Positions 1-64,000 of a stretch of 64,000 nucleotides of DNA are shown in pieces (the first letter of the stretch is position 1; every line of letters begins with the position of its first letter). Under the pieces are notes generated by a model. It saw only the letters and a list, made by a program, of their open reading frames with translations, did not search any database and was not told the DNA's origin. The position numbers and the translations under genes were made by a program. Source of the DNA: Gemmataceae bacterium (lineage in GTDB: Bacteria > Planctomycetota > Planctomycetia > Gemmatales > Gemmataceae); NCBI GenBank assembly GCA_019748295.1, contig JAIEPT010000132.1:1-64000 (forward strand). The letters are read 5' to 3'.

Positions 1-50
1 ACCAGCATGGGTCTCGCACCCACAGGATCATCAACACCTACACGACGCAC

Positions 51-114
51 AGCCGCGCACGTAGTAAGCGGTTTCGCGTGGGGTCATGCCGAACCGCTTA
101 CTTCGTGCGCGGCT
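51..114. repeat. Palindromic intergenic repeat, 'AGTAAGCGG' family, copy 1
   Basis: An inverted repeat. The outer arms AGCCGCGCACG and CGTGCGCGGCT flank inner arms AGTAAGCGGTT and AACCGCTTACT, around a loop of about 18 bases. A related element with the same core and right flank (CGCTTACTTCGTGCG) lies at 31881-31948, so this is a dispersed family and not a single hairpin. Bases 1-427 hold no credible gene; only this element and the next one are visible there. Confidence 0.7.
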
Positions 115-140
115 CCTTGAGGCGAGCGGCGCCTGCATTT

Positions 141-243
141 CTCCCCTCTCCCTCCGGGAGAGGGGCCGGGGGTGAGGGCGTGCGACGTGGCGTTACGCGA
201 GAAATGCCGCCCTCACCCCAACCCTCTCCCGGAGGGAGAGGGA
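141..243. repeat. Inverted pair of 'CTCCCTCCGGGAGAGGG' repeats
   Basis: Two oppositely oriented copies of a roughly 38-bp element, separated by about 27 bases. Each copy contains a palindromic core (CCCTCTCCCTCCGGGAGAGGG) followed by a G-rich tail ending GGTGAGGGCG. The same element recurs in gaps near 22.6, 27.7, 31.7, 32.1, 32.3 and 57.4 kb. It lies in the leader region upstream of the propeller gene at 428, where the hairpins could form in RNA. Confidence 0.8.
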
Positions 244-427
244 GGCAGGCTATCTTCTGTCGCTTGCTCAATGGCGAGACGGCACGGACTGCCGGCCTCT
301 GCAATCAGACGGCGTTTTCGCTACAATCGGAGGCAATGACGCAACCCGCAAGAAGCGGCCGAGGTTCGCCTCGGCCTGCGTCGTTTGTCTGCCCCCGCCC
401 CCCTGGAGCCATCGGAGGACTCCTTTC

Positions 428-2896
428 ATGCGACGCCGTTCTTTCGTCGCGACGCTCGCCGGTCTTTGCCTTCTCGCCGTCGTCGGAGCCGCGTTCGCGG
501 TCATCGTGGCGCCGTTACCTCTCAATGCCTTGATCAGTTCGGCCGATTACACGTTTGCCGCCAAGATCGAGAAGATCAACGCCGACGCGGAGCGGCCCAC
601 GGTGCTGCTCGAGGTGGAGGAAGACATCAAAGGAAAGTTCCCGATCCGCAAAGTGCCGCTCGTCTTCGTCGGGGATGCCGAAGCCAAGAAGCTGGATCAC
701 CCGGGCCAACTGTTGAAGCGCATGCAAGTGGGGCAATCGGTCGTCTTCTTCGTCAACAAGAAGGGGACGAAGAAGCTCGTCATCCGCGCCTGTGCCGACG
801 GCGCGTGGATGAGCATCGACGGCTCGATCACCGGCGAAAACATGGCCGTCTATCAGCTCCTGACGGGCGAACCTTACCTACGTAAAACCTACAAGGGATC
901 GTCGGACGACCTTCGCAAGCTGCTCAAGGACCATCTCGCCGACAAGACGAAGTTGCCCGATCTCGATGAGAAAGAAACGCCCGGCTTTGGTCCGGAACCC
1001 AAGGGGAAGCAATCAAGTTGGCTCAAGTTGCCCGCAAGCGGATCGGGCCGATCGCTCTTCGGGGTCATTCCAACGCTCGGCATTGGCGGACCGATCGCGA
1101 TACTCGCACTGCTCTTCCCCGCGGTCTTCGGCGGCGTGCTCGTCTTGTTTCGCCAGTGGTCGGCATTCCTGGCGATGTTCAGCGTCAACAGCACGCTGAT
1201 GCTTCTGCACTGGTGGAAAGGCGGAACTTGGTTTCGCGACACCTGGCTTGCAACCCCCGGCGGTCTTTGGTTCGCCATGACCGTGGTGACGCTGATCTTC
1301 ACCCTGATCGCATGGCGGCGCCAGCTTGACAATCTCGCCTCCGGCGCCGACGCACTCGAAACGCCGAGCCGGACGGAACTGCTCGTGCTTCTGATCCTCA
1401 GCGGCACCTGCCTTGCGTCCGATGCCTTCTTCTTTTTCGTCGGAGAACGCCCCAGCATCCGCGACGTGAACTGGTCGGTCATGCTGGTGTGGACCGCAGG
1501 CTTCGTTGGCGCATTGGTGCACAAGGTTTACCGAACGGTGGTCGAGACCATGATCCCCGTGGCGACCGAAGGCGTCATGCTCGGCGTCAACCTGCTCGGC
1601 TATGTCGTGCTCGGCGCCCTGGTTTGGGGCCAGGGAGACGCGCCGATCAAAGCGATCGTCACGCAAAACACAAGCACCGACGCGGAAGCGCCGAAGTTCG
1701 TTTCCAAGCTGTGGGAACATCGCACGAAGGACAACGGCGTCTTCGTTTCGACGCCTGCCGTAGTAGGCAATCGAGTCTATGCGGCCTCGGCGCACCCCAT
1801 CACCAAGGGGGCGAACCTCGTCGCGCTTGACCTTCGCAATGGCCGCAAGCTGTGGGAATTCGAGGACGACGGCGAGTTCAAGCAAGCGATCTCCTCTCCA
1901 ACGGTCGCGGAAGGTTCGATCTACATCGGCGAAGGCTTCCACGACGACAAGGAATGCAAGGTCTACTGCCTCGACGCCGAGACGGGCGCGAAGAATTGGG
2001 AATACAAAACCGGCAGCCAGACGGAATCAAGCCCGGTGGTGCGGGCCGACAAAGTCTTCATCGGCGCCGGCAACGACGGTTTCCTCTGCCTCGATGCGGC
2101 AAGCGGCAAGAAGGTTTGGCAGTTCCCCGAAACGGGCTACGATGGCCGCCTTCTCCGCTTTGGCGCTCGGCCGCTGGTGACCAAGGACAGGATCTTCGCA
2201 GGGACGGGCGTCGATCGCAATCAGCCGAAGGACAAGGGCGAAACGGCAGTCTTCTGCCTTGATGCCGCCACCGGGAAGCAGGTCTGGAAGACGGCCGTCG
2301 ATCTGCCCTGCTGGGCCGCTCCGGTCGAGAAGGACGGCGTCCTCTATGTTGCCCTCGGCAACGGCGACATCGTCGAGGATGCGCCGAATCCGGCCGGGAA
2401 AATCATCGCCCTCAAGTCGTCGAACGGAACGCTGGTGTGGAGCTACGATCTGCCGAACGGCGTCCTGGATCGCGTGTCGCTGGACAAAGGTCATGTGTGG
2501 GCCGGCTGTCGCGACGGCTATGTGTATTGCCTGAATCGAACGACGGGGAAACTGGCGTGGAGCGTCGACATGGGCGCTCCGGTCATCGCCACGCCGACGA
2601 CGGCACAATCCGGCGGCAAAGGCCCCGTCGTCAGCGTGTTCGCTCTTTCGACGCATGGTCTGCTGCGAGCCCTCAATCCCGCGACCGGGACGACGCAATG
2701 GGAATACTCGCTCGGCGGCCAAGGGCTGCATTTCTCCGCGGCGCCGAAGGTGATCGTCCATCCTCGCAAAGACGGCTCGGACGAACGCTGGATCGTCTTC
2801 GGCGGCGGCAGCATGCGAAGCGAAGCGAAAGCCGTGCTCTTCTGCGTCGAGGACCATGTGCCCGCGCGACCGGCACCCACCGCCGCGAAGGAATAA
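428..2896 (+). CDS. Membrane-anchored PQQ-binding-like beta-propeller protein
   Basis: An 822-residue protein of unknown substrate. Residues 5-28 form a signal or anchor helix, followed by an exported alpha/beta region (about 30-200). About six hydrophobic helices come next (roughly 211-240, 244-262, 279-296, 316-337, 350-366, 378-400). The C-terminal half (about 420-815) is an outer-membrane-assembly/PQQ-dehydrogenase-type propeller. Seven blades can be recognised by the recurring 'LDxxTGkxxW' signature, for example CLDAETGAKNWEY, CLDAASGKKVWQF, CLNRTTGKLAW and ALNPATGTTQWEY. No PQQ-enzyme catalytic segment is obvious, so a scaffold or sensor role is as likely as a dehydrogenase. The start ATG lies about 10 bases after GGAGGACT. 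It appears to be a single gene. Fusing a polytopic membrane block to a propeller is unusual; the split could also reflect a membrane sensor with an exported ligand domain. Confidence 0.75.
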   Translation: MRRRSFVATLAGLCLLAVVGAAFAVIVAPLPLNALISSADYTFAAKIEKINADAERPTVLLEVEEDIKGKFPIRKVPLVFVGDAEAKKLDHPGQLLKRMQVGQSVVFFVNKKGTKKLVIRACADGAWMSIDGSITGENMAVYQLLTGEPYLRKTYKGSSDDLRKLLKDHLADKTKLPDLDEKETPGFGPEPKGKQSSWLKLPASGSGRSLFGVIPTLGIGGPIAILALLFPAVFGGVLVLFRQWSAFLAMFSVNSTLMLLHWWKGGTWFRDTWLATPGGLWFAMTVVTLIFTLIAWRRQLDNLASGADALETPSRTELLVLLILSGTCLASDAFFFFVGERPSIRDVNWSVMLVWTAGFVGALVHKVYRTVVETMIPVATEGVMLGVNLLGYVVLGALVWGQGDAPIKAIVTQNTSTDAEAPKFVSKLWEHRTKDNGVFVSTPAVVGNRVYAASAHPITKGANLVALDLRNGRKLWEFEDDGEFKQAISSPTVAEGSIYIGEGFHDDKECKVYCLDAETGAKNWEYKTGSQTESSPVVRADKVFIGAGNDGFLCLDAASGKKVWQFPETGYDGRLLRFGARPLVTKDRIFAGTGVDRNQPKDKGETAVFCLDAATGKQVWKTAVDLPCWAAPVEKDGVLYVALGNGDIVEDAPNPAGKIIALKSSNGTLVWSYDLPNGVLDRVSLDKGHVWAGCRDGYVYCLNRTTGKLAWSVDMGAPVIATPTTAQSGGKGPVVSVFALSTHGLLRALNPATGTTQWEYSLGGQGLHFSAAPKVIVHPRKDGSDERWIVFGGGSMRSEAKAVLFCVEDHVPARPAPTAAKE

Positions 2897-2965
2897 GTTT
2901 CAGGCGGCCTTGCGGCATGTGCAGGCGTGCGGAGAAAATAAGAGCATAGAGAGGATGGCATTTGC

Positions 2966-3208
2966 ATGACGACCATTACTGGCCAAGCCGAAGTGACGCG
3001 GGAGCACGTGCTACAGGTCGAAGTACCCTGCGAGTTGCCTGCTGGCCCGGTAAACGTCACCATTCTGGTCGAGCCTACGTCTCCCGCCTCAAGCGATCAT
3101 GATTGGCGACGCATCGTCGGGCTGGGCAGCGAAGTCTGGCGCGGCATGGATTCGCGCGAGTACCTTGCGGACATGCGGTCTGATCGCGATCGCGAGACAG
3201 GGGTATGA
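2966..3208 (+). CDS. Putative antitoxin of a VapBC-like pair
   Basis: An 80-residue acidic protein whose stop overlaps the start of the PIN-domain gene by 4 bases (translational coupling). The N-terminal half looks like a small beta-barrel of the kind seen in short antitoxins ('LPAGPVNVTILVEP'). The C-terminal tail (SREYLADMRSDRDRE) resembles the charged toxin-binding helix of antitoxins paired with PIN proteins. I do not recognise a classical AbrB, RHH or HTH DNA-binding domain, so the family is uncertain; the call rests on size, coupling and context. A GAGAGGATGG ribosome-binding site precedes the start. Confidence 0.6.
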   Translation: MTTITGQAEVTREHVLQVEVPCELPAGPVNVTILVEPTSPASSDHDWRRIVGLGSEVWRGMDSREYLADMRSDRDRETGV

Positions 3209-3699
3209 CGCTCATTGACCGCATCGCGCCAGGTTCGCTGATTGCCCTGGATACGATGGTGTGGATCTACGCATTCGAATCACATCCCCGATATGCTCCC
3301 GTCGTGCGCATCGTCTTCGACGAGATGCTCGCGCCCGGGCGAAATCGAATCGGCTCATCCATTTTGACGCTCGGCGAGGTTCTAGTCCGCCCACTGGCTT
3401 TGGGCCGTGTCGATATCGCAATCGAATACCGACGTGCAATTCAATCGGGATCTGGGCTGGAAGTATGGGAGATTCATCGCGCCATCGTCGAAAAGGCGGC
3501 GCAACTCCGAGCGGACCACCGCCTTCGCATGGTTGATTCGCTGCACGTTTCATCGGCAATGGTGCATCGAGCCAACTGCTTCCTGACGAATGATGCAGCG
3601 TTCAAGAAGGTTACCGGCATCGAAGTGTTGCTGCTCGATGAATACCTTAGCCAGGGATCGGATGAGCCCCCGGTCCTCGCGATTCGCAGCGTCTCGTAA
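3205..3699 (+). CDS. PIN-domain ribonuclease toxin, VapC-like
   Basis: A 164-residue protein with the PIN-domain acidic pattern. It has Asp16 in 'IALDTMVWIYAFE', Glu58 in 'LTLGEVLVRP', Asp111 in 'RMVDSLH', and Asn129-Asp130 in 'FLTNDAAF'. These residues coordinate Mg2+/Mn2+ for RNA cleavage in VapC toxins. The gene is the distal partner of the upstream small gene (4-base overlap), as in vapBC operons. Length is at the upper end for VapC, with a C-terminal extension of about 15 residues after the core. The target RNA cannot be read from sequence. The next gene starts 15 bases downstream but is an unrelated enzyme. Confidence 0.82.
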   Translation: MTLIDRIAPGSLIALDTMVWIYAFESHPRYAPVVRIVFDEMLAPGRNRIGSSILTLGEVLVRPLALGRVDIAIEYRRAIQSGSGLEVWEIHRAIVEKAAQLRADHRLRMVDSLHVSSAMVHRANCFLTNDAAFKKVTGIEVLLLDEYLSQGSDEPPVLAIRSVS

Positions 3700-3713
3700 C
3701 ACTCCTGGTTCCC

Positions 3714-6560
3714 ATGCCACAACGCCATGTCTACTTCTTCGGCAACGGTCACGCGGATGCCGGCGGGGAATTGAAGGATATCGTAGGCGGCAAGGGGGCG
3801 AGCCTCGGCGACATGACGCGAGCCGGCTTGCAGGTGCCGCCCGGCTTCACCATCTCGGCCGAATGCTGCGACTATTACGCGAAGCACGATGGCCAATGGC
3901 CCGACGGACTCGAAGCCGAGGTGCGGGCGAACCTCCAGCGCATCGAGCAACTCGCGGAGCGAACGTTTGGCCAGGGAGATATGCCGCTGCTGGTCGCGGT
4001 CCGCTCCGGGGCGGCGCAGTCGATGCCTGGCATGATGGACACGGTTCTGAACGCGGGCCTCAATCCGGCTTGCGTGCGAGCGATCGCGGAGCGGACGAAG
4101 AACGCGCATGGGGCGTGGGAAGCGTATCTGCATTTTCAGGTGATGTTCTGCCGTACCGTGGCAGGCATCCCGGACGCCGAACTGGATCGGCTGGAACGAC
4201 AGCATAGCCACGAACTCGGCAAGCCGATCGAAGACTCGCTGCATGCGGAGGAGATCGAGCACCTTTGCCGAAAGATCGCGGACCTCTATCGCGAGCGCGT
4301 CGGCGGCGATTTTCCGACCGATCCCTGGACGCTGCTCCGCGCGGCCATCAACGCGGTGTTCGGATCATGGAACAACGAGCGGGCGATTACCTATCGCAAG
4401 CACCACCAAATCGAAGGCCTGCTCGGCACGGCCGTCAATGTGCAGATGATGTGTCCATCGGAAATCTCCGGCGTCATGTTCACCGGCAATCCAGTGAACC
4501 CGGCACTCGAGCAGATGATCATCGAAAGCGCCTACGGCCTTGGCGAAGCGATCGTCCTTGGCAAAGTCACGCCGGACCGATTCGTCCTCGACAAGAAGTC
4601 GCTCGCGATCGTCGAACGGCACATCTCCAACAAGACCACGCATGTCGCCGCGATGGTCGAGAACGGGCAAGCATCGTCCGGAGCGAAGGACGCGGCTTCG
4701 CTCACGGACCAGCAGGTGACCGACCTCGCGAAGCTTGGCCAACGCGTCGAAGCGTATTTCAAGACGCCGTGCGACATCGAATGGGCGTGGGCGCAGGGGC
4801 AGTTCTTCCTGCTGCAATCGCGCGCGATCCGCCGCAAAGGCCCCGCGAATATCGATCCTGCCGAGCGAGAACGCGTTCGCCACGAGGAGATCGCCGAATT
4901 GCACAAGAAGGCGACGCCCGCAGGAACCGTTTGGAGCCGATTCAATTTGTCGGAAGTGCTCTCCGATCCGACGCCGATGACATGGTCGATCGTCGATGCC
5001 TACATGTCGGCCCGCGGCGGCTTTGGCCTGATGTATCGCGACCTGGGCTATTCGCCTCATCCCGAGTTGGACCAGCGCTCGACTTACGATCTGATTGCGG
5101 GCCGCACCTACTGCAATCTGACGCTGTTGCCGCGGATGCAGCATGGCATGATGCCGTATGTGCATCGGTTCGAGATTCTGAAGGCGGATCCGCGCAAGGC
5201 GATTTATCCCGTCGAGACGTTCGACGTGAAGCAGACGTCGCTTGGCTTCTGGATGAAGCTGCCGGTGCTTTCCATCAAGCATTGGTGGGGCGAATCGAAG
5301 CGGCAGACCGCATTGCGAACCTTCGCGGCCCGTTTCGAAGAGACGATCATTCCCAACTTCGTGCGTTCGGTCGATGCGGTCTGGCAGGAAGATTGGTCGC
5401 GGCTGCCTTCCGATCAGTTGTTGGCGAAGTTCGAGGATTGGCGGCAGCGAACCTTGGTTGATTTCACCCGCGAGGCGCTGAAGCCGACGGCGCTCACGGC
5501 GATTCTCATGGGCAAGCTGCAAGCCGCATTCGCCCGCCGGTATCAGCCGCCAGGCACGAAGCCAAAGGAAGGCGAGCCTCCCGCGGAGCAACGAGCTGAG
5601 GCGGCAATGCGGGCGCTAACGCTAGGCGCTCATCCGCCCGCGGACGCCGATTTGCCGCGTGCTCTCGAATCCCTGCGCACGGGCATGATGGATCGCGCGA
5701 CGTTTCTCAAGAAGTTCGGCCATCGCGGCTCGCAGGAGATGGAGTTGGCTCAGCCGCGCTGGGTCGAGCAATCGGAGATGATCGATGCCCTCGCCAAAGG
5801 GGGCGGCGCTTCGGCCGGCAAATCCGCGACGACCTTCGATTCGGAATGGCAACGCATTGCAAAGGAATTGCGGCTCGCCAAGTTTCAAATCCCCTTCGTC
5901 GAACGTGAATTGAAGAACCTGCACAAGCTGCTTGGCCTCCGCGAAGCGGGCAAGCACTACATCCTGATGGGCTACGGACTCATCCGCCGGGCGTTGGTCG
6001 AACTGGATCGCCGCTATAAGCTGGAGGGGCGCATCTTCTACTTGACGCGTGAGGAGTTGCCCGGCTTGATCGCCAAGGAACCCGCGGATGAAGCAAATCG
6101 CGCGTCGCTGTTGGAAAAGGCGAACGCCCGCAAACGCCGCCGCGAGGTTGCCCTGTCCCTGATGGTTCCGCAAGTGATCTTCAGCGATGATGCCGAGGCG
6201 ATTGGCCGAGCGATCGAAGCAGGCGGAGCGAACGTGTTCGAGGGGACGCCGCTTTCCGCCGGCATCGGCGAAGCGCCGGCTTGGGTCATCGACGACGTCG
6301 CCGGGGCCACGCCCCCCACGGAACCCTATGTGTTGGTCTGTCCCACCACCGACCCCGCCTGGGTCCCGCTCTTCGCGAACGCCCGCGGCCTCGTGATGGA
6401 AACCGGCGGCGTATTATCGCACGGAGCCATCGTCGCTCGCGAATTCGGCCTTCCCGCGGTGGCCGGGATTTCCGACGTGCACCGCCGCATCCGCACGGGG
6501 CAACGCTTGCAGATCGATGGCGCCACCGGACTCGTTCGGGTGGTGGATGAAGGGGCTTGA
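3714..6560 (+). CDS. PPDK-like ATP-grasp/phosphohistidine enzyme lacking the PEP/pyruvate barrel
   Basis: A 948-residue protein. Residues 1-380 are a pyruvate phosphate dikinase N-terminal ATP-grasp region, with GGKGASLGDM at 25-34, 'VRSGAAQSMPGMMDTVLNAGL' and 'SGVMFTGNPVNP'. The middle (about 400-830) resembles the linker of rifampin-phosphotransferase-type enzymes ('NLSEVLSDPTPMTW', 'FGHRGSQEMEL'). The C-terminus ends in the swivelling phosphohistidine domain, with the predicted active His903 in 'GGVLSHGAIVAREFGLPAV'. True PPDK and PEP synthase carry a further C-terminal TIM barrel of about 350 residues that binds PEP/pyruvate. It is absent here, because the protein stops 45 residues after the His. 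The expected chemistry is ATP-dependent phosphorylation of His and transfer to an unknown acceptor. PEP synthesis itself is not supported. Confidence 0.8.
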   Translation: MPQRHVYFFGNGHADAGGELKDIVGGKGASLGDMTRAGLQVPPGFTISAECCDYYAKHDGQWPDGLEAEVRANLQRIEQLAERTFGQGDMPLLVAVRSGAAQSMPGMMDTVLNAGLNPACVRAIAERTKNAHGAWEAYLHFQVMFCRTVAGIPDAELDRLERQHSHELGKPIEDSLHAEEIEHLCRKIADLYRERVGGDFPTDPWTLLRAAINAVFGSWNNERAITYRKHHQIEGLLGTAVNVQMMCPSEISGVMFTGNPVNPALEQMIIESAYGLGEAIVLGKVTPDRFVLDKKSLAIVERHISNKTTHVAAMVENGQASSGAKDAASLTDQQVTDLAKLGQRVEAYFKTPCDIEWAWAQGQFFLLQSRAIRRKGPANIDPAERERVRHEEIAELHKKATPAGTVWSRFNLSEVLSDPTPMTWSIVDAYMSARGGFGLMYRDLGYSPHPELDQRSTYDLIAGRTYCNLTLLPRMQHGMMPYVHRFEILKADPRKAIYPVETFDVKQTSLGFWMKLPVLSIKHWWGESKRQTALRTFAARFEETIIPNFVRSVDAVWQEDWSRLPSDQLLAKFEDWRQRTLVDFTREALKPTALTAILMGKLQAAFARRYQPPGTKPKEGEPPAEQRAEAAMRALTLGAHPPADADLPRALESLRTGMMDRATFLKKFGHRGSQEMELAQPRWVEQSEMIDALAKGGGASAGKSATTFDSEWQRIAKELRLAKFQIPFVERELKNLHKLLGLREAGKHYILMGYGLIRRALVELDRRYKLEGRIFYLTREELPGLIAKEPADEANRASLLEKANARKRRREVALSLMVPQVIFSDDAEAIGRAIEAGGANVFEGTPLSAGIGEAPAWVIDDVAGATPPTEPYVLVCPTTDPAWVPLFANARGLVMETGGVLSHGAIVAREFGLPAVAGISDVHRRIRTGQRLQIDGATGLVRVVDEGA

Positions 6561-7155
6561 TATGGCAGGCGGACGCAGGGCAGGATAATGGGAAGGAAGG
6601 ATAATGAAAGCGGAATCATATTTGAGCAATTGCCCTTATTAGGCGCCGCTCGTCCAATTCAAGACGCTGGTGGGCGGGCGCTGCAAGCAGGCCGGCATGC
6701 GCGACTGGACGCGAAGAGGAGCCGAAGGGATACTTCGCCTTCGCCGGCCGACAAGACGGCGCTTTCGACCAGCTATGGAAAACTAGCCTAAGTATAGCCT
6801 TCTAACCGCCGCCCCAGCTTTCGGCTGCACCCGAAGAGCGGCCAACGGCGGGGTGAGGGGGCAAGCGGAAGGCAGTGGAAAGGCAGTGGAAAGGCAGCGG
6901 ACTAGGAAAGGGCTCAGCGAATCCAAACGAACAGGATGGCAGGGGCATGATGGCTCCGGCCCATTCTCTGCTTCTGCCCTCGGACCGCCCCCTCACCTGC
7001 GCGTTGGGCACGCTCTCCCTCCGCCCATACTGGACCTTGCAAGGTCTCTGCAACCGCCGGCGGAGGGAGAGGGGAAGCTTCGCTGCCTCCACACAATGAG
7101 CCCACACTTGAGAGCTCATCGCGCCCTTTCGAATTCTGCCGACGAGCGCACAAGA
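6561..7155. other. Intergenic region, no convincing gene
   Basis: About 595 bases with no reading frame that has credible codon use or homology. Near 7012-7075 a diverged inverted repeat (CTCTCCCTCCGCC and GGCGGAGGGAGAGG) is visible. It is probably a decayed copy of the GGGAGAGGG element family. A direct repeat, 'GGCAGTGGAAA', occurs around 6872-6895. Confidence 0.6.
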
Positions 7156-8265
7156 CTAGAACTTCGGCGGCAGCACCACATCGTCCGGCATGGGTTGCAC
7201 GGGGGCCCCTGGTGAGATCGGCATCGGCAGCGGACGGGTGCCCGGCGGGTTCCCGGGAAGCGGCGCGAGCACGGGGCCGGTTTCGATCGGCGTCGTCGGA
7301 ATGACGGGGGAGACAGGAACCGCAGGACGCATCGGCGCGGGGACGATCACCGTTGGCTCGTTCGGCAGGGCCGGGATGATGATTTCCGGTTCCGCGGGTT
7401 TCGCCGGCGTGATCACCATTGGGATCTCGATCCGGGGCTGAACAACCGGCTTCGGCAGTTCCGGCGCGATCGACGGAGCCATCGGGATTTCCAGCACTTC
7501 GACCGCCTTCGGATCGCCTAGCTTCGGCAGCGGGATGAAACGCGAGGGCGTATTCTTCGGCTGCGAAGGCGGGGTGTTGACCGGCGGCGTGAACGTCGGC
7601 GCGGGCGCCGGTTGGAAGTTCGGGATCGACTCGGAAGGCGTCAGGCTTGGCGCGGCGAAATTCGGAACGTCCGCGTCGCGAATCAGCGGCAGTTTCAAGT
7701 TCGGCCCGGTCGGCGGGAAGCGGTTGCTCACCGTCGGAAAGTTCGTAAGCGCCGGCTGCTGAGGCGGCGTTGCCGTAAGGACCGGCTCATCCTTCGTCGG
7801 CCGATAGGTCAGGTTGTAGCGCAGCGAAAGCGTCTTCGCATGCACGCGATTCCGCCAGGCCGCATCCCCTTCGGCCGCCTTTTCGAGCGTCTGAGCCGCG
7901 ATGCCCGACATGGGCCGAATGCGGGCGAGCGACGACATCGCATCGGCTCGCAGATGCGGTTGAGCGTCGCGGATGGCGATCTCCGCGAGCGTCGCTAGTA
8001 CCTCAGGGTGCGCCTTCGCATCCACGCCTTCCAGCGCGCCGATCGACCGGGTCCGCTTGCGGTCGTCGGGATCGCTCTTCGCCGCGTAGATCGCCTCGGC
8101 AATCTTCTGCTGCTCGCTCGCCATCAGTTGTTGAGGCGTGGGTGCGGGGGTCTGCGGCGTCTCGGGAGCGGGCCGGGGCTTCTTGAAGAAAATCTGGGCC
8201 TGAGCGGGAGCGGCGCCGAGCGACACGGAGAGCGCCAGCGATAGGCCAAGGATGCATCGGTTCAT
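7156..8265 (-). CDS. Exported HEAT-like, proline-rich protein
   Basis: A protein of about 369 residues. The chosen ATG follows AGAGG by 8 bases; a GTG 9 bases further upstream is the alternative. An N-terminal signal peptide ends near 'GAAPAQA'. Residues about 40-140 are helical, with a HEAT-repeat-like pattern ('HPEVLATLAEIAIRD', 'PHLRADAMSSLARI'). The remaining 230 residues are Pro/Ile/Thr-rich and low complexity, as expected for an extended periplasmic or envelope linker. No catalytic motif is visible. I do not recognise the family; a scaffold or binding role is a guess. The gene stands alone. Confidence 0.65.
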   Translation of the reverse strand: MNRCILGLSLALSVSLGAAPAQAQIFFKKPRPAPETPQTPAPTPQQLMASEQQKIAEAIYAAKSDPDDRKRTRSIGALEGVDAKAHPEVLATLAEIAIRDAQPHLRADAMSSLARIRPMSGIAAQTLEKAAEGDAAWRNRVHAKTLSLRYNLTYRPTKDEPVLTATPPQQPALTNFPTVSNRFPPTGPNLKLPLIRDADVPNFAAPSLTPSESIPNFQPAPAPTFTPPVNTPPSQPKNTPSRFIPLPKLGDPKAVEVLEIPMAPSIAPELPKPVVQPRIEIPMVITPAKPAEPEIIIPALPNEPTVIVPAPMRPAVPVSPVIPTTPIETGPVLAPLPGNPPGTRPLPMPISPGAPVQPMPDDVVLPPKF

Positions 8266-8484
8266 GGGGCACACCTCTGCGGGGGAACTACGTGGGCGAT
8301 TCGATGCAGACGCGAACGCGGCCGAGCCGTATTCTCTTGCCTGCCTGGATTAGATCGACTTCGCGGAACAACCGGCGTGTTGCGAACAGCCGGAAAAGGC
8401 GAAACGACCGGTCGCCCCGGCCATCACAGCCGCTACAAATTGACAGGAAACTGGGTAACGCAGCGAAGGGATTCGGCAACACCG

Positions 8485-9291
8485 ATGCAACTGGCGGCAA
8501 TGGCGATTCTCGCGACCGGAATGTGGCCTTGGTTCGCCGCTTGGCGCGCCAATCGGGGTTGGTCGCTCGAACACGCGATCTTCTGGGGCATGGCGGCGTG
8601 GGCAAGTTGGGGCGTGGCGGCGATTCGCCCCGGCGAAGCCGCCGATTTCGTCTCGCTGGCCCTCACGGGCGCCGCCGGCATCGCCGTTTTCGGAGCGCGG
8701 CGGCCCCACGTTGCGGCGTGGAACTTCGTGGTCCTCGGCCTGGTCGGCGTCATGCTGCTGCCGCTGGTCGAGAACTGGGTGCTTGGGGCAAGGTCGCTCG
8801 ATGGCCTGCGGCAGTTCTTCCTCATTGCCACGTTGGCGTTGGTCATGTCCAACTACCTGCCGACACGTTTCTGGCCCGCAGCCACGCTGCTCGGAATTTC
8901 AAGCGGGATCGTGGCCGCGCATCGGCTACGGGCAGATTCCGTCGATCCGATTCATGCCGAAATCGCACGACTCGCCGTGTTGATGTCCCCCTGGTTCGCA
9001 TGGAGATTCGCACGTCGCGCGGCCAACGATTCGCTCGAAGCGCGCTGGCTCGATTTTCGCGACCGATATGGTTTGGTGTGGGCCCAACGGGTTCGCGAGC
9101 AGTTCAACCACTCAGCCCAAAACGCAGGGTGGGCGACCTATCTGACGTGGCAAACGCTGACCATCGACGAGCAGGATGCGGCGCGCGAAGCAGAAATGCG
9201 GCGATCTCTTTCTGGCCTCTTGCAACGATTCGAAGCGCGCGACGACGCAAGGGAACCCATTGCGGATTCCCTCGGTGATTCGGGTGAATGA
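8485..9291 (+). CDS. Predicted multi-pass membrane protein of unknown function
   Basis: A protein of about 268 residues. The frame is open further upstream (to 8377), but the upstream part is Arg-rich and lacks hydrophobic character, so the ATG preceding 'QLAAMAILATGMWPW' was preferred. Five or six hydrophobic segments span the first 170 residues. The C-terminal 100 residues are hydrophilic and cytosol-like ('ARWLDFRDRYGLVWAQRVREQFN'). No known family motif was recognised. It converges with the small lipoprotein gene, whose stop is 6 bases away. Confidence 0.6.
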   Translation: MQLAAMAILATGMWPWFAAWRANRGWSLEHAIFWGMAAWASWGVAAIRPGEAADFVSLALTGAAGIAVFGARRPHVAAWNFVVLGLVGVMLLPLVENWVLGARSLDGLRQFFLIATLALVMSNYLPTRFWPAATLLGISSGIVAAHRLRADSVDPIHAEIARLAVLMSPWFAWRFARRAANDSLEARWLDFRDRYGLVWAQRVREQFNHSAQNAGWATYLTWQTLTIDEQDAAREAEMRRSLSGLLQRFEARDDAREPIADSLGDSGE

Positions 9292-9297
9292 CGGCCG

Positions 9298-9552
9298 CTA
9301 TCGGCCGTAGGGCGAAGTAACGCCTTGCGTCGGTATGATCGGATTGTTCTTCAACACGGCCTTGAGCGAATCTTCCTTCCGCAATGCCTGAGCCGGATAG
9401 CGCGGCGTGTCGAAGCGATTCTCGTTCGGAGGCATGGCGAGCACCTCCGGCGATTTGAGCGGCTTGAGGTCCGGTCTCGGCGTTCGGCAGCCGACAACCG
9501 CTGCCATAAGCAGCAGTGCCGCAGCCGTCCCTAGCGATCCTTTGCCCGGCAT
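9298..9552 (-). CDS. Small predicted lipoprotein
   Basis: An 84-residue protein. The ATG follows a strong GGGAGGGAACCC ribosome-binding site. The first 22 residues are a lipoprotein signal ending in 'AAVVGC', with Cys22 as the expected lipidated residue. The mature part is short, Pro-rich and lacks recognisable domains. A longer frame continues upstream to 9624 but would hide the signal peptide. Function unknown. Confidence 0.62.
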   Translation of the reverse strand: MPGKGSLGTAAALLLMAAVVGCRTPRPDLKPLKSPEVLAMPPNENRFDTPRYPAQALRKEDSLKAVLKNNPIIPTQGVTSPYGR

Positions 9553-9650
9553 GGGTTCCCTCCCCCGTGCGGAATCCTTTCCGCAATCGAGCGCGCGGCG
9601 ACTATACCGTGCCCGCCCATTCAAACAAGCCGACTTTTCCCGCCTTCGGT

Positions 9651-10652
9651 TTAGTCCATCGCGGAAATGATCGCGTCGGCCATTTCGGTGGTGGAGGCGT
9701 GGCCGCCGATGTCGTCCGGGCGGAGCTTGCCTTCGTTGAGCACCTTTTCCAGCGCCGATTGGATGCGCGCTGCCTGTTCCTTTTGGCCCAATGCTTCGAC
9801 GAGGTCGATCGCGGGCAGAATGACCGGCAACGGGTTGGCCCGGTTCTCGCCGATCACTTCGCGTTTGCCGCCGTGGAACGCATCGAAGATGCGAATGCCG
9901 TCGCCATGATTGATGGCGTGCGTCGCGCTGATGCCGCCGATCAGACCGGCTCCGAGGTCGCTGACGATGTCGCCGTAGAGGTTGCCCATGGCCAGCACGT
10001 CGAACTGGGTCGGCTTCGACACCATTTGCATGCAGCAGTTATCGACGATGATCTCTTTCGCTTGAATGTCCGGAAAATCCTTAGCCACTGATCGGAAGGC
10101 TTCGAGCACCAATCCATCGGCAAGTTTGAGGATATTCGCCTTGTGGACGCAGTGAATCATCTTGCGACCGGCGGAACGCGTCAACTCGAAGGCAAAGCGG
10201 AAGAACCGCGTGCTGGCCGCCTCCGTCACGACTTTCAGCGACTGGACGACTCCGTCGACGATCACATGCTCGATGGATGCGTACAAATCCTCGGTCAATT
10301 CACGGACGATCATCAGATCGACGTTCTGGAACCGGCTTTTGAGTCCCGGCAGGTTCTTGAGCGGCCGCACGGAGGCGAACAGGCCCAGGTCTTTGCGAAG
10401 GCGGATGTTGTAATTGATGTGCTCATCGCGCGGCGAAGGGAGCAGCTTGGTCTTCAACGCGAAACCATTGGTGCGAACGGAGGCGAGCAACTCTTTGGAG
10501 AGGGCGGGCTTCCCCGCCGCCTCGGCCGCGCCCCCGGCGAGGTGCTCGTCCCACTCGACTTGCACGTCGGCGGCTTTGAGGATTTTTTGGATCGCAGGCA
10601 CGAGATCAAGCCCGACCCCGCCGCCCTGAATCAACGTGACGCGCTTCGCCAT
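9651..10652 (-). CDS. Divergent isocitrate/isopropylmalate dehydrogenase-family protein
   Basis: A 333-residue beta-decarboxylating dehydrogenase fold, the same length as the paralogue just upstream. The substrate arginine segment (LRKDLGLFASVRP), the Tyr segment (RELTEDLYASIEH), the catalytic Lys region (HKANILKLADG) and the metal Asp segment (NLYGDIVSDL) are kept. Two conserved sites are altered. The N-terminal 'GDGIGPE' is GGGVGLD, and the nucleotide-binding 'HGSAPDIAG' is HGGKREVIG. The fold is therefore clear, but substrate and cofactor use may differ from IDH. The start is the second of two adjacent ATGs, 7 bases after GAGG. It is co-directional with and downstream of the IDH gene across a 214-base repeat-containing gap. 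Confidence 0.75.
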   Translation of the reverse strand: MAKRVTLIQGGGVGLDLVPAIQKILKAADVQVEWDEHLAGGAAEAAGKPALSKELLASVRTNGFALKTKLLPSPRDEHINYNIRLRKDLGLFASVRPLKNLPGLKSRFQNVDLMIVRELTEDLYASIEHVIVDGVVQSLKVVTEAASTRFFRFAFELTRSAGRKMIHCVHKANILKLADGLVLEAFRSVAKDFPDIQAKEIIVDNCCMQMVSKPTQFDVLAMGNLYGDIVSDLGAGLIGGISATHAINHGDGIRIFDAFHGGKREVIGENRANPLPVILPAIDLVEALGQKEQAARIQSALEKVLNEGKLRPDDIGGHASTTEMADAIISAMD

Positions 10653-10691
10653 CATTTCGCCTCGCGTATAGGTATCCCTGAGGGGAAGCAC

Positions 10692-10866
10692 CGTGCATGA
10701 TTATACCGTGGTGCACCCAAGCCCCAGGGTAAGCGCGGCGCACCCTGGGGATCGTGCCCGCGGTCTGATCCCCACCGTGCGCTGCGCTTACGGTGGGGCT
10801 TCGCGGACACAAACAAATCTCAGCACCGCTTACTCCCCTCACCCTAAAGGGGAGAGGGGAGCGGAG
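10692..10866. repeat. Repeat-filled gap between the two dehydrogenase genes
   Basis: Two hairpins are visible. CCCCAGGGT and ACCCTGGGG lie at 10722-10750. CCCCACCGT and ACGGTGGGG lie at 10770-10798. Both are GC-rich with loops of about 11 bases. A partial GGGGAGAGGGG-type element follows at about 10834-10862. Either hairpin could attenuate transcription from the upstream IDH gene into the paralogue. No gene is present. Confidence 0.6.
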
Positions 10867-11868
10867 TCATGCCTGCAGATTCGCGATCAATTCCTTGGTG
10901 ATCGATGCGGTGTTGCCGTCGCCGCCGAGGTCGCGCGTCAGGCCGGTTTTGCGTTCCAGGGTTCGACGAACAGATGACTCGATGCGGGCCGCTGGGTCTC
11001 GCTGGCCGATGTGGTCGAGCATCATCGCCGCGGAACGAAGCAGGGCAATGGGATTGGCGACTCCCTTGCCGGCGATATCCGGCGCACTGCCGTGAACCGC
11101 TTCGAACATCGCGTATTTGCTCCCGATGTTGGCTCCTGGAACCACACCGAGCCCGCCCACGAGACCGGCGCACAGATCGCTCATGACGTCGCCGAAAAGA
11201 TTTTCCATCACCATCACGTCGTAGCGCGTCGGATCCAGGGCCAAGCCAAGAGCGACGCGATCGATGGGCTGGTCATCCCATTCGATGAAGGGATAATCGT
11301 CAGCCACGCGATGGGCGGCTTCCAGAAACATGCCGTCGCTGAGAGGAAGCACATCCGCTTTGTGAACGACGGTCACCTTGCGCCGTCCGAGATTGCGGGC
11401 CATCTCGAAGGCGTAGCGCAGGATGCGTTCCGCCGCATTCCGCGTCACGAGCCGAAGGCTCTCGACGATGCCCGGGATGACATAGTGTTCGATCCCCGCA
11501 TACAGCCCTTCGGTATTTTCGCGGACGACGATCAAATCGACGTCCGTGTACGGAACCTTGATGCTCGGCAACGTCTTCACCGGCCGAACGCTGGCGTACA
11601 ATTCGAGGTCTTTGCGAAGCCGCACGTTGATGGATCGAAAACCCTTGCCGACCGGCGTCGTGCACGGGCCCTTGATGGCGACGCGATACTTGCGGACGAG
11701 ATCGAGCGTGACGTCGGGGAGCGGTTCGCCGTATTTTTCGATCGCGGGAATGCCGGCCTGGGCTTCGATCCAATCGATGCGACCGCCGGCCGCTTCCACA
11801 ACCTTGCACGTGGCGTTCATCACCTCGGGGCCGATACCGTCCCCCGGAATCATCACGACGGGCGTCAT
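10867..11868 (-). CDS. NAD-dependent isocitrate dehydrogenase family
   Basis: A 333-residue enzyme of the isocitrate/isopropylmalate dehydrogenase family. It converts isocitrate to 2-oxoglutarate if the substrate call is right. Intact motifs are the N-terminal GDGIGPEV (residues 9-16), 'SINVRLRKDLELYASVRP' with its substrate arginines, 'RENTEGLYAGIEH' with the catalytic Tyr, the Lys in 'VVHKADVL', 'NLFGDVMSDL' for the metal, and 'VHGSAPDIAGKGVANP' for NAD. The Ser-x-Asn loop favours isocitrate over isopropylmalate, but homoisocitrate or tartrate relatives cannot be excluded. The ATG is preceded by GGAGAAA at 7 bases. A much longer frame exists upstream but has no homology and overlaps the divergent peptidase gene. 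Confidence 0.85.
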   Translation of the reverse strand: MTPVVMIPGDGIGPEVMNATCKVVEAAGGRIDWIEAQAGIPAIEKYGEPLPDVTLDLVRKYRVAIKGPCTTPVGKGFRSINVRLRKDLELYASVRPVKTLPSIKVPYTDVDLIVVRENTEGLYAGIEHYVIPGIVESLRLVTRNAAERILRYAFEMARNLGRRKVTVVHKADVLPLSDGMFLEAAHRVADDYPFIEWDDQPIDRVALGLALDPTRYDVMVMENLFGDVMSDLCAGLVGGLGVVPGANIGSKYAMFEAVHGSAPDIAGKGVANPIALLRSAAMMLDHIGQRDPAARIESSVRRTLERKTGLTRDLGGDGNTASITKELIANLQA

Positions 11869-12011
11869 TGCCGTTTCTCCGACCAAGATGCAGCAGCAGG
11901 CCGCAGGGCAAACATCACTTAAGCATGGACGAAAATCGTGCGGCGAATTCAATTTTCGGCGGCGAGAGGTATCGGCAGTGTACCGATGATCTCGCTCTTG
12001 CATAGAGTACG

Positions 12012-12041
12012 TTGCCGCGTCTGACGATTGCGGCCTAGAAT
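12012..12041 (+). promoter_or_regulatory. Candidate sigma-70-type promoter for the M48 peptidase
   Basis: TTGCCG at 12012-12017 and TAGAAT at 12036-12041 are separated by 18 bases. They lie 35 bases upstream of the ATG, in the divergent gap between the IDH and peptidase genes. This is a sequence match only. Confidence 0.35.
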
Positions 12042-12075
12042 AGCTGCGTGCAGGGGGCCGAGGGACCGCCAATTC

Positions 12076-13467
12076 ATGCCGTTCTTTCTTCTGATTCTGC
12101 TTGCGCTGATCTATATGCAGGGGCAATGGCCGGAGCCGCCTCTCGGGGTGTCGCTTTCGGGCAGCCTTCTGGTGACCGCCGTCGGTCTGGGCGTCTTCGT
12201 GCTGCTCGCAGCCGTCCTTTCCTTGCGGCTCCGTCTCGCCTTGCGTCGCGATGAGGGGCATGCAAATTATCATGTCCGCCACTTCTCTTTCTGGCGGCGC
12301 TGGCACTTCTTCGGCTTGTTGATCTACTTCGGCGTTTCGCTTTACGCCTTGGGTTGGGGGCATGCAACCAAGAATCTGCAGGCCGACCGATTCATTCCAG
12401 GGTTCGAATTGCTCACTCTGGGCCCGTTGCTGGCCGCGATGGTCTTCTCTTGGGTCTTCTTCTACGACGCCGATCGGGCGATTCAGCACATGGGCGTGGC
12501 AGATGGAAACCATTACCCAAGCCGTTGGGCCTACGTGCTGCTCAACATCCGCAACAACCTGATCCTGATCGTGCCGCCGATGATGCTGATGACGCTCCAG
12601 CGATCGCTTCTCTACTTCATCCCCGAACTCGCCGACCAAAAGGAAACCAGCGCTTCGCATGTCGCCGTGCTCGTCGCCTTTTTGGCGCTAGGCATGATCC
12701 TGATCCCGCTGGTCTATCGCGTCTTCCTCGGCCTACGGCCGCTGCCCGACGGCCCGCTCCGCGAACGGCTCACCGCGACCGCGCAACGCCTCAACTTCCG
12801 CTTTGCCGACATCCTGCTATGGAACACGCGAAACGCGATGGCCAACGCCATGGTGACGGGCGCGTTTCCCTGGCTGCGCTATGTCGTGGTCACGGATCGC
12901 CTGATCGATCAACTTGATCCCGACGAAATCGAGGCCGTCTTCGGCCATGAAGTGGGGCACATCAAGCATCGGCACATGACCTTCTACATCTGGTTCCTGC
13001 TGACCAGCATCGTGATCTTGGGCCATGCGTGGACCGCGGCGACGAACGCCCTCGGCGAAACCTTCCCGAACGAAGTCTGGCTGACGAATGTGACGGAACC
13101 GGTGTTTCTGGTCCTGATCGTCTCGTACATCTTCGTCGCCTTCGGCTTCCTCTCGCGCCGATGCGAACGCCAGGCGGACTTGTTTGGTTGTCGAACCACA
13201 ACGCCAAGCGCCTTCGCCTCCGCGCTCGACAAGGTGGCCTACCTCAACGGCATCTCGAAGGACAAACCCGGCTGGCTGTCGTCGTGGCAGCACTCCACGA
13301 TCGGCCGAAGAATTGCGTTCGTGCTCGCTGTGGAATCGGACCCGCACCTAGAAACGACGTTTCAACGCCGCTTGCATTGGCTACGCTGGGCGACGATCTG
13401 CATTCTCACGACCGGCGCCGCGCTCGCCGTCTGGAGTTCCGGCGCCGATTCGTTGCGTCACCTTTAA
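12076..13467 (+). CDS. Integral-membrane M48-family zinc metallopeptidase
   Basis: A 463-residue multi-pass membrane protein. The zinc motif is His291-Glu-Val-Gly-His295 in 'FGHEVGHIKHRH'. The downstream Glu ligand lies in 'RRCERQADLFG', four residues before the conserved Asp. The arrangement matches the HtpX/Ste24 superfamily. The N-terminal half (residues 1-215) contributes about five membrane helices, more than HtpX. Two further helices follow the HEVGH. The likely role is quality-control or CAAX-like proteolysis at the membrane; the substrate is unknown. The start at ATG 12076 gives a hydrophobic N-terminus and follows CGAGGGA. A second, different M48 gene lies at 41.6 kb. Confidence 0.85.
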   Translation: MPFFLLILLALIYMQGQWPEPPLGVSLSGSLLVTAVGLGVFVLLAAVLSLRLRLALRRDEGHANYHVRHFSFWRRWHFFGLLIYFGVSLYALGWGHATKNLQADRFIPGFELLTLGPLLAAMVFSWVFFYDADRAIQHMGVADGNHYPSRWAYVLLNIRNNLILIVPPMMLMTLQRSLLYFIPELADQKETSASHVAVLVAFLALGMILIPLVYRVFLGLRPLPDGPLRERLTATAQRLNFRFADILLWNTRNAMANAMVTGAFPWLRYVVVTDRLIDQLDPDEIEAVFGHEVGHIKHRHMTFYIWFLLTSIVILGHAWTAATNALGETFPNEVWLTNVTEPVFLVLIVSYIFVAFGFLSRRCERQADLFGCRTTTPSAFASALDKVAYLNGISKDKPGWLSSWQHSTIGRRIAFVLAVESDPHLETTFQRRLHWLRWATICILTTGAALAVWSSGADSLRHL

Positions 13468-13496
13468 GCCTCTTCGCTTTCCATTCGCTCGGGTGG

Positions 13497-13523
13497 CACG
13501 CCCTGAACGTAGTGAAGGGCGTG
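13497..13523. terminator. Hairpin between convergent genes
   Basis: CACGCCCT and AGGGCGTG form an 8-base stem with an 11-base loop in the 130-base gap where the M48 peptidase and the methyltransferase genes converge. No T-run follows, so intrinsic termination is only suggested. Confidence 0.4.
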
Positions 13524-13597
13524 GAAGCGGTGCTTTCGCAGCATCCAGCTTGCAATGCATTGAACACCGTGCGGTGAAAATCCTCTTCGGATGAAAC

Positions 13598-14626
13598 TCA
13601 TTCGCTTCTATTGAGTTCACTTCGCACGATGCGTACGCCTTCGACCATCGCCGCGAGTTTGCGCTGCGCCACATGCCGCGCCGTCTGCGAGAAGCCGCAG
13701 TCGGGAGTGATGTGGACGCGCTCGGGTTCCACGTATTTCAGCACGGTTCGCAGCCGCTCCGCCACAAGCTGCGGCGGCTCGATCCAGGTGTTTTTCACGT
13801 CCACCAGCCCGACCGCCACTTCCATCGTCGACGGCAATTGCCTCAGCAGTTCGATTTCCGCCATCTCCCGGCTCGCGAATTCCAGGGCGAGTTGCTGCAC
13901 CTTGACCTGGCCGAGGTGCGGGAAGAGCGGCTTATAGCTTCGCAAGCCCACCGCCCGAGCCCGGAAGTTGCCGAAACACATGTGCATGCTGATCTTCGCG
14001 TCCACGCCTTCGACTGTGCGGGCGACGATATCCAGAAACTTGTCCGGTTGATCCGGATGGCACGCGAAGCTGGGCTCATCGAGTTGAATGAAATCGACGC
14101 CGGCATTAACGAGTTGTTTCATCTCTCGGTTGACGATCGCCAGCAGCGCTTCAGCCACCGCATCGCGGTCCGCGTAGACCTCTCCGCCTTGCAGGCAACC
14201 GGCGAGGGTATACGGCCCCGGGACCGGAACTTTAACCGGCGCTCGCGTGATGGAGCGGAGTCGAGCGTATTCCTCGACCGTGCCCAAACCCTTCGGCGCC
14301 GTCAGGGGCGAAACGACAAGGTAACGGCTTCGCTGATCATGAGCCGGCGCACCCCATTGACGAGAGGGCGGCAGCGGCTTGATGCCTTCGAGGTAGTCGT
14401 AGAAGCCAAGGTTGAAATCGACCCGATGCATCTCGCCGTCCGTAATGATGTCCGCCCCCGCGCGAAGTTGATCGGAAACCGCAAGTTGCACGGCATCGCG
14501 AATCGCCTCCTCGCGATCGAAAGAGCCGTATTGCTCGGGATGCTTGGCCACATCCTCGCAAAACTTCTGATACCAGCCAGGGAAGGACCAACTGCCGATG
14601 ACGGTGGCGGGAAGGAAAGGAACCAC
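13598..14626 (-). CDS. MetE C-terminal-like zinc methyltransferase (methionine synthase II family)
   Basis: A 342-residue TIM-barrel protein matching the catalytic half of cobalamin-independent methionine synthase. Zinc-ligand-like residues are His215 and Cys217 in 'SMHMCFGNF' and Cys310 in 'HITPDCGFSQ'. The 'QLDEPSF' motif (181-187) and the N-terminal 'PATVIGSWSFPGWYQ' are also typical. The start is GTG, 6 bases after GGAG; the frame continues upstream but runs antisense to the neighbouring gene. Full MetE is about 750 residues with a folate-binding N-terminal half. This short form could methylate homocysteine from a corrinoid or small-molecule donor, or act in an unrelated methyl or thiol transfer. 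The call to family is firm; the substrate is not known. Confidence 0.82.
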   Translation of the reverse strand: MVPFLPATVIGSWSFPGWYQKFCEDVAKHPEQYGSFDREEAIRDAVQLAVSDQLRAGADIITDGEMHRVDFNLGFYDYLEGIKPLPPSRQWGAPAHDQRSRYLVVSPLTAPKGLGTVEEYARLRSITRAPVKVPVPGPYTLAGCLQGGEVYADRDAVAEALLAIVNREMKQLVNAGVDFIQLDEPSFACHPDQPDKFLDIVARTVEGVDAKISMHMCFGNFRARAVGLRSYKPLFPHLGQVKVQQLALEFASREMAEIELLRQLPSTMEVAVGLVDVKNTWIEPPQLVAERLRTVLKYVEPERVHITPDCGFSQTARHVAQRKLAAMVEGVRIVRSELNRSE

Positions 14627-14734
14627 GGCACGCTCCGCGATCAAGTCGGCGAGACGAGGGAGGAAACCGCTGCTATTGTGGCCCAAGCGGCGACGATCGG
14701 CCAACGCCGTAGCCCGCATGCGAAGGAGCGAACG

Positions 14735-15172
14735 ATGAGTCCTGACGAAGCGATGAAATCCGTGCTCGAACGATCCGCGGAAACGGCGCTCGACTTCATC
14801 GACAAACGCGGCCATTTCCTCCCCTTCGCCCTCGGTCTGGATGCCGAGAGCGAATCGTACTGGATCATGGCCGAAACGTCGGACGCAGAGGCGCCCTACA
14901 ACCCTGACGAATGGGCGGCCAGCATCGAAGCACAGGTGCGCAACATGATCGCCGACGGCACGCTGCAAGTCGTCGCGTTCGCGGAAGACGTGATGGCGAC
15001 GTTTCAGGAAGACGGCAAGCGATTTCAAATGCGAGCCGTGCGCATCGATGTGGACCATGCTGAGAAAGCGGGCCAGCGAGCGCACCTCACGTTCGAGATT
15101 CGGGAAGCCAAAGCTGAGCCGGGACAATTGTTCTACATGGACCTGCCGTCACGGTTCTTCGGAGGTCCTTGA
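14735..15172 (+). CDS. Hypothetical protein
   Basis: A 145-residue cytosolic-looking acidic protein beginning at an ATG 6 bases after GGAG. It has a mixed alpha/beta pattern ('GHFLPFALGLDAES' then 'LQVVAFAEDVMATFQEDGKRFQMRAVRIDVDH'), with no signal peptide or membrane segment. I do not recognise the family. It is divergent from the methyltransferase gene (108-base gap that presumably holds both promoters) and converges with the Uma2 gene, whose stop is 7 bases away. Confidence 0.68.
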   Translation: MSPDEAMKSVLERSAETALDFIDKRGHFLPFALGLDAESESYWIMAETSDAEAPYNPDEWAASIEAQVRNMIADGTLQVVAFAEDVMATFQEDGKRFQMRAVRIDVDHAEKAGQRAHLTFEIREAKAEPGQLFYMDLPSRFFGGP

Positions 15173-15179
15173 AGTCGCA

Positions 15180-15890
15180 TCACGGACGATGGATTTTCGC
15201 TTTGAATTCGCGATGTTCCGCCGTAGCCAATCCTTGCTGCAATGTGTTGAATACGGCGGGAAAGTCGGCTTTGAGGAAGCTCGTCAAGTTCAGCCATAGT
15301 CCCGGAAAAACTTCGCTTTGGATTACGCCATTCACGAGCGGAAGCTTCTCGTACTTGGAACCTTGAAGCGCGAACCAGTCGATCTCCCCGTCAAGCACCC
15401 GCCAAACGAAATACTCTCGAACCTTGTTGCGACGATAGACGTTCAGCTTGGCATGCAGGTCATAGCTTGCTGAGGACGCCGCAACCTCAGCCACAAGTTC
15501 TGGGGCTCCCGAGACGTATTCGTCGTCATCCAGCTTCGCCTGTCCTCCGTGTGCCAAATAGAGAAACGCGTCGGGCTGAGGCTCGTTATCCAGATCGAGC
15601 CGGACCGTACCGTTGTCGCCGCTCTCGACTCCCGGAGTGAATCCCGCGTAGATACCGAGAAAAGTCACTAACCGGGAATGAGGTCCCGAATGAGCTGGCT
15701 GACGAACTGGGAACGGCATGTAGACGACTCCTTCGATCAGTTCCGCTTTCTTCACGCCGGGCATGGCATGATAGCGCCGCTCGAATTCATCTCGAGTCAA
15801 ACGGTCGCCGTGCTCAAGTGGATACACGACTGTCCGCGGGACTGCATCCGGCATTTCGAAAGGGCGAGACTCGGAAAGTAGCGAAGACAT
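15180..15890 (-). CDS. Uma2-family (DUF820) putative endonuclease
   Basis: A 236-residue protein of the Uma2 restriction-endonuclease-like family. Members have a PD-(D/E)xK fold, but their role is unproven. The likely catalytic triad is Asp in 'NEPQPDAFLYL', Glu in 'PELVAEVAASS' and Lys in 'LHAKLNVYRRNKVREYFVW'. The start ATG follows GAGGTG by 6 bases. It lies 56 bases downstream of ileS on the same strand and might be read through from it. It is more diverged from the two Uma2 genes at 21-22 kb than those are from each other. Confidence 0.75.
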   Translation of the reverse strand: MSSLLSESRPFEMPDAVPRTVVYPLEHGDRLTRDEFERRYHAMPGVKKAELIEGVVYMPFPVRQPAHSGPHSRLVTFLGIYAGFTPGVESGDNGTVRLDLDNEPQPDAFLYLAHGGQAKLDDDEYVSGAPELVAEVAASSASYDLHAKLNVYRRNKVREYFVWRVLDGEIDWFALQGSKYEKLPLVNGVIQSEVFPGLWLNLTSFLKADFPAVFNTLQQGLATAEHREFKAKIHRP

Positions 15891-15946
15891 GCCCACCACC
15901 TCTAACGACGTCGTCTTCCGAATTGTATCGCATTTGGAACGCTGAC

Positions 15947-18900
15947 TCACGCTTTCTTAAGCGCGATCGTCAGCGGTTTGCCGTCGATCTTCACTTCGGT
16001 CTTGAATGCACCATCGCCAATGATTGATGCCGCGCGGGTGGTGGCGAGGGTTTCGGTCGAGATATAGGCCCAGTGCTGGTCGATCGCTTTCGCGATATCC
16101 GCATCGGCGGCGGCGACATGGAGCGTGATGCGGTCCTCGGCTTGAAGGTCGGCTTCCTTGCGGCTGCTTTGCACGTGGCGGACGACTTCGCGGGCCAGGC
16201 CTTCGAGCATCAGTTCGGGCGTGATACGGGCATCGAGCAGCATCTGGCGTGCGCGGTCGGCGAGGCCGGCCCAGTCCTTCGGCGTCTTCGGCTGGATCCA
16301 CACGTCGCCGATTTCGAGCAGTGCGGGATCCCCCTCGAGTTTCAGGTCCACAGGTTTGCCGGACTGAAGTTGGGCGGCAAGTTCGTCATGTTTGGCGGCG
16401 GCGATCGCCTTTTGTGCGGCCTGGATGCGCTGGCCGAACTTAGGCCCGGCGGCCTTGGGATTCAGCTTCACCTCGAACGAAAGCAGCGGCTTCTCGCCCT
16501 GATGCAGCGTCACCTTCTTGAGGTTTAGTTCTTCCGTGATCTGATCCGCGAACCGCTCGACGGCTCGACGATCCGCGTCGCTGCCGGGCTGGATTTTCAG
16601 TTCCGCGAGCGGTTGACGGACCTTGATCTTCACCGCATTGCGTGCAGCGGAGCCGAGCGAGACGAGATCGAGCAGCGCTTCGATTTCCTCCGAAAGGCCG
16701 GCATCAATGAGCGACGCGTTGGCCTCGGGATAGGCGCAGTGATGCACGCTCGTGGAGACGCTTCCCTTCGGATGCACGGCCACGACGAGGCTCTGATACA
16801 ACTCTTCCGCAAGGAACGGGACGACGGGGGCGATCAGTTTCGCGAGCGTCGTCAGCACCTCGTAAAGCGTCTGATACGCGGCCGTCTTGTCGCTCCCCTT
16901 GTCGCTTTTCCAGAACCGGCGGCGATTGCGGCGGACATACCAGTTGCTGAGCTTGTCGTCGATGAACTTCTCCGCCTCTTGGCAGAAATCGACCACGCGA
17001 AACGCCTCGAACGACTTGCGGGCCGTCGCGATCAGATGCTGCAAATCGGAGAGGATCCAGCGATCGATGTCGGGCCGATCGCTCACCGGGATCGGCGTTG
17101 CCGCGGGATCGAAGCCATCGAGCCGGGCATAGTTGCTGAAGAACGCATAGGTGTTCCACAGCTTCATCACGACCTTGCTGCGCACTTCGTCCGCGAGCGT
17201 GGGGCCGAAATTGATGTTCGCGAGCGGGTTCTGCCGGCAGTACATCCAGCGCATGAGGTCGGCGCCGAGCGGCGGATGCATCGCCTTTTTGCCGTCCTTC
17301 ATCACCGTTTCGTAGCCGTTGTCGGAAGCATCCTCGAAGGCGATCGAATTGCCCTTCGATTTGTGCATTTCCTCGCCTTGGTCGTCGCGCACAAGGGCGT
17401 GGCCCAGCAGCACCTTGAACGGTGGTTTCTGCTCCATCATCGTGCTCATCGCGAGGATGGCGTAGAACCAGTTGCGGAATTGGCCGGGGAAGCATTCGAC
17501 GATGAAGTCGGCCGGGAACCACTGCTGCCATTCCTCGCGGCTCTCGAAGTATCCCATCGTGGAATAAGGAACTATCCCGGCGTCCAGCCACGGGTTGCCG
17601 ACGTCGGGGATGCGCGACATCAGGTTGCCGGTCTTCGGATTGCGGATCTTCACGAGGTCGATCCAGGGCCGATGCGGCGTGTGGCCATCGAACTCCTGCC
17701 AACCTTCGGCGGCGCGGGCCTTGAGTTCCTCGCGCGAGCCGATCACCTCGAAATCGCCGGTCTTCTCGTCCACCCAGATCGGCAGCGCGAGGCCCCAGAA
17801 TCGCTTCTTCGAGATCATCCAGTCGCCCATGTTCTTGAGCCAATCCAGCTCGCGCGCTCGGCCATTCAACTCCTCGGGGAGGAAGGTCGCGTTTTCGACG
17901 ACGCGCATGATCTCTTCGCGCCACGACATGCCGATGAACCATTCATCGACGAGGCGGAATAACAGTTCCGTCTTGCAGCGCCAGCAGTGCGGATAGCTGT
18001 GAGGATATTTCTCGACGGCGAGCAGCAGGCCCTTCTTCTGCAGGTTGTCGAGGATCCAATCGATGGCGGCTGGATCGAGGGCGGATTTGCCGCTCAGTTC
18101 GCCGAAACCGGGGAGGAAGACGCCGGAATCATCGAGCGGGGCGATGGGCACCAGGCCGCAGGTTTTGCCGAGCGCGAAATCTTCCTTACCGCAACCGGGG
18201 GCGATGTGGACGATGCCGGTCCCTTCGGTCTCGCCGACCATATCCCAAGCGACGACGCGATGGACCGCTTTGCCCGATTCGCCCGGCCCCCACTTCTGCG
18301 CCTGGACGACGTCGGCGATTGCTTTCGGGTAGCCGTAGGCATGTTGCTGCGCGGGGAGTTCATCGAAGGGGCCGTCGTAGGCCCAGCCCACCATGTCCGC
18401 GCCCTTCACCTCGCCGACGATTTCGTACCCGCCCTTTTCCTTGAAGATCTGTTCGAGCGTCTTCAGCTTCTGCACCCCCTCGACCCACTCTTTGCGTTTG
18501 AATTGCTCCTCGAGACGTTGCACCGTGAAGGCGCCCTTGGCGACGTAGTAAAACTCCTCGTCATGCTTCGGCTTGTGCTTCACCTTGAGGTAGGTGAGGT
18601 TCGGATTGACCGCCGCGCCGACGTTGCTGGTTAGCGTCCAAGGCGTCGTGGTCCACGCGAGCAGGAACTCGTTCGTGCGGCCGCGCAATGGGAGTTTGAC
18701 GAACACCGAGCGGTGGGCGACGAGCTTGTAGCCTTCGTTCATCTCCTGCTGACTGATGCCCGCGCCGCATCGGCCGCACCAGGGCATGGCGTCGTAGGCC
18801 TTGTAGATCAGGCTGCGGTCGAAGCACTTCTTGAGAAAGCCCCAGATGGCGTAGTTGTTTCGCTCCGCCATCGTGAAATACGATTTGCGTTCGTCCGGCG

Positions 18901-19399
18901 ATTTTTCCCAGTCGGCATCGGTACGGTCCCAATCCATCCAGTAGCCGAGGCGGATCGATTGGTCGGTCTGCCGGCGTGCGAATTTGTTGACGCGGTCCTT
19001 GCACTCGGCGACGAACGTATCGATGCTTTTGAAGCGATCGCCATGTACGAGGTTTTCGATATCTCGCTTGGAATCCAGCTTCATGCCGCGCGATTTCAGG
19101 TCGCGTTCGACTTCGACTTCGACCCACAGGCCCTGGCAATCGAAGCCGTTCTGCCAGCGCAGCTCATGCCCGGTCATCGCGAAATAGCGCTGGTAGGCAT
19201 CCTTGTAGGTGCGGCCCCACGCATGGTGCACGCCCATCGGATTGTTGGCAGTGATGGGCCCATCGAGGAAGGACCACTTCGGCTTGCCGCGAACAATCTC
19301 GCGCAGCTTTTGGAAGGCCTGAATCTTGTCCCAAAACTCGAGAGTACGGCGTTCCTGAGCGGGAAAATCGACCTGCGTCTCCACCTTCTCGAACGGCAT
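15947..19399 (-). CDS. ileS: Isoleucyl-tRNA synthetase
   Basis: A 1,150-residue class I synthetase that charges tRNA-Ile with isoleucine. The HIGH-equivalent is GVHH at residues 56-59 within 'ANNPMGVHHAWGRTYKD'. The KMSKS-equivalent is HKSKG within 'MHKSKGN' at 678-684. A CP1 editing-domain insertion, Cys pairs resembling zinc-binding sites ('PWCGRCGAG' near 210, 'HCWRCKTEL' near 470) and a long C-terminal anticodon-binding region are present. Both signature motifs differ from the E. coli-type enzyme, so this belongs to a divergent, eukaryote-like branch. No T-box leader is visible in the 600 bases upstream. It is probably an essential single-copy gene, but that cannot be tested here. Confidence 0.92.
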   Translation of the reverse strand: MPFEKVETQVDFPAQERRTLEFWDKIQAFQKLREIVRGKPKWSFLDGPITANNPMGVHHAWGRTYKDAYQRYFAMTGHELRWQNGFDCQGLWVEVEVERDLKSRGMKLDSKRDIENLVHGDRFKSIDTFVAECKDRVNKFARRQTDQSIRLGYWMDWDRTDADWEKSPDERKSYFTMAERNNYAIWGFLKKCFDRSLIYKAYDAMPWCGRCGAGISQQEMNEGYKLVAHRSVFVKLPLRGRTNEFLLAWTTTPWTLTSNVGAAVNPNLTYLKVKHKPKHDEEFYYVAKGAFTVQRLEEQFKRKEWVEGVQKLKTLEQIFKEKGGYEIVGEVKGADMVGWAYDGPFDELPAQQHAYGYPKAIADVVQAQKWGPGESGKAVHRVVAWDMVGETEGTGIVHIAPGCGKEDFALGKTCGLVPIAPLDDSGVFLPGFGELSGKSALDPAAIDWILDNLQKKGLLLAVEKYPHSYPHCWRCKTELLFRLVDEWFIGMSWREEIMRVVENATFLPEELNGRARELDWLKNMGDWMISKKRFWGLALPIWVDEKTGDFEVIGSREELKARAAEGWQEFDGHTPHRPWIDLVKIRNPKTGNLMSRIPDVGNPWLDAGIVPYSTMGYFESREEWQQWFPADFIVECFPGQFRNWFYAILAMSTMMEQKPPFKVLLGHALVRDDQGEEMHKSKGNSIAFEDASDNGYETVMKDGKKAMHPPLGADLMRWMYCRQNPLANINFGPTLADEVRSKVVMKLWNTYAFFSNYARLDGFDPAATPIPVSDRPDIDRWILSDLQHLIATARKSFEAFRVVDFCQEAEKFIDDKLSNWYVRRNRRRFWKSDKGSDKTAAYQTLYEVLTTLAKLIAPVVPFLAEELYQSLVVAVHPKGSVSTSVHHCAYPEANASLIDAGLSEEIEALLDLVSLGSAARNAVKIKVRQPLAELKIQPGSDADRRAVERFADQITEELNLKKVTLHQGEKPLLSFEVKLNPKAAGPKFGQRIQAAQKAIAAAKHDELAAQLQSGKPVDLKLEGDPALLEIGDVWIQPKTPKDWAGLADRARQMLLDARITPELMLEGLAREVVRHVQSSRKEADLQAEDRITLHVAAADADIAKAIDQHWAYISTETLATTRAASIIGDGAFKTEVKIDGKPLTIALKKA

Positions 19400-20000
19400 G
19401 ACGAACCTCGATGAACGCGCGTGCGGATATTCGGAAAGCGTATTCTACGAGGTGAGGAATTGAACCACAGAGGCATAGAGAACACAGAGAAAGTCAAGGA
19501 CGAAGCACCCAAGCCCAGGGGCGAGCGTAGCGAGCTCCTGGGTTCCAGACCGAAAACACATTCCCCTTCCGACACTCCGATCCCAGGAGCTCGCTACGCT
19601 CGCCCCTGGGCTTGGGCGTCTTTTTTTATCGGCATCGGCAATGCATCGTCGGTTCGTTCGATGGAGACGCCGGTTTCCGTGGTTTCCGTGACCGCCAGCT
19701 TTTCGACCTTCAAGCCGCGGAGAAACGTGGGGATCACCGTCGTTGAAGGCCGAGGAAAGATGGAGAATCACTCCGGATTCTGCGGCGTTCGCCCAGCTTC
19801 GCATCCATTCGATTTCTTTGACCAAAGTCGCAAAAACGCCCAACTGTTTCGTTTGAACTGCCGATAAAGCGGGTGAGGGAATCTGTGCGGCACGCCCAGG
19901 GAAGCCGTAGTGTGGGTGGACGCACGAACGCGCCCACGGTGTCCTTCGCGTGAACAAGTGAAGCCGTACTGCGAGCCTGCCGCTCGCTGGAGGCGCCGAC
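19400..20000. other. Intergenic region with a palindromic repeat (19508-19616)
   Basis: No credible gene. At 19508-19616 two inverted arms of about 40 bases (CCCAAGCCCAGGGGCGAGCG..., with AGCGAGCTCCTGGG) flank a spacer of about 33 bases. The same element occurs between lipB-like and lipA at 50655-50739. Just upstream, 'AACCACAGAGGCATAGAGAA' at about 19461 resembles low-complexity ACAGAG strings that are scattered in many environmental genomes. Confidence 0.7.
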
Positions 20001-21086
20001 GTGTTTCGGAACCTATCGCTGACGCTAGTCATCACTGCCATGCTCGCATCGGGGCTGTGCGCTCAGGCCCCCGAAAGCGCGACACCCGCCAGCGAAGCGC
20101 GTCAGGAATGCGTCCCGCTTTGTCGGCTGCCGCGTTGCCATGATGAACCTCGCATCGTTCGATTCGGCGCTCCGCGCTGCATCGTCGAGCCGACGAAAAC
20201 GGTTTGCTGCCCGGCTGCGTCGCGGGGAGTGGTTGGCGAGCGCCACTGCTTGACGATCGGCGCCATGCGTCAGGCGATGAAGCCGACGCTGGCCAAGACC
20301 GTCGTTGAGAAAACGCAGATCGCCAAAGCGGCTTCGAAAAACCTCCGAATCGCGCCGCCCCCCGCTCCGATCCGCAAGGCGACTTCCGAACCCATCGTTC
20401 GCAAACCGGCTCCGGTCGCTCAGCCGGCACAAGTGATCTTGCCGACTTCCGCATGCTCGAAATGCACGACCGACAAGGTAGCGCCTGCTCGCGTCGAATG
20501 CGTTCCATCGAAGTCCCCGACAACGGCGTGCTCTTCTTGTTCCAAGTGCAGCGCGTGCGAGAAAACGCCGCGGATTGTCCCGTGTCCATGCGACGTAGCC
20601 GCGAAAAACGTTGCTGGCCCGCGCGTTGCTGCCCAACCGGGCGACTTCCATGCGGCGCCCCCCGTGATTCGCTTCGGGGTCAGCGTGCCGGAAACGAATG
20701 TGCCGATCCGATCGCTGCCGGACGAACTTCCGATGTCGAGCCCGCGCAGCGTGCCTTCCGGTTTGCAAAGCCAACTCGGCGAAGTGCGGTTTGATGCCGT
20801 GCCGGTCCCGGCCTCCATGCCCGCGATCACGACCGCGGCAAGCACTTCGGCGCGGATCGTGACCGGCCAAGTGGCACACTTTCGCAAGAACTGGCGCCTC
20901 CGCTACTCCGGCGTGGAAATCGACGACGAGTTTGGCGGCAGCGTGGTACTCTCGGGCGCCGGTTTGGAACAACTGCAAGATGGCCAAGTCGTTCGCGTAA
21001 GCGGCGTGATCACGCCTTCTTCGATTCGCAATGAAACGGCCGTGCTCGAAGTGCGAACCATGGAGATTCTCCGCGTTCGTCGCTAG
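20001..21086 (+). CDS. Exported Cys-rich protein with a small C-terminal beta-barrel-like domain
   Basis: A 361-residue protein starting at GTG, 7 bases after GGAGG. A signal peptide ends near 'ASGLCAQA'. Residues 30-230 are low complexity, Ala/Pro/Lys-rich, with many cysteines, including clusters such as 'CSKCTTDK' and 'ACSSCSKCSACEK'. The last 75 residues form a regular beta pattern (TGQVAHFRKNWRLRYSG..., LQDGQVVRVSGVI) reminiscent of an OB-like fold. Cysteines could form disulfides in the envelope or bind metal. I do not recognise the family and infer no function beyond export. Confidence 0.6.
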   Translation: MFRNLSLTLVITAMLASGLCAQAPESATPASEARQECVPLCRLPRCHDEPRIVRFGAPRCIVEPTKTVCCPAASRGVVGERHCLTIGAMRQAMKPTLAKTVVEKTQIAKAASKNLRIAPPPAPIRKATSEPIVRKPAPVAQPAQVILPTSACSKCTTDKVAPARVECVPSKSPTTACSSCSKCSACEKTPRIVPCPCDVAAKNVAGPRVAAQPGDFHAAPPVIRFGVSVPETNVPIRSLPDELPMSSPRSVPSGLQSQLGEVRFDAVPVPASMPAITTAASTSARIVTGQVAHFRKNWRLRYSGVEIDDEFGGSVVLSGAGLEQLQDGQVVRVSGVITPSSIRNETAVLEVRTMEILRVRR

Positions 21087-21188
21087 TTCGGGTTCGCAGG
21101 CGTGAGCATACGAATGACCCTCCTCACGCGAGAGGGTTTTTCGTTGCGCCAGGCAAATGTAGAATGAGCGAACGGAGGACTGCTTCCC

Positions 21189-21800
21189 ATGTCCGTCGCC
21201 ATCGAACTTGCTCCCTCGGCAGTAGAAGTTCCGAGCAGCCATTTGCATCGATTCACGGTCGATGAGTATCATCGCATGGCTGCGGAAGGGATTTTGAAGG
21301 CGGAAGATCGGGTGGAACTTCTCGAAGGCGTGCTGGTCAAAAAGATGACGCACAACCCGCCGCACGAATACGTCATCTTGAAGCTCGACGACCTGCTGTC
21401 GGAAGTGCTGCCCAAGGGTTGGCGACGCAAATCGCAATCCCCCATCACGCTCGACTCAAGCGAGCCTGAACCGGATCTATGCATCTTTCGGGGCGACCTT
21501 CAGGCGTTTCGCAATCGTCATCCGATCCCGTCTGAGATCGGCTTGGTGATCGAGGTCGCCGATACGTCCGTGGCGCGTGACCGCAACGTGAAAACGCGAA
21601 TTTACGGCCGAGCAGGCATCGTTGCGTATTGGCTCATCAATCTGCCGGCACGGCGCGTCGAAGTCTTTTCCGAGCCGTCGCCCGCGCCGGAGGGCCCGGG
21701 TTACCTACGTTCGGAATCGTTCAGCGAAAGCGACAAAGTTCTCCTGGTGCTCGATGGCGCAGTTATCGCGACTTTCGCCGTTGCGGACCTTCTTCCTTGA
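21189..21800 (+). CDS. Uma2-family (DUF820) putative endonuclease, tandem copy 1
   Basis: A 203-residue protein with the Uma2 fold: 'HRFTVDEYHRMAAEGIL', 'DRVELLEGVLVKKM', Asp in 'EPEPDLCIFRG', Glu in 'GLVIEVADTS', and Lys in 'NVKTRIYGRAGIVAYWLI'. All PD-(D/E)xK positions are present. It is directly followed by a close paralogue (72 bases between stop and start). Both genes share a similar ribosome-binding region (GGAGGA.TGCT), showing a duplication of the gene with its leader. The biological role of the family is unknown, despite its restriction-enzyme-like fold. Confidence 0.8.
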   Translation: MSVAIELAPSAVEVPSSHLHRFTVDEYHRMAAEGILKAEDRVELLEGVLVKKMTHNPPHEYVILKLDDLLSEVLPKGWRRKSQSPITLDSSEPEPDLCIFRGDLQAFRNRHPIPSEIGLVIEVADTSVARDRNVKTRIYGRAGIVAYWLINLPARRVEVFSEPSPAPEGPGYLRSESFSESDKVLLVLDGAVIATFAVADLLP

Positions 21801-21871
21801 ATCATTCGCGGGCGAAGTCATAGATTCCCGTCGCGCCTGGGCGAAGGTAGAAGGTGCGGAGGATTGCTCCT

Positions 21872-22480
21872 ATGCCCGTCCGTATCGAACTCGCGCTGCC
21901 TGCGTCCGATTTCTCGAGCAACCAATTGCATCGGTTCACGGTCGAGGAATATCGTCGCATGGCTGCTGAGGGGATTCTCTCGGAAGCCAGCCGCGTGGAA
22001 CTGCTACTAGAGGGGGTAATCGTAAAGAAGATGACCCGCAACCCTCCTCACGATTTCACGCTGCAGCGGCTGAATCGCTGGCTGTCCCGAGTCGTTCCGC
22101 AGGGCTGGGATTGGTGCGTGCAGTCGGCGATCACCCTCGCCGACAGCGAGCCGGAACCCGACATCTCCCTCGTTCGATTCCAAGACGACGGATACAAGCG
22201 TTCGCATCCGACGGCTTCCGACACGGCACTTGCGATCGAAATCGCGGAGGCGTCGCTTCGAGAGAACCAGACCCGGAAAGCTCGCATCTATGCTCAAGCA
22301 GGCATCGATACCTATTGGATCGTCAATCTGCCTGCACGTCGCGTCGAAGCCCTGTCCGAGCCTTCTTTTGAAAGCCGAACTTATATGCGGACAGCCATGC
22401 TGGCCGAAGCGGATATTCTGAGCCTCGTTTTGGATGGCGTTCCGGTCGCATCTTTCGCCGTAGCGGACCTGCTTCCTTGA
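21872..22480 (+). CDS. Uma2-family (DUF820) putative endonuclease, tandem copy 2
   Basis: A 202-residue paralogue of the preceding gene, similar over its full length (for example 'HRFTVEEYRRMAAEGIL', 'EPEPDISLVRF', 'ALAIEIAEAS', 'KARIYAQAGIDTYWIVNLPARRVE'). The acidic and Lys positions are kept. The ATG at 21872 was chosen because it follows GGAGG at the same distance as in copy 1; a GTG at 21854 is also in frame. One residue is inserted in the 'ELLLEGVIVKKM' loop relative to copy 1. It is probably co-transcribed with copy 1. Confidence 0.8.
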   Translation: MPVRIELALPASDFSSNQLHRFTVEEYRRMAAEGILSEASRVELLLEGVIVKKMTRNPPHDFTLQRLNRWLSRVVPQGWDWCVQSAITLADSEPEPDISLVRFQDDGYKRSHPTASDTALAIEIAEASLRENQTRKARIYAQAGIDTYWIVNLPARRVEALSEPSFESRTYMRTAMLAEADILSLVLDGVPVASFAVADLLP

Positions 22481-22945
22481 ATCGCGAATCCGCGAATCGC
22501 TTGGCCCGCAATCCAAGAGCCGCGACAGCGGCGTCACATGGCTGGACTGTAGGCTGTGGTGTGACGCCGCTGCTATTGATCAACAGGAAGCGAAAACGCG
22601 ATTGCTGGCGTTGCTCCCCCTCTCCTACGGGAAAGTCCGGGAAAGGATTGGAGGTGAGGGCGCCTTTTTGGGGAGGACGCCAGCAAATTCAGCATCGCAT
22701 GGCGCAAATGTTCTGCCCTCACCCTCAGCCCCTCTCCCGGACTCGCCGATTCGGACCTTGCCCAAGCATACAAGAGCCAAGTCGATCCCCGGCGAATGAT
22801 TTCGCCTCTCTCAATCAACGGCCGGTTCGGACGCCCTTTCGAAGGCCATCTTGGGAAGGTGATCAAGAAGTTGTTCCGACATTTGACAGGCGAGAAGACT
22901 TCAGCTCCCTAAAATAAACCGCCAGCCGTTGGCCGCACGAGAACC
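22481..22945. other. Intergenic region with diverged GGGAGAGGG-type repeats
   Basis: No gene seen. At about 22611-22745 two diverged, oppositely oriented copies of the CCCTCTCC...GGTGAGGGCG element are visible. A TTGACA at 22883-22888 and TAAAAT at 22910-22915 stand upstream of the desaturase, but their 21-base spacing is too long for a standard promoter, so this is only a weak candidate. Confidence 0.55.
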
Positions 22946-24082
22946 ATGCCCGCTTTGATCGAGTCGCCGAAGCTTATGCAAAGTTCAAATCTCGAAGCTC
23001 CGCCCGCCAGCAGGTCGCCGGATCGGCTTATTTTTACCCAGAGCAACGGCTTTCGCATGGAGTTGCAGCACCGGGTCGATGCGTTTCTCGAAAGCACGGG
23101 GCGCAGGCCGCGCGATTGTTGGCAGATGTATCTCAAATCCGCGATCCTGTTCGCGACATACGGCGCCGCTTACGTTCTCCTGGTCTTTTTCGCCCAGAAC
23201 GCCTGGCAGGCCGTTCCGCTTGCGGTGCTGCTGGGGTTGGCGACTGCCGGAATCGGTTTCAACGTCCAACACGATGCCGGACACAATGCGTATTCGAACC
23301 ACCCGTGGATCAACCGGATGATGGCGATAACGCTCGACCTGATCGGCGGCAGTTCCTTCGTGTGGCGCTTCAAGCACGGTATTTTTCACCACACCTACGT
23401 CAACGTGACGGGGCACGACACGGATATCGACGTAGGTATTCTGGCGAGGCTGTCGCCGCACGAAAAGCGCTACGCATTTCATCGGTGGCAGCACATCTAC
23501 TTGTGGGCACTCTACGGACTGCTGGCGATTCAATGGCATCTTCAGAGCGATTTCTACGAAGTGCTTAAGGGCCGCATCGGCAAAATGCGCATCCCTCGCC
23601 CCCGCGGCTGGGACCTCGTTGTCTTCCTGGGCGGCAAAGCGTTCTTCTTCTGCATGGCCTTTGCGATTCCGCTATGTTTGCACTCCGTCGGCATCGTGCT
23701 CTTGTACTACGCGATTACCGCGATCACGATAGGCATCACGCTCAGCGTCGTGTTTCAGTTGGCCCACACGGTGGAAGAGGCCGACTTTCCGATGCCGGCC
23801 CCCGATTCGGGACGAATCAGCAACGAGTGGGCGGTGCACCAAGTCGAGACAACGGTCGATTTCGCGAGGAACAGCCGAATTGCGTCGTGGTGCCTGGGCG
23901 GCCTCAACTTCCAGATCGAACATCATTTGTTCCCGCGCATCTGCCACATCCACTACCCTGCCATTGCGCCGATCGTCGAGTCTACATGCCGCGAATATGG
24001 CGTGCGATACGTCGCGCATCCGACGTTTTGTGCGGGCGTTGCCTCCCACTATCGCTGGTTGCGAAAACTCAGCAAGGCGTGA
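22946..24082 (+). CDS. Membrane fatty-acid desaturase
   Basis: A 378-residue di-iron desaturase. The three histidine boxes are His109-Asp-Ala-Gly-His113, His144-Gly-Ile-Phe-His148-His149, and 'QIEHHLFP' with His326-His327. The Gln-x-Glu-His-His third box is typical of front-end (delta-5/6-like) and linoleoyl-CoA-type desaturases. No fused cytochrome b5 domain is present, so an external electron donor is needed. Hydrophobic hairpins at about 65-105 and 230-270 place the His boxes on the cytosolic face. It introduces a double bond into acyl chains; positional specificity cannot be read from sequence. The gene is monocistronic and converges with the RND pump gene. Confidence 0.85.
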   Translation: MPALIESPKLMQSSNLEAPPASRSPDRLIFTQSNGFRMELQHRVDAFLESTGRRPRDCWQMYLKSAILFATYGAAYVLLVFFAQNAWQAVPLAVLLGLATAGIGFNVQHDAGHNAYSNHPWINRMMAITLDLIGGSSFVWRFKHGIFHHTYVNVTGHDTDIDVGILARLSPHEKRYAFHRWQHIYLWALYGLLAIQWHLQSDFYEVLKGRIGKMRIPRPRGWDLVVFLGGKAFFFCMAFAIPLCLHSVGIVLLYYAITAITIGITLSVVFQLAHTVEEADFPMPAPDSGRISNEWAVHQVETTVDFARNSRIASWCLGGLNFQIEHHLFPRICHIHYPAIAPIVESTCREYGVRYVAHPTFCAGVASHYRWLRKLSKA

Positions 24083-24092
24083 TCTGGCTTGC

Positions 24093-27000
24093 TCACGCAT
24101 GTGGCGTGTATGCCGTCGCCGTCGGTGTCGCGGCCCTGGGCGGGCTGCCGCCGGCGATTCGGCGGACGACGTAGCAGAAGACCGGCGTGAGAAAGATTCC
24201 GAAGAGCGTCACGCCCACCATGCCCGCGAAGACGGCGATGCCGAGCGAACGCCGCATTTCGGCCCCGGCTCCCTGAGCGATCACCAGCGGCACCACGCCG
24301 AGGATGAACGCGAACGACGTCATCAGGATCGGACGCAAGCGAAGCTTCGATGCATCGAGCGTCGCCTGGCGAACGCCCTCCCCTTCGTCTTCGCGCTGCT
24401 TCGCGAATTCGACGATGAGAATGGCGTTTTTGCTCGCTAATCCGACCAGCACGACGAAGCCGATCTGCGTGAAGATGTTGACGTCGAGATTCGCGATCAT
24501 CACGCCGGTGATCGAGCAGAGCAAACACATCGGCACCACCAAAATGACGGCGAGCGGCAGCGACCAACTCTCGTATTGCGCCGCCAAAACCAGGAAGACG
24601 AACATCACCGCGAGCGCGAAGACCCAAATGGCGGCGTTGCCCGCCTGAAGCTGCAAGTAGGCGAGTTCGGTCCAATCCGTCGCCATTTCGGGCGGCAGCG
24701 TTTTGTCGGCGAGGTTCTGCATCATTTCGATCGCTTCGCCGGAGCTAGTGCCGGGCGCGGCATTCCCCGTAATGGCGGTCGCGGAGTACATGTTGTAGCG
24801 CATGACCATGACGGGCCCGCTCACGTCGCGCACATCCAAAACCGTCCCGAGGCGGATCATTTGGCCCTGCTTGTTGCGCACTTGCAATTGCCTGATCTTG
24901 TCCACCTCGTCGCGATACTCGTGATCGGCCTGCACATTCACCTGCCAGGTTCGGCCGAACTGGTTGTAGTTGTTCACGTAAAAGGAGCCGAGATACACCT
25001 GAAGCGTGTTGAAGATGTCGCTCGGCGTCAGGCCCAGAGCGGCGGCTTTGGTGCGGTCAATGTCAAGAAAAAGCCACGGCGTGCGGACACGCGAACTGTT
25101 GTAAAGCCCGGCCAAACCTTCGGTCTTGTTCCCCGCTTCCGTGATTTGGTCGCTGAATTGCTGAAGCTGATCGAGGCCCAAATTGCCGCGATCTTCCACG
25201 ATCAGCTTGAAGCCGCCCGTCGTACCGAGCCCTTCGACTGGGGGGCCGCCGAACGTCGAGGCCAGGGCGCCGCGCACTTCCTTTCGGCAACGATTGCGAA
25301 TCGCTTCTGCGATCGCGTCCGCCTTCCGGCCAGCGCCTCGGCGATGCTCGAATTCATCCAAGAGAACGTACATCGACCCCAGGTTCGGCGCGTTCGCGCT
25401 GAGGATCAGAGATTGCCCCGAGATACCTACAGTGTGCTTCACGCCGGGCGTTTCGCGGGCGATCTTTTCGATGCGGGCCATCATGCGTTCCGTGCGTTCC
25501 ACCGACGCGGAATCGGGAAGCTGCACATTGAGGATGACGTAGCCCTTGTCCTGCTCCGGAATGAACCCCGTCGGAGCGTGCGCGAACTGCACGGCCGTCA
25601 GCGCCAGCAGGCCGACATAGATGAGCACAAAGACGACGCTGGCGGTGAGGACTTTGCCGACAGTCCAGGCGTAGCCATCGGTCATGTGGTCGAAGAAGCG
25701 GTTGAACGCTCGGAAGAAGGCGCCCAGCACGCGATTGACGGGGCGGATGACGATCCAGCCGATGATGCCGCCGATCACTGCTCCCGGCGTGAAATACGCG
25801 AACCAAACGCCCCAGGAGAGCCACGCGGGCAGCGGTTCCTCATGCGGTCCCGGCTCCGAAGGATATCCGAAGTGGCCGGCGATGAGCCGTTTGCCGAGCC
25901 ATGCGGTGAGGAATCCGCCGAGCAGACCGAAGAACCACCAGGGGAGCGCCTCCTTCTGGTGTTCGTGTTTGCCGTCCTTCTTTTCGCTCTTGAAGATCAG
26001 CACGGCACGCGATGGCGTCATCGTGAGGGCGTTGATTGCGGAGATGATCGTCGAGACCGCGATCGTCACCGCGAACTGGCGGAAGAACTGCCCGCTGATG
26101 CCGCCGAGGAAGGCACAGGGAATGAAGACGGCGCTCAAGACGAGCGTAATCGCCAGGACGGGGCCGGTGATCTCTTCCATCGCCTTGATCGTTGCGGCCC
26201 TCGCATCGAGGCCGGTGGCGATCAATCGTTCGATGTTTTCGAGCACGACGATCGCATCGTCCACCACGATGCCGATGGCAAGCACAAGGCCGAACAGGGT
26301 GAGATTGTTGAGCGAGTAACCTAGGGCCGCCATCACGGCGAAGGTGCCGATGAGCGACACGGGGACGTCGATCATCGGCAGGATCATCGCCCGCCAATCC
26401 TGCAGGAAAAGCAGCACAACGATCGCGACGAGGACCACCGCATCGCGGAGCGTCGAGAAGACCTCGTTGACCGACTCCTCGATGAAGGGGGTTGTGTCGT
26501 AAACGATCTTGTAGGCCACGCCCTCGGGGAAACGCGCTTTCAACTCGCGCATCTTCGCGTAGATGCCGCGCGCCGTGTCGATCGCATTCGACCCAGGCAA
26601 CTGGAAGATGGATAACGCCACCGAGGGGGCGCCATCGAGCGTGCAAGATTGGTCGTATTGCTGCGAACCCAACTCCACGCGCGGCTTGCCGTCCGGCGTC
26701 TGCGTGACGACATGGCGAAGCCGAACGATGGCGGTTGCTTGCGAAGCCGCAACGGTGGAGGTGGTTCCGGTCGCGGCGGTGGAGGAGGCATCCGCGGCCG
26801 CATTGCCGTCCGAACCGGCGGGCATCGTCGTCGTGCTTTGGTCCGATTTGACGATGATATCCGCGAACTCTTCCGGCGTCGTGAGCCGGCCTTTCGTGTT
26901 GATCGTGAGCTGGAACTGCTGGCCCTTGGGGACCGGCGGTTGGCCGATCTGCCCCGCCGCCACCTGCACGTTTTGCTGGGCGATCGCTTGCACCACATCC

Positions 27001-27608
27001 ATCGCGCCGAGCTTGAGCGCGGCGAGCTTATCGGGGTCAAGCCAGGCGCGGAGGCTGTAGTCGCGCTGGCCCAGGTAGGTGATGCCCGCGACCCCGGGCA
27101 TTCGGCCCAGCTCGTCCTTGATGTAAATCGTGGCGTAATTGCTGAGAAAGGTCGCGTCTTTGGAATTGTCGGGCGAAACCAGGTTTACGATCATCATCGT
27201 GCTGGGGGACATCTTCTTGACGCTGATGCCTTCGCTCTGCACCAACGCCGGGATCACCGGCAAGGCTAGCGAGACGCGATTTTGCACGAGCACCTGGGCC
27301 ATGTCGGTATCGACGCCCAGCTTGAACGTGACGGTGAGGTTGTAATTCCCGTCATTCGTGCAACGGGACGACATGTAGGTCATCCCCTCGACGCCGCTGA
27401 TCTGCTCTTCGATCGGGGCCGCCACCGTGTCCTGCACGGTAAGGGCGTTGGCGCCGGGGTAGAACGCGGTCACCTGAACGGTCGGCGGCGTCACCTCGGG
27501 ATATTGGGCGATCGGCAGCGACCAGACGGCCACGCCCCCCGCCAGCGTGATCACGACGGAGATCACGGTGGCGAAGATGGGACGATCGATGAAGAAGCGA
27601 GAAAACAT
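24093..27608 (-). CDS. RND multidrug efflux pump, inner-membrane subunit (HAE1 type), second copy
   Basis: A 1,171-residue AcrB-like transporter. The N-terminus (MFSRFFIDRPIFATVISV) is typical. The proton-relay Asp pair is in 'GIVVDDAIVVLENIE', and the twelve-helix layout with two large periplasmic loops is intact. It is somewhat longer than AcrB (1,049). The excess lies mainly in a Ser/Thr/Ala-rich insert after 'ADIIVKSDQST' in the first periplasmic loop and in a cytosolic or loop segment around residues 540-600. It exports amphipathic compounds using the proton gradient with an adaptor and an outer-membrane channel. It is preceded by a close paralogue 107 bases upstream on the same strand and by an adaptor gene further upstream. 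Confidence 0.9.
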   Translation of the reverse strand: MFSRFFIDRPIFATVISVVITLAGGVAVWSLPIAQYPEVTPPTVQVTAFYPGANALTVQDTVAAPIEEQISGVEGMTYMSSRCTNDGNYNLTVTFKLGVDTDMAQVLVQNRVSLALPVIPALVQSEGISVKKMSPSTMMIVNLVSPDNSKDATFLSNYATIYIKDELGRMPGVAGITYLGQRDYSLRAWLDPDKLAALKLGAMDVVQAIAQQNVQVAAGQIGQPPVPKGQQFQLTINTKGRLTTPEEFADIIVKSDQSTTTMPAGSDGNAAADASSTAATGTTSTVAASQATAIVRLRHVVTQTPDGKPRVELGSQQYDQSCTLDGAPSVALSIFQLPGSNAIDTARGIYAKMRELKARFPEGVAYKIVYDTTPFIEESVNEVFSTLRDAVVLVAIVVLLFLQDWRAMILPMIDVPVSLIGTFAVMAALGYSLNNLTLFGLVLAIGIVVDDAIVVLENIERLIATGLDARAATIKAMEEITGPVLAITLVLSAVFIPCAFLGGISGQFFRQFAVTIAVSTIISAINALTMTPSRAVLIFKSEKKDGKHEHQKEALPWWFFGLLGGFLTAWLGKRLIAGHFGYPSEPGPHEEPLPAWLSWGVWFAYFTPGAVIGGIIGWIVIRPVNRVLGAFFRAFNRFFDHMTDGYAWTVGKVLTASVVFVLIYVGLLALTAVQFAHAPTGFIPEQDKGYVILNVQLPDSASVERTERMMARIEKIARETPGVKHTVGISGQSLILSANAPNLGSMYVLLDEFEHRRGAGRKADAIAEAIRNRCRKEVRGALASTFGGPPVEGLGTTGGFKLIVEDRGNLGLDQLQQFSDQITEAGNKTEGLAGLYNSSRVRTPWLFLDIDRTKAAALGLTPSDIFNTLQVYLGSFYVNNYNQFGRTWQVNVQADHEYRDEVDKIRQLQVRNKQGQMIRLGTVLDVRDVSGPVMVMRYNMYSATAITGNAAPGTSSGEAIEMMQNLADKTLPPEMATDWTELAYLQLQAGNAAIWVFALAVMFVFLVLAAQYESWSLPLAVILVVPMCLLCSITGVMIANLDVNIFTQIGFVVLVGLASKNAILIVEFAKQREDEGEGVRQATLDASKLRLRPILMTSFAFILGVVPLVIAQGAGAEMRRSLGIAVFAGMVGVTLFGIFLTPVFCYVVRRIAGGSPPRAATPTATAYTPHA

Positions 27609-27670
27609 GCTGGGCGTCTCGAATTACGTTTCTTGATACTCATCGTCAGGCAGCGATACCGCAAGTACAG

Positions 27671-27709
27671 GCTTTGCTCCCCTCTCCCTCCGGGAGAGGG
27701 GAGCAAAGC
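27671..27709. terminator. Perfect hairpin between the two RND genes
   Basis: An 18-base perfect stem with a 3-base loop (GCTTTGCTCCCCTCTCCC, tcc, and its complement). It sits just after the stop of the upstream RND gene and 63 bases before the next. It contains the core of the CCCTCTCCCTCCGGGAGAGGG element, so it may be a repeat copy used as an intergenic attenuator or mRNA-stabilising structure. No U-run follows. Confidence 0.6.
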
Positions 27710-27715
27710 CGGCAA

Positions 27716-30700
27716 TCAATACCGGCGCCGAATGCTGCGGGCGGCGCGAATGATAATCAAGCCGGCGGCCGCGGCGATCGTCATGCCCCAATACGGAGGG
27801 GCCAAGCCGAGCTGTTCCAGGCAGAATCCGCCGGCAATGCCGAAGAGGGCGGCGAAGACGTACGACGCCGGGCCGCGATAGCGACGATCAGCCAGCACCG
27901 ACGATTCGCCGATCCCCTCGATGACATAGAAGAAGACCGGCGTGAGAAAGATGCCGAACGCGGTCACGCCCAGCATGCCGCTGAAGACGGCAACGCCGAG
28001 CGATCGCCTCATCTCCGCTCCTGCCCCCGAAGCGGCGACCAGCGGCGCCACGCCCAGGATGAACGCGAACGAAGTCATGATGATGGGGCGCAGCCGAAGC
28101 TTGGATGCCTCGATCGTCGCTTCGTAAATCGGCTTGCCGCCGCGATGCAGCTCGCGCGCGAATTCGACGACCAGAATCGCATTCTTGCAGGCGAGCCCGA
28201 CCAGCACGACCAGGCCGATCTGCACGAAGATGTTGATCGACCCATTCGCCGCCAGAACGCCGACGACGCAACTCAACACGCACAGAGGCACGACCAGAAT
28301 CACCGCGAGCGGCAACGCCCAGCTCTCATACAGAGCCGCCAGCGCGAGGAACACGCACATGACGGCGAGGGCGAAGATGGAGACGGCCGTGCTCCCCTCC
28401 TTGATCTGCATGAACATCAGCTCGGTCCACTCCGTCTTCATCGACCGCGGCAGCGTGTTGAGGGCCGTCTCTTCCGTTTCGCCGATGACTTCCCCCGAGT
28501 CGATCCCCGCCGCCAGACTGCCGGTGATCGGCGCGGCCACGGACAGGTTGAATCGCGTCACGAAGATGGGGCCGTTGATTTCCTTCAGCGTGGCGAGCGT
28601 GCCGAGCGATACCATTTGGCCGTACTTGTTGCGGACCTTGAAAAGATTCAGCTTCGCGGGGTCGTTGCGGAATGTCCCCTCGCTCTGCAACGTCACCTGC
28701 CAATGCCGTCCGAACTGATTGAAGCTGTTGACGTAGACCGATCCCAGATACATCTGCACGGTTTGATTCACGTCCTCCAGCTTCAGACCCAACGTCTCGA
28801 CCTTCGTGCGATCGATGTCGAGAAACAATTGCGGCGTATTGGAGCGGAATTGCGTGGAGACGGTGGAGAACTTGCGGTTTTTCCGAAGCTCCCGCACGAG
28901 CGCGTCGGTCTGCTTCTGAAGGGCAGCTAAGCCAAGGCCGCCTTTATCTTCGACCATCAGCTTGAAGCCGCCGGCCACACTTAGACCGGGGACGGGCGAT
29001 GTGCCGAACACGACGACTTGAGCGTCGCGAACCTGCTTGTTCCACTCCTTGCGCAGGCGACTCATGATCGCCACGTCCTTGAGGTGCGGTTGCTGTCGTT
29101 CCCTGAAGGGATGAAGGATGACGAACATCGATCCGAAGTTCGGCCCCGCCGCCTGCTGCACGAAGGAGGTGCCGATGATCGAAATCGTATCAGAGACGCC
29201 GGGCGTTTCGCGCGTCACCCTCTCGACGACCTTCATAATCTCGCGCGTCCGCTCCAGCGACGTGGAATCGGGGAGTTGCACGCTGACGAGCAATCGCCCC
29301 TGGTCTTGCTGCGGCACGAAGCCCGTGGGGGCGGTCGCGAACAGCCAGTAGGTGATGCCGACCATGCCCACATAGGCGATCAGCACGATGGCCGACATTC
29401 GCAGCGCTCGGCCCACGACCCAACCGTAAGCTTCGGTCGCCGCGTCGAACAAGCGATTGAACGCGCGGAAGAGGAAGCCGAGGACGAAGTTCGCCGGCCG
29501 GATCAGGAACCAGCCGGCGAAAAGGCCGATCAGGAAACCCGGCAGGAAAAAGGCGGAAGCGTGGAGCCACCACGTCCGCGTGTCGAGTTCTTCGCTTTCG
29601 CTCAGTTGCGGCAAGCCGAGCGGCTCAGCCATATAGCGAGCCACGTAGCGGACGCCGACCCAGCCCAGAATGAATCCGAAGATCCACCACGGCAACGCCT
29701 CCTTCTTCGGCTCCGCATGCGGCTTCCCCTCTTCGCCATGCGGAGGATGGTCGCGGAAGATAAGCAGCGCACGCGAGGGCGTCATCGTGAGGGCATTGAT
29801 CGCCGAGATCACGGTCGATGCGGCGATGGTGACCGCGAATTGACGGAAGAATCGCCCCGTGATGCCGCTGATGAAAGCACAGGGAACGAACACGGCGCAC
29901 AACACAACCGTGATGGCGATGATCGGGCCGGTGATCTCCTCCATCGCCTTGATGGTGGCTTCGCGTGCTTTCATCCCCTTCGCCATTTGCCGTTCGATGT
30001 TTTCGAGGACGACGATCGCATCATCGACGACGATGCCGATGGCGAGGACCAGCCCGAAGAGGGAGATGTTGTTGAGGCTGAATCCCATCGCCGCCATGAC
30101 GCCGAAGGTGCCGATCAACGAGACGGGCACGTCGATCATCGGCAGGACCATCGCCCGCCAATCTTGGAGGAAGAGCAGGACGACGAGCGTGACGAGCAGC
30201 ACCGCGTCGCGCAGGGTGTGGAAGACCTCCGCCACCGATTCGCGGATGAAGGGGGTGGTGTCGAAACCGATCTTGTAGTCGATGCCGGGCGGGAAGCGTT
30301 TGCTGAGTTCCTTCATCTTCGCCCGCACCTCGTCCCCCACATCGAGGGCGTTGGTGCCGGGAAGCTGATACACGGTCAGGCCGACGGAAGGTTGGCCGTT
30401 GAACCAGCAGGCCTGGTTGTAGTTTTGCGCGCCCATTTCAATGCGGGCGACCTGCTTGAGCCGAACGATCGGACTTGAAACCGCCCGCGGCCCGCCTGCC
30501 ATGCCGCCCCCTGTTCCGCCGCCCCCTCCCGCGGAGATCGAAAGGCCGGAGAGGGAGTCGTCCGTCTCGTTGTCGGCCGAACCACCGCTGCTTCGAACCG
30601 CACCTCCTGCGGTGCTTCCGCCCCCTTCCGCCCCTGCCCCGCCCGCGGTGTTGCCGCCCCCGGCATCGGAGACGCCGCCTTGCGTAGGTGCAGATTGCCC

Positions 30701-31630
30701 TTCCCCCGTCGAAGCGGGCGCGCCGGGCGAAATCACGATTGACTTCGCCATGCTTCCCGCCGCCGCCAGCGGATCGCCGATGCCGGACCCGGGCAGCCCC
30801 GGCGATCCGCCCCCTTTGAGCCGCTTCGGAGCCGGCGACTTGGCAGGCGTCGTCGTCGTTTGGCCGGCCTTGATGATGATGTCGCCGAACTGCTCGGGAT
30901 CGTTCAGTCTTCCGAGCGTGTCGATCGGCTTCTGAAACTGCTGCCCCTTCGACGTCGGCGGTTGGCCGATCTGCCCCGCCACCGCCTCGATGTTCTGCGA
31001 CCGCACCGCCTCGGCCACTTCAACCGCACTCATGTTGAGCGCGGCGAGCTTCTGCGGATCGAGCCAGGCGCGGATGCTGTAATCGCGCTGCCCCATGATC
31101 TTCACGTCGGAAACGCCGTCCACGCGCAGCAGCTCATCCTGAATGTTGATGACCGCGAAGTTGCTCAGGTGCAGATCGTCGTACTTGTTGTCCGGCGAGA
31201 AGAAATTGATCATCAGCAGCATGTCCGGCGTCTTCTTCCGGATGCGGATTCCCTGCTTCTGCACCGGCGAAGGCAGCAGCGGCATCGCCATCGACACGCG
31301 GTTTTGCACCATCACCAGCGCGGTGTTGATGTTCGTGCTCACGTCGAACGTGCATGAGAGCGTATACGAACCGTCGTTCGACGATTGGGACGACATGTAC
31401 AGCAAGCCGGGGACGCCCGTCACCTGCTGCTCGATCGGCGCCCCCACCGTGTCGGCAATCACCTGGGCGTTGGCTCCGGGGTAGCTGATCGAAACCTGCA
31501 CCCCCGGCGGTGTGATGCGCGGATACTGCGCCACCGGAAGCGTGAAGAGGGCGATCCCTCCAATGAGGGTGATGACGACGGACAACACCGTCGCGAAGAT
31601 CGGGCGATCAATGAAGAAACGAGACAACAT
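27716..31630 (-). CDS. RND multidrug efflux pump, inner-membrane subunit with a glycine-rich periplasmic insert
   Basis: A 1,304-residue AcrB-family pump starting at 'MLSRFFIDRPIFATVLSV'. The frame is open for 34 more codons upstream, but that stretch is a translated repeat element and lacks the family N-terminus. The proton-relay Asp-Asp is in 'GIVVDDAIVVLENIE'. Between 'FGDIIIKAGQ' (about residue 256) and 'SPIVRLKQVARIEMGAQNY' (about 386) lies a roughly 130-residue Gly/Ser/Ala-rich insertion, where E. coli AcrB has only a short turn. The paralogue downstream has a much shorter insert at the same place. The gene order adaptor, RND, RND suggests the two pump proteins may form a heteromeric transporter like MdtBC, or two alternative pumps. 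Confidence 0.9.
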   Translation of the reverse strand: MLSRFFIDRPIFATVLSVVITLIGGIALFTLPVAQYPRITPPGVQVSISYPGANAQVIADTVGAPIEQQVTGVPGLLYMSSQSSNDGSYTLSCTFDVSTNINTALVMVQNRVSMAMPLLPSPVQKQGIRIRKKTPDMLLMINFFSPDNKYDDLHLSNFAVINIQDELLRVDGVSDVKIMGQRDYSIRAWLDPQKLAALNMSAVEVAEAVRSQNIEAVAGQIGQPPTSKGQQFQKPIDTLGRLNDPEQFGDIIIKAGQTTTTPAKSPAPKRLKGGGSPGLPGSGIGDPLAAAGSMAKSIVISPGAPASTGEGQSAPTQGGVSDAGGGNTAGGAGAEGGGSTAGGAVRSSGGSADNETDDSLSGLSISAGGGGGTGGGMAGGPRAVSSPIVRLKQVARIEMGAQNYNQACWFNGQPSVGLTVYQLPGTNALDVGDEVRAKMKELSKRFPPGIDYKIGFDTTPFIRESVAEVFHTLRDAVLLVTLVVLLFLQDWRAMVLPMIDVPVSLIGTFGVMAAMGFSLNNISLFGLVLAIGIVVDDAIVVLENIERQMAKGMKAREATIKAMEEITGPIIAITVVLCAVFVPCAFISGITGRFFRQFAVTIAASTVISAINALTMTPSRALLIFRDHPPHGEEGKPHAEPKKEALPWWIFGFILGWVGVRYVARYMAEPLGLPQLSESEELDTRTWWLHASAFFLPGFLIGLFAGWFLIRPANFVLGFLFRAFNRLFDAATEAYGWVVGRALRMSAIVLIAYVGMVGITYWLFATAPTGFVPQQDQGRLLVSVQLPDSTSLERTREIMKVVERVTRETPGVSDTISIIGTSFVQQAAGPNFGSMFVILHPFRERQQPHLKDVAIMSRLRKEWNKQVRDAQVVVFGTSPVPGLSVAGGFKLMVEDKGGLGLAALQKQTDALVRELRKNRKFSTVSTQFRSNTPQLFLDIDRTKVETLGLKLEDVNQTVQMYLGSVYVNSFNQFGRHWQVTLQSEGTFRNDPAKLNLFKVRNKYGQMVSLGTLATLKEINGPIFVTRFNLSVAAPITGSLAAGIDSGEVIGETEETALNTLPRSMKTEWTELMFMQIKEGSTAVSIFALAVMCVFLALAALYESWALPLAVILVVPLCVLSCVVGVLAANGSINIFVQIGLVVLVGLACKNAILVVEFARELHRGGKPIYEATIEASKLRLRPIIMTSFAFILGVAPLVAASGAGAEMRRSLGVAVFSGMLGVTAFGIFLTPVFFYVIEGIGESSVLADRRYRGPASYVFAALFGIAGGFCLEQLGLAPPYWGMTIAAAAGLIIIRAARSIRRRY

Positions 31631-32341
31631 GAGGGCGAGCTTCCGTTCCCGGCGTGACTTCTTCCACGTCTTGCTCCCCTCGCCCTCCGGGAGAGGGGCC
31701 GGGGGTGAGGGCGTCCTGCATGCTCCCCTCACCCACCGGCAAGATATTGCATCTTCGACCGAAAGCGTTGAAGAGTCATTGATTTTGTTTCATGGTGTCG
31801 CGTGTGCCATGTTTCGCCGGGTCCATGGCCGGGCTGTTCAATGCTTCCGCTTCCACCGGCGAAGCATGCGAAGCTTCCGAGGAGCCGCGCACCCAGTAAG
31901 CGGTTCGGCGTGACGCCATGCGAAAACGCTTACTTCGTGCGAAGCTCCTTCGTCTTTCGCCTGCGAAGCTTCCGAGCGTTCGGTCTGAGGCATGATTGGA
32001 CGGTGAAAGCGGACGGTTCGCCGGCCCCGGCCAGGGATCCGCCCAAGCATGGCATGGCACGTCGCGGCTGCTTCAACAGATCCGAACGACTTATGTCGAA
32101 GAAGCAATATCCTCCCTCCGGGAGAGGGGCTGGGGCTGAGGGCAGCACCTTCGCCCCATGCTACGCTATGATTTGCTCGCTGTTCGCAAACAGGAGACCC
32201 CCAGCCCCAGCCCCTCTCCCGGAGGGCGAGGGGGGCAAGACCGGCCTTCGCGCTTTCGCTACCTGACAATCAATCATGCGCCCGATGGTTTCAAGCCACA
32301 CCCTCACCCCGGCCCTCTCCCAAGGGGAGAGGGAGGAAGCA
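31631..32341. repeat. 711-base gap filled with palindromic repeats
   Basis: No gene. From left to right there is a GGGAGAGGG-type element at 31672-31713, then a long imperfect palindrome centred on 31881-31948. Next come an inverted pair of GGGAGAGGG-type elements at 32110-32241 and another copy at about 32296-32335. The whole separates the RND adaptor from the first RND pump gene on the same strand. Transcripts spanning the operon would carry several strong hairpins. Confidence 0.75.
31881..31948. repeat. Palindromic repeat, 'AGTAAGCGG' family, copy 2
   Basis: It shares AGTAAGCGGTT, the right-arm string CGCTTACTTCGTGCG and the outer AGCCGCGCAC/GTGCG arms with the element at 51-114. The surrounding sequence (about 31790-32065) continues as an imperfect palindrome with GTGCCATG at one end and CATGGCAC at the other. 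This suggests a larger composite element. Confidence 0.65.
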
Positions 32342-33544
32342 TCATTTCCTGCCGCTCGACTTGGCGGCCTTTTCCTTCGGTTCCTTCTCGACGATTCTCT
32401 GGCGGTAGGAGGGCATGTCCTCGAGCTTTTCGGGGGAGACGACCACGCCGGGGCGGATCTGCTGCAGGCCGCCGACCACGACCCATTCGTCCCCTTTGAG
32501 GCCTGAAGTAATGACGCGAAGGCCATCTTCCTGCAGGGCGCCGATTTTCACCTCGCGCGATTGAATCTTGTTTTCGGCATCCAGGAAGTTGACGTACTTG
32601 AGCCCCTGATCCGATGTGATCGCTCGATCGATGACGAGCATGGCCGGGTGTCGATCGCCGATGGGGAGCTGGATGCGGACGAACATGCCCGGCGCCATCA
32701 GCCGCACGCCGTTTTCCGGCTTCGGATTCGCGAACACGCCGCGGACGGCGATGCTTCCGGTGTTCGGGTTCACCTGGTTGTTGACGAAATCGATGACGCC
32801 TTTGCGCGGGTAGTTCGCCTCGCCAGGCAGCGACATGTTGACCGGAATCTTGCCGTCCGCCGGTACTTTGACGCGTCCTTGGTTGATCGCTTGCCGAATG
32901 CTCTGCAGCGTCGTTTCGTCCATGTCGAAGTAGACGTGCATCGGGTCGAGCGAGACGACCGTGGTCAGCAGAGTCTGATCCTGGCTGACGAGATTGCCGA
33001 CCGTGAGATAGCGTCGGCCCACCTGGCCATCGATCGGTGCTTTGACCTTGGTGAAATCGAGATTGAGCTTGTAGACCTCGGTGCTGGCCTGAAACGCCCT
33101 GACCCGAGCCTGGGCCTCGTCGACGGCTGCGATGGCCTGATCGATCTGCAGCGCGCTGACCGCCCCCCGTGCATCCCGATCTCGGGCGAGCGTGGTGCGG
33201 GCGAGCTGAAGCTGCGATTGGTAGAGCGAAACCTGTCCCAAAGCCTGGTCGAGCTGCGCCTGATAGGGCCGAGGGTCGATCTCGAACAGCAGATCGCCCG
33301 TCTTGACCTCCGCCCCTTCCTTGAAGGTGATCTTCGTGAGGTATCCCGTCACGCGCGGCACCACGTTGACGGATTCGACCGCATTGGTGCGGCCCGTGAA
33401 TTCCACGAAGTCCTGCACTTCGCGCATCGCGGGCTTGCTCACCGGCGTCACCGGCGGCTCCGCCTTCGGCGTCTCCCGCATCTTGGGCGTGCAACCGACC
33501 GCGGAAAAAAGGATCAGGCAAACAAGGAGAGCCGAGCGAAGCAT
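32342..33544 (-). CDS. RND efflux periplasmic adaptor (membrane-fusion) lipoprotein
   Basis: A 400-residue protein of the AcrA/MexA family. The chosen ATG (GGAG 9 bases upstream) gives a lipoprotein signal ending 'LFSAVGC', with Cys18 lipidated; longer frames upstream lack this. The barrel-sandwich/lipoyl halves ('VPRVTGYLTKITFKEGAEVKTGDLLFEI' and 'DFTKVKAPIDGQVGRRYLTVGNLV') flank a coiled-coil hairpin at about residues 110-165, and a beta-barrel and membrane-proximal domain follow. It links the RND pump to an outer-membrane channel. It is first in the adaptor, RND, RND gene order on the minus strand. A hybrid sensor kinase 147 bases upstream may regulate it. No outer-membrane factor gene is in the window. 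Confidence 0.88.
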   Translation of the reverse strand: MLRSALLVCLILFSAVGCTPKMRETPKAEPPVTPVSKPAMREVQDFVEFTGRTNAVESVNVVPRVTGYLTKITFKEGAEVKTGDLLFEIDPRPYQAQLDQALGQVSLYQSQLQLARTTLARDRDARGAVSALQIDQAIAAVDEAQARVRAFQASTEVYKLNLDFTKVKAPIDGQVGRRYLTVGNLVSQDQTLLTTVVSLDPMHVYFDMDETTLQSIRQAINQGRVKVPADGKIPVNMSLPGEANYPRKGVIDFVNNQVNPNTGSIAVRGVFANPKPENGVRLMAPGMFVRIQLPIGDRHPAMLVIDRAITSDQGLKYVNFLDAENKIQSREVKIGALQEDGLRVITSGLKGDEWVVVGGLQQIRPGVVVSPEKLEDMPSYRQRIVEKEPKEKAAKSSGRK

Positions 33545-33691
33545 GGAGGGGTGCTCCGATTGCAGACGATGGATTTCATCGTGAGAGGAAGCCAACTCGG
33601 GGCGGGATTCGAGGCGGAGGTCCGGACCAGGCAACTGCATCATAGCCGACTTCGCCAGGCAACAGGTCACTTTGCCTGCGCTCAGTTGCAC

Positions 33692-35704
33692 TCATGCCGG
33701 ACGGACCAGCAACGATTCAAGCACGCGTGCATCGACGGGTTTCGTGAGATGGTAGTCGAAACCCGCTTCTTTCGTCCGCTCCCGGTCCTCGTCGTGTCCA
33801 TATCCGGTGACCGCAATCAGTCGAGCACGCGCCGTCGCCGGATCGTGCCGCAGCGCGTCGGCGACGCCGTAGCCGTCCAACCCCGGCAAGCCGATGTCGC
33901 ACAGGACCACGTCCGGCCGCCAATGGCGAGCCATCTCGACCCCCTCAAGCCCATCGCTCGCGGTCTGGACGCGGTGCCCAATCACTTCGAGAAGCATCCG
34001 CATGCTTTCCGCGGCATCGCGATTGTCTTCCACAATCAAGATGCGAAGCGGTTCGGCCGCTTTCTCTTGCGAATTGCCGCTGGTTTGTCCGATGGCGGGA
34101 ACTTCGTGCTTCAGCGGCAGACGAACGATGAACGCGGCGCCCTGGCCGGGCCCATCGCTCTCCGCGCGAACTTCCCCCCCATGCAGTTCCACCAACCCTT
34201 TGACGACGGATAGCCCGACGCCGAGTCCGCCGCGCGATCGATCGAGGCTGCGGTCCGCTTGGGAAAACACCTCAAAGAGCCGCGGGAACAGATCCGGCGC
34301 GATGCCGATTCCATGATCCCGGACTTCCATCGTCGCACAACGACCGTCAGGATCTGCCGTCAAACGCACCGTGACCCGATCGCCGCCGTTGCGGAACTTG
34401 ACGGCATTGTCGAGCAGGTTGTTCAGCACCTGCGACAGCCGAACCGGATCGCCCGCAACCCACAGGGGCGTCTCTGCCAGATCCAAGTCGAGACGCAACC
34501 CGGCCTGTTCCAGCAGAGGCCGCCGATCCTCGGCAGCCGCACGCACATGGGCGGTCAAATCGATTTGCTGCCGGCGGATCGGAATCTTGCCGTGCGTGAT
34601 CCGAGAGACGTCGAGCAGGTCATCGACGAGCCGAGTGAGGTGACGGATCTGCCGCTCCATCATGTCTCGGGCGCGATTCAGCATTCCCTGATCCGCGGGG
34701 GAAAGGCGGAGCATCTGAAGTCCGTTCATTACCGGGGCAAGCGGATTGCGAAGCTCGTGCGCAAGCATGGCGAGAAACTGATCCTTGCGACGCGCCGACT
34801 CCGCAAGTTGCGCGTTGGCCTCGGAAAGATCGCGCGTGCGATCCATGACCTTCACTTCCAACTCGTCGCGCGCCTGCCTGAGCGAGTCTTCGTTGTGCTT
34901 CCGCTCGGTCAGATCCCGCGTCACTTTCGCGAAGCCAAGCAATCGCCCGGATTCGTCCTTCAAAGCCGTGATCATGACGTTGGCCCAAAACGTCGAGCCG
35001 TCTTTGCGGACTCTCCAACCTTCGTCCTCGCATTTGCCGTCCGCGGCTGCCAGCTTCAGCTCCTGGGCGGGCCAACCTCGGTCAGTCGCTTCCTTCGGAT
35101 AAAACGTCGAGAAATGCCGACCGATGATCTCGTCGGCCGTATAGCCCTTGAGACGATGCGCCCCCGGATTCCAGGTTGCGACATACCCCTCCGCGTCGAG
35201 AAGAAAGATGGCGTATTCGTTGGTTCCGTGAACCAGCAGCCGGAGTTGGTCCGCCTCGCGGCGAGCCTTCGCCTTGTCGAGGTACAGCTCCGCGAATCCG
35301 CGAACTTTTGCCTGGAGAATGATCGGAATGATCGGCTTGATGAGAAAATCGACTGCTCCCAGCGAATACGCCTCCTCCATCTGGCCGCGTTCGACGTCGC
35401 CGGCGGTGATGAAGATGAGGGGCGTTCTGCGCGTGCGATCGTCCGCGCGAATCCTGCGCGCCGTTTCCATCCCGTCGATGCCCGGCATTCGCAAATCAAG
35501 AAGCACGACCGCGAAATCTTCCCGCTCCAGTCGCGCGATGCCTTGCTCGCCGGAGGTCGCTTCAACGATGACGTAACCCAAGTCGTCGAGCACGACGCGG
35601 AGCGCCAAACGATTGGCCGCCGAGTCGTCGACGAGAAGAATGTTCGCGTGTGGTTCGAGAGGCACTTGTCGATTCTTGGGCGCGGCAATCGACGGATTCG
35701 CCAT
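33692..35704 (-). CDS. Hybrid sensor histidine kinase: REC-PAS-HisKA-HATPase-REC
   Basis: A 670-residue soluble kinase with no membrane segment. An N-terminal receiver (about 20-140, phospho-Asp70 in 'LLDLRMPGIDG') is followed by a PAS/PAC sensor (about 155-270), a HisKA domain with His316 in 'MLAHELRNPLAP', and an HATPase_c domain with an 'LNNLLDNAVKF' N-box and 'GGLGVGLSV' G2 box. A C-terminal receiver has Asp603 in 'CDIGLPGLDG'. The ATG follows GAGGAAGG; the upstream frame reads through a repeat element. The gene lies just upstream of and co-directional with the RND adaptor. A signalling role for efflux control is possible but inferred only from proximity. No DNA-binding output is present. 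Confidence 0.88.
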   Translation of the reverse strand: MANPSIAAPKNRQVPLEPHANILLVDDSAANRLALRVVLDDLGYVIVEATSGEQGIARLEREDFAVVLLDLRMPGIDGMETARRIRADDRTRRTPLIFITAGDVERGQMEEAYSLGAVDFLIKPIIPIILQAKVRGFAELYLDKAKARREADQLRLLVHGTNEYAIFLLDAEGYVATWNPGAHRLKGYTADEIIGRHFSTFYPKEATDRGWPAQELKLAAADGKCEDEGWRVRKDGSTFWANVMITALKDESGRLLGFAKVTRDLTERKHNEDSLRQARDELEVKVMDRTRDLSEANAQLAESARRKDQFLAMLAHELRNPLAPVMNGLQMLRLSPADQGMLNRARDMMERQIRHLTRLVDDLLDVSRITHGKIPIRRQQIDLTAHVRAAAEDRRPLLEQAGLRLDLDLAETPLWVAGDPVRLSQVLNNLLDNAVKFRNGGDRVTVRLTADPDGRCATMEVRDHGIGIAPDLFPRLFEVFSQADRSLDRSRGGLGVGLSVVKGLVELHGGEVRAESDGPGQGAAFIVRLPLKHEVPAIGQTSGNSQEKAAEPLRILIVEDNRDAAESMRMLLEVIGHRVQTASDGLEGVEMARHWRPDVVLCDIGLPGLDGYGVADALRHDPATARARLIAVTGYGHDEDRERTKEAGFDYHLTKPVDARVLESLLVRPA

Positions 35705-35762
35705 GTTGCCTTCCTCGCAGGGGGCGGAAAGTTCGGAAAGCGGCTCACAAATGGTTCCGAGA

Positions 35763-35837
35763 CCACGGTCGTCCGCTTGCGGCTTAGCGAGATCAGGGCT
35801 TTCTCCGAACGCGAAGCCGCAAGCGGAAGACCGTGGT
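35763..35837. repeat. Palindromic repeat, 'CCGCTTGCGGCTT' family
   Basis: Arms CCACGGTCgTCCGCTTGCGG plus CTT and their complement flank a 27-base loop. The loop (CGAGATCAGGGCTTTCTCCG) is almost the reverse complement of the loop of the copy at 54286-54388, so the element inserts in both orientations. It lies in the leader of the hybrid kinase gene. Confidence 0.75.
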
Positions 35838-36039
35838 TCCGAAACACCTTCCAAGTCTTGAGAAATGCATTTTAAGCGATGGCGGGGGAGAGGAAAGCCT
35901 AAGTCGAGACGCACGGCCAGTGGGGGCGCCCCCAATGGATCGCTGGGACCGCCGCGCCGCCGCCTCACGTGTTGGACCCGATTCCAGGGGCCGCGCCAAC
36001 CCTCGGAACGCTTTCGCCTTGAGTTCGCCTGAATCTGCT

Positions 36040-36068
36040 TTGGCCCAAGCCGCATTCCCTGTTACGAT
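36040..36068 (+). promoter_or_regulatory. Candidate promoter for the DUF1549/DUF1501 pair
   Basis: TTGGCC at 36040-36045 and TACGAT at 36063-36068, with 17-base spacing, end 35 bases before the ATG at 36104. This is a sequence match only. Confidence 0.35.
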
Positions 36069-36103
36069 GCACATCCATCCCGCCGACCTTGACAGGTTCA
36101 TCC

Positions 36104-38530
36104 ATGCGATTTCCCCGTATCACACCTCGATACTTCTGCATTCCGCTGTTGGCCCTCCTGATAGCGAGTCGCGTGTCCGCCCAGGATTCGCCGGAGGGGA
36201 TCGCCTTCTTCGAGAAGAAGATTCGGCCGATCCTGGTCAGCCAGTGCTACGAGTGCCACAGCGCCGCCGCCAAGAAGACGAAAGGCGGACTCGCGCTCGA
36301 CACGCGTGACGGCATGAGGAAGGGGGGCGACAAAGCGGTGATCGTCGTCGGCGAGCCGGAGAAGAGCCTGCTCATCAAGGCGGTTCGGCATGGGGACGAA
36401 GAACTCAAGATGCCGCCCAAGCAGAAGCTCGCCGATGCGGAGATCGCCGACCTCGGCGCATGGATCAAGATGGGAGCGCCCGACCCGCGCACGAGCGTTG
36501 CAAGCGGACCGTTGCGCGGCATGACCGTGGAAGAAGGCCGTGCGTTTTGGTCCTTTCAGCCGCTGAAGGATTCTGCTCCGCCCGCGGTCAAGGATGCAGC
36601 ATGGGCCACCAACGCCATCGATCGCTTCATCCTCGCCCGCATTGAAGCGGCTGGCGCCCGCCCTGCCCCTATTGCCGACAAGCGAATCTTGCTGCGGCGA
36701 GTGACGTTCGACCTGACCGGCCTGCCGCCGACACCCGGAGAGGTAGACGCTTTTCTGAGCGACTCGTCGCCGCAGGCATTCGAAAAGGTCGTCGATCGGC
36801 TGCTTGCATCGCCTCGATACGGCGAGCGCTGGGGCCGTCATTGGCTCGATGTCGCCCGCTATGCGGATACCTCTGGCAACGCGTCCGATTATCCCGTGCC
36901 GCAGGCTTACCGCTATCGCGACTGGGTGATTCGCGCGTTCAATCGAGATATGCCTTACGACCAGTTTCTCCGCGAGCAGATCGCGGGGGACTTGATGCCA
37001 AGCGCCAACAACGAGGAACGCGCTGATCGCATCGTGGCCACCGGCTACCTGGCGTCCTCACGTCGGTTCGGCGGCGACCGCAACGGCGAGCATCATCTCA
37101 CGCTGGAAGACACGATCGACAACGTGGGCCGAACGATCCTCGGCTTCAGCCTTTCGTGTGCTCGTTGCCACGATCACAAGTTCGACCCGTTCACGATGAC
37201 GGACTACTACGGCCTCTACGGTATTTTCAGCAGCTCTCGATTCGCCTTCCCCGGCGCGGAAGCGGCCAAGAAGCAAGAAGATTTCGTGCCGCTGCTGACG
37301 CCGGCGGAGATCGAGGCGCTTCAGAAACCGCATCGCGAGAAACTCGCCCTCGCGGATGCCGAGATGAAGAAACGGGAAGTCGCAGAAGCCGAAGCGAAGA
37401 AGGCTCCCGACGGCCCCGAAAAGAAAGCCAAGCTGGATGAGGCCGCCAAGCAGTTGGCGGAAGCCCGCAAAGCCCGCGCTGCGATTGCCGCACAGGCGCC
37501 GGCGATCGAAACCGCCTACGCGGTGACGGAGGGCAAGGTCGCCAACGTCAAAATGCACCTCCGCGGCGATCCGAAACGGCCCGGCGACGAAGCGCCTCGC
37601 CGATTCCCGACCATCCTTGGCGGCAACATGGTGCCCAAGGAAACGACCGCGAGCGGCCGGCTCGAATTGGCCCAATGGCTGACCGACCCGAAGAATCCCC
37701 TCCCTGCCCGCGTGATGGCCAACCGCATCTGGCAGCATCATTTCGGCAAAGGAATCGTGCAGACGCCCAACGATTTCGGCAAACAAGGGAAGGCCCCCAC
37801 GCATCCGGAACTGCTCGATTATCTGGCCGTCCGTTTCATCGAAAGCGGTTGGTCGATCAAGGCGATGCACAAGCTGATTCTTCTCTCCAAGACCTGGCAA
37901 TCGGCCAGCATCGACGTGGAAGAGAGCACGAAGGCCGATCCGACCAACGAGTTGTCTTGGAAGTTCAACCGCCGCCGGCTCGATGCCGAATCGCTGCGCG
38001 ATGCCCTGCTCTTCGTGAGCGGCGAACTGGACGAAACGCCCGCGGGGCCCCACCCGTTCCCGCCTGCCCAAGGATTCGCATACACGCAGCACAATCCGTT
38101 CGTCGCCACCTACGAAACGAAGCGGCGCAGCGTCTATCTCATGCAGCAACGCCTTCGCAAGCATCCTTACTTAGCCTTGTTCGACGGTGCGGATCCGAGT
38201 TCCAGCACGGCCGTTCGTTTGCCCAGCACGACCCCCTTGCAGGCGCTCTTCCTGATGAATGACCCTTTCGCCCATCACTCGGCCACGAAGTTCGCGCAGC
38301 GAATCGTGGCCACTGCCAAAAGCGATGAGGAACGAGTGGTTCTGGCCCATCAAATCGCCCTGAGCCGCCCGCCCGCTTCGGAAGAAAAGCAGGAGTGCCT
38401 GTCGTTTCTCGATCGCTATCGCGAACGGCTGACTACGCTGCAAACGCCACGCGATCAGGCGGACCTGCAAGCATGGTCCGCATTCGCTCGGGCGATGCTC
38501 GGCAGCAACGAGTTTCTCTTCACGGACTGA
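36104..38530 (+). CDS. Planctomycete cytochrome C / DUF1549 / DUF1553 protein
   Basis: An 808-residue exported protein. A signal peptide ends near 'ASRVSAQ'. A c-type haem motif is seen at Cys48-x-x-Cys51-His52 ('CYECH'), within the planctomycete-type cytochrome domain that continues to 'KMPPKQKLADAEIADLGAWI'. DUF1549 follows (about 160-370, 'DRFILARIEAAG', 'RWGRHWLDVARYADTSG'). A Lys/Glu/Ala-rich coiled-coil linker is at about 410-460, then DUF1553 to the end ('RVMANRIWQHHFGKGIVQTPNDFG'). These proteins occur in many paralogues in Planctomycetota, nearly always next to a DUF1501 gene, as here; polysaccharide or sulfated-glycan breakdown has been suggested. ATG 36104 is preferred over an in-frame TTG 15 bases upstream. 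Confidence 0.9.
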   Translation: MRFPRITPRYFCIPLLALLIASRVSAQDSPEGIAFFEKKIRPILVSQCYECHSAAAKKTKGGLALDTRDGMRKGGDKAVIVVGEPEKSLLIKAVRHGDEELKMPPKQKLADAEIADLGAWIKMGAPDPRTSVASGPLRGMTVEEGRAFWSFQPLKDSAPPAVKDAAWATNAIDRFILARIEAAGARPAPIADKRILLRRVTFDLTGLPPTPGEVDAFLSDSSPQAFEKVVDRLLASPRYGERWGRHWLDVARYADTSGNASDYPVPQAYRYRDWVIRAFNRDMPYDQFLREQIAGDLMPSANNEERADRIVATGYLASSRRFGGDRNGEHHLTLEDTIDNVGRTILGFSLSCARCHDHKFDPFTMTDYYGLYGIFSSSRFAFPGAEAAKKQEDFVPLLTPAEIEALQKPHREKLALADAEMKKREVAEAEAKKAPDGPEKKAKLDEAAKQLAEARKARAAIAAQAPAIETAYAVTEGKVANVKMHLRGDPKRPGDEAPRRFPTILGGNMVPKETTASGRLELAQWLTDPKNPLPARVMANRIWQHHFGKGIVQTPNDFGKQGKAPTHPELLDYLAVRFIESGWSIKAMHKLILLSKTWQSASIDVEESTKADPTNELSWKFNRRRLDAESLRDALLFVSGELDETPAGPHPFPPAQGFAYTQHNPFVATYETKRRSVYLMQQRLRKHPYLALFDGADPSSSTAVRLPSTTPLQALFLMNDPFAHHSATKFAQRIVATAKSDEERVVLAHQIALSRPPASEEKQECLSFLDRYRERLTTLQTPRDQADLQAWSAFARAMLGSNEFLFTD

Positions 38531-38561
38531 CGGCGACCCTTTGACGTTGGAGGCGACGAAT

Positions 38562-39956
38562 ATGAATCCCACGCGACGCACCGTCATCCGTTCCCTGGTC
38601 GGCGGATCACTGCTGCTTCCGGGCATCGTGTCCGAGTTGCTGGCCCAAGACAACGATCCGCTCGCCCCGAAGCCGCCGCATTTCGAACCCAAGGCGAAAC
38701 GCGTCATTTTCCTCAACATGAGCGGCGGCGTCTCTCATGTCGATTCGTTCGACTACAAGCCGCAACTTATCGCCGATCACAACAGCACCTACCGGGTGCC
38801 GCAACGGATGCTCGATGCGTTCGCACCGGACAATCGCTCGGCCGAGAAGTATTTCAAGCGGCCGCAGTGGGCCTTTCGGCAGCGTGGGCAGTCGGGCCTG
38901 TGGATCAGCGATCTTTTCGCCAACATCGCCGAATGCGCGGATGATCTTTGCCTGATTCGCTCCATGCGAAACGATCACCCCGACCATTTCCAGGCCACGC
39001 TCGGCATCCACACGGGATCGGTAACCTTCCCGCGGCCCAGCGTCGGCGCGTGGGTTAGCCATGGTCTGGGGACGATGAACCGCAACCTGCCTTCGTTCAT
39101 CGTGCTCGCGCCAGCAATGCCCTACGCGGGCGCCCAGGTGTGGTCGTCGGACTTTCTGCCCGGCTGCCATCAGGGCACCCATGTCGCCCCCGGCCCCGAT
39201 CCGATGCCGAACATCCAACGCCGTCAGCGTTCCGCCGATTTGCAGGAAATGGAACTCGGGCTCGCGCAGGCATTCAACCGGCGGCATCTGGCACAACGTC
39301 CCGGGGACCCCAATCTTGTCGCCCGCATTCGCAGCTTCGAGACCGCCTTCGGCATGCAAACCGAGGCGCCCGAAGCATTCGACCTTTCGCGGGAAACCGA
39401 CGCGACGCTTCGCCTCTACGGCCTGCCGCGCGGCAGCAATCGCGGCTTCGCATGGCAATGCCTCGTCGCGCGACGTTTGGCCGAGCGAGGCGTCCGCTTT
39501 GTGGAGTTGATCGATACGGGGGCATCCAACAACTGGGATTCGCATGGCGACATGGCCGACCATGGCCGACTCGCCCAAAACGTCGATCGGCCCATCGCGG
39601 GATTGCTGAAGGACCTGAAGCAACGCGGCATGCTTGAGGATACGCTCGTCGTTTGGACCACGGAATTCGGCCGCACGCCGTTCAATACCACGCGCGATGC
39701 GCGGGGCCGCGAGCATCATGCGGAGGTATTCGCATCATGGATGGCGGGCGGCGGCGTGAAAGGGGGCATCAGCTACGGTTCCAGCGACCCGCACGGTTGC
39801 AGCGTTGCCGAAGATGAAGTCCACATCAACGATTTCCACGCGACTATGCTGCACTTGCTGGGGCTCAACCACGAACGCCTCACCTACCGTCACGCCGGCC
39901 GCGACTACCGCCTCACCGACGTCGGCGGCCGAGTGGTTGACGGAATCCTTGCGTAA
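38562..39956 (+). CDS. DUF1501 protein with Tat-type signal
   Basis: A 464-residue partner of the preceding gene (31-base gap, probable operon). The start follows GGAGG by 8 bases. The N-terminus 'NPTRRTVIRSLVGGSLLLPG' has a twin-arginine signal, so export in the folded state is expected. DUF1501 belongs to the alkaline-phosphatase/sulfatase-like superfamily. Visible signatures are 'RVIFLNMSGGVSHVDSFDYKP', 'NWDSHGDMADHG' and 'VVWTTEFGRTPF' near the C-terminus. Metal-binding Asp/His residues are plausible in these, but the activity of the family is not established. It ends at a hairpin shared with the convergent larA-like gene. Confidence 0.9.
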   Translation: MNPTRRTVIRSLVGGSLLLPGIVSELLAQDNDPLAPKPPHFEPKAKRVIFLNMSGGVSHVDSFDYKPQLIADHNSTYRVPQRMLDAFAPDNRSAEKYFKRPQWAFRQRGQSGLWISDLFANIAECADDLCLIRSMRNDHPDHFQATLGIHTGSVTFPRPSVGAWVSHGLGTMNRNLPSFIVLAPAMPYAGAQVWSSDFLPGCHQGTHVAPGPDPMPNIQRRQRSADLQEMELGLAQAFNRRHLAQRPGDPNLVARIRSFETAFGMQTEAPEAFDLSRETDATLRLYGLPRGSNRGFAWQCLVARRLAERGVRFVELIDTGASNNWDSHGDMADHGRLAQNVDRPIAGLLKDLKQRGMLEDTLVVWTTEFGRTPFNTTRDARGREHHAEVFASWMAGGGVKGGISYGSSDPHGCSVAEDEVHINDFHATMLHLLGLNHERLTYRHAGRDYRLTDVGGRVVDGILA

Positions 39957-39971
39957 GACTTGCCCGCGGTT

Positions 39972-40002
39972 GGCGTGCCATGCGTGCCATGCATGGCACG
40001 CC
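39972..40002. terminator. Bidirectional hairpin between convergent genes
   Basis: GGCGTGCCATGC and GCATGGCACGCC form a perfect 12-base stem with a 7-base loop. It lies between the DUF1501 stop and the larA-like stop. It may terminate both transcripts; it also shares the GTGCCATG/CATGGCAC ends seen in the palindrome near 31.8-32.06 kb. Confidence 0.55.
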
Positions 40003-40062
40003 TTCGCCAGGTTTATGTCAATGAACTCGGAAAGGGCCTCATGCCCAATCCCGGCTGGAAGC

Positions 40063-41337
40063 CTACGCGGACACGTACGGAAGCACGTACGGCCCTTTGG
40101 GGATGACGGCGACTCTGGAGTTGGGGCCGTATTCCTTCAGCGAATCGGCCACCGCTTGTTCGACGCTTGCCGCAGGTTCGACATGGCATTTTCGCAGGAT
40201 TTCGGGCGATAGTCCCTGCGTGATCACCTTCACCTTGCAGCGTTTGTAGACCTTCACGAACTCCTCGAGTTGCCATTGATCCATCACGAAGTAGTCCTTG
40301 CCCAGGATCCGGGCGAGGAACTCGTGGAGGTCCGGGTTGTCGTCGATAAGCTCCACGAACTCGGGGCTGCCGACGCCTTCCGTCAGGCTTGCGGCAAGGA
40401 TGATCGTGCCGCCTTGCTTCACGATCGGCAGACACCCAGTGAGGCCCTTGATCGCCTGATACCACGTCGTATCGAGCGGATAGCCGGCGCATGAGGTGAC
40501 GACGATCGGCATCGGTTCGGGGACGCCGACGCGGACGACTTGCTCGCAGAATCGTACGCCGACCATCCAGGCTTCGATCATGTCGCCGGCGCCGACCCAC
40601 GTCGTTCGGCGTTGGCCGTCGATGCAGACGTTGACGATGAAATCGCAGCCCGCCATTTTCGCGATGCGGGTATTTTCCTCGTGCACCGGATTGCCATCGA
40701 GGAAGCCGACGTCAGCCTTCGGATGTTCGAGAAACTTGGGGCCATGCCAAATCCTCACTGTCTCCAGGGCGGCGATGCCCGGGCAGATCAGCTTGCGGCC
40801 GCCGCTGTATCCCGCCATCAGATGCGGTTCGATCAGGCCCGTGGTGATCTTGAGATCGGCCTCGCAATATCGCTTGTCGATCCAGGCGGGGACGCCGTTC
40901 GGCGTCGTGCCGAGATACGTATGCTCTTCAAGCCGTTTGCCGAAATGATTTTCGATGCGGTAGTTTCGCATGATCTCGGCGCCGACCATCTCCTCCATCT
41001 CGGCCCCCTCGTTGGGCCGATGGAGTCCGGTGGCATTCAGAATCACAATCTGGTCGCGGGGAATGCCGGCCGCTTCGAGGGTTCGCAGCATGGGCGGCAG
41101 GATCAGCTTGTTGGGCACCGGACGCGTGATGTCGCAGATCACGATGCACGCGCTTTTGCGCCCCTTGGCGAGTTCCCCCAGCGGCGGCGTGCCGATCGGA
41201 TTCGCGATCGCATGCTCGATGGCTTGCTGGGGATTCCCCAAAGGCTCCGCAGGCCGAATCGCGAGAGGGCCCACGACGTTCGCGTCGGGCAGTTCGACTT
41301 CCAATCCGCTGCGCCCGTAATCCAACTTGATCTTCAT
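40063..41337 (-). CDS. Nickel-dependent lactate racemase (LarA) family protein
   Basis: A 424-residue protein with an intact LarA active site. His106 ('[11 protein letters not shown]'), His172 and Lys182 ('[16 protein letters not shown]') and His198 ('RIWHGPKF') sit at the same spacing as His108, His174, Lys184 and His200 of the Lactobacillus enzyme. Lys184 tethers the nickel-pincer nucleotide and the histidines are catalytic or bind nickel. 'CDITRPVP' is the expected N-terminal substrate and cofactor loop. The reaction is racemisation or epimerisation of a 2-hydroxy acid; the substrate may be lactate or another hydroxy acid. The cofactor genes larB, larC and larE are not in the window. The gene is monocistronic. 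Confidence 0.87.
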
Positions 41338-41608
41338 GCGTTTCTCGATGCGGCGTGACGAAGGCTAGCCCGAATCGGAGCCGGTAAAGGGCCACGCTGA
41401 CCCTGTTACGATCTTACCAACTCTGGCGCCGCCGTCAGAGCCCAAGCGGCAGAGAGGGTTTCGCCAAGAACCCTGAAGATGCTTGAATCCGCTTCCCGCG
41501 TCTCTGCGAAACCCTCGCTGGCTGGCGCTCAGGCTCCGACTTCCAGTTCATTCTTCGGCGTCCTTTATGCAAGTTGATAAACTTGCATCCACGAAAGGCA
41601 GGGCCACC

Positions 41609-42724
41609 ATGTCGAATGACGCAACGCCGCAGGACGTGAAACGCTACCAGCGGCAGAAGCTGCTCGCGATGTTCGGTGGGACGATTTTGTCGCTGCTTCT
41701 GCTATCCTTGCTGGCTTTCCTCGTGCTTCCCGCCATCGGGCCTTTGATCAAGGACTCGGTAGGGCCCAACGCGTGGCTGCAACTCCTCGCTTCGGCGGCG
41801 TTGACCGTCTTCTGCCTCGAAGTCGGCACGTTACCGATCGATTTTTGGAGCAGCTATGTCGTCGAGCATCAGCATGGGCTCAGCAACCAGACGCTCGGCG
41901 GATGGATCGGCAAGCGCTTGAAAGGCTGGCTCGTGGGCGCCGTCCTCGGCATGCTGCTGTTGAGCGGCCTGTATGGAATCTTGTGGGCCGCAGGGAATGC
42001 ATGGTGGATCTGGGCGACCGTGGGTTGGCTCGCGGCAACCCTGATTTTGGGCCGCATTCTGCCGGTCGTGATTCTGCCGATCTTCTACAAAGTCGTGCCG
42101 GTTGAAAACGACGATCTGCTGAGCCGGTTCCGCAAGCTTTCCGAAGGGACGACGCTTGCGGTCGAAGGCGTCTATCGGCTCGATCTCAGTGCTGAGACGA
42201 AAAAGGCGAACGCCGCCCTCGCCGGTCTGGGCCGCAGCCGGCGGGTGCTGCTGGGGGACACGCTTTTGGCGGATTTCTCGCCCGAGGAGATCGAAGTCGT
42301 CTTCGCGCACGAGCTGGGCCATCATGTGCATGGCCATCTGGCGAAGTCGATCGTGCTCAACGTGTTCACGTCGATCCTCGCCTTTTGGCTGATCGACGTG
42401 ACCATGGGTCGAGTCGCACCCGCGCTTGGTTTCGACGGAGTGGGCGACCCCATCGCCCTCCCCTTGCTGCTCTGGGTGTTGGCTCTCTTCGGCCTCGCCC
42501 TCAGCCCGCTGCAAAACGCCATCAGCCGAAAGCATGAGTTCGAAAGCGACGCCTACGCCTTGCAGCGAACGCAGAATCGCGATGCGTTTCGCACGGCTTT
42601 CGCGAAGCTCGCCCAAATGAACAAGTCGGATCCCAATCCGCACCCGCTCGTCGAATGGCTCTTCTACGATCACCCCGCGATTGGCAGACGCCTGGCCGCC
42701 GCGGACGCGGCGCCGCCGAAATAG
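41609..42724 (+). CDS. M48-family membrane metallopeptidase (Ste24-like)
   Basis: A 371-residue protein resembling CAAX prenyl protease 1/Ste24. The zinc motif is His234-Glu235-Leu-Gly-His238 in 'VFAHELGHHVHGH'. The third ligand is Glu310 in 'SRKHEFESDAYAL', four residues before the conserved Asp314. Membrane helices are at about 20-45, 55-75, 105-125, 133-160, 245-262 and 282-300. The last motif ('NPHPLVEWLFYDHPAIGRR') is typical of Ste24 C-termini. Bacterial members lack prenylated substrates and probably act in membrane protein quality control. The ATG follows AAGGCAGGG. The upstream 190-base leader is open in frame but has no conserved features. It converges with the envelope gene at 42734 (9 bases apart). 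Confidence 0.85.
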   Translation: MSNDATPQDVKRYQRQKLLAMFGGTILSLLLLSLLAFLVLPAIGPLIKDSVGPNAWLQLLASAALTVFCLEVGTLPIDFWSSYVVEHQHGLSNQTLGGWIGKRLKGWLVGAVLGMLLLSGLYGILWAAGNAWWIWATVGWLAATLILGRILPVVILPIFYKVVPVENDDLLSRFRKLSEGTTLAVEGVYRLDLSAETKKANAALAGLGRSRRVLLGDTLLADFSPEEIEVVFAHELGHHVHGHLAKSIVLNVFTSILAFWLIDVTMGRVAPALGFDGVGDPIALPLLLWVLALFGLALSPLQNAISRKHEFESDAYALQRTQNRDAFRTAFAKLAQMNKSDPNPHPLVEWLFYDHPAIGRRLAAADAAPPK

Positions 42725-42733
42725 CACGTAGGG

Positions 42734-45046
42734 TTAGTTGCCGCGCGGCATCGCGGGGCCCGTGCCAGGACCGCCGGCAGGGGCCGCCATGCCGGAGTTT
42801 TTGGCGTCCTGCACCCGTTCCTGCAAGCGTGCGACGCGTTCCTGCCGCTCTTTGCCGGCGGGCAGTTCCGCGTTGCCGTCGATGCGCGAGTTGCGCACGA
42901 TCAGCTTGCCGTTGGGGTTCAGGATCAGCACATCGACCGCGGATTCGTCCTTCACGTAGGGATACCCCGGCAACGTAACGAACCGGTGTTCCTGCTTGCC
43001 GCCGTCGAAATCAACGAGCATGGGCGGCGGGAAGGTGACCTGGAAATCGACGGGAATGCCCGAGCGAGCCAGGTCTTTTTGACTGGCCGGCAGTTTCTTC
43101 AGCTGAGGAGGAGCGGAGTACTTGATCTCGAACGATTGCTTCGCCTTGCTCCATTCGGGCAACTCGACCATGACCGAAAGCCGGCCGATCGGTTCGCCGC
43201 GGCGGACGAGCAGGCGTTCCGCAATCGCCCAATCGCCGATGATGTGGAAGAGGCCCTGCGGATCCGTGAATTGGTCGATCCAGCGGTGGATCTGAAGGGC
43301 AACCGTTTCGCCCTTCGACTGCTCGTAGTTCGAGCCGCCTTGCAGCCTCTGCGTCGGCATCTGATCGACGGCGTAGAAGTAGTGTTCGCCCGGAATCGTG
43401 GCGTCCGGCGTGATCTGCCAATCGGAGGGGGCTAGGTCTTTGATGTCGGCCAGCGCCGCGAAGGCGACATGCTGCTTCTTGCCGTAGTTCGGATTCGAGA
43501 GCCGGACCTGGATGCGGTAGCGATACGTCTTGCCCGGCTGAACGTCCGGATCGAAGAAGCGAACGAGCGCGTCTTGCAGGATGAGCTTGCGCTGTTGGCC
43601 GGCCATGCCGATCCCCGGATTCATGACGCCTGGACCGGGGCCCTCCGCTTCGCCTTTCGGGGCTCTTTCCTCGAAGAGATCCCACGGGGCGAGGATGCCC
43701 TTGCCGGGCTGATTGGCGGCTCCGCCGGGGCCGCCTTCGCCGCCCCCCGGCATTGCCGGCGGCATTTGCATTCCGGGAACGAATCCTGGCGAAAGCTTCT
43801 TGTCGTCCGCTTCCGGAGCGATGCCGAAGGGATCGAAGGGGTAGATGTTTCCTTCGAGCTTGTCCTTCAGCGGCTTCATGTCGCGCGGCAGCTTGTTCCA
43901 TCCCATGTTCGCGAAGGCCAATTCCGGGCCGGCCGCAGGAGCGCCGCCGGGATTCGGATTATTGCCGACGCCGGGAAACTTCACGCCGGGCATGCCGACT
44001 CCCGGCATGCCGACTCCCGGCATCCCAACGCCCGGAGCGGGCATGATTTTTTTGCCAGGCTCGCCCATGGGGCCTCCCGCAAGTTCATCGACGGGCGCCG
44101 GTTCGATCCCCTTGAGCCCCGCCTTGGGATATTTGCCGAACGCCAACTGCGGCAGCGGCGAGACCAGACCCGGATGGACGTACATCGCGTATTCCTGGAT
44201 CGAAGTCGTGTCGTAGATCGTCTCGCGAAGCACTTCCTTGATCGCCTTCGACATCTCGATCTTGTTCTTGACCGGATCGGTGGCGAGGATTCGCGTCCAC
44301 GGCGTCGTCTTGCCGTCCGCCATGACTTCGCAGCGTTCGACGTTGATCCCCTGGAACTTGGGAAGCAGGTCGCGATTCATCGGCGAGAACAGATCGCTCA
44401 GCGACATGTTCAACGACTGAGCGTAGAGCGTGACTTGGTCTTTCAACGGGAAGGTGGCCGAGACGATGTTCATGCGGATCGGCTTGGCGATTACCGCGGG
44501 CTTCACCGAGCCTTTGGCCCCCGCCATGCCCCCGATTCCGGGGCCCATCGGCGGTTGGCCGACCGCTCCGGCTCCTTCCTTCGCCTCGGAGACGATCGTC
44601 AGGCCGTTCTTGGCGGTGTCGATCTCGTAGGCGAAATACAGGCCTCGAACGTAATCGATTTTCATCGCGTCTTCGCCGGCGAGCGCGGGGCGAACCGGCA
44701 GCACCGGCGGATTCATCCGCTTCTTCTTCGGCACGTCGGGCAGATAGGTGAACGGCGTGACCGCGAAAGTGGATAGCCGCATCGGCCAAGGTTCCTTCCC
44801 GCTGGTCACGTCGACTTTGATCGTCAGATCTTCCTCGGACGGCTGAGCCGTTTGCACTTTGCTGCGGATGCCGTTCGCGGTCGATTTGAGCGTCGTGACA
44901 TGGGCGGAGGCGGATTGGCCCATGGCGGACATGGCGCCCAATCCGACGAGCAGCGCCATGATCGCGAGGCAAACGCCCAGGCCGAGCTTTTCCCCTTTGT
45001 CGAAGAGGAACGATTTGACCTTCGAAAGATCGGGCTTCTTAGCCAT
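42734..45046 (-). CDS. Single-pass envelope protein of the PilMN locus, with Gly/Pro-rich repeats
   Basis: A 770-residue protein, third gene of a minus-strand trio with a PilM-PilN fusion. Residues 20-42 form the only membrane helix, preceded by a short Lys-rich cytosolic tail, so most of the protein is periplasmic. A Gly/Met/Pro-rich segment lies near 340-365 (several 'GMPGV' repeats), with further 'GGPGG' low complexity around 430-450. The C-terminal third (about 480-720) contains an ordered beta-rich region ('DVQPGKTYRYRIQVRLSNPNYG'). The topology is like PilO or GspM but the length is much larger. I do not recognise the family. The gap to the middle gene is 42 bases, so co-transcription is likely. 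Confidence 0.65.
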   Translation of the reverse strand: MAKKPDLSKVKSFLFDKGEKLGLGVCLAIMALLVGLGAMSAMGQSASAHVTTLKSTANGIRSKVQTAQPSEEDLTIKVDVTSGKEPWPMRLSTFAVTPFTYLPDVPKKKRMNPPVLPVRPALAGEDAMKIDYVRGLYFAYEIDTAKNGLTIVSEAKEGAGAVGQPPMGPGIGGMAGAKGSVKPAVIAKPIRMNIVSATFPLKDQVTLYAQSLNMSLSDLFSPMNRDLLPKFQGINVERCEVMADGKTTPWTRILATDPVKNKIEMSKAIKEVLRETIYDTTSIQEYAMYVHPGLVSPLPQLAFGKYPKAGLKGIEPAPVDELAGGPMGEPGKKIMPAPGVGMPGVGMPGVGMPGVKFPGVGNNPNPGGAPAAGPELAFANMGWNKLPRDMKPLKDKLEGNIYPFDPFGIAPEADDKKLSPGFVPGMQMPPAMPGGGEGGPGGAANQPGKGILAPWDLFEERAPKGEAEGPGPGVMNPGIGMAGQQRKLILQDALVRFFDPDVQPGKTYRYRIQVRLSNPNYGKKQHVAFAALADIKDLAPSDWQITPDATIPGEHYFYAVDQMPTQRLQGGSNYEQSKGETVALQIHRWIDQFTDPQGLFHIIGDWAIAERLLVRRGEPIGRLSVMVELPEWSKAKQSFEIKYSAPPQLKKLPASQKDLARSGIPVDFQVTFPPPMLVDFDGGKQEHRFVTLPGYPYVKDESAVDVLILNPNGKLIVRNSRIDGNAELPAGKERQERVARLQERVQDAKNSGMAAPAGGPGTGPAMPRGN
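43986..44035. repeat. Tandem 15-bp repeats within the envelope gene
   Basis: Four consecutive units of CATGCCGACTCCCGG and variants encode GMPGV-type pentapeptides on the minus strand. Near-identity of the units suggests recent slippage. Confidence 0.7.
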
Positions 45047-45088
45047 GACACGTCCCTTAAGCGGAAAGGTGAATCTGGTTCGTTTCCC

Positions 45089-47092
45089 TTAGTTCTTCAT
45101 CGGCATGGGCGGCGGGGTGTTCGGAGCCCCCGCGGCAGGCGGACCTCCGGCGGCAGGCGGACCTCCGGCGGCAGGCGGAGCCCCCGCGGCGGGCGTTCCA
45201 GGAACCTCGACCCCCTTCTTGGGATAGCGCTCGTAAATGGTGATGAATCCGTAGATCACCATCTCGAAGTTCGACTCCAATTCGTCCGACCCGCCGGCAT
45301 TGGGATCGTTCGGCTGCCCAGGCTGACCCGGGATCATGGGGCGAGGGCCGATCGGGGGCATCATGGGGATTTCGCCAGGTCCGGCAACCGGGCCCCCCAG
45401 GGGATTAACGCCCCCCTGCTGCACGATGGGCCGCATGCTGCCCGGATAATGGTTCAGCAGCACTTGAGTGGTGAGGAACCGGTACTTCGAATTGTTGAAC
45501 GCCGCCTGCACGCGATCCAGGTGATCCTGATCCACGATCATCGAGACGGCAAGCGGCAGTCGCCGATACTGTTCGTTCACTTCGACATAGCGCTTCGGAT
45601 TGAAACCATTCGGCGTCAGCGCGACGCCTGCCAAGCCGCCGGCTTCGCCGCCGATACCGGGGACGCCCGGACCCATGCCTGGAGGCATTCCGCCAGGAGG
45701 CATTCCGCCCGGGGGCATACCCCCCGGAGCAACCTCTTTATTCGCGGCTGCCGGATCCGGGGGGGCCTCGCGGTACATCTTGAGCGGCGTGCCCGCGTGC
45801 CGATGCCCGAGCGCGTCGGGAACGCCGAATACGACGTTGTCGATGCGTTTCACGGCCGCCGTGTCCCATGTCAGCACCTGCTCGACGGAGTAAATGCCTG
45901 TACGCGGGATTTTCGGCAGATCGATCACGACCGTGCGCTGAACGTTCGGGTTCTTGGTCAGCGGGTCGTTGGGCTCCAATGGTTCTCCGCCGACCAGCAC
46001 CTTCTCGGCGTCGAACGACTTGTGGAATTTGATTTTGAACGTGACGTCGAGCCGCTGGCGTCGGTTTTGCCGGTTCTTGATGGTCACTTCCAGCTTGTCC
46101 GACAGCAGCAGCTTCATGTCGAGTTCGAAGTAAGCATTGGTGAAATGGAAGCCCTTGTTGAGCCCCTCGCCCCCCTTACCTTCGCATTTCCCGACGTAGT
46201 CGTTGGCGAGGCGGACCATGCGATAAACTTCGCGCTGAATCCACAGGTCTTCTTGGGCGAGCCAGGCTTCCTCGGAGATGTCGAAGTCGAGTTTCCATTC
46301 GTCCGGCTTGAACGCGAGGAAGGTCGTCTTCGCGATCGGAAGGTCCCCCTTGTAGGCGGGCGTCCAGCCTTTGAACTGCACGACCCCTTCGCCTGAAGCG
46401 AGAAGCGGCTCGACGCTTTCGATGACGGGGCTCACCTGCTTCAGGTAGGCCGGAGCGTAAGTCGCGCGCTGCTCGGTGTCGGTGAGCTTGTCGTAGAAGA
46501 AGCGGCTGGAATAGTAGGTCACCGCGACCATTTGATTGCGGGGGATCTCGTTGAAGAAGCCGCTGCGCCCCTTGAGATCGATGCGAAACTCGGGCGTGCG
46601 GTAGAACTTCTCGACCTTGTTGTCCTTGCCGCGAACAAGCACCCAATCCTTGTAAAGGTCCGCCACCGTACCATGATAAAGGTTCGGCGTGTTGGCGGGT
46701 CCGTCCTTGTTTTCCCCATCGGCGGGCGCAGCGGGAGCATCGAGTACCGTCATGCTCACGGCGAATTTGCCGTTGCTGAAGTTGTAGATTTCTTCCACAC
46801 GGTCAGGCCATGTGAAAAGCGGCTCTTGACCTTGATAATTCGTCTGCCAGGCGGTGACTTCCGCCTTCTTAAGCTTCTCCGCTTGTTCCTGAAGCTTCAG
46901 GTTCGTTTCGTCGTTGGAGACCAAACCTGGTGCATTCGTTTTCTCGGCCGCCTTGATCTTCTTGAGTTCCGCGCCGATCGCTCCGCTGACGACGGTATAA
47001 AGGACCAGGTAAACACCAAACGTCAAGGCGATGGGGACGATCAGCAGGAACCAAAACTTCTGTTTCTTGATTACGTCTTTATTGAACTTCAT
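45089..47092 (-). CDS. Single-pass envelope protein of the PilMN locus (PilO-like topology)
   Basis: A 667-residue protein directly downstream of the PilM-PilN fusion (82-base gap). A Lys-rich cytosolic N-terminus (MKFNKDVIKKQK) is followed by one membrane helix at about 13-38. A coiled coil comes next (about 40-78, 'KLQEQAEKLKKAE'), and then a large periplasmic domain. This order (short cytosolic tail, one helix, coiled coil, globular periplasmic part) is that of PilO, but PilO is only about 200 residues. The tail has 'PPGGM' repeats near 450 and an alanine/proline/glycine-rich end. Family not recognised; PilO-like function is inferred from topology and context. Confidence 0.65.
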   Translation of the reverse strand: MKFNKDVIKKQKFWFLLIVPIALTFGVYLVLYTVVSGAIGAELKKIKAAEKTNAPGLVSNDETNLKLQEQAEKLKKAEVTAWQTNYQGQEPLFTWPDRVEEIYNFSNGKFAVSMTVLDAPAAPADGENKDGPANTPNLYHGTVADLYKDWVLVRGKDNKVEKFYRTPEFRIDLKGRSGFFNEIPRNQMVAVTYYSSRFFYDKLTDTEQRATYAPAYLKQVSPVIESVEPLLASGEGVVQFKGWTPAYKGDLPIAKTTFLAFKPDEWKLDFDISEEAWLAQEDLWIQREVYRMVRLANDYVGKCEGKGGEGLNKGFHFTNAYFELDMKLLLSDKLEVTIKNRQNRRQRLDVTFKIKFHKSFDAEKVLVGGEPLEPNDPLTKNPNVQRTVVIDLPKIPRTGIYSVEQVLTWDTAAVKRIDNVVFGVPDALGHRHAGTPLKMYREAPPDPAAANKEVAPGGMPPGGMPPGGMPPGMGPGVPGIGGEAGGLAGVALTPNGFNPKRYVEVNEQYRRLPLAVSMIVDQDHLDRVQAAFNNSKYRFLTTQVLLNHYPGSMRPIVQQGGVNPLGGPVAGPGEIPMMPPIGPRPMIPGQPGQPNDPNAGGSDELESNFEMVIYGFITIYERYPKKGVEVPGTPAAGAPPAAGGPPAAGGPPAAGAPNTPPPMPMKN
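45125..45194. repeat. Tandem 18-bp repeats encoding an Ala/Pro/Gly tail
   Basis: About four units of GGCGGCAGGCGGACCTCC and variants at the 3' end of the envelope gene, encoding repeated 'PPAAGG' on the minus strand. Confidence 0.7.
45673..45727. repeat. Tandem 15-bp repeats encoding PPGGM
   Basis: Units of GGAGGCATTCCGCCA and variants within the envelope gene at 45089-47092 encode a Gly-Met-Pro-Pro-Gly run on the minus strand. Confidence 0.65.
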
Positions 47093-47174
47093 GGCAATGA
47101 TCCGAGGGCATTCGCGAGGGATTTCCGGCCGCTAGGTTTGTCGTCAGACCCACATGCGGGTCCTGCGAGGCGAT

Positions 47175-49601
47175 CTACTTTTTCGCCTCTTCCGTCTTCG
47201 CCTCTTCAAGGCCGGGAGCGGGTTCCTTCCAGATGAATAGGAGCACAAACTCCCAGCGCGGCGTCTTGGCGACAGCGCCCGCAACCGGGGCGGCTTCCTT
47301 CTTGCCGGGCTCCTTGGGATCCAACATCGGCGGCGGCATTTCACGGGGCCCAGGCATTACCACGCCCGGACCGCCTCCAAGCCCCTCTTTGCCGCCGGCG
47401 CGAATGGCCGCGCCCGCTCCCTCGCCCAACGGACGCCAACCTGCCCGCGCCGCGGCATTGGGACCGGCAGCGGCCGGCTCCCCGGCAACGCCCGGCACGG
47501 CCGGAGCGGCGCCTGGGGGCATGCCGGGAGCGGCCGCTGGATCTCCAGCCCCGCCTGCTGCGGCCCCGGCGGGCGTCAGCAGCCTCGGCACGTAACTCGT
47601 CGCGATGTGCTGGAACGTTCCCGGAGTCGGATTGGTTACCTTCTCGTTTTTGTAGATGAACAGAAAGCTGATGTTCTTGCGGGCGACTTCGGTCATTTCC
47701 TTCGTCAACTTGCTCCCGACCTTCTCGGGAAACATCAGGTTTTCCTTGAGCGTGTTGTCGATGAACTCTTCGCCATCCTTGTGATAGGTGTAACCACGCA
47801 CCTCCACGACCCAGCACTTCTGCGGGATCTTATCCTTGCCTTCGTCCTTCGTCGCGACGTCCACAACGGTCTGCTTTTCCTGGAAGGTCATCGCACGCAA
47901 TACCGGCGTGTCCTTCTGGATGTTCTTGAAGTAGCTCGGCACATCCTCCGTGTACATCGCCGAGATGCCTTCGACGCTGATCTGAATCAGGTTCTTCTTG
48001 ATGACTTCCTCAGCCTCGGCAACCGCAAGAGGGTCGGCGTTCGGGTCCGGCTTCGCATAGCGCTTCTTCTCGAGCATCATGAATGCCTTGCGAGCATCCG
48101 CCGTGTCGTATTGCTTCTTCACGCGGACATTGCGCTCGGAAAGCTCAGTAAGCCGTTCGCCATTCGGCAACGGCAGAGCCAAGTTGACGTACTCCGTCAT
48201 CAGCTGCCAGTTGAATCGCTCTTCGACTCCGCCCTGCAGCCGGCGGATGACTTCTTCGCTTTTGCGCATCTCATCGAGGATCGCCGTGCGTTTGGCGGCG
48301 AGGCTGTCCGCGGCCGCCTTCTCCGTCTCTATTTCCTTGATCGCCTGCTTGATCGCGGGATTGCTCACGGCGCTATGGGCCACGCTCTGGAAATAGGTGA
48401 GGCAGACAGCCGCCAGCAACAGTGCGGCCGCAGCCATCACCGCCCACGGTTTCTTGCCGCGGACGATCCGTTCCATGCGCACTTCGTAAGGCAGCAGGTT
48501 GGTTTGCAGGCGGGTCTTCTTCAGACCCTGCAAAGCCAGCCCGTAAGCGGCGGCGAAGCTCATCACATTTTCGGCGAACTGCGGGGCCGCCGTCACTTCG
48601 TCCCCCGCGATCCGCTCGAACGACGCGACTTTGCGCACTTCCAGCTGCAGCTTCTCCTGCAAATACTTTTGCAGGCCCGGCAGGCGGAACGCGTTCCCGA
48701 GGCCGACCATGTACTGAATTTCGGCATCGCGGTGGGTGTTGGTGAAATACCCGAGCGAGCGCTGCACTTCGCCGACGAAGTCGTTCAGCACCGTGCGGAG
48801 CGATGCGAGGATTTTCTTGAGGTCGGGCGACTTGGCGGCGTTTCGCTTGAGATGCTCGGCTTTGGCGAAGGTGAGCTTCAGATCCTTCGTGAGAGCGCGA
48901 GTAAAATGGTTGCCGCCGAGCGGAATCGGGCGCTGCCAGATGATTCTGCCGCCGTCGGTGATGACGAGGTTGCTGTTGTCGGTGCCGATATCAAGAGCGA
49001 CGATGCACTGCTTTTCGCTGGTCGTTTTCCCTTCGCCTGCGGCATCCGCATCCTGGCCGAGCAGGTCGAAAGCGACATAGTTGCAAAGGGCGAGAGGCGT
49101 CATCTGCACGATGTGGACTTCGACGTTCACTTCCTTGAACTGCGTGAGCGCCCGAAACACCATGTCCCGCTTGATGGCGAAGAGGCCGATCTCGGTTTCA
49201 AGCGCGAGGCCGTCCGTCACTTCGCCGGAGCCGATCTTCTGAAAGTCCCAGACGACTTCCTCAAGCGGGAAGGGAATCTGTTGCTTCGCCTCGAATTTGA
49301 CGATGTCCGCAATCTTCTTCTCTTCCACCGGCGGCAGCTTCACGAAGCGGGCGAGACCGCTTTGCCCGGGGATGGAGATGACGACCATGTCCCCCTTGAG
49401 AGTGTTGCGCGAGAGGAATTGCTGAAGGGCTTCGCGCGTGAGCTGGTCGGGGTCGGCATCGGGTTGGCTAAGGATCTTGGGATGCTCGATGTAGTCGAAC
49501 GCGGTCGCTTTGATCTCGCCGTCGACGAGTTGGAGTCGGACGGCCTTCAGGGCACACTGGCCCAAATCAATACCCCAGACGCCTGGTTGGGGAGCCGCCA
49601 T
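47175..49601 (-). CDS. pilM: PilM-PilN fusion (type IV pilus/T2SS-like inner-membrane platform)
   Basis: An 808-residue protein. Residues 1-360 are an actin-like PilM ATPase: phosphate-1 'WGIDLGQCALKAVRL' (9-23), 'IPFPLEEVVWDF' (109-120), phosphate-2 'VALDIGTDNSNLV' (201-213) and 'YMVGLGNAFRLPGLQKYL'. At 367-373 it contains TNLLPYE, the short motif by which PilN's N-terminus binds PilM. One membrane helix follows (about 386-404), then a coiled coil (about 410-460) and a periplasmic PilN/GspL-like part. In other bacteria PilM and PilN are separate. The C-terminal 110 residues are Ala/Pro/Gly-rich. GGAG lies 9 bases before the ATG. It is first in a probable three-gene operon with the two single-pass proteins. 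No pilin, PilB or PilQ gene is in the window. Confidence 0.85.
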   Translation of the reverse strand: MAAPQPGVWGIDLGQCALKAVRLQLVDGEIKATAFDYIEHPKILSQPDADPDQLTREALQQFLSRNTLKGDMVVISIPGQSGLARFVKLPPVEEKKIADIVKFEAKQQIPFPLEEVVWDFQKIGSGEVTDGLALETEIGLFAIKRDMVFRALTQFKEVNVEVHIVQMTPLALCNYVAFDLLGQDADAAGEGKTTSEKQCIVALDIGTDNSNLVITDGGRIIWQRPIPLGGNHFTRALTKDLKLTFAKAEHLKRNAAKSPDLKKILASLRTVLNDFVGEVQRSLGYFTNTHRDAEIQYMVGLGNAFRLPGLQKYLQEKLQLEVRKVASFERIAGDEVTAAPQFAENVMSFAAAYGLALQGLKKTRLQTNLLPYEVRMERIVRGKKPWAVMAAAALLLAAVCLTYFQSVAHSAVSNPAIKQAIKEIETEKAAADSLAAKRTAILDEMRKSEEVIRRLQGGVEERFNWQLMTEYVNLALPLPNGERLTELSERNVRVKKQYDTADARKAFMMLEKKRYAKPDPNADPLAVAEAEEVIKKNLIQISVEGISAMYTEDVPSYFKNIQKDTPVLRAMTFQEKQTVVDVATKDEGKDKIPQKCWVVEVRGYTYHKDGEEFIDNTLKENLMFPEKVGSKLTKEMTEVARKNISFLFIYKNEKVTNPTPGTFQHIATSYVPRLLTPAGAAAGGAGDPAAAPGMPPGAAPAVPGVAGEPAAAGPNAAARAGWRPLGEGAGAAIRAGGKEGLGGGPGVVMPGPREMPPPMLDPKEPGKKEAAPVAGAVAKTPRWEFVLLFIWKEPAPGLEEAKTEEAKK

Positions 49602-49912
49602 AACGCTATCTCCGAGTGAGGTGCGAACGAACGGGGCAAACGGACCAAAGATGGGATTCTGCCGCTGTCATCCTCATCAAGGATATCGACGCGGAGCATG
49701 CTTTGTCAACAACGCCCGTGCGCAAAGTCGTCGATATTGCTAGGTTTGCGTCCGCTAAAGGCATGTCTGCCGCTTGCGGCTTAGCGATTTCGCCAAGCCG
49801 CAAGCGGCAGAGAGCGCTCACATCGATCGCACGCCGTTTGAATCCCTTTCCTTGGCTGCTAAACTAGGGGTACGTCAGCCCCTGTCCTAGCGGTTGCCGC
49901 ACGGATGTGCCC
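49602..49912. other. Divergent intergenic region with a palindromic repeat (49769-49808)
   Basis: No gene. At 49769-49808, GCCGCTTGCGGCTT and AAGCCGCAAGCGGC form a perfect 14-base stem around a 12-base loop. This is a short copy of the CCGCTTGCGGCTT family. The region should contain the divergent promoters of the pilM and lipB-like genes, but no clear -35/-10 pair stands out. Confidence 0.65.
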
Positions 49913-50647
49913 ATGCTTGTCGATGAGTTCGAACCCGAAGCCCGCGATGCGGCCCTGCAGGTCTACCTGTTGGGGTCGCTCGATTTCGATGCCGCGCTCC
50001 TCTTGCAGCGCCGTCTGCATTACGACGTTTCGGGCGACCGCAGCCAGGCGGCCCTGATTCTCTGTGAACATTCGCCCATCATTACGGTTGGCAGACAGGG
50101 GAGCCGAACGCATCTGCGTTTCGACGTGGAGGATTATGCCCATCGCGGGCTCCCTTCCCGATGGGTCACTCGCGGCGGCGGATGTTGGCTGCACCTGCCG
50201 GGTCAACTTGCAGTCTATCCGATTTTGCCGTTGGATCGCATGCGTCTGACGATCCCCGAGTATCTGCAGCGATTCGCCGACGTGTTCGTCCGCACGCTCG
50301 ACGATTTCAGCGTCCGCTCCGCGGTCCATGTCGGCGAAGGGGGCGTCTGGGTAGGCCAGCGCCCGATCGCGGCCCTGGGCATCGCCGTGCGGTCGCAGGT
50401 GACGATGCATGGCGCTTGCTTCAATGTGAATCCGGATCTCGTGCCGTTTCGACGAGTGCGCAGCATGCCGAATTCCGAGGATCCCATGTCGTCGCTGGAA
50501 CGCGAACGCCGCGGCCCGATCCGCCCTGCCCTCGTTCGCGAACGGCTCATCGAGCACTTCCAGAACGTATTCGGCTTCCGCGAAAGCGTTGCGTTTTCCG
50601 AACACCCGCTGATACGGGAACAGACGCGGCGACTGGTGCCCGCATAA
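49913..50647 (+). CDS. LipB-family octanoyltransferase homologue lacking the catalytic Lys and Cys
   Basis: A 244-residue protein of the LipB fold; the residue numbers below count from an in-frame GTG at 49907, two codons before the chosen ATG. Family signatures are 'CEHSPIITVGRQGS', 'RGGGCWLHLPGQLAVYPI' and 'MHGACFNVNPDLVPF'. In E. coli LipB the acyl-enzyme Cys169 lies in 'RINPCG' and the essential Lys135 in 'GEKKICSLG'. Here the aligned segments are 'RRVRSMPNS' (Met187 in place of Cys) and 'GQRPIAALG' (Pro153 in place of Lys). Only Cys93 and Cys171 lie near the expected pocket. It normally transfers octanoate from acyl carrier protein to lipoyl domains; this copy is predicted to be inactive by the standard mechanism. 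It is followed by lipA. The start could be the GTG 6 bases upstream. Confidence 0.8.
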   Translation: MLVDEFEPEARDAALQVYLLGSLDFDAALLLQRRLHYDVSGDRSQAALILCEHSPIITVGRQGSRTHLRFDVEDYAHRGLPSRWVTRGGGCWLHLPGQLAVYPILPLDRMRLTIPEYLQRFADVFVRTLDDFSVRSAVHVGEGGVWVGQRPIAALGIAVRSQVTMHGACFNVNPDLVPFRRVRSMPNSEDPMSSLERERRGPIRPALVRERLIEHFQNVFGFRESVAFSEHPLIREQTRRLVPA

Positions 50648-50654
50648 GAAGGTT

Positions 50655-50739
50655 CCCAAGCCCAGGGGCGAGCGCAGCGAGCTCCTGGGTTCCGTTCGCA
50701 TGAACCCAGGAGTTCGCTGCGCTCGCCCCTGGGCTTGGG
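50655..50739. repeat. Palindromic repeat in the lipB-lipA spacer
   Basis: Inverted arms of about 36 bases (CCCAAGCCCAGGGGCGAGCG and GAGCTCCTGGGTTC) surround a spacer of about 10 bases. Another copy lies at 19508-19616. The element ends 2 bases before the lipA ribosome-binding site (GGAG at 50742-50745), so the hairpin may influence lipA translation or uncouple it from lipB-like transcription. Confidence 0.8.
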
Positions 50740-50753
50740 CTTGGAGAGAAAAC

Positions 50754-51650
50754 ATGTCGATGCTTTCGTTGCCGCTGGCGCCTTCCGAGCCCGTGCAAGA
50801 GCCGAAGCGTCGTTTGCCCTCGTGGCTGAAACGGCCGCTGCCGGTGGGCAACGAGAACTTCTTCACGCAAAATCTGCTGAGCGAGTTGAAGCTCGAAACC
50901 GTCTGCGAAAACGCCCGCTGCCCCAATCGCCCCGAATGCTACTCGCGACGCACCGCCACCTTCATGATCATGGGGAACGTCTGCACCCGCCCCTGCGGCT
51001 TCTGCAGCGTGCCTCGCGGCGAGCCCGAAGCGCTCGAAACGGATGAACCCGAGCGCGTGGCCGAGGCTTCTTATCGCCTGGGACTCAAGCATGTCGTCAT
51101 CACATCGGTTACTCGCGATGACCTGCCGGACGGCGGGGCCGAACATTTTCGGCGCTGCGTGGTTGCCGTGCGAGAGCGAACCGGTGCGGTCGTCGAGGTG
51201 CTCACGCCCGATTTCATGGGGGACAAGGCCGCCATCGATTGCGTGCTGTCGTCTCGCCCGGAAGTCTTCAATCACAACACCGAGACCGTGCCTCGCTTCT
51301 ACAAGAAAGTCCGTGGCCGAGCCGACTATCAGCGAACGCTCGATCTGCTCGCCTACGTGAAAAAGCAATCGCCCGAAACGACGACGAAGACGGGCTTGAT
51401 GCTTGGCCTGGGCGAGACGCGCGAAGAATTGCTTGAAGTGCTCGCCGACATTCGCCGCACGAATTGCGACATGCTCACGCTGGGCCAGTACCTGACGCCG
51501 ACCCTGAAGCATGTGCCGGTTGTCCGTTATCTGCCGCCAGCCGAGTTCGACGAACTGAAGGTCCTCGCCCAAAAGCTCGGCTTTAAGCACGTTTCCAGCG
51601 GCCCGTTCGTCCGATCCAGCTATCACGCGGACGAACAAATCCATGCGTAG
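50754..51650 (+). CDS. lipA: Lipoyl synthase
   Basis: A 298-residue radical-SAM enzyme that inserts two sulfurs at C6 and C8 of protein-bound octanoyl groups. The auxiliary-cluster cysteines are Cys51, Cys56 and Cys62 ('CENARCPNRPEC'). The radical-SAM cysteines are Cys77, Cys81 and Cys84 ('CTRPCGFC'). The C-terminal 'GPFVRSSYHA' carries the conserved RSSY serine that ligates the auxiliary cluster. Length is close to the usual 300-320. GGAG lies 8 bases before the ATG; the upstream in-frame extension is repeat sequence. The next gene overlaps its 3' end by 8 bases. All expected catalytic residues are present, unlike its two neighbours. Confidence 0.95.
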   Translation: MSMLSLPLAPSEPVQEPKRRLPSWLKRPLPVGNENFFTQNLLSELKLETVCENARCPNRPECYSRRTATFMIMGNVCTRPCGFCSVPRGEPEALETDEPERVAEASYRLGLKHVVITSVTRDDLPDGGAEHFRRCVVAVRERTGAVVEVLTPDFMGDKAAIDCVLSSRPEVFNHNTETVPRFYKKVRGRADYQRTLDLLAYVKKQSPETTTKTGLMLGLGETREELLEVLADIRRTNCDMLTLGQYLTPTLKHVPVVRYLPPAEFDELKVLAQKLGFKHVSSGPFVRSSYHADEQIHA

Positions 51651-51879
51651 GCCCGTGACGATGCCCGACTTCGGCGTGGACGGAGCCAAGGTCAGCGTCT
51701 GGTTCGTCCGCCTCGGCGAGCGCCTTCGAGAAGGGGAGCGGCTGGTCGAAATCCTCGCAGGGGCCGCCGCCATCGACGTACCCGCTCCCGCCGACGGCAT
51801 CCTGGTCGAGCGACTTGTTGAGATCGACCATCCGGTGACGCCAGGCCAGACGTTGGGTTTCGTCGATGATGCGCTGTAA
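51643..51879 (+). CDS. Stand-alone lipoyl/biotinyl-fold domain without the modifiable lysine
   Basis: A 78-residue protein matching an E2-type lipoyl domain end to end ('TMPDFGVDGAKVSVWFVRLG', 'GERLVEI', 'VPAPADGILVERLVE', 'PVTPGQTLGFVDD'). In lipoyl domains the tight turn reads Glu-Thr-Asp-Lys-Ala. Here the turn reads Leu-Ala-Gly-Ala41-Ala, so Ala41 occupies the Lys position and the domain cannot be lipoylated there. No other Lys lies near the turn; the only Lys is Lys16. Its start overlaps lipA by 8 bases, so the two are translationally coupled. No larger dehydrogenase subunit is attached. A role as a docking or decoy partner for LipA or the LipB-like protein is possible but speculative. 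Confidence 0.75.
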   Translation: MRRPVTMPDFGVDGAKVSVWFVRLGERLREGERLVEILAGAAAIDVPAPADGILVERLVEIDHPVTPGQTLGFVDDAL

Positions 51880-51888
51880 GTGAGTTGC

Positions 51889-52031
51889 GGCGAGCAGCCG
51901 CTGTTAGGCGGCTGGTATAGCATCACGCACAAGTCTCGTCATCCACAGACGGTTTCATGTTTAGAAACCGTCTGAGTATCACGAGACTTGTGCGCGATGC
52001 TATACCAGCCGCCTAACAGCGGCTGCTCGCC
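51889..52031. repeat. 143-bp near-perfect palindrome between convergent genes
   Basis: The arms extend from GGCGAGCAGCCGCTGTTAGG at the left to its complement at the right. There is one mismatch in the first roughly 50 bases, a short mismatched bubble, then a further 9-base paired stem (CAGACGGTTT and AAACCGTCTG) around a small loop. It fills the whole gap between the lipoyl-domain gene and the DUF885 gene. It is long for a terminator and resembles a MITE-like element, but no target duplication or second copy is visible in this window. Confidence 0.85.
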
Positions 52032-52043
52032 AAACAGACCACG

Positions 52044-53807
52044 TCACTTCCGAACGCCCAATTGCCGGCCGACGATTTCGGGCAAGTACTTCACCGGCAG
52101 CGTCCCGTGCGACAGCACGGCTTCGTGGAAGGCGCCAAGCTCGAACTTCTCCTTCAGTTCATTCTGCATCTGCCGACGCAATCGCTGAAACGCCATGCGG
52201 CCCACGAAGTAGGTCGACAGCTGCGCGGAGCTTTGCTTGGCGCGGATCACCTTGAGCACCGCTTCGCCTTCCGATTGATATGCCCGCGTCACCAGCAGAT
52301 GCATGGCTTCCTCGTCGGTCATGTCCGTGCAGTGCATTCGGTAATCGAGAATCGCATTGGCGACGGCCCGCAGGTACCACTTGAGTTGGTTCAGGCGAAA
52401 CGCAAGTTCGTCGCCGCCGAAGCCCTCGTCGGCCATCACGCCTTCGGTGTACACCGCCCAGCCCTCGGCGAAGACGCCGGACCAGAGAACCTTGCGGATC
52501 AGCGAGGGATGCCGGTTCGAGTATTCGAGCTGCACGTAATGGCCTGGATACGCCTCATGAATCGTGAGGATCTGCAGCATGTGTCGGTTGTATTCGCGCA
52601 TGAAGCTTTTCGTTCGCTTCGCGTCCCATTCGCGCGGCGGCGGGCTGATCGCGTAATAGCTCGCCGACTTTGGATCCAGCGGCGGAGCGGGATTCAGATA
52701 CGCGATCGAATTGCCTCGCTGAAATTCAGGCATCTCCACGATCCGGCAACGGTCCGGCTCGGGCAGCGTCAGTATCTTTTTCTCGCGGATGAAATTCTTG
52801 ATCTTCCCCGCCATCGTCGTCGCATCCTTGACCAAGTCTTCCGGCTTGCCATGCTCGTCGCTGACGACGTCGAGCACTTTCTTGATCACCAACCGTTTGC
52901 CATTGGCATCGTCCGGCGGCATCGGCTGCTTGGGAAAATGCTTGTGCCAGAGTTGGCGAGCGATCACATACATCTCGCCTTCCACTCGATCCATCTCGGC
53001 TTCCGCATCGGCGAGCACCTGGGCCGCGTTCACGCCGGCATCCAGTTCGAGTTGCAGCTTCTGATCGAACTTTTCCTTACCCAGCCGCCATTCGCCCTTC
53101 GCGTTCGGAAGCACCTCGGTTTCGAGAAACTTTTGATACTCCTTGAGCACCGGCACCACCTTGTCGGCAGCGGGCTTCAAGGTGCTCAGCATCGGCGTCT
53201 CTTCCGCGAGTTCGTAAATGCTGCTCTCGTAAAATGCGATGGCGCCCTTGTTCTGCTTGATCGCCGTCTCAAGGACCACCTTCGGCGGATTCTTGAGCGT
53301 CTTCTTCGCGACCTCGATCGCCTTGGGAATCTGCCGAATGCGCTCGGCCGCATTGCGAAGGTTGACCGGCTTCGGCTCGGTCGATTGCGACAGCAGCAGA
53401 TACACGCTCTCCGTCGCGAGATCGTTGTAGACGCGCGGATCATCCTCATAGGGCCGAGTGTTTTCGATCAGCCAAAGGTCGCGTTTCAGGCTGTGGCGGA
53501 AGATTTCGAAATCGATCTGACCGGAGCGCGAAAGCTTTTCGTAACTCACCAGCTTCGGCAACTCGTCGAACATCTTCTGCGTCCGCGCCTTCCCCGCCGC
53601 TCGGGCCTCGGCGGAGACGTCGTCCAGCAGATGATCGAAGCGGTGGTCGCCGTTGCGCGTCGCCTCGAGCGGACGTTTCTTGAACTCCTCGTCGAGATAC
53701 GTCTTGAAAACGGTTTCGAGCTTTTTGTCCTCGGCATTCGGTTCGTCCGCGCGAGTCGCGGAGATGAAGGAAAAAGAGACCAGGAAGGACGCGAGCCAGC
53801 GATGCAT
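52044..53807 (-). CDS. DUF885 family protein (putative metallopeptidase)
   Basis: A 587-residue exported protein with a signal peptide at 1-20 ('LASFLVSFSFISATRA'). The ATG follows GGGAG by 7 bases. DUF885 members resemble M-type zinc carboxypeptidases. The metal-binding motif is visible as 'TIHEAYPGHYVQLEY' (His-Glu-x-x-x-Gly-His), with a downstream acidic segment 'GVFAEGWAVYTEGVMADEG' carrying further Glu ligand candidates. The N-terminal half is helical ('DEEFKKRPLEATRNGDHRFDHLLDD'). Substrate unknown. Single gene, convergent with the lipoate cluster across the large palindrome. Confidence 0.82.
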   Translation of the reverse strand: MHRWLASFLVSFSFISATRADEPNAEDKKLETVFKTYLDEEFKKRPLEATRNGDHRFDHLLDDVSAEARAAGKARTQKMFDELPKLVSYEKLSRSGQIDFEIFRHSLKRDLWLIENTRPYEDDPRVYNDLATESVYLLLSQSTEPKPVNLRNAAERIRQIPKAIEVAKKTLKNPPKVVLETAIKQNKGAIAFYESSIYELAEETPMLSTLKPAADKVVPVLKEYQKFLETEVLPNAKGEWRLGKEKFDQKLQLELDAGVNAAQVLADAEAEMDRVEGEMYVIARQLWHKHFPKQPMPPDDANGKRLVIKKVLDVVSDEHGKPEDLVKDATTMAGKIKNFIREKKILTLPEPDRCRIVEMPEFQRGNSIAYLNPAPPLDPKSASYYAISPPPREWDAKRTKSFMREYNRHMLQILTIHEAYPGHYVQLEYSNRHPSLIRKVLWSGVFAEGWAVYTEGVMADEGFGGDELAFRLNQLKWYLRAVANAILDYRMHCTDMTDEEAMHLLVTRAYQSEGEAVLKVIRAKQSSAQLSTYFVGRMAFQRLRRQMQNELKEKFELGAFHEAVLSHGTLPVKYLPEIVGRQLGVRK

Positions 53808-54036
53808 GAGAACTCCCAGGCGGAGCGAATTTGCGAAGGGGCGGATCACGACCTATGTTTCTCTACCCGAAACGGAAGGAAAGGTCATGCGAAATCGCAT
53901 CGGCGCCCTGATTCTCGCTCTCCTGATGGTTCCCGCCGCGGAAACCCATGCGGCCTGACGCCGCGGCGTCCCTTGCGGACCTGAAGGAGCGGTCGCTCCC
54001 AACTCAACGCCTGAACAGCAGCGCACCGGGAGCTTA

Positions 54037-54186
54037 ATGACGGGCATCATCCTTGGTGGCGGAGCACTCACGCTTTTGCTCAGCGCCGCGAAGGTTGCTT
54101 TAGATATGGCCGCGTATCGGCAAACAATGGATCGGCCGAAAAAGCCGTGGGAACGCGAACCGGATCATCTCACGGGGTCGCACTAA
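54037..54186 (+). CDS. Small hydrophobic protein (49 residues), possible
   Basis: It starts at ATG, 5 bases after GGGAG, with an N-terminal hydrophobic helix (about 3-22, 'GIILGGGALTLLLSAAKVAL') followed by a charged Pro/Lys/Glu tail ending in His and TAA. Sequence composition and ribosome-binding site are gene-like, but there is no homology evidence. It could be a membrane-anchored small protein or a spurious frame. It lies alone between the DUF885 gene and the Hpt-like gene. Confidence 0.4.
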   Translation: MTGIILGGGALTLLLSAAKVALDMAAYRQTMDRPKKPWEREPDHLTGSH

Positions 54187-54285
54187 TGCGCATTCACGCG
54201 AGCCATGGCGATTCGGTTCTTTAGGCCAAGGGCGCAGAACAGCACACTGCTACCTTGAGGCAGTCGGCTAAGCTTAGCTTGGAGG

Positions 54286-54388
54286 TTGTTTCGAAACCCC
54301 AGTCTTCCGCTTGCGGCTTAGCGTTCGGAGAAAGCCCTCATCTCGCTAAGCCGCAAGCGGGAACGCGCAAAGACCTTTTCGAAACAAT
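54286..54388. repeat. Palindromic repeat, 'CCGCTTGCGGCTTAGCG' family, long copy
   Basis: Outer arms TTGTTTCGAA and TTCGAAACAA and inner arms CTTGCGGCTTAGCG and CGCTAAGCCGCAAG enclose a loop (TTCGGAGAAAGCCCTCAT). That loop matches the copy at 35763-35837 in the opposite orientation. It ends 9 bases before the Hpt-like gene's stop, so it forms its 3' flank. Confidence 0.8.
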
Positions 54389-54396
54389 TTCTCAGC

Positions 54397-54861
54397 TTAG
54401 CGGCAGATCATTGACTTCGCGAGTTGATCGACTTCGAACCGCAAACCTGCAAGTTTGGATTCCGCTTCGCCGATTGCATTTCGGTCGCCGGCTTGTTCCA
54501 GTTCTTCAGCGATTTGTCGGGCGGAAGTCGCGCCGATGCTTGCGAACGATCGATGCAGGCGGTTGGCCGCGATCTGCAGAGCGGCGCCGTCGCGGCGTTT
54601 TGCCGCCCCGGTCAAATCGGCCAAGTGTCCCTGCCATTGAGTGGATAAGGATCGAGCCAGGTGGGGGACTAGATCCCGGTTTCCATCCGCTCGCTGAAGA
54701 AGCAACCGTACATCGAATGCATAGGGATATCCATTGCAACCCTTTGCAGGTCCGCTATGGGAGTTACCGCTGCACTCAGGCGTTTTGGGGGCCGCTTCTG
54801 CGACGTTGCAGATTGCGAGCTTTTTTCGCTCGAATGATTTCGGGTTGACGATGGCGTTCAT
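54397..54861 (-). CDS. Degenerate histidine-phosphotransfer (Hpt)-like protein
   Basis: A 154-residue protein; its C-terminal 100 residues are a four-helix Hpt-type pattern. Aligning 'AANRLHRSFASIGATSARQIAEELEQAG' with the usual A-H-x-L-K-G-x-x-x-x-x-G-A motif puts Asn100 at the phospho-His, His103 at the Lys and Arg104 at the Gly. The canonical phosphotransfer residue is missing. His103 is close by but in another register. The ATG follows GGAAG by 6 bases. It is transcribed divergently from the hybrid kinase at 55142, which lacks its own Hpt, so a partner or decoy role is plausible. It may also be a decaying gene. Confidence 0.6.
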   Translation of the reverse strand: MNAIVNPKSFERKKLAICNVAEAAPKTPECSGNSHSGPAKGCNGYPYAFDVRLLLQRADGNRDLVPHLARSLSTQWQGHLADLTGAAKRRDGAALQIAANRLHRSFASIGATSARQIAEELEQAGDRNAIGEAESKLAGLRFEVDQLAKSMICR

Positions 54862-55141
54862 GCCGACTTCCGTTCGCGTTTGGAAATGCCTGCTTCGCAA
54901 CGACTCCGCACGGTCCGTTTGGCCGTATCGCGCGCGACAACCGAACCAACCATAGGTCACGTTTTCCCGGCGCGCCGATATTTCCTGTTCTGACGCTGTT
55001 CGGCGAAAAGTTGCTCACTCGGAAACAATTGCGATGAGTCAAGCGATTGAGGAAGTTATGCCGCGCGCCGAGTTTCTGGCCTATAGTCGATAAGTGCGAT
55101 TTCCCCTTGTCGGTTGCAGGTTGAACTTCCCCGGTGAACTC

Positions 55142-57337
55142 ATGATCGCCACGCAGAGACTGAACATGCTGCAAGGTTGCAAGAGTAATCATGTATGCAA
55201 CATCCTCGTCGTCGAGGACAGTGCGACTCAAGCTCACCATGTTCGCAACATCCTCGCGTCAGATTCAATCAAGGTCGAAATCGCTTCGGATGCGGAAGAA
55301 GGTTTAGCGCTCGCCACCGCGATCCCCTTCGATCTCGTCATCGCGGACATCGGGTTGCCGGGCATGTCGGGAATCGAGCTTTGCGAGTTGCTGAAAAGCG
55401 ATTTGCGAGAACACGATGTGCCCGTGATCCTCATGACCTCGCTGTCCGACCCGATGAACATCATTCGAGGCTTGGAGTGCGGCGCCGACAACTTCATCCC
55501 CAAGCCGTATGACGCCGAGAATTTGGTCGCCAGAGTGCGCACGATCCTTCGCAAGAAGACGACTCGCAACAAAAACAGCCGCGAAGCAGGGGTCGAGGTG
55601 GTGTTTCAGGGGAAGACGCTAACCATCAATTCCGACAAAGAGCAGATCGTCGATCTGCTGATTGCGACGTTCGAAGACATCGCGCGCACCAACCGCGAAC
55701 TGCAAACCAGCAAGGCGGAGTTGGCGACGGCGAAGCGGAAGGTCGATGAGCACGCGCGGAAACTGGAGGATCTGGTCCGCGCCGCCGAGGACAAGCGAAA
55801 CCGGGCGGAGCAAGCGCTCGTGGAGAGCGAACGACGCTATCGCCGGCTTGTCGAGTTTTCGCCGGACGCCATTTTCATCAACCAGGCCAATCGGATCGTG
55901 TTCGCCAACAAGCCATACTTGCAATTAGTGGGGGCGGTGTCCCTGGACGAAGTGCTGGGCCGACCGGTGTTGGCGTTCGTTCATCCGGACTACCACGCGA
56001 AGATGGCGGAACGGGTGCGCCACCTGGAATCCGGGCGACCGGTTCCGCTTAGCGAAGAAAAAATCGTCCGGCTCGACGGCAAAGTCGTGGACGTCGAGAT
56101 CAGCGCATCTCCATTTCAGGATGACGGCGTGCTGGCGGTCCAGATGGTCTGCCGGGATATTTCGAGCCGCAAAGCCCTTGAGGCGCAGTTCTACCAATCG
56201 CAAAAAATGGAGGCGGTGGGCAAGCTCGCGGGGGGCATCGCCCACGATTTCAACAACCTGCTCACCGTCATCCTCGGCTTCAGCGAATTCATTCTGATGC
56301 AGTTGAAAGACGGCGACCGGATCAAGGACCACGTTCGCGATATTCACAAAGCAGGCGAGCGGGCCGCGCACCTCACCAAACAATTGCTGGCATTCAGCCG
56401 CAAGGCCGTGATCGAGCCGAAGATTCTGGACTTGAACTCGCTCGTCGAAAATATGGAGTCCATGCTCAAGAGATTGATCGGCGAGGACATCGACCTCTCG
56501 GCCGAGCTGTCGCCGACGCTTGGGAAGATCAAAGCGGACGCGGGACAGATCGAGCAAGTGATCATGAACCTCGCGGTGAATGGCCGGGACGCGATGCCGA
56601 AGGGCGGAAAACTCACGATTAGGACGTCCGACGTGGCCATCGACGCGAACTACGCCGCCACGCACCCCAGCATTATGCCTGGCCGCTTCGTGATGCTGTC
56701 GATCACGGACACGGGTTGCGGCATGAGCGACGAGGTGAAGAACCATATCTTCGAGCCGTTTTTCACGACCAAGGGGCCGGGCAACGGAACCGGGCTGGGG
56801 TTGGCGACCGTCTACGGCATCGTGACCCAGTGCGGCGGTCATTGCGAGGTCGATACCGAACAGGAGCGTGGCACCACGTTTAGGATTTACCTTCCCGCGG
56901 CGGACGCGCCTGAATCTTCAAGCGATTCCATACACGGCGGCAGAGTTCTACCCTGCGGCAAGGAAACGATCTTACTGGTGGAAGACGAAGACGAGGTGCG
57001 ATGCATTACGAAAATGATGCTGCAAGCACTGCACTACACCGTGCTCGAAGCGCGAAGCGGAAATGAGGCGATTGGACTGTGCGAGAGCCATGGAAGCCGC
57101 ATCGATCTGCTCATCACCGATGTCGTCATGCCCGAGATGGGAGGCCAGCAGGTAGCCGAACTCGTCTCCGCACGGCGGCGGGGGATCAAGACGCTGTTTC
57201 TTTCGGGCTATGCAGACGACGCAGTCGTTCGCCACGGCGTGCTGACGTCGGAAGCGGCATTCCTTCAAAAGCCGTTCGCCCAGATAGGCCTCGCGAACAA
57301 AGTCCGAGAAGTGTTGGACCAAATGCGCCATGTTTGA
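55142..57337 (+). CDS. Hybrid histidine kinase: REC-PAS-HisKA-HATPase-REC
   Basis: A 731-residue soluble kinase. The N-terminal receiver has phospho-Asp69 in '[12 protein letters not shown]'. A coiled coil (about 160-235) leads to a PAS domain (about 240-350) and a HisKA domain with His368 in '[13 protein letters not shown]', the NtrB-like form. HATPase_c has '[12 protein letters not shown]' and '[12 protein letters not shown]' boxes, and the final receiver has Asp660 in '[13 protein letters not shown]'. No membrane segment or DNA-binding domain. The start ATG follows GGTGA; an in-frame GTG 48 bases upstream is the alternative. It is divergent from the Hpt-like gene (280-base gap). Confidence 0.88.
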
Positions 57338-57362
57338 CCGTCAGACAGCGAATGCGCGTCTG

Positions 57363-57510
57363 CTCCCCTCTCCCTCCGGGAGAGGGGCCGGGGGTAAGGG
57401 CAGAACAGCAAAACTAGGAGGCGCGCGGTTCAATGCGTGCAAAGACACCCCCAGCCCCTCTCCCGGCTCTCCCGGGCTCTCCCGGAGGGAGAGGGGAGCA
57501 AACGCGCTTT
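57363..57510. repeat. Inverted pair of GGGAGAGGG-type repeats between convergent genes
   Basis: A copy with core CCCTCTCCCTCCGGGAGAGG at 57366-57385 is followed by an inverted copy at about 57451-57508. The second copy has an internal triplication of a CTCTCCCGG unit. The pair fills the 202-base gap between the hybrid kinase and the giant kinase and could end both transcripts. Confidence 0.8.
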
Positions 57511-57539
57511 CGCTCCCTGACGATCAATAGCCATCCACC

Positions 57540-63875
<6,336 letters not shown>

Positions 63876-64000
63876 GCCGGTGTCTCCGGTTCGAATCGAG
63901 CGCGGGAATCCGCCTCGCCCCATCGTTTGCATGATTTCAACGACGCCTGCGGTTCCCGGCTATTAGGTTCCCGCCGCGTCGGCTGTCGGGAAGGCGACCT
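63876..64000. other. Upstream region of the giant kinase
   Basis: 125 bases at the window edge with no gene seen; it presumably contains the kinase promoter, but no convincing -35/-10 pair was found. Confidence 0.4.

Follow-up and report, generated by a model that had tools for sequence, protein, structure and literature searches.

In the octanoyltransferase LipB, the catalytic pair consists of Cys169 and Lys135 in E. coli and of Cys176 and Lys142 in M. tuberculosis, and access to the active site of the M. tuberculosis enzyme was proposed to be controlled by the RGG loop (PMC9307952). A survey of lipoate assembly found that LipB and LipM occur together only very rarely. According to the same survey, many bacteria that possess LipM and LipA lack the amidotransferase LipL, for which either a broader specificity of LipM or an unknown amidotransferase was suggested (PMC10332631).

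In the limited literature that we searched, we found no description of an inactive LipB, or clade of such proteins, or of a lysine-less stand-alone lipoyl domain in planctomycetes. Here we analysed a LipB-family gene and its neighbours in a 64,000-nucleotide stretch of DNA (referred to as the window) from the metagenome-assembled genome of a Gemmataceae bacterium, with distribution, trees and counts covering the Planctomycetota.

Results

The gene of interest (49907-50647, plus strand) is an intact open reading frame with a GTG start codon and without frameshift, encoding 246 amino acids. Its product scored 100.1 bits with the TIGR00214 model (cut-off 83.55) and thus belongs to the LipB sequence family. 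A sequence search of the PDB returned the LipBs of T. thermophilus (2qhs, E 2e-29) and M. tuberculosis (1w66, E 3e-17), and the predicted model (pLDDT 90.5) adopts the LipB fold, with Foldseek TM scores of 0.93 to 2qhs and 0.86 to 1w66. When aligned to these two LipBs, however, the protein has Pro153 in place of the catalytic lysine and Met187 in place of the catalytic cysteine, while Trp94 and Leu95 stand where the RGGxxT[FYW]H motif has its Thr and its aromatic residue. All four replacements had been reported in a preliminary description of this DNA, and the alignments confirm them. For assigning these residues, the LipBs of T. thermophilus and M. tuberculosis carry as much weight as the E. 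coli row of the alignment. An alignment artefact as the source of the missing residues was rejected, as two PDB alignments, the multiple alignment and the fold concur. Hereafter, we refer to a LipB-fold protein without the catalytic lysine and cysteine as LipB*. Three features were overlooked in the preliminary description: LipB* of the window contains no lysine at all, a lysine-less lipoyl domain is encoded two genes downstream, and LipB* forms a class-wide clade.

Profile searches detected a relative in 115 of the 149 genomes of the class, which we take to be Planctomycetia because the named close relatives of the window are Gemmataceae and Gemmatales. Among 79 aligned inactive homologues (one per genome, window protein included), neither catalytic residue was found (0/79 each); the lysine column mostly holds Gln, Arg, Leu or Pro and the cysteine column Asp, Gly, Pro or Asn. 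This comparison with planctomycete LipBs, proposed in the preliminary description, again placed no Cys or Lys in the canonical positions of LipB*. Both residues were kept in all 30 LipBs sampled from other planctomycete classes and in all 32 planctomycete LipBs outside the LipB* clade. Since they are absent from 79 of 79 proteins in the class and present in 32 of 32 outside the clade, their absence goes beyond chance.

When the two catalytic columns were omitted from the tree calculation, one branch divided the 79 inactive from 35 canonical LipBs (SH-aLRT 99), and branching inside the LipB* clade mostly tracked family codes. Two Planctomycetia genomes, G001 and G039, carry a canonical LipB in place of LipB*. 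These two proteins branch outside the LipB* clade, one of them together with T. thermophilus LipB, and were probably acquired by horizontal transfer. On this phylogeny, LipB* lost its nucleophile, its catalytic lysine and its Thr-aromatic pair once, in the ancestor of the clade. Pairwise dN/dS of LipB* lay at 0.07-0.18; lipA, compared in the same genome pairs, gave 0.006-0.12. That is, LipB* is under purifying selection, which together with the intact reading frame bears out the earlier impression that the gene is not obviously decayed. As a side observation, G001 belongs to the same family as genomes with LipB*, and its canonical LipB and its LipA share one open frame of 544 amino acids (C1:4942264-4943742), an apparent LipB-LipA fusion.

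Several pocket features are conserved in the LipB* clade. The Arg and the second Gly (Gly73) of the RGG loop are present in 79/79 sequences, Gly151 in 79/79, His78 in 77/79 and Asn155 in 75/79, and PGQ is kept as well; the Thr76 and Tyr77 positions are now mostly hydrophobic. The preliminary description had suggested Cys93 or Cys171 as substitute nucleophile. This suggestion was not supported, with Cys93 found in 32 and Cys171 in 5 of the 79 homologues and the window protein being lysine-free. The sole conserved cysteine of LipB*, which was also considered as a putative LipL-type amidotransferase, is Cys53 (73/79, 92%). This residue does not align with the nucleophile position of LipB, and six homologues with intact genes have Ala, Tyr or Gly instead. 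All three cysteines were rejected as alternative nucleophiles because their conservation is too low. Even the best-conserved lysine column of the family reaches only 19%.

Downstream of LipB* lies lipA (50754-51650, plus strand; start codon by inspection), whose product scored 365 bits with the lipoyl synthase model TIGR00510. It retains both cluster motifs (CX4CX5C and CX3CX2C) and RSSY, in agreement with the apparently intact lipA of the preliminary description. LipA is present in 146 of the 149 Planctomycetia genomes, and in almost every genome of the class LipB* adjoins lipA even though it has diverged strongly. The two genes of the window are separated by an inverted repeat with 38-nt arms that are 97% complementary (50655-50739). 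Its core recurs at 19512-19612, and a similar sequence lies 5' of an LplA-like gene at another locus; this dispersed palindrome is probably unrelated to function. Upstream of LipB*, the minus strand (42734-49601) carries large genes, including one for an apparent PilM-like ATPase (47175-49601), which suggests an operon for assembling a type IV pilus or a secretion-type apparatus.

The lipA end is overlapped by a gene (51643-51879, plus strand) for a stand-alone lipoyl-like domain of 78 amino acids (PF00364, 32.0 bits). Its AF2 model (pLDDT 96.7) is a lipoyl barrel that matched E2 lipoyl domains in Foldseek. The hairpin lysine that serves as acceptor in lipoylated carriers is an Ala in this protein. 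It was missing from every usable homologue linked to LipB* and from 36/36 further loci of a genome-wide search, most of them unlinked to LipB* or lipA; the site is occupied by Gly, Pro, Ser, Ala, Glu or Asp. The remaining lipoyl domains of the window genome (E2 proteins and GcvH) kept their lysine, and at two loci of other classes with canonical LipB the lipA-adjacent domain retains the DKA lysine. At one locus, an intact LipB* gene is followed by lipA and a lipoyl-like gene that are broken over several frames, reflecting sequencing error or a pseudogene. Directly 3' of the lipoyl-like gene of the window, there is a 68-nt inverted repeat (51889-52031; 94%, 7-nt loop) that occurs once in the window. 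The neighbours of unlinked lipoyl-like genes were uninformative as a functional clue: only tmk-like and holB-like genes recurred, at eight loci of one family.

Genome-wide searches revealed the lipoyl-like protein in about 107 of the 113 genomes with LipB* and in 1 of the 36 without it (short-ORF lipoyl-like protein with E about 1e-14 or better, tallied by hand; counts vary with thresholds and assembly completeness). Fisher's test gave p of about 1e-26, a value that overstates independence because the genomes are related. In the single exception without LipB* (G296), a full match to lipA is absent too, and the contig in question is probably missing. Conversely, no lipoyl-like partner could be recognised in six of the genomes with LipB*. 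In four families, some members lack both proteins and others have both, so joint loss probably occurred several times. None of the 20 lipA loci analysed from genomes without LipB* had a lysine-less domain near lipA. Since the genes for LipB* and the lipoyl-like protein are often unlinked, their co-retention indicates a shared function beyond a shared location. Both proteins are also poor in lysine: mean K/(K+R) at the same loci was 0.10 for LipB* and 0.13 for the lipoyl-like protein, versus 0.26 for LipA (paired test of LipB* against LipA, p 3e-13), and canonical LipB averages 0.29. One reading of this lysine poverty is that it avoids self-acylation by a reactive octanoyl donor.

The window genome was searched for a second canonical LipB, and none was found. 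It does encode two more members of the LplA/LipB family, a LipM-type protein (P0003) and an LplA-like protein (P0004), as revealed by the search for lplA, lipM and lipL that the preliminary description had envisaged. The P0003 gene (contig C385) lies directly 3' of gcvPB, and genes of this type adjoin gcvPB in 19 of the 38 loci with short flanks. Cys136 and Lys151 are invariant in the 14 aligned and in all intact members. The lysine aligns with that of archaeal LplA and the cysteine has no counterpart there, which agrees with the published origin of LipM (PMC10332631). No curated LipM model matched P0003, which gave only weak matches below cut-off with LplA models. A LipM-type protein is present in 145 of the 149 genomes of the class, and two of the four genomes without it are G001 and G039 with their canonical LipB. 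Given the conserved residues and the gene linkage, we regard P0003 as a putative LipM, and octanoyl transfer is probably carried out by this protein. P0004 possesses the lysine and has no accessory domain; it gives strong matches in most class genomes but not in every one. It was rejected as a replacement for LipB*, since no clear anticorrelation between lack of P0004 and occurrence of LipB* was visible by eye. In outline, the preliminary proposal of a non-catalytic protein accompanied by another octanoyltransferase elsewhere in the genome is supported by P0003 and P0004, while its further idea of a LipA partner or octanoyl-domain chaperone is kept here as a conjecture.

Discussion

LipB* resembles the LipBs of E. 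coli, M. tuberculosis and T. thermophilus in its fold, its RGG...PGQ loop, its HG..LNVN strand and its adjacency to lipA, but it differs from them by lacking the catalytic Cys and Lys and the Thr-aromatic pair and, in the window protein, any lysine. Judged by its sequence, LipB* is very probably a pseudoenzyme of the LipB family, a LipB by descent in which two defining residues are missing, and the label 'octanoyltransferase' seems unsuitable. The setting recalls Bacillus, where the octanoyltransferase LipM is combined with LipL, an amidotransferase from GcvH to E2: LipB*, too, is accompanied by a LipM-type protein that has both the Cys and the Lys, and for E2s an accessory step beyond LipM may be required. 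LipL is, however, a catalytic Cys enzyme, whereas LipB* belongs to LipB by sequence. The lipoyl-like protein shares the barrel fold and the hairpin with E2 lipoyl domains, GcvH and the stand-alone lipoate-binding LbpA, yet the hairpin lysine is replaced in all its members. A small partner alongside an LplA/LipB-fold protein is also seen in the bipartite LplA/LplB ligase, but there LplA is catalytically active and LplB is not a lipoyl-like domain.

How might the two proteins act? We consider it probable that they work together and likely, too, that they do so in lipoylation; a complex resembling that of LipB and its substrate is a reasonable expectation. LipB* would hold the lipoyl-like protein in the way that LipB binds its lipoyl domain; with acyl transfer impossible, this contact would be permanent. 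Octanoyl transfer itself would be carried out by the LipM-type protein beside gcvPB, and the pair would then dock an octanoylated carrier (GcvH or an E2 domain) for LipA, which is encoded alongside. Such an adaptor function is a tentative proposal: the link to LipA builds on gene neighbourhood, which was possibly inherited from an ancestral lipB-lipA arrangement, and several families carry the lipoyl-like gene at another place in the genome. Where the pair is absent, lipA and LipM are retained, so its function must be accessory rather than strictly required. Overall, we lean slightly towards a pair of pseudoenzyme and pseudo-substrate that assists lipoylation by LipM and LipA, in a role whose details are putative. 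A bolder version, in which the two have co-evolved into a stable, lysine-poor platform that hands octanoylated carriers non-covalently from LipM on to LipA (or from GcvH on to the E2s) and so replaces the amidotransferase that is absent from many bacteria with LipM and LipA, seems improbable to us.

Other explanations have to be weighed against this accessory role. The two proteins could instead form a sensor or regulator, whose pocket binds octanoyl-ACP, free octanoate or an octanoylated domain and tunes LipM and LipA to supply without delivering any substrate. A pocket loop kept without catalysis and the dispensability of the pair in some lineages agree with this idea, and a dead enzyme joined to a substrate mimic would fit inhibition or sensing, but no regulatory domain was seen and nothing points specifically to regulation, so we regard it as unlikely. 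We are also rather sceptical that the pair has left lipoate metabolism for an unrelated purpose, with the lipA neighbourhood as an ancestral relic. In its favour, the lipoyl-like gene is often distant from lipA (near tmk and holB in one family), genomes devoid of the pair still have lipA and LipM, and lipoylation by itself does not account for the scarcity of lysine in both proteins. Against it, LipB* has stayed beside lipA in almost every genome of the class although it has diverged widely, and the loop of its acyl pocket is conserved.

Two further explanations would leave LipB* either active or without any function. LipB* is very probably not an octanoyltransferase, as far as its residues allow a judgement. 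Continued octanoyl transfer through Cys53, Cys93 or Cys171 without a lysine could draw on the conservation of Cys53 in 73/79 homologues, but this residue is replaced in the six intact others, Cys93 (32/79) and Cys171 (5/79) are far less conserved, no lysine is conserved, the Thr-aromatic pair is lost too and the partner domain has no acceptor; we hold this mechanism to be highly improbable. Gene decay would account for the lost catalytic residues and for the absence of the gene from some lineages, but it is extremely unlikely for an intact reading frame with dN/dS far below 1, a single ancient origin and class-wide retention.

The preferred accessory role has consequences for annotation and for lipoate assembly. 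The NCBI LipB model names the window protein 'lipoyl(octanoyl) transferase LipB', and the annotation of Planctomycetia thus probably describes an enzyme that is unable to carry out this reaction. An inactive LipB* accounts for one apparent co-occurrence of LipB and LipM, and it is a concrete candidate for the missing step. The function of the pair is possibly a categorically new one. If our reading is true, an enzyme and its substrate-like partner would have lost their catalytic and acceptor residues in parallel across a whole class, giving rise to an unusual structural or regulatory pair.
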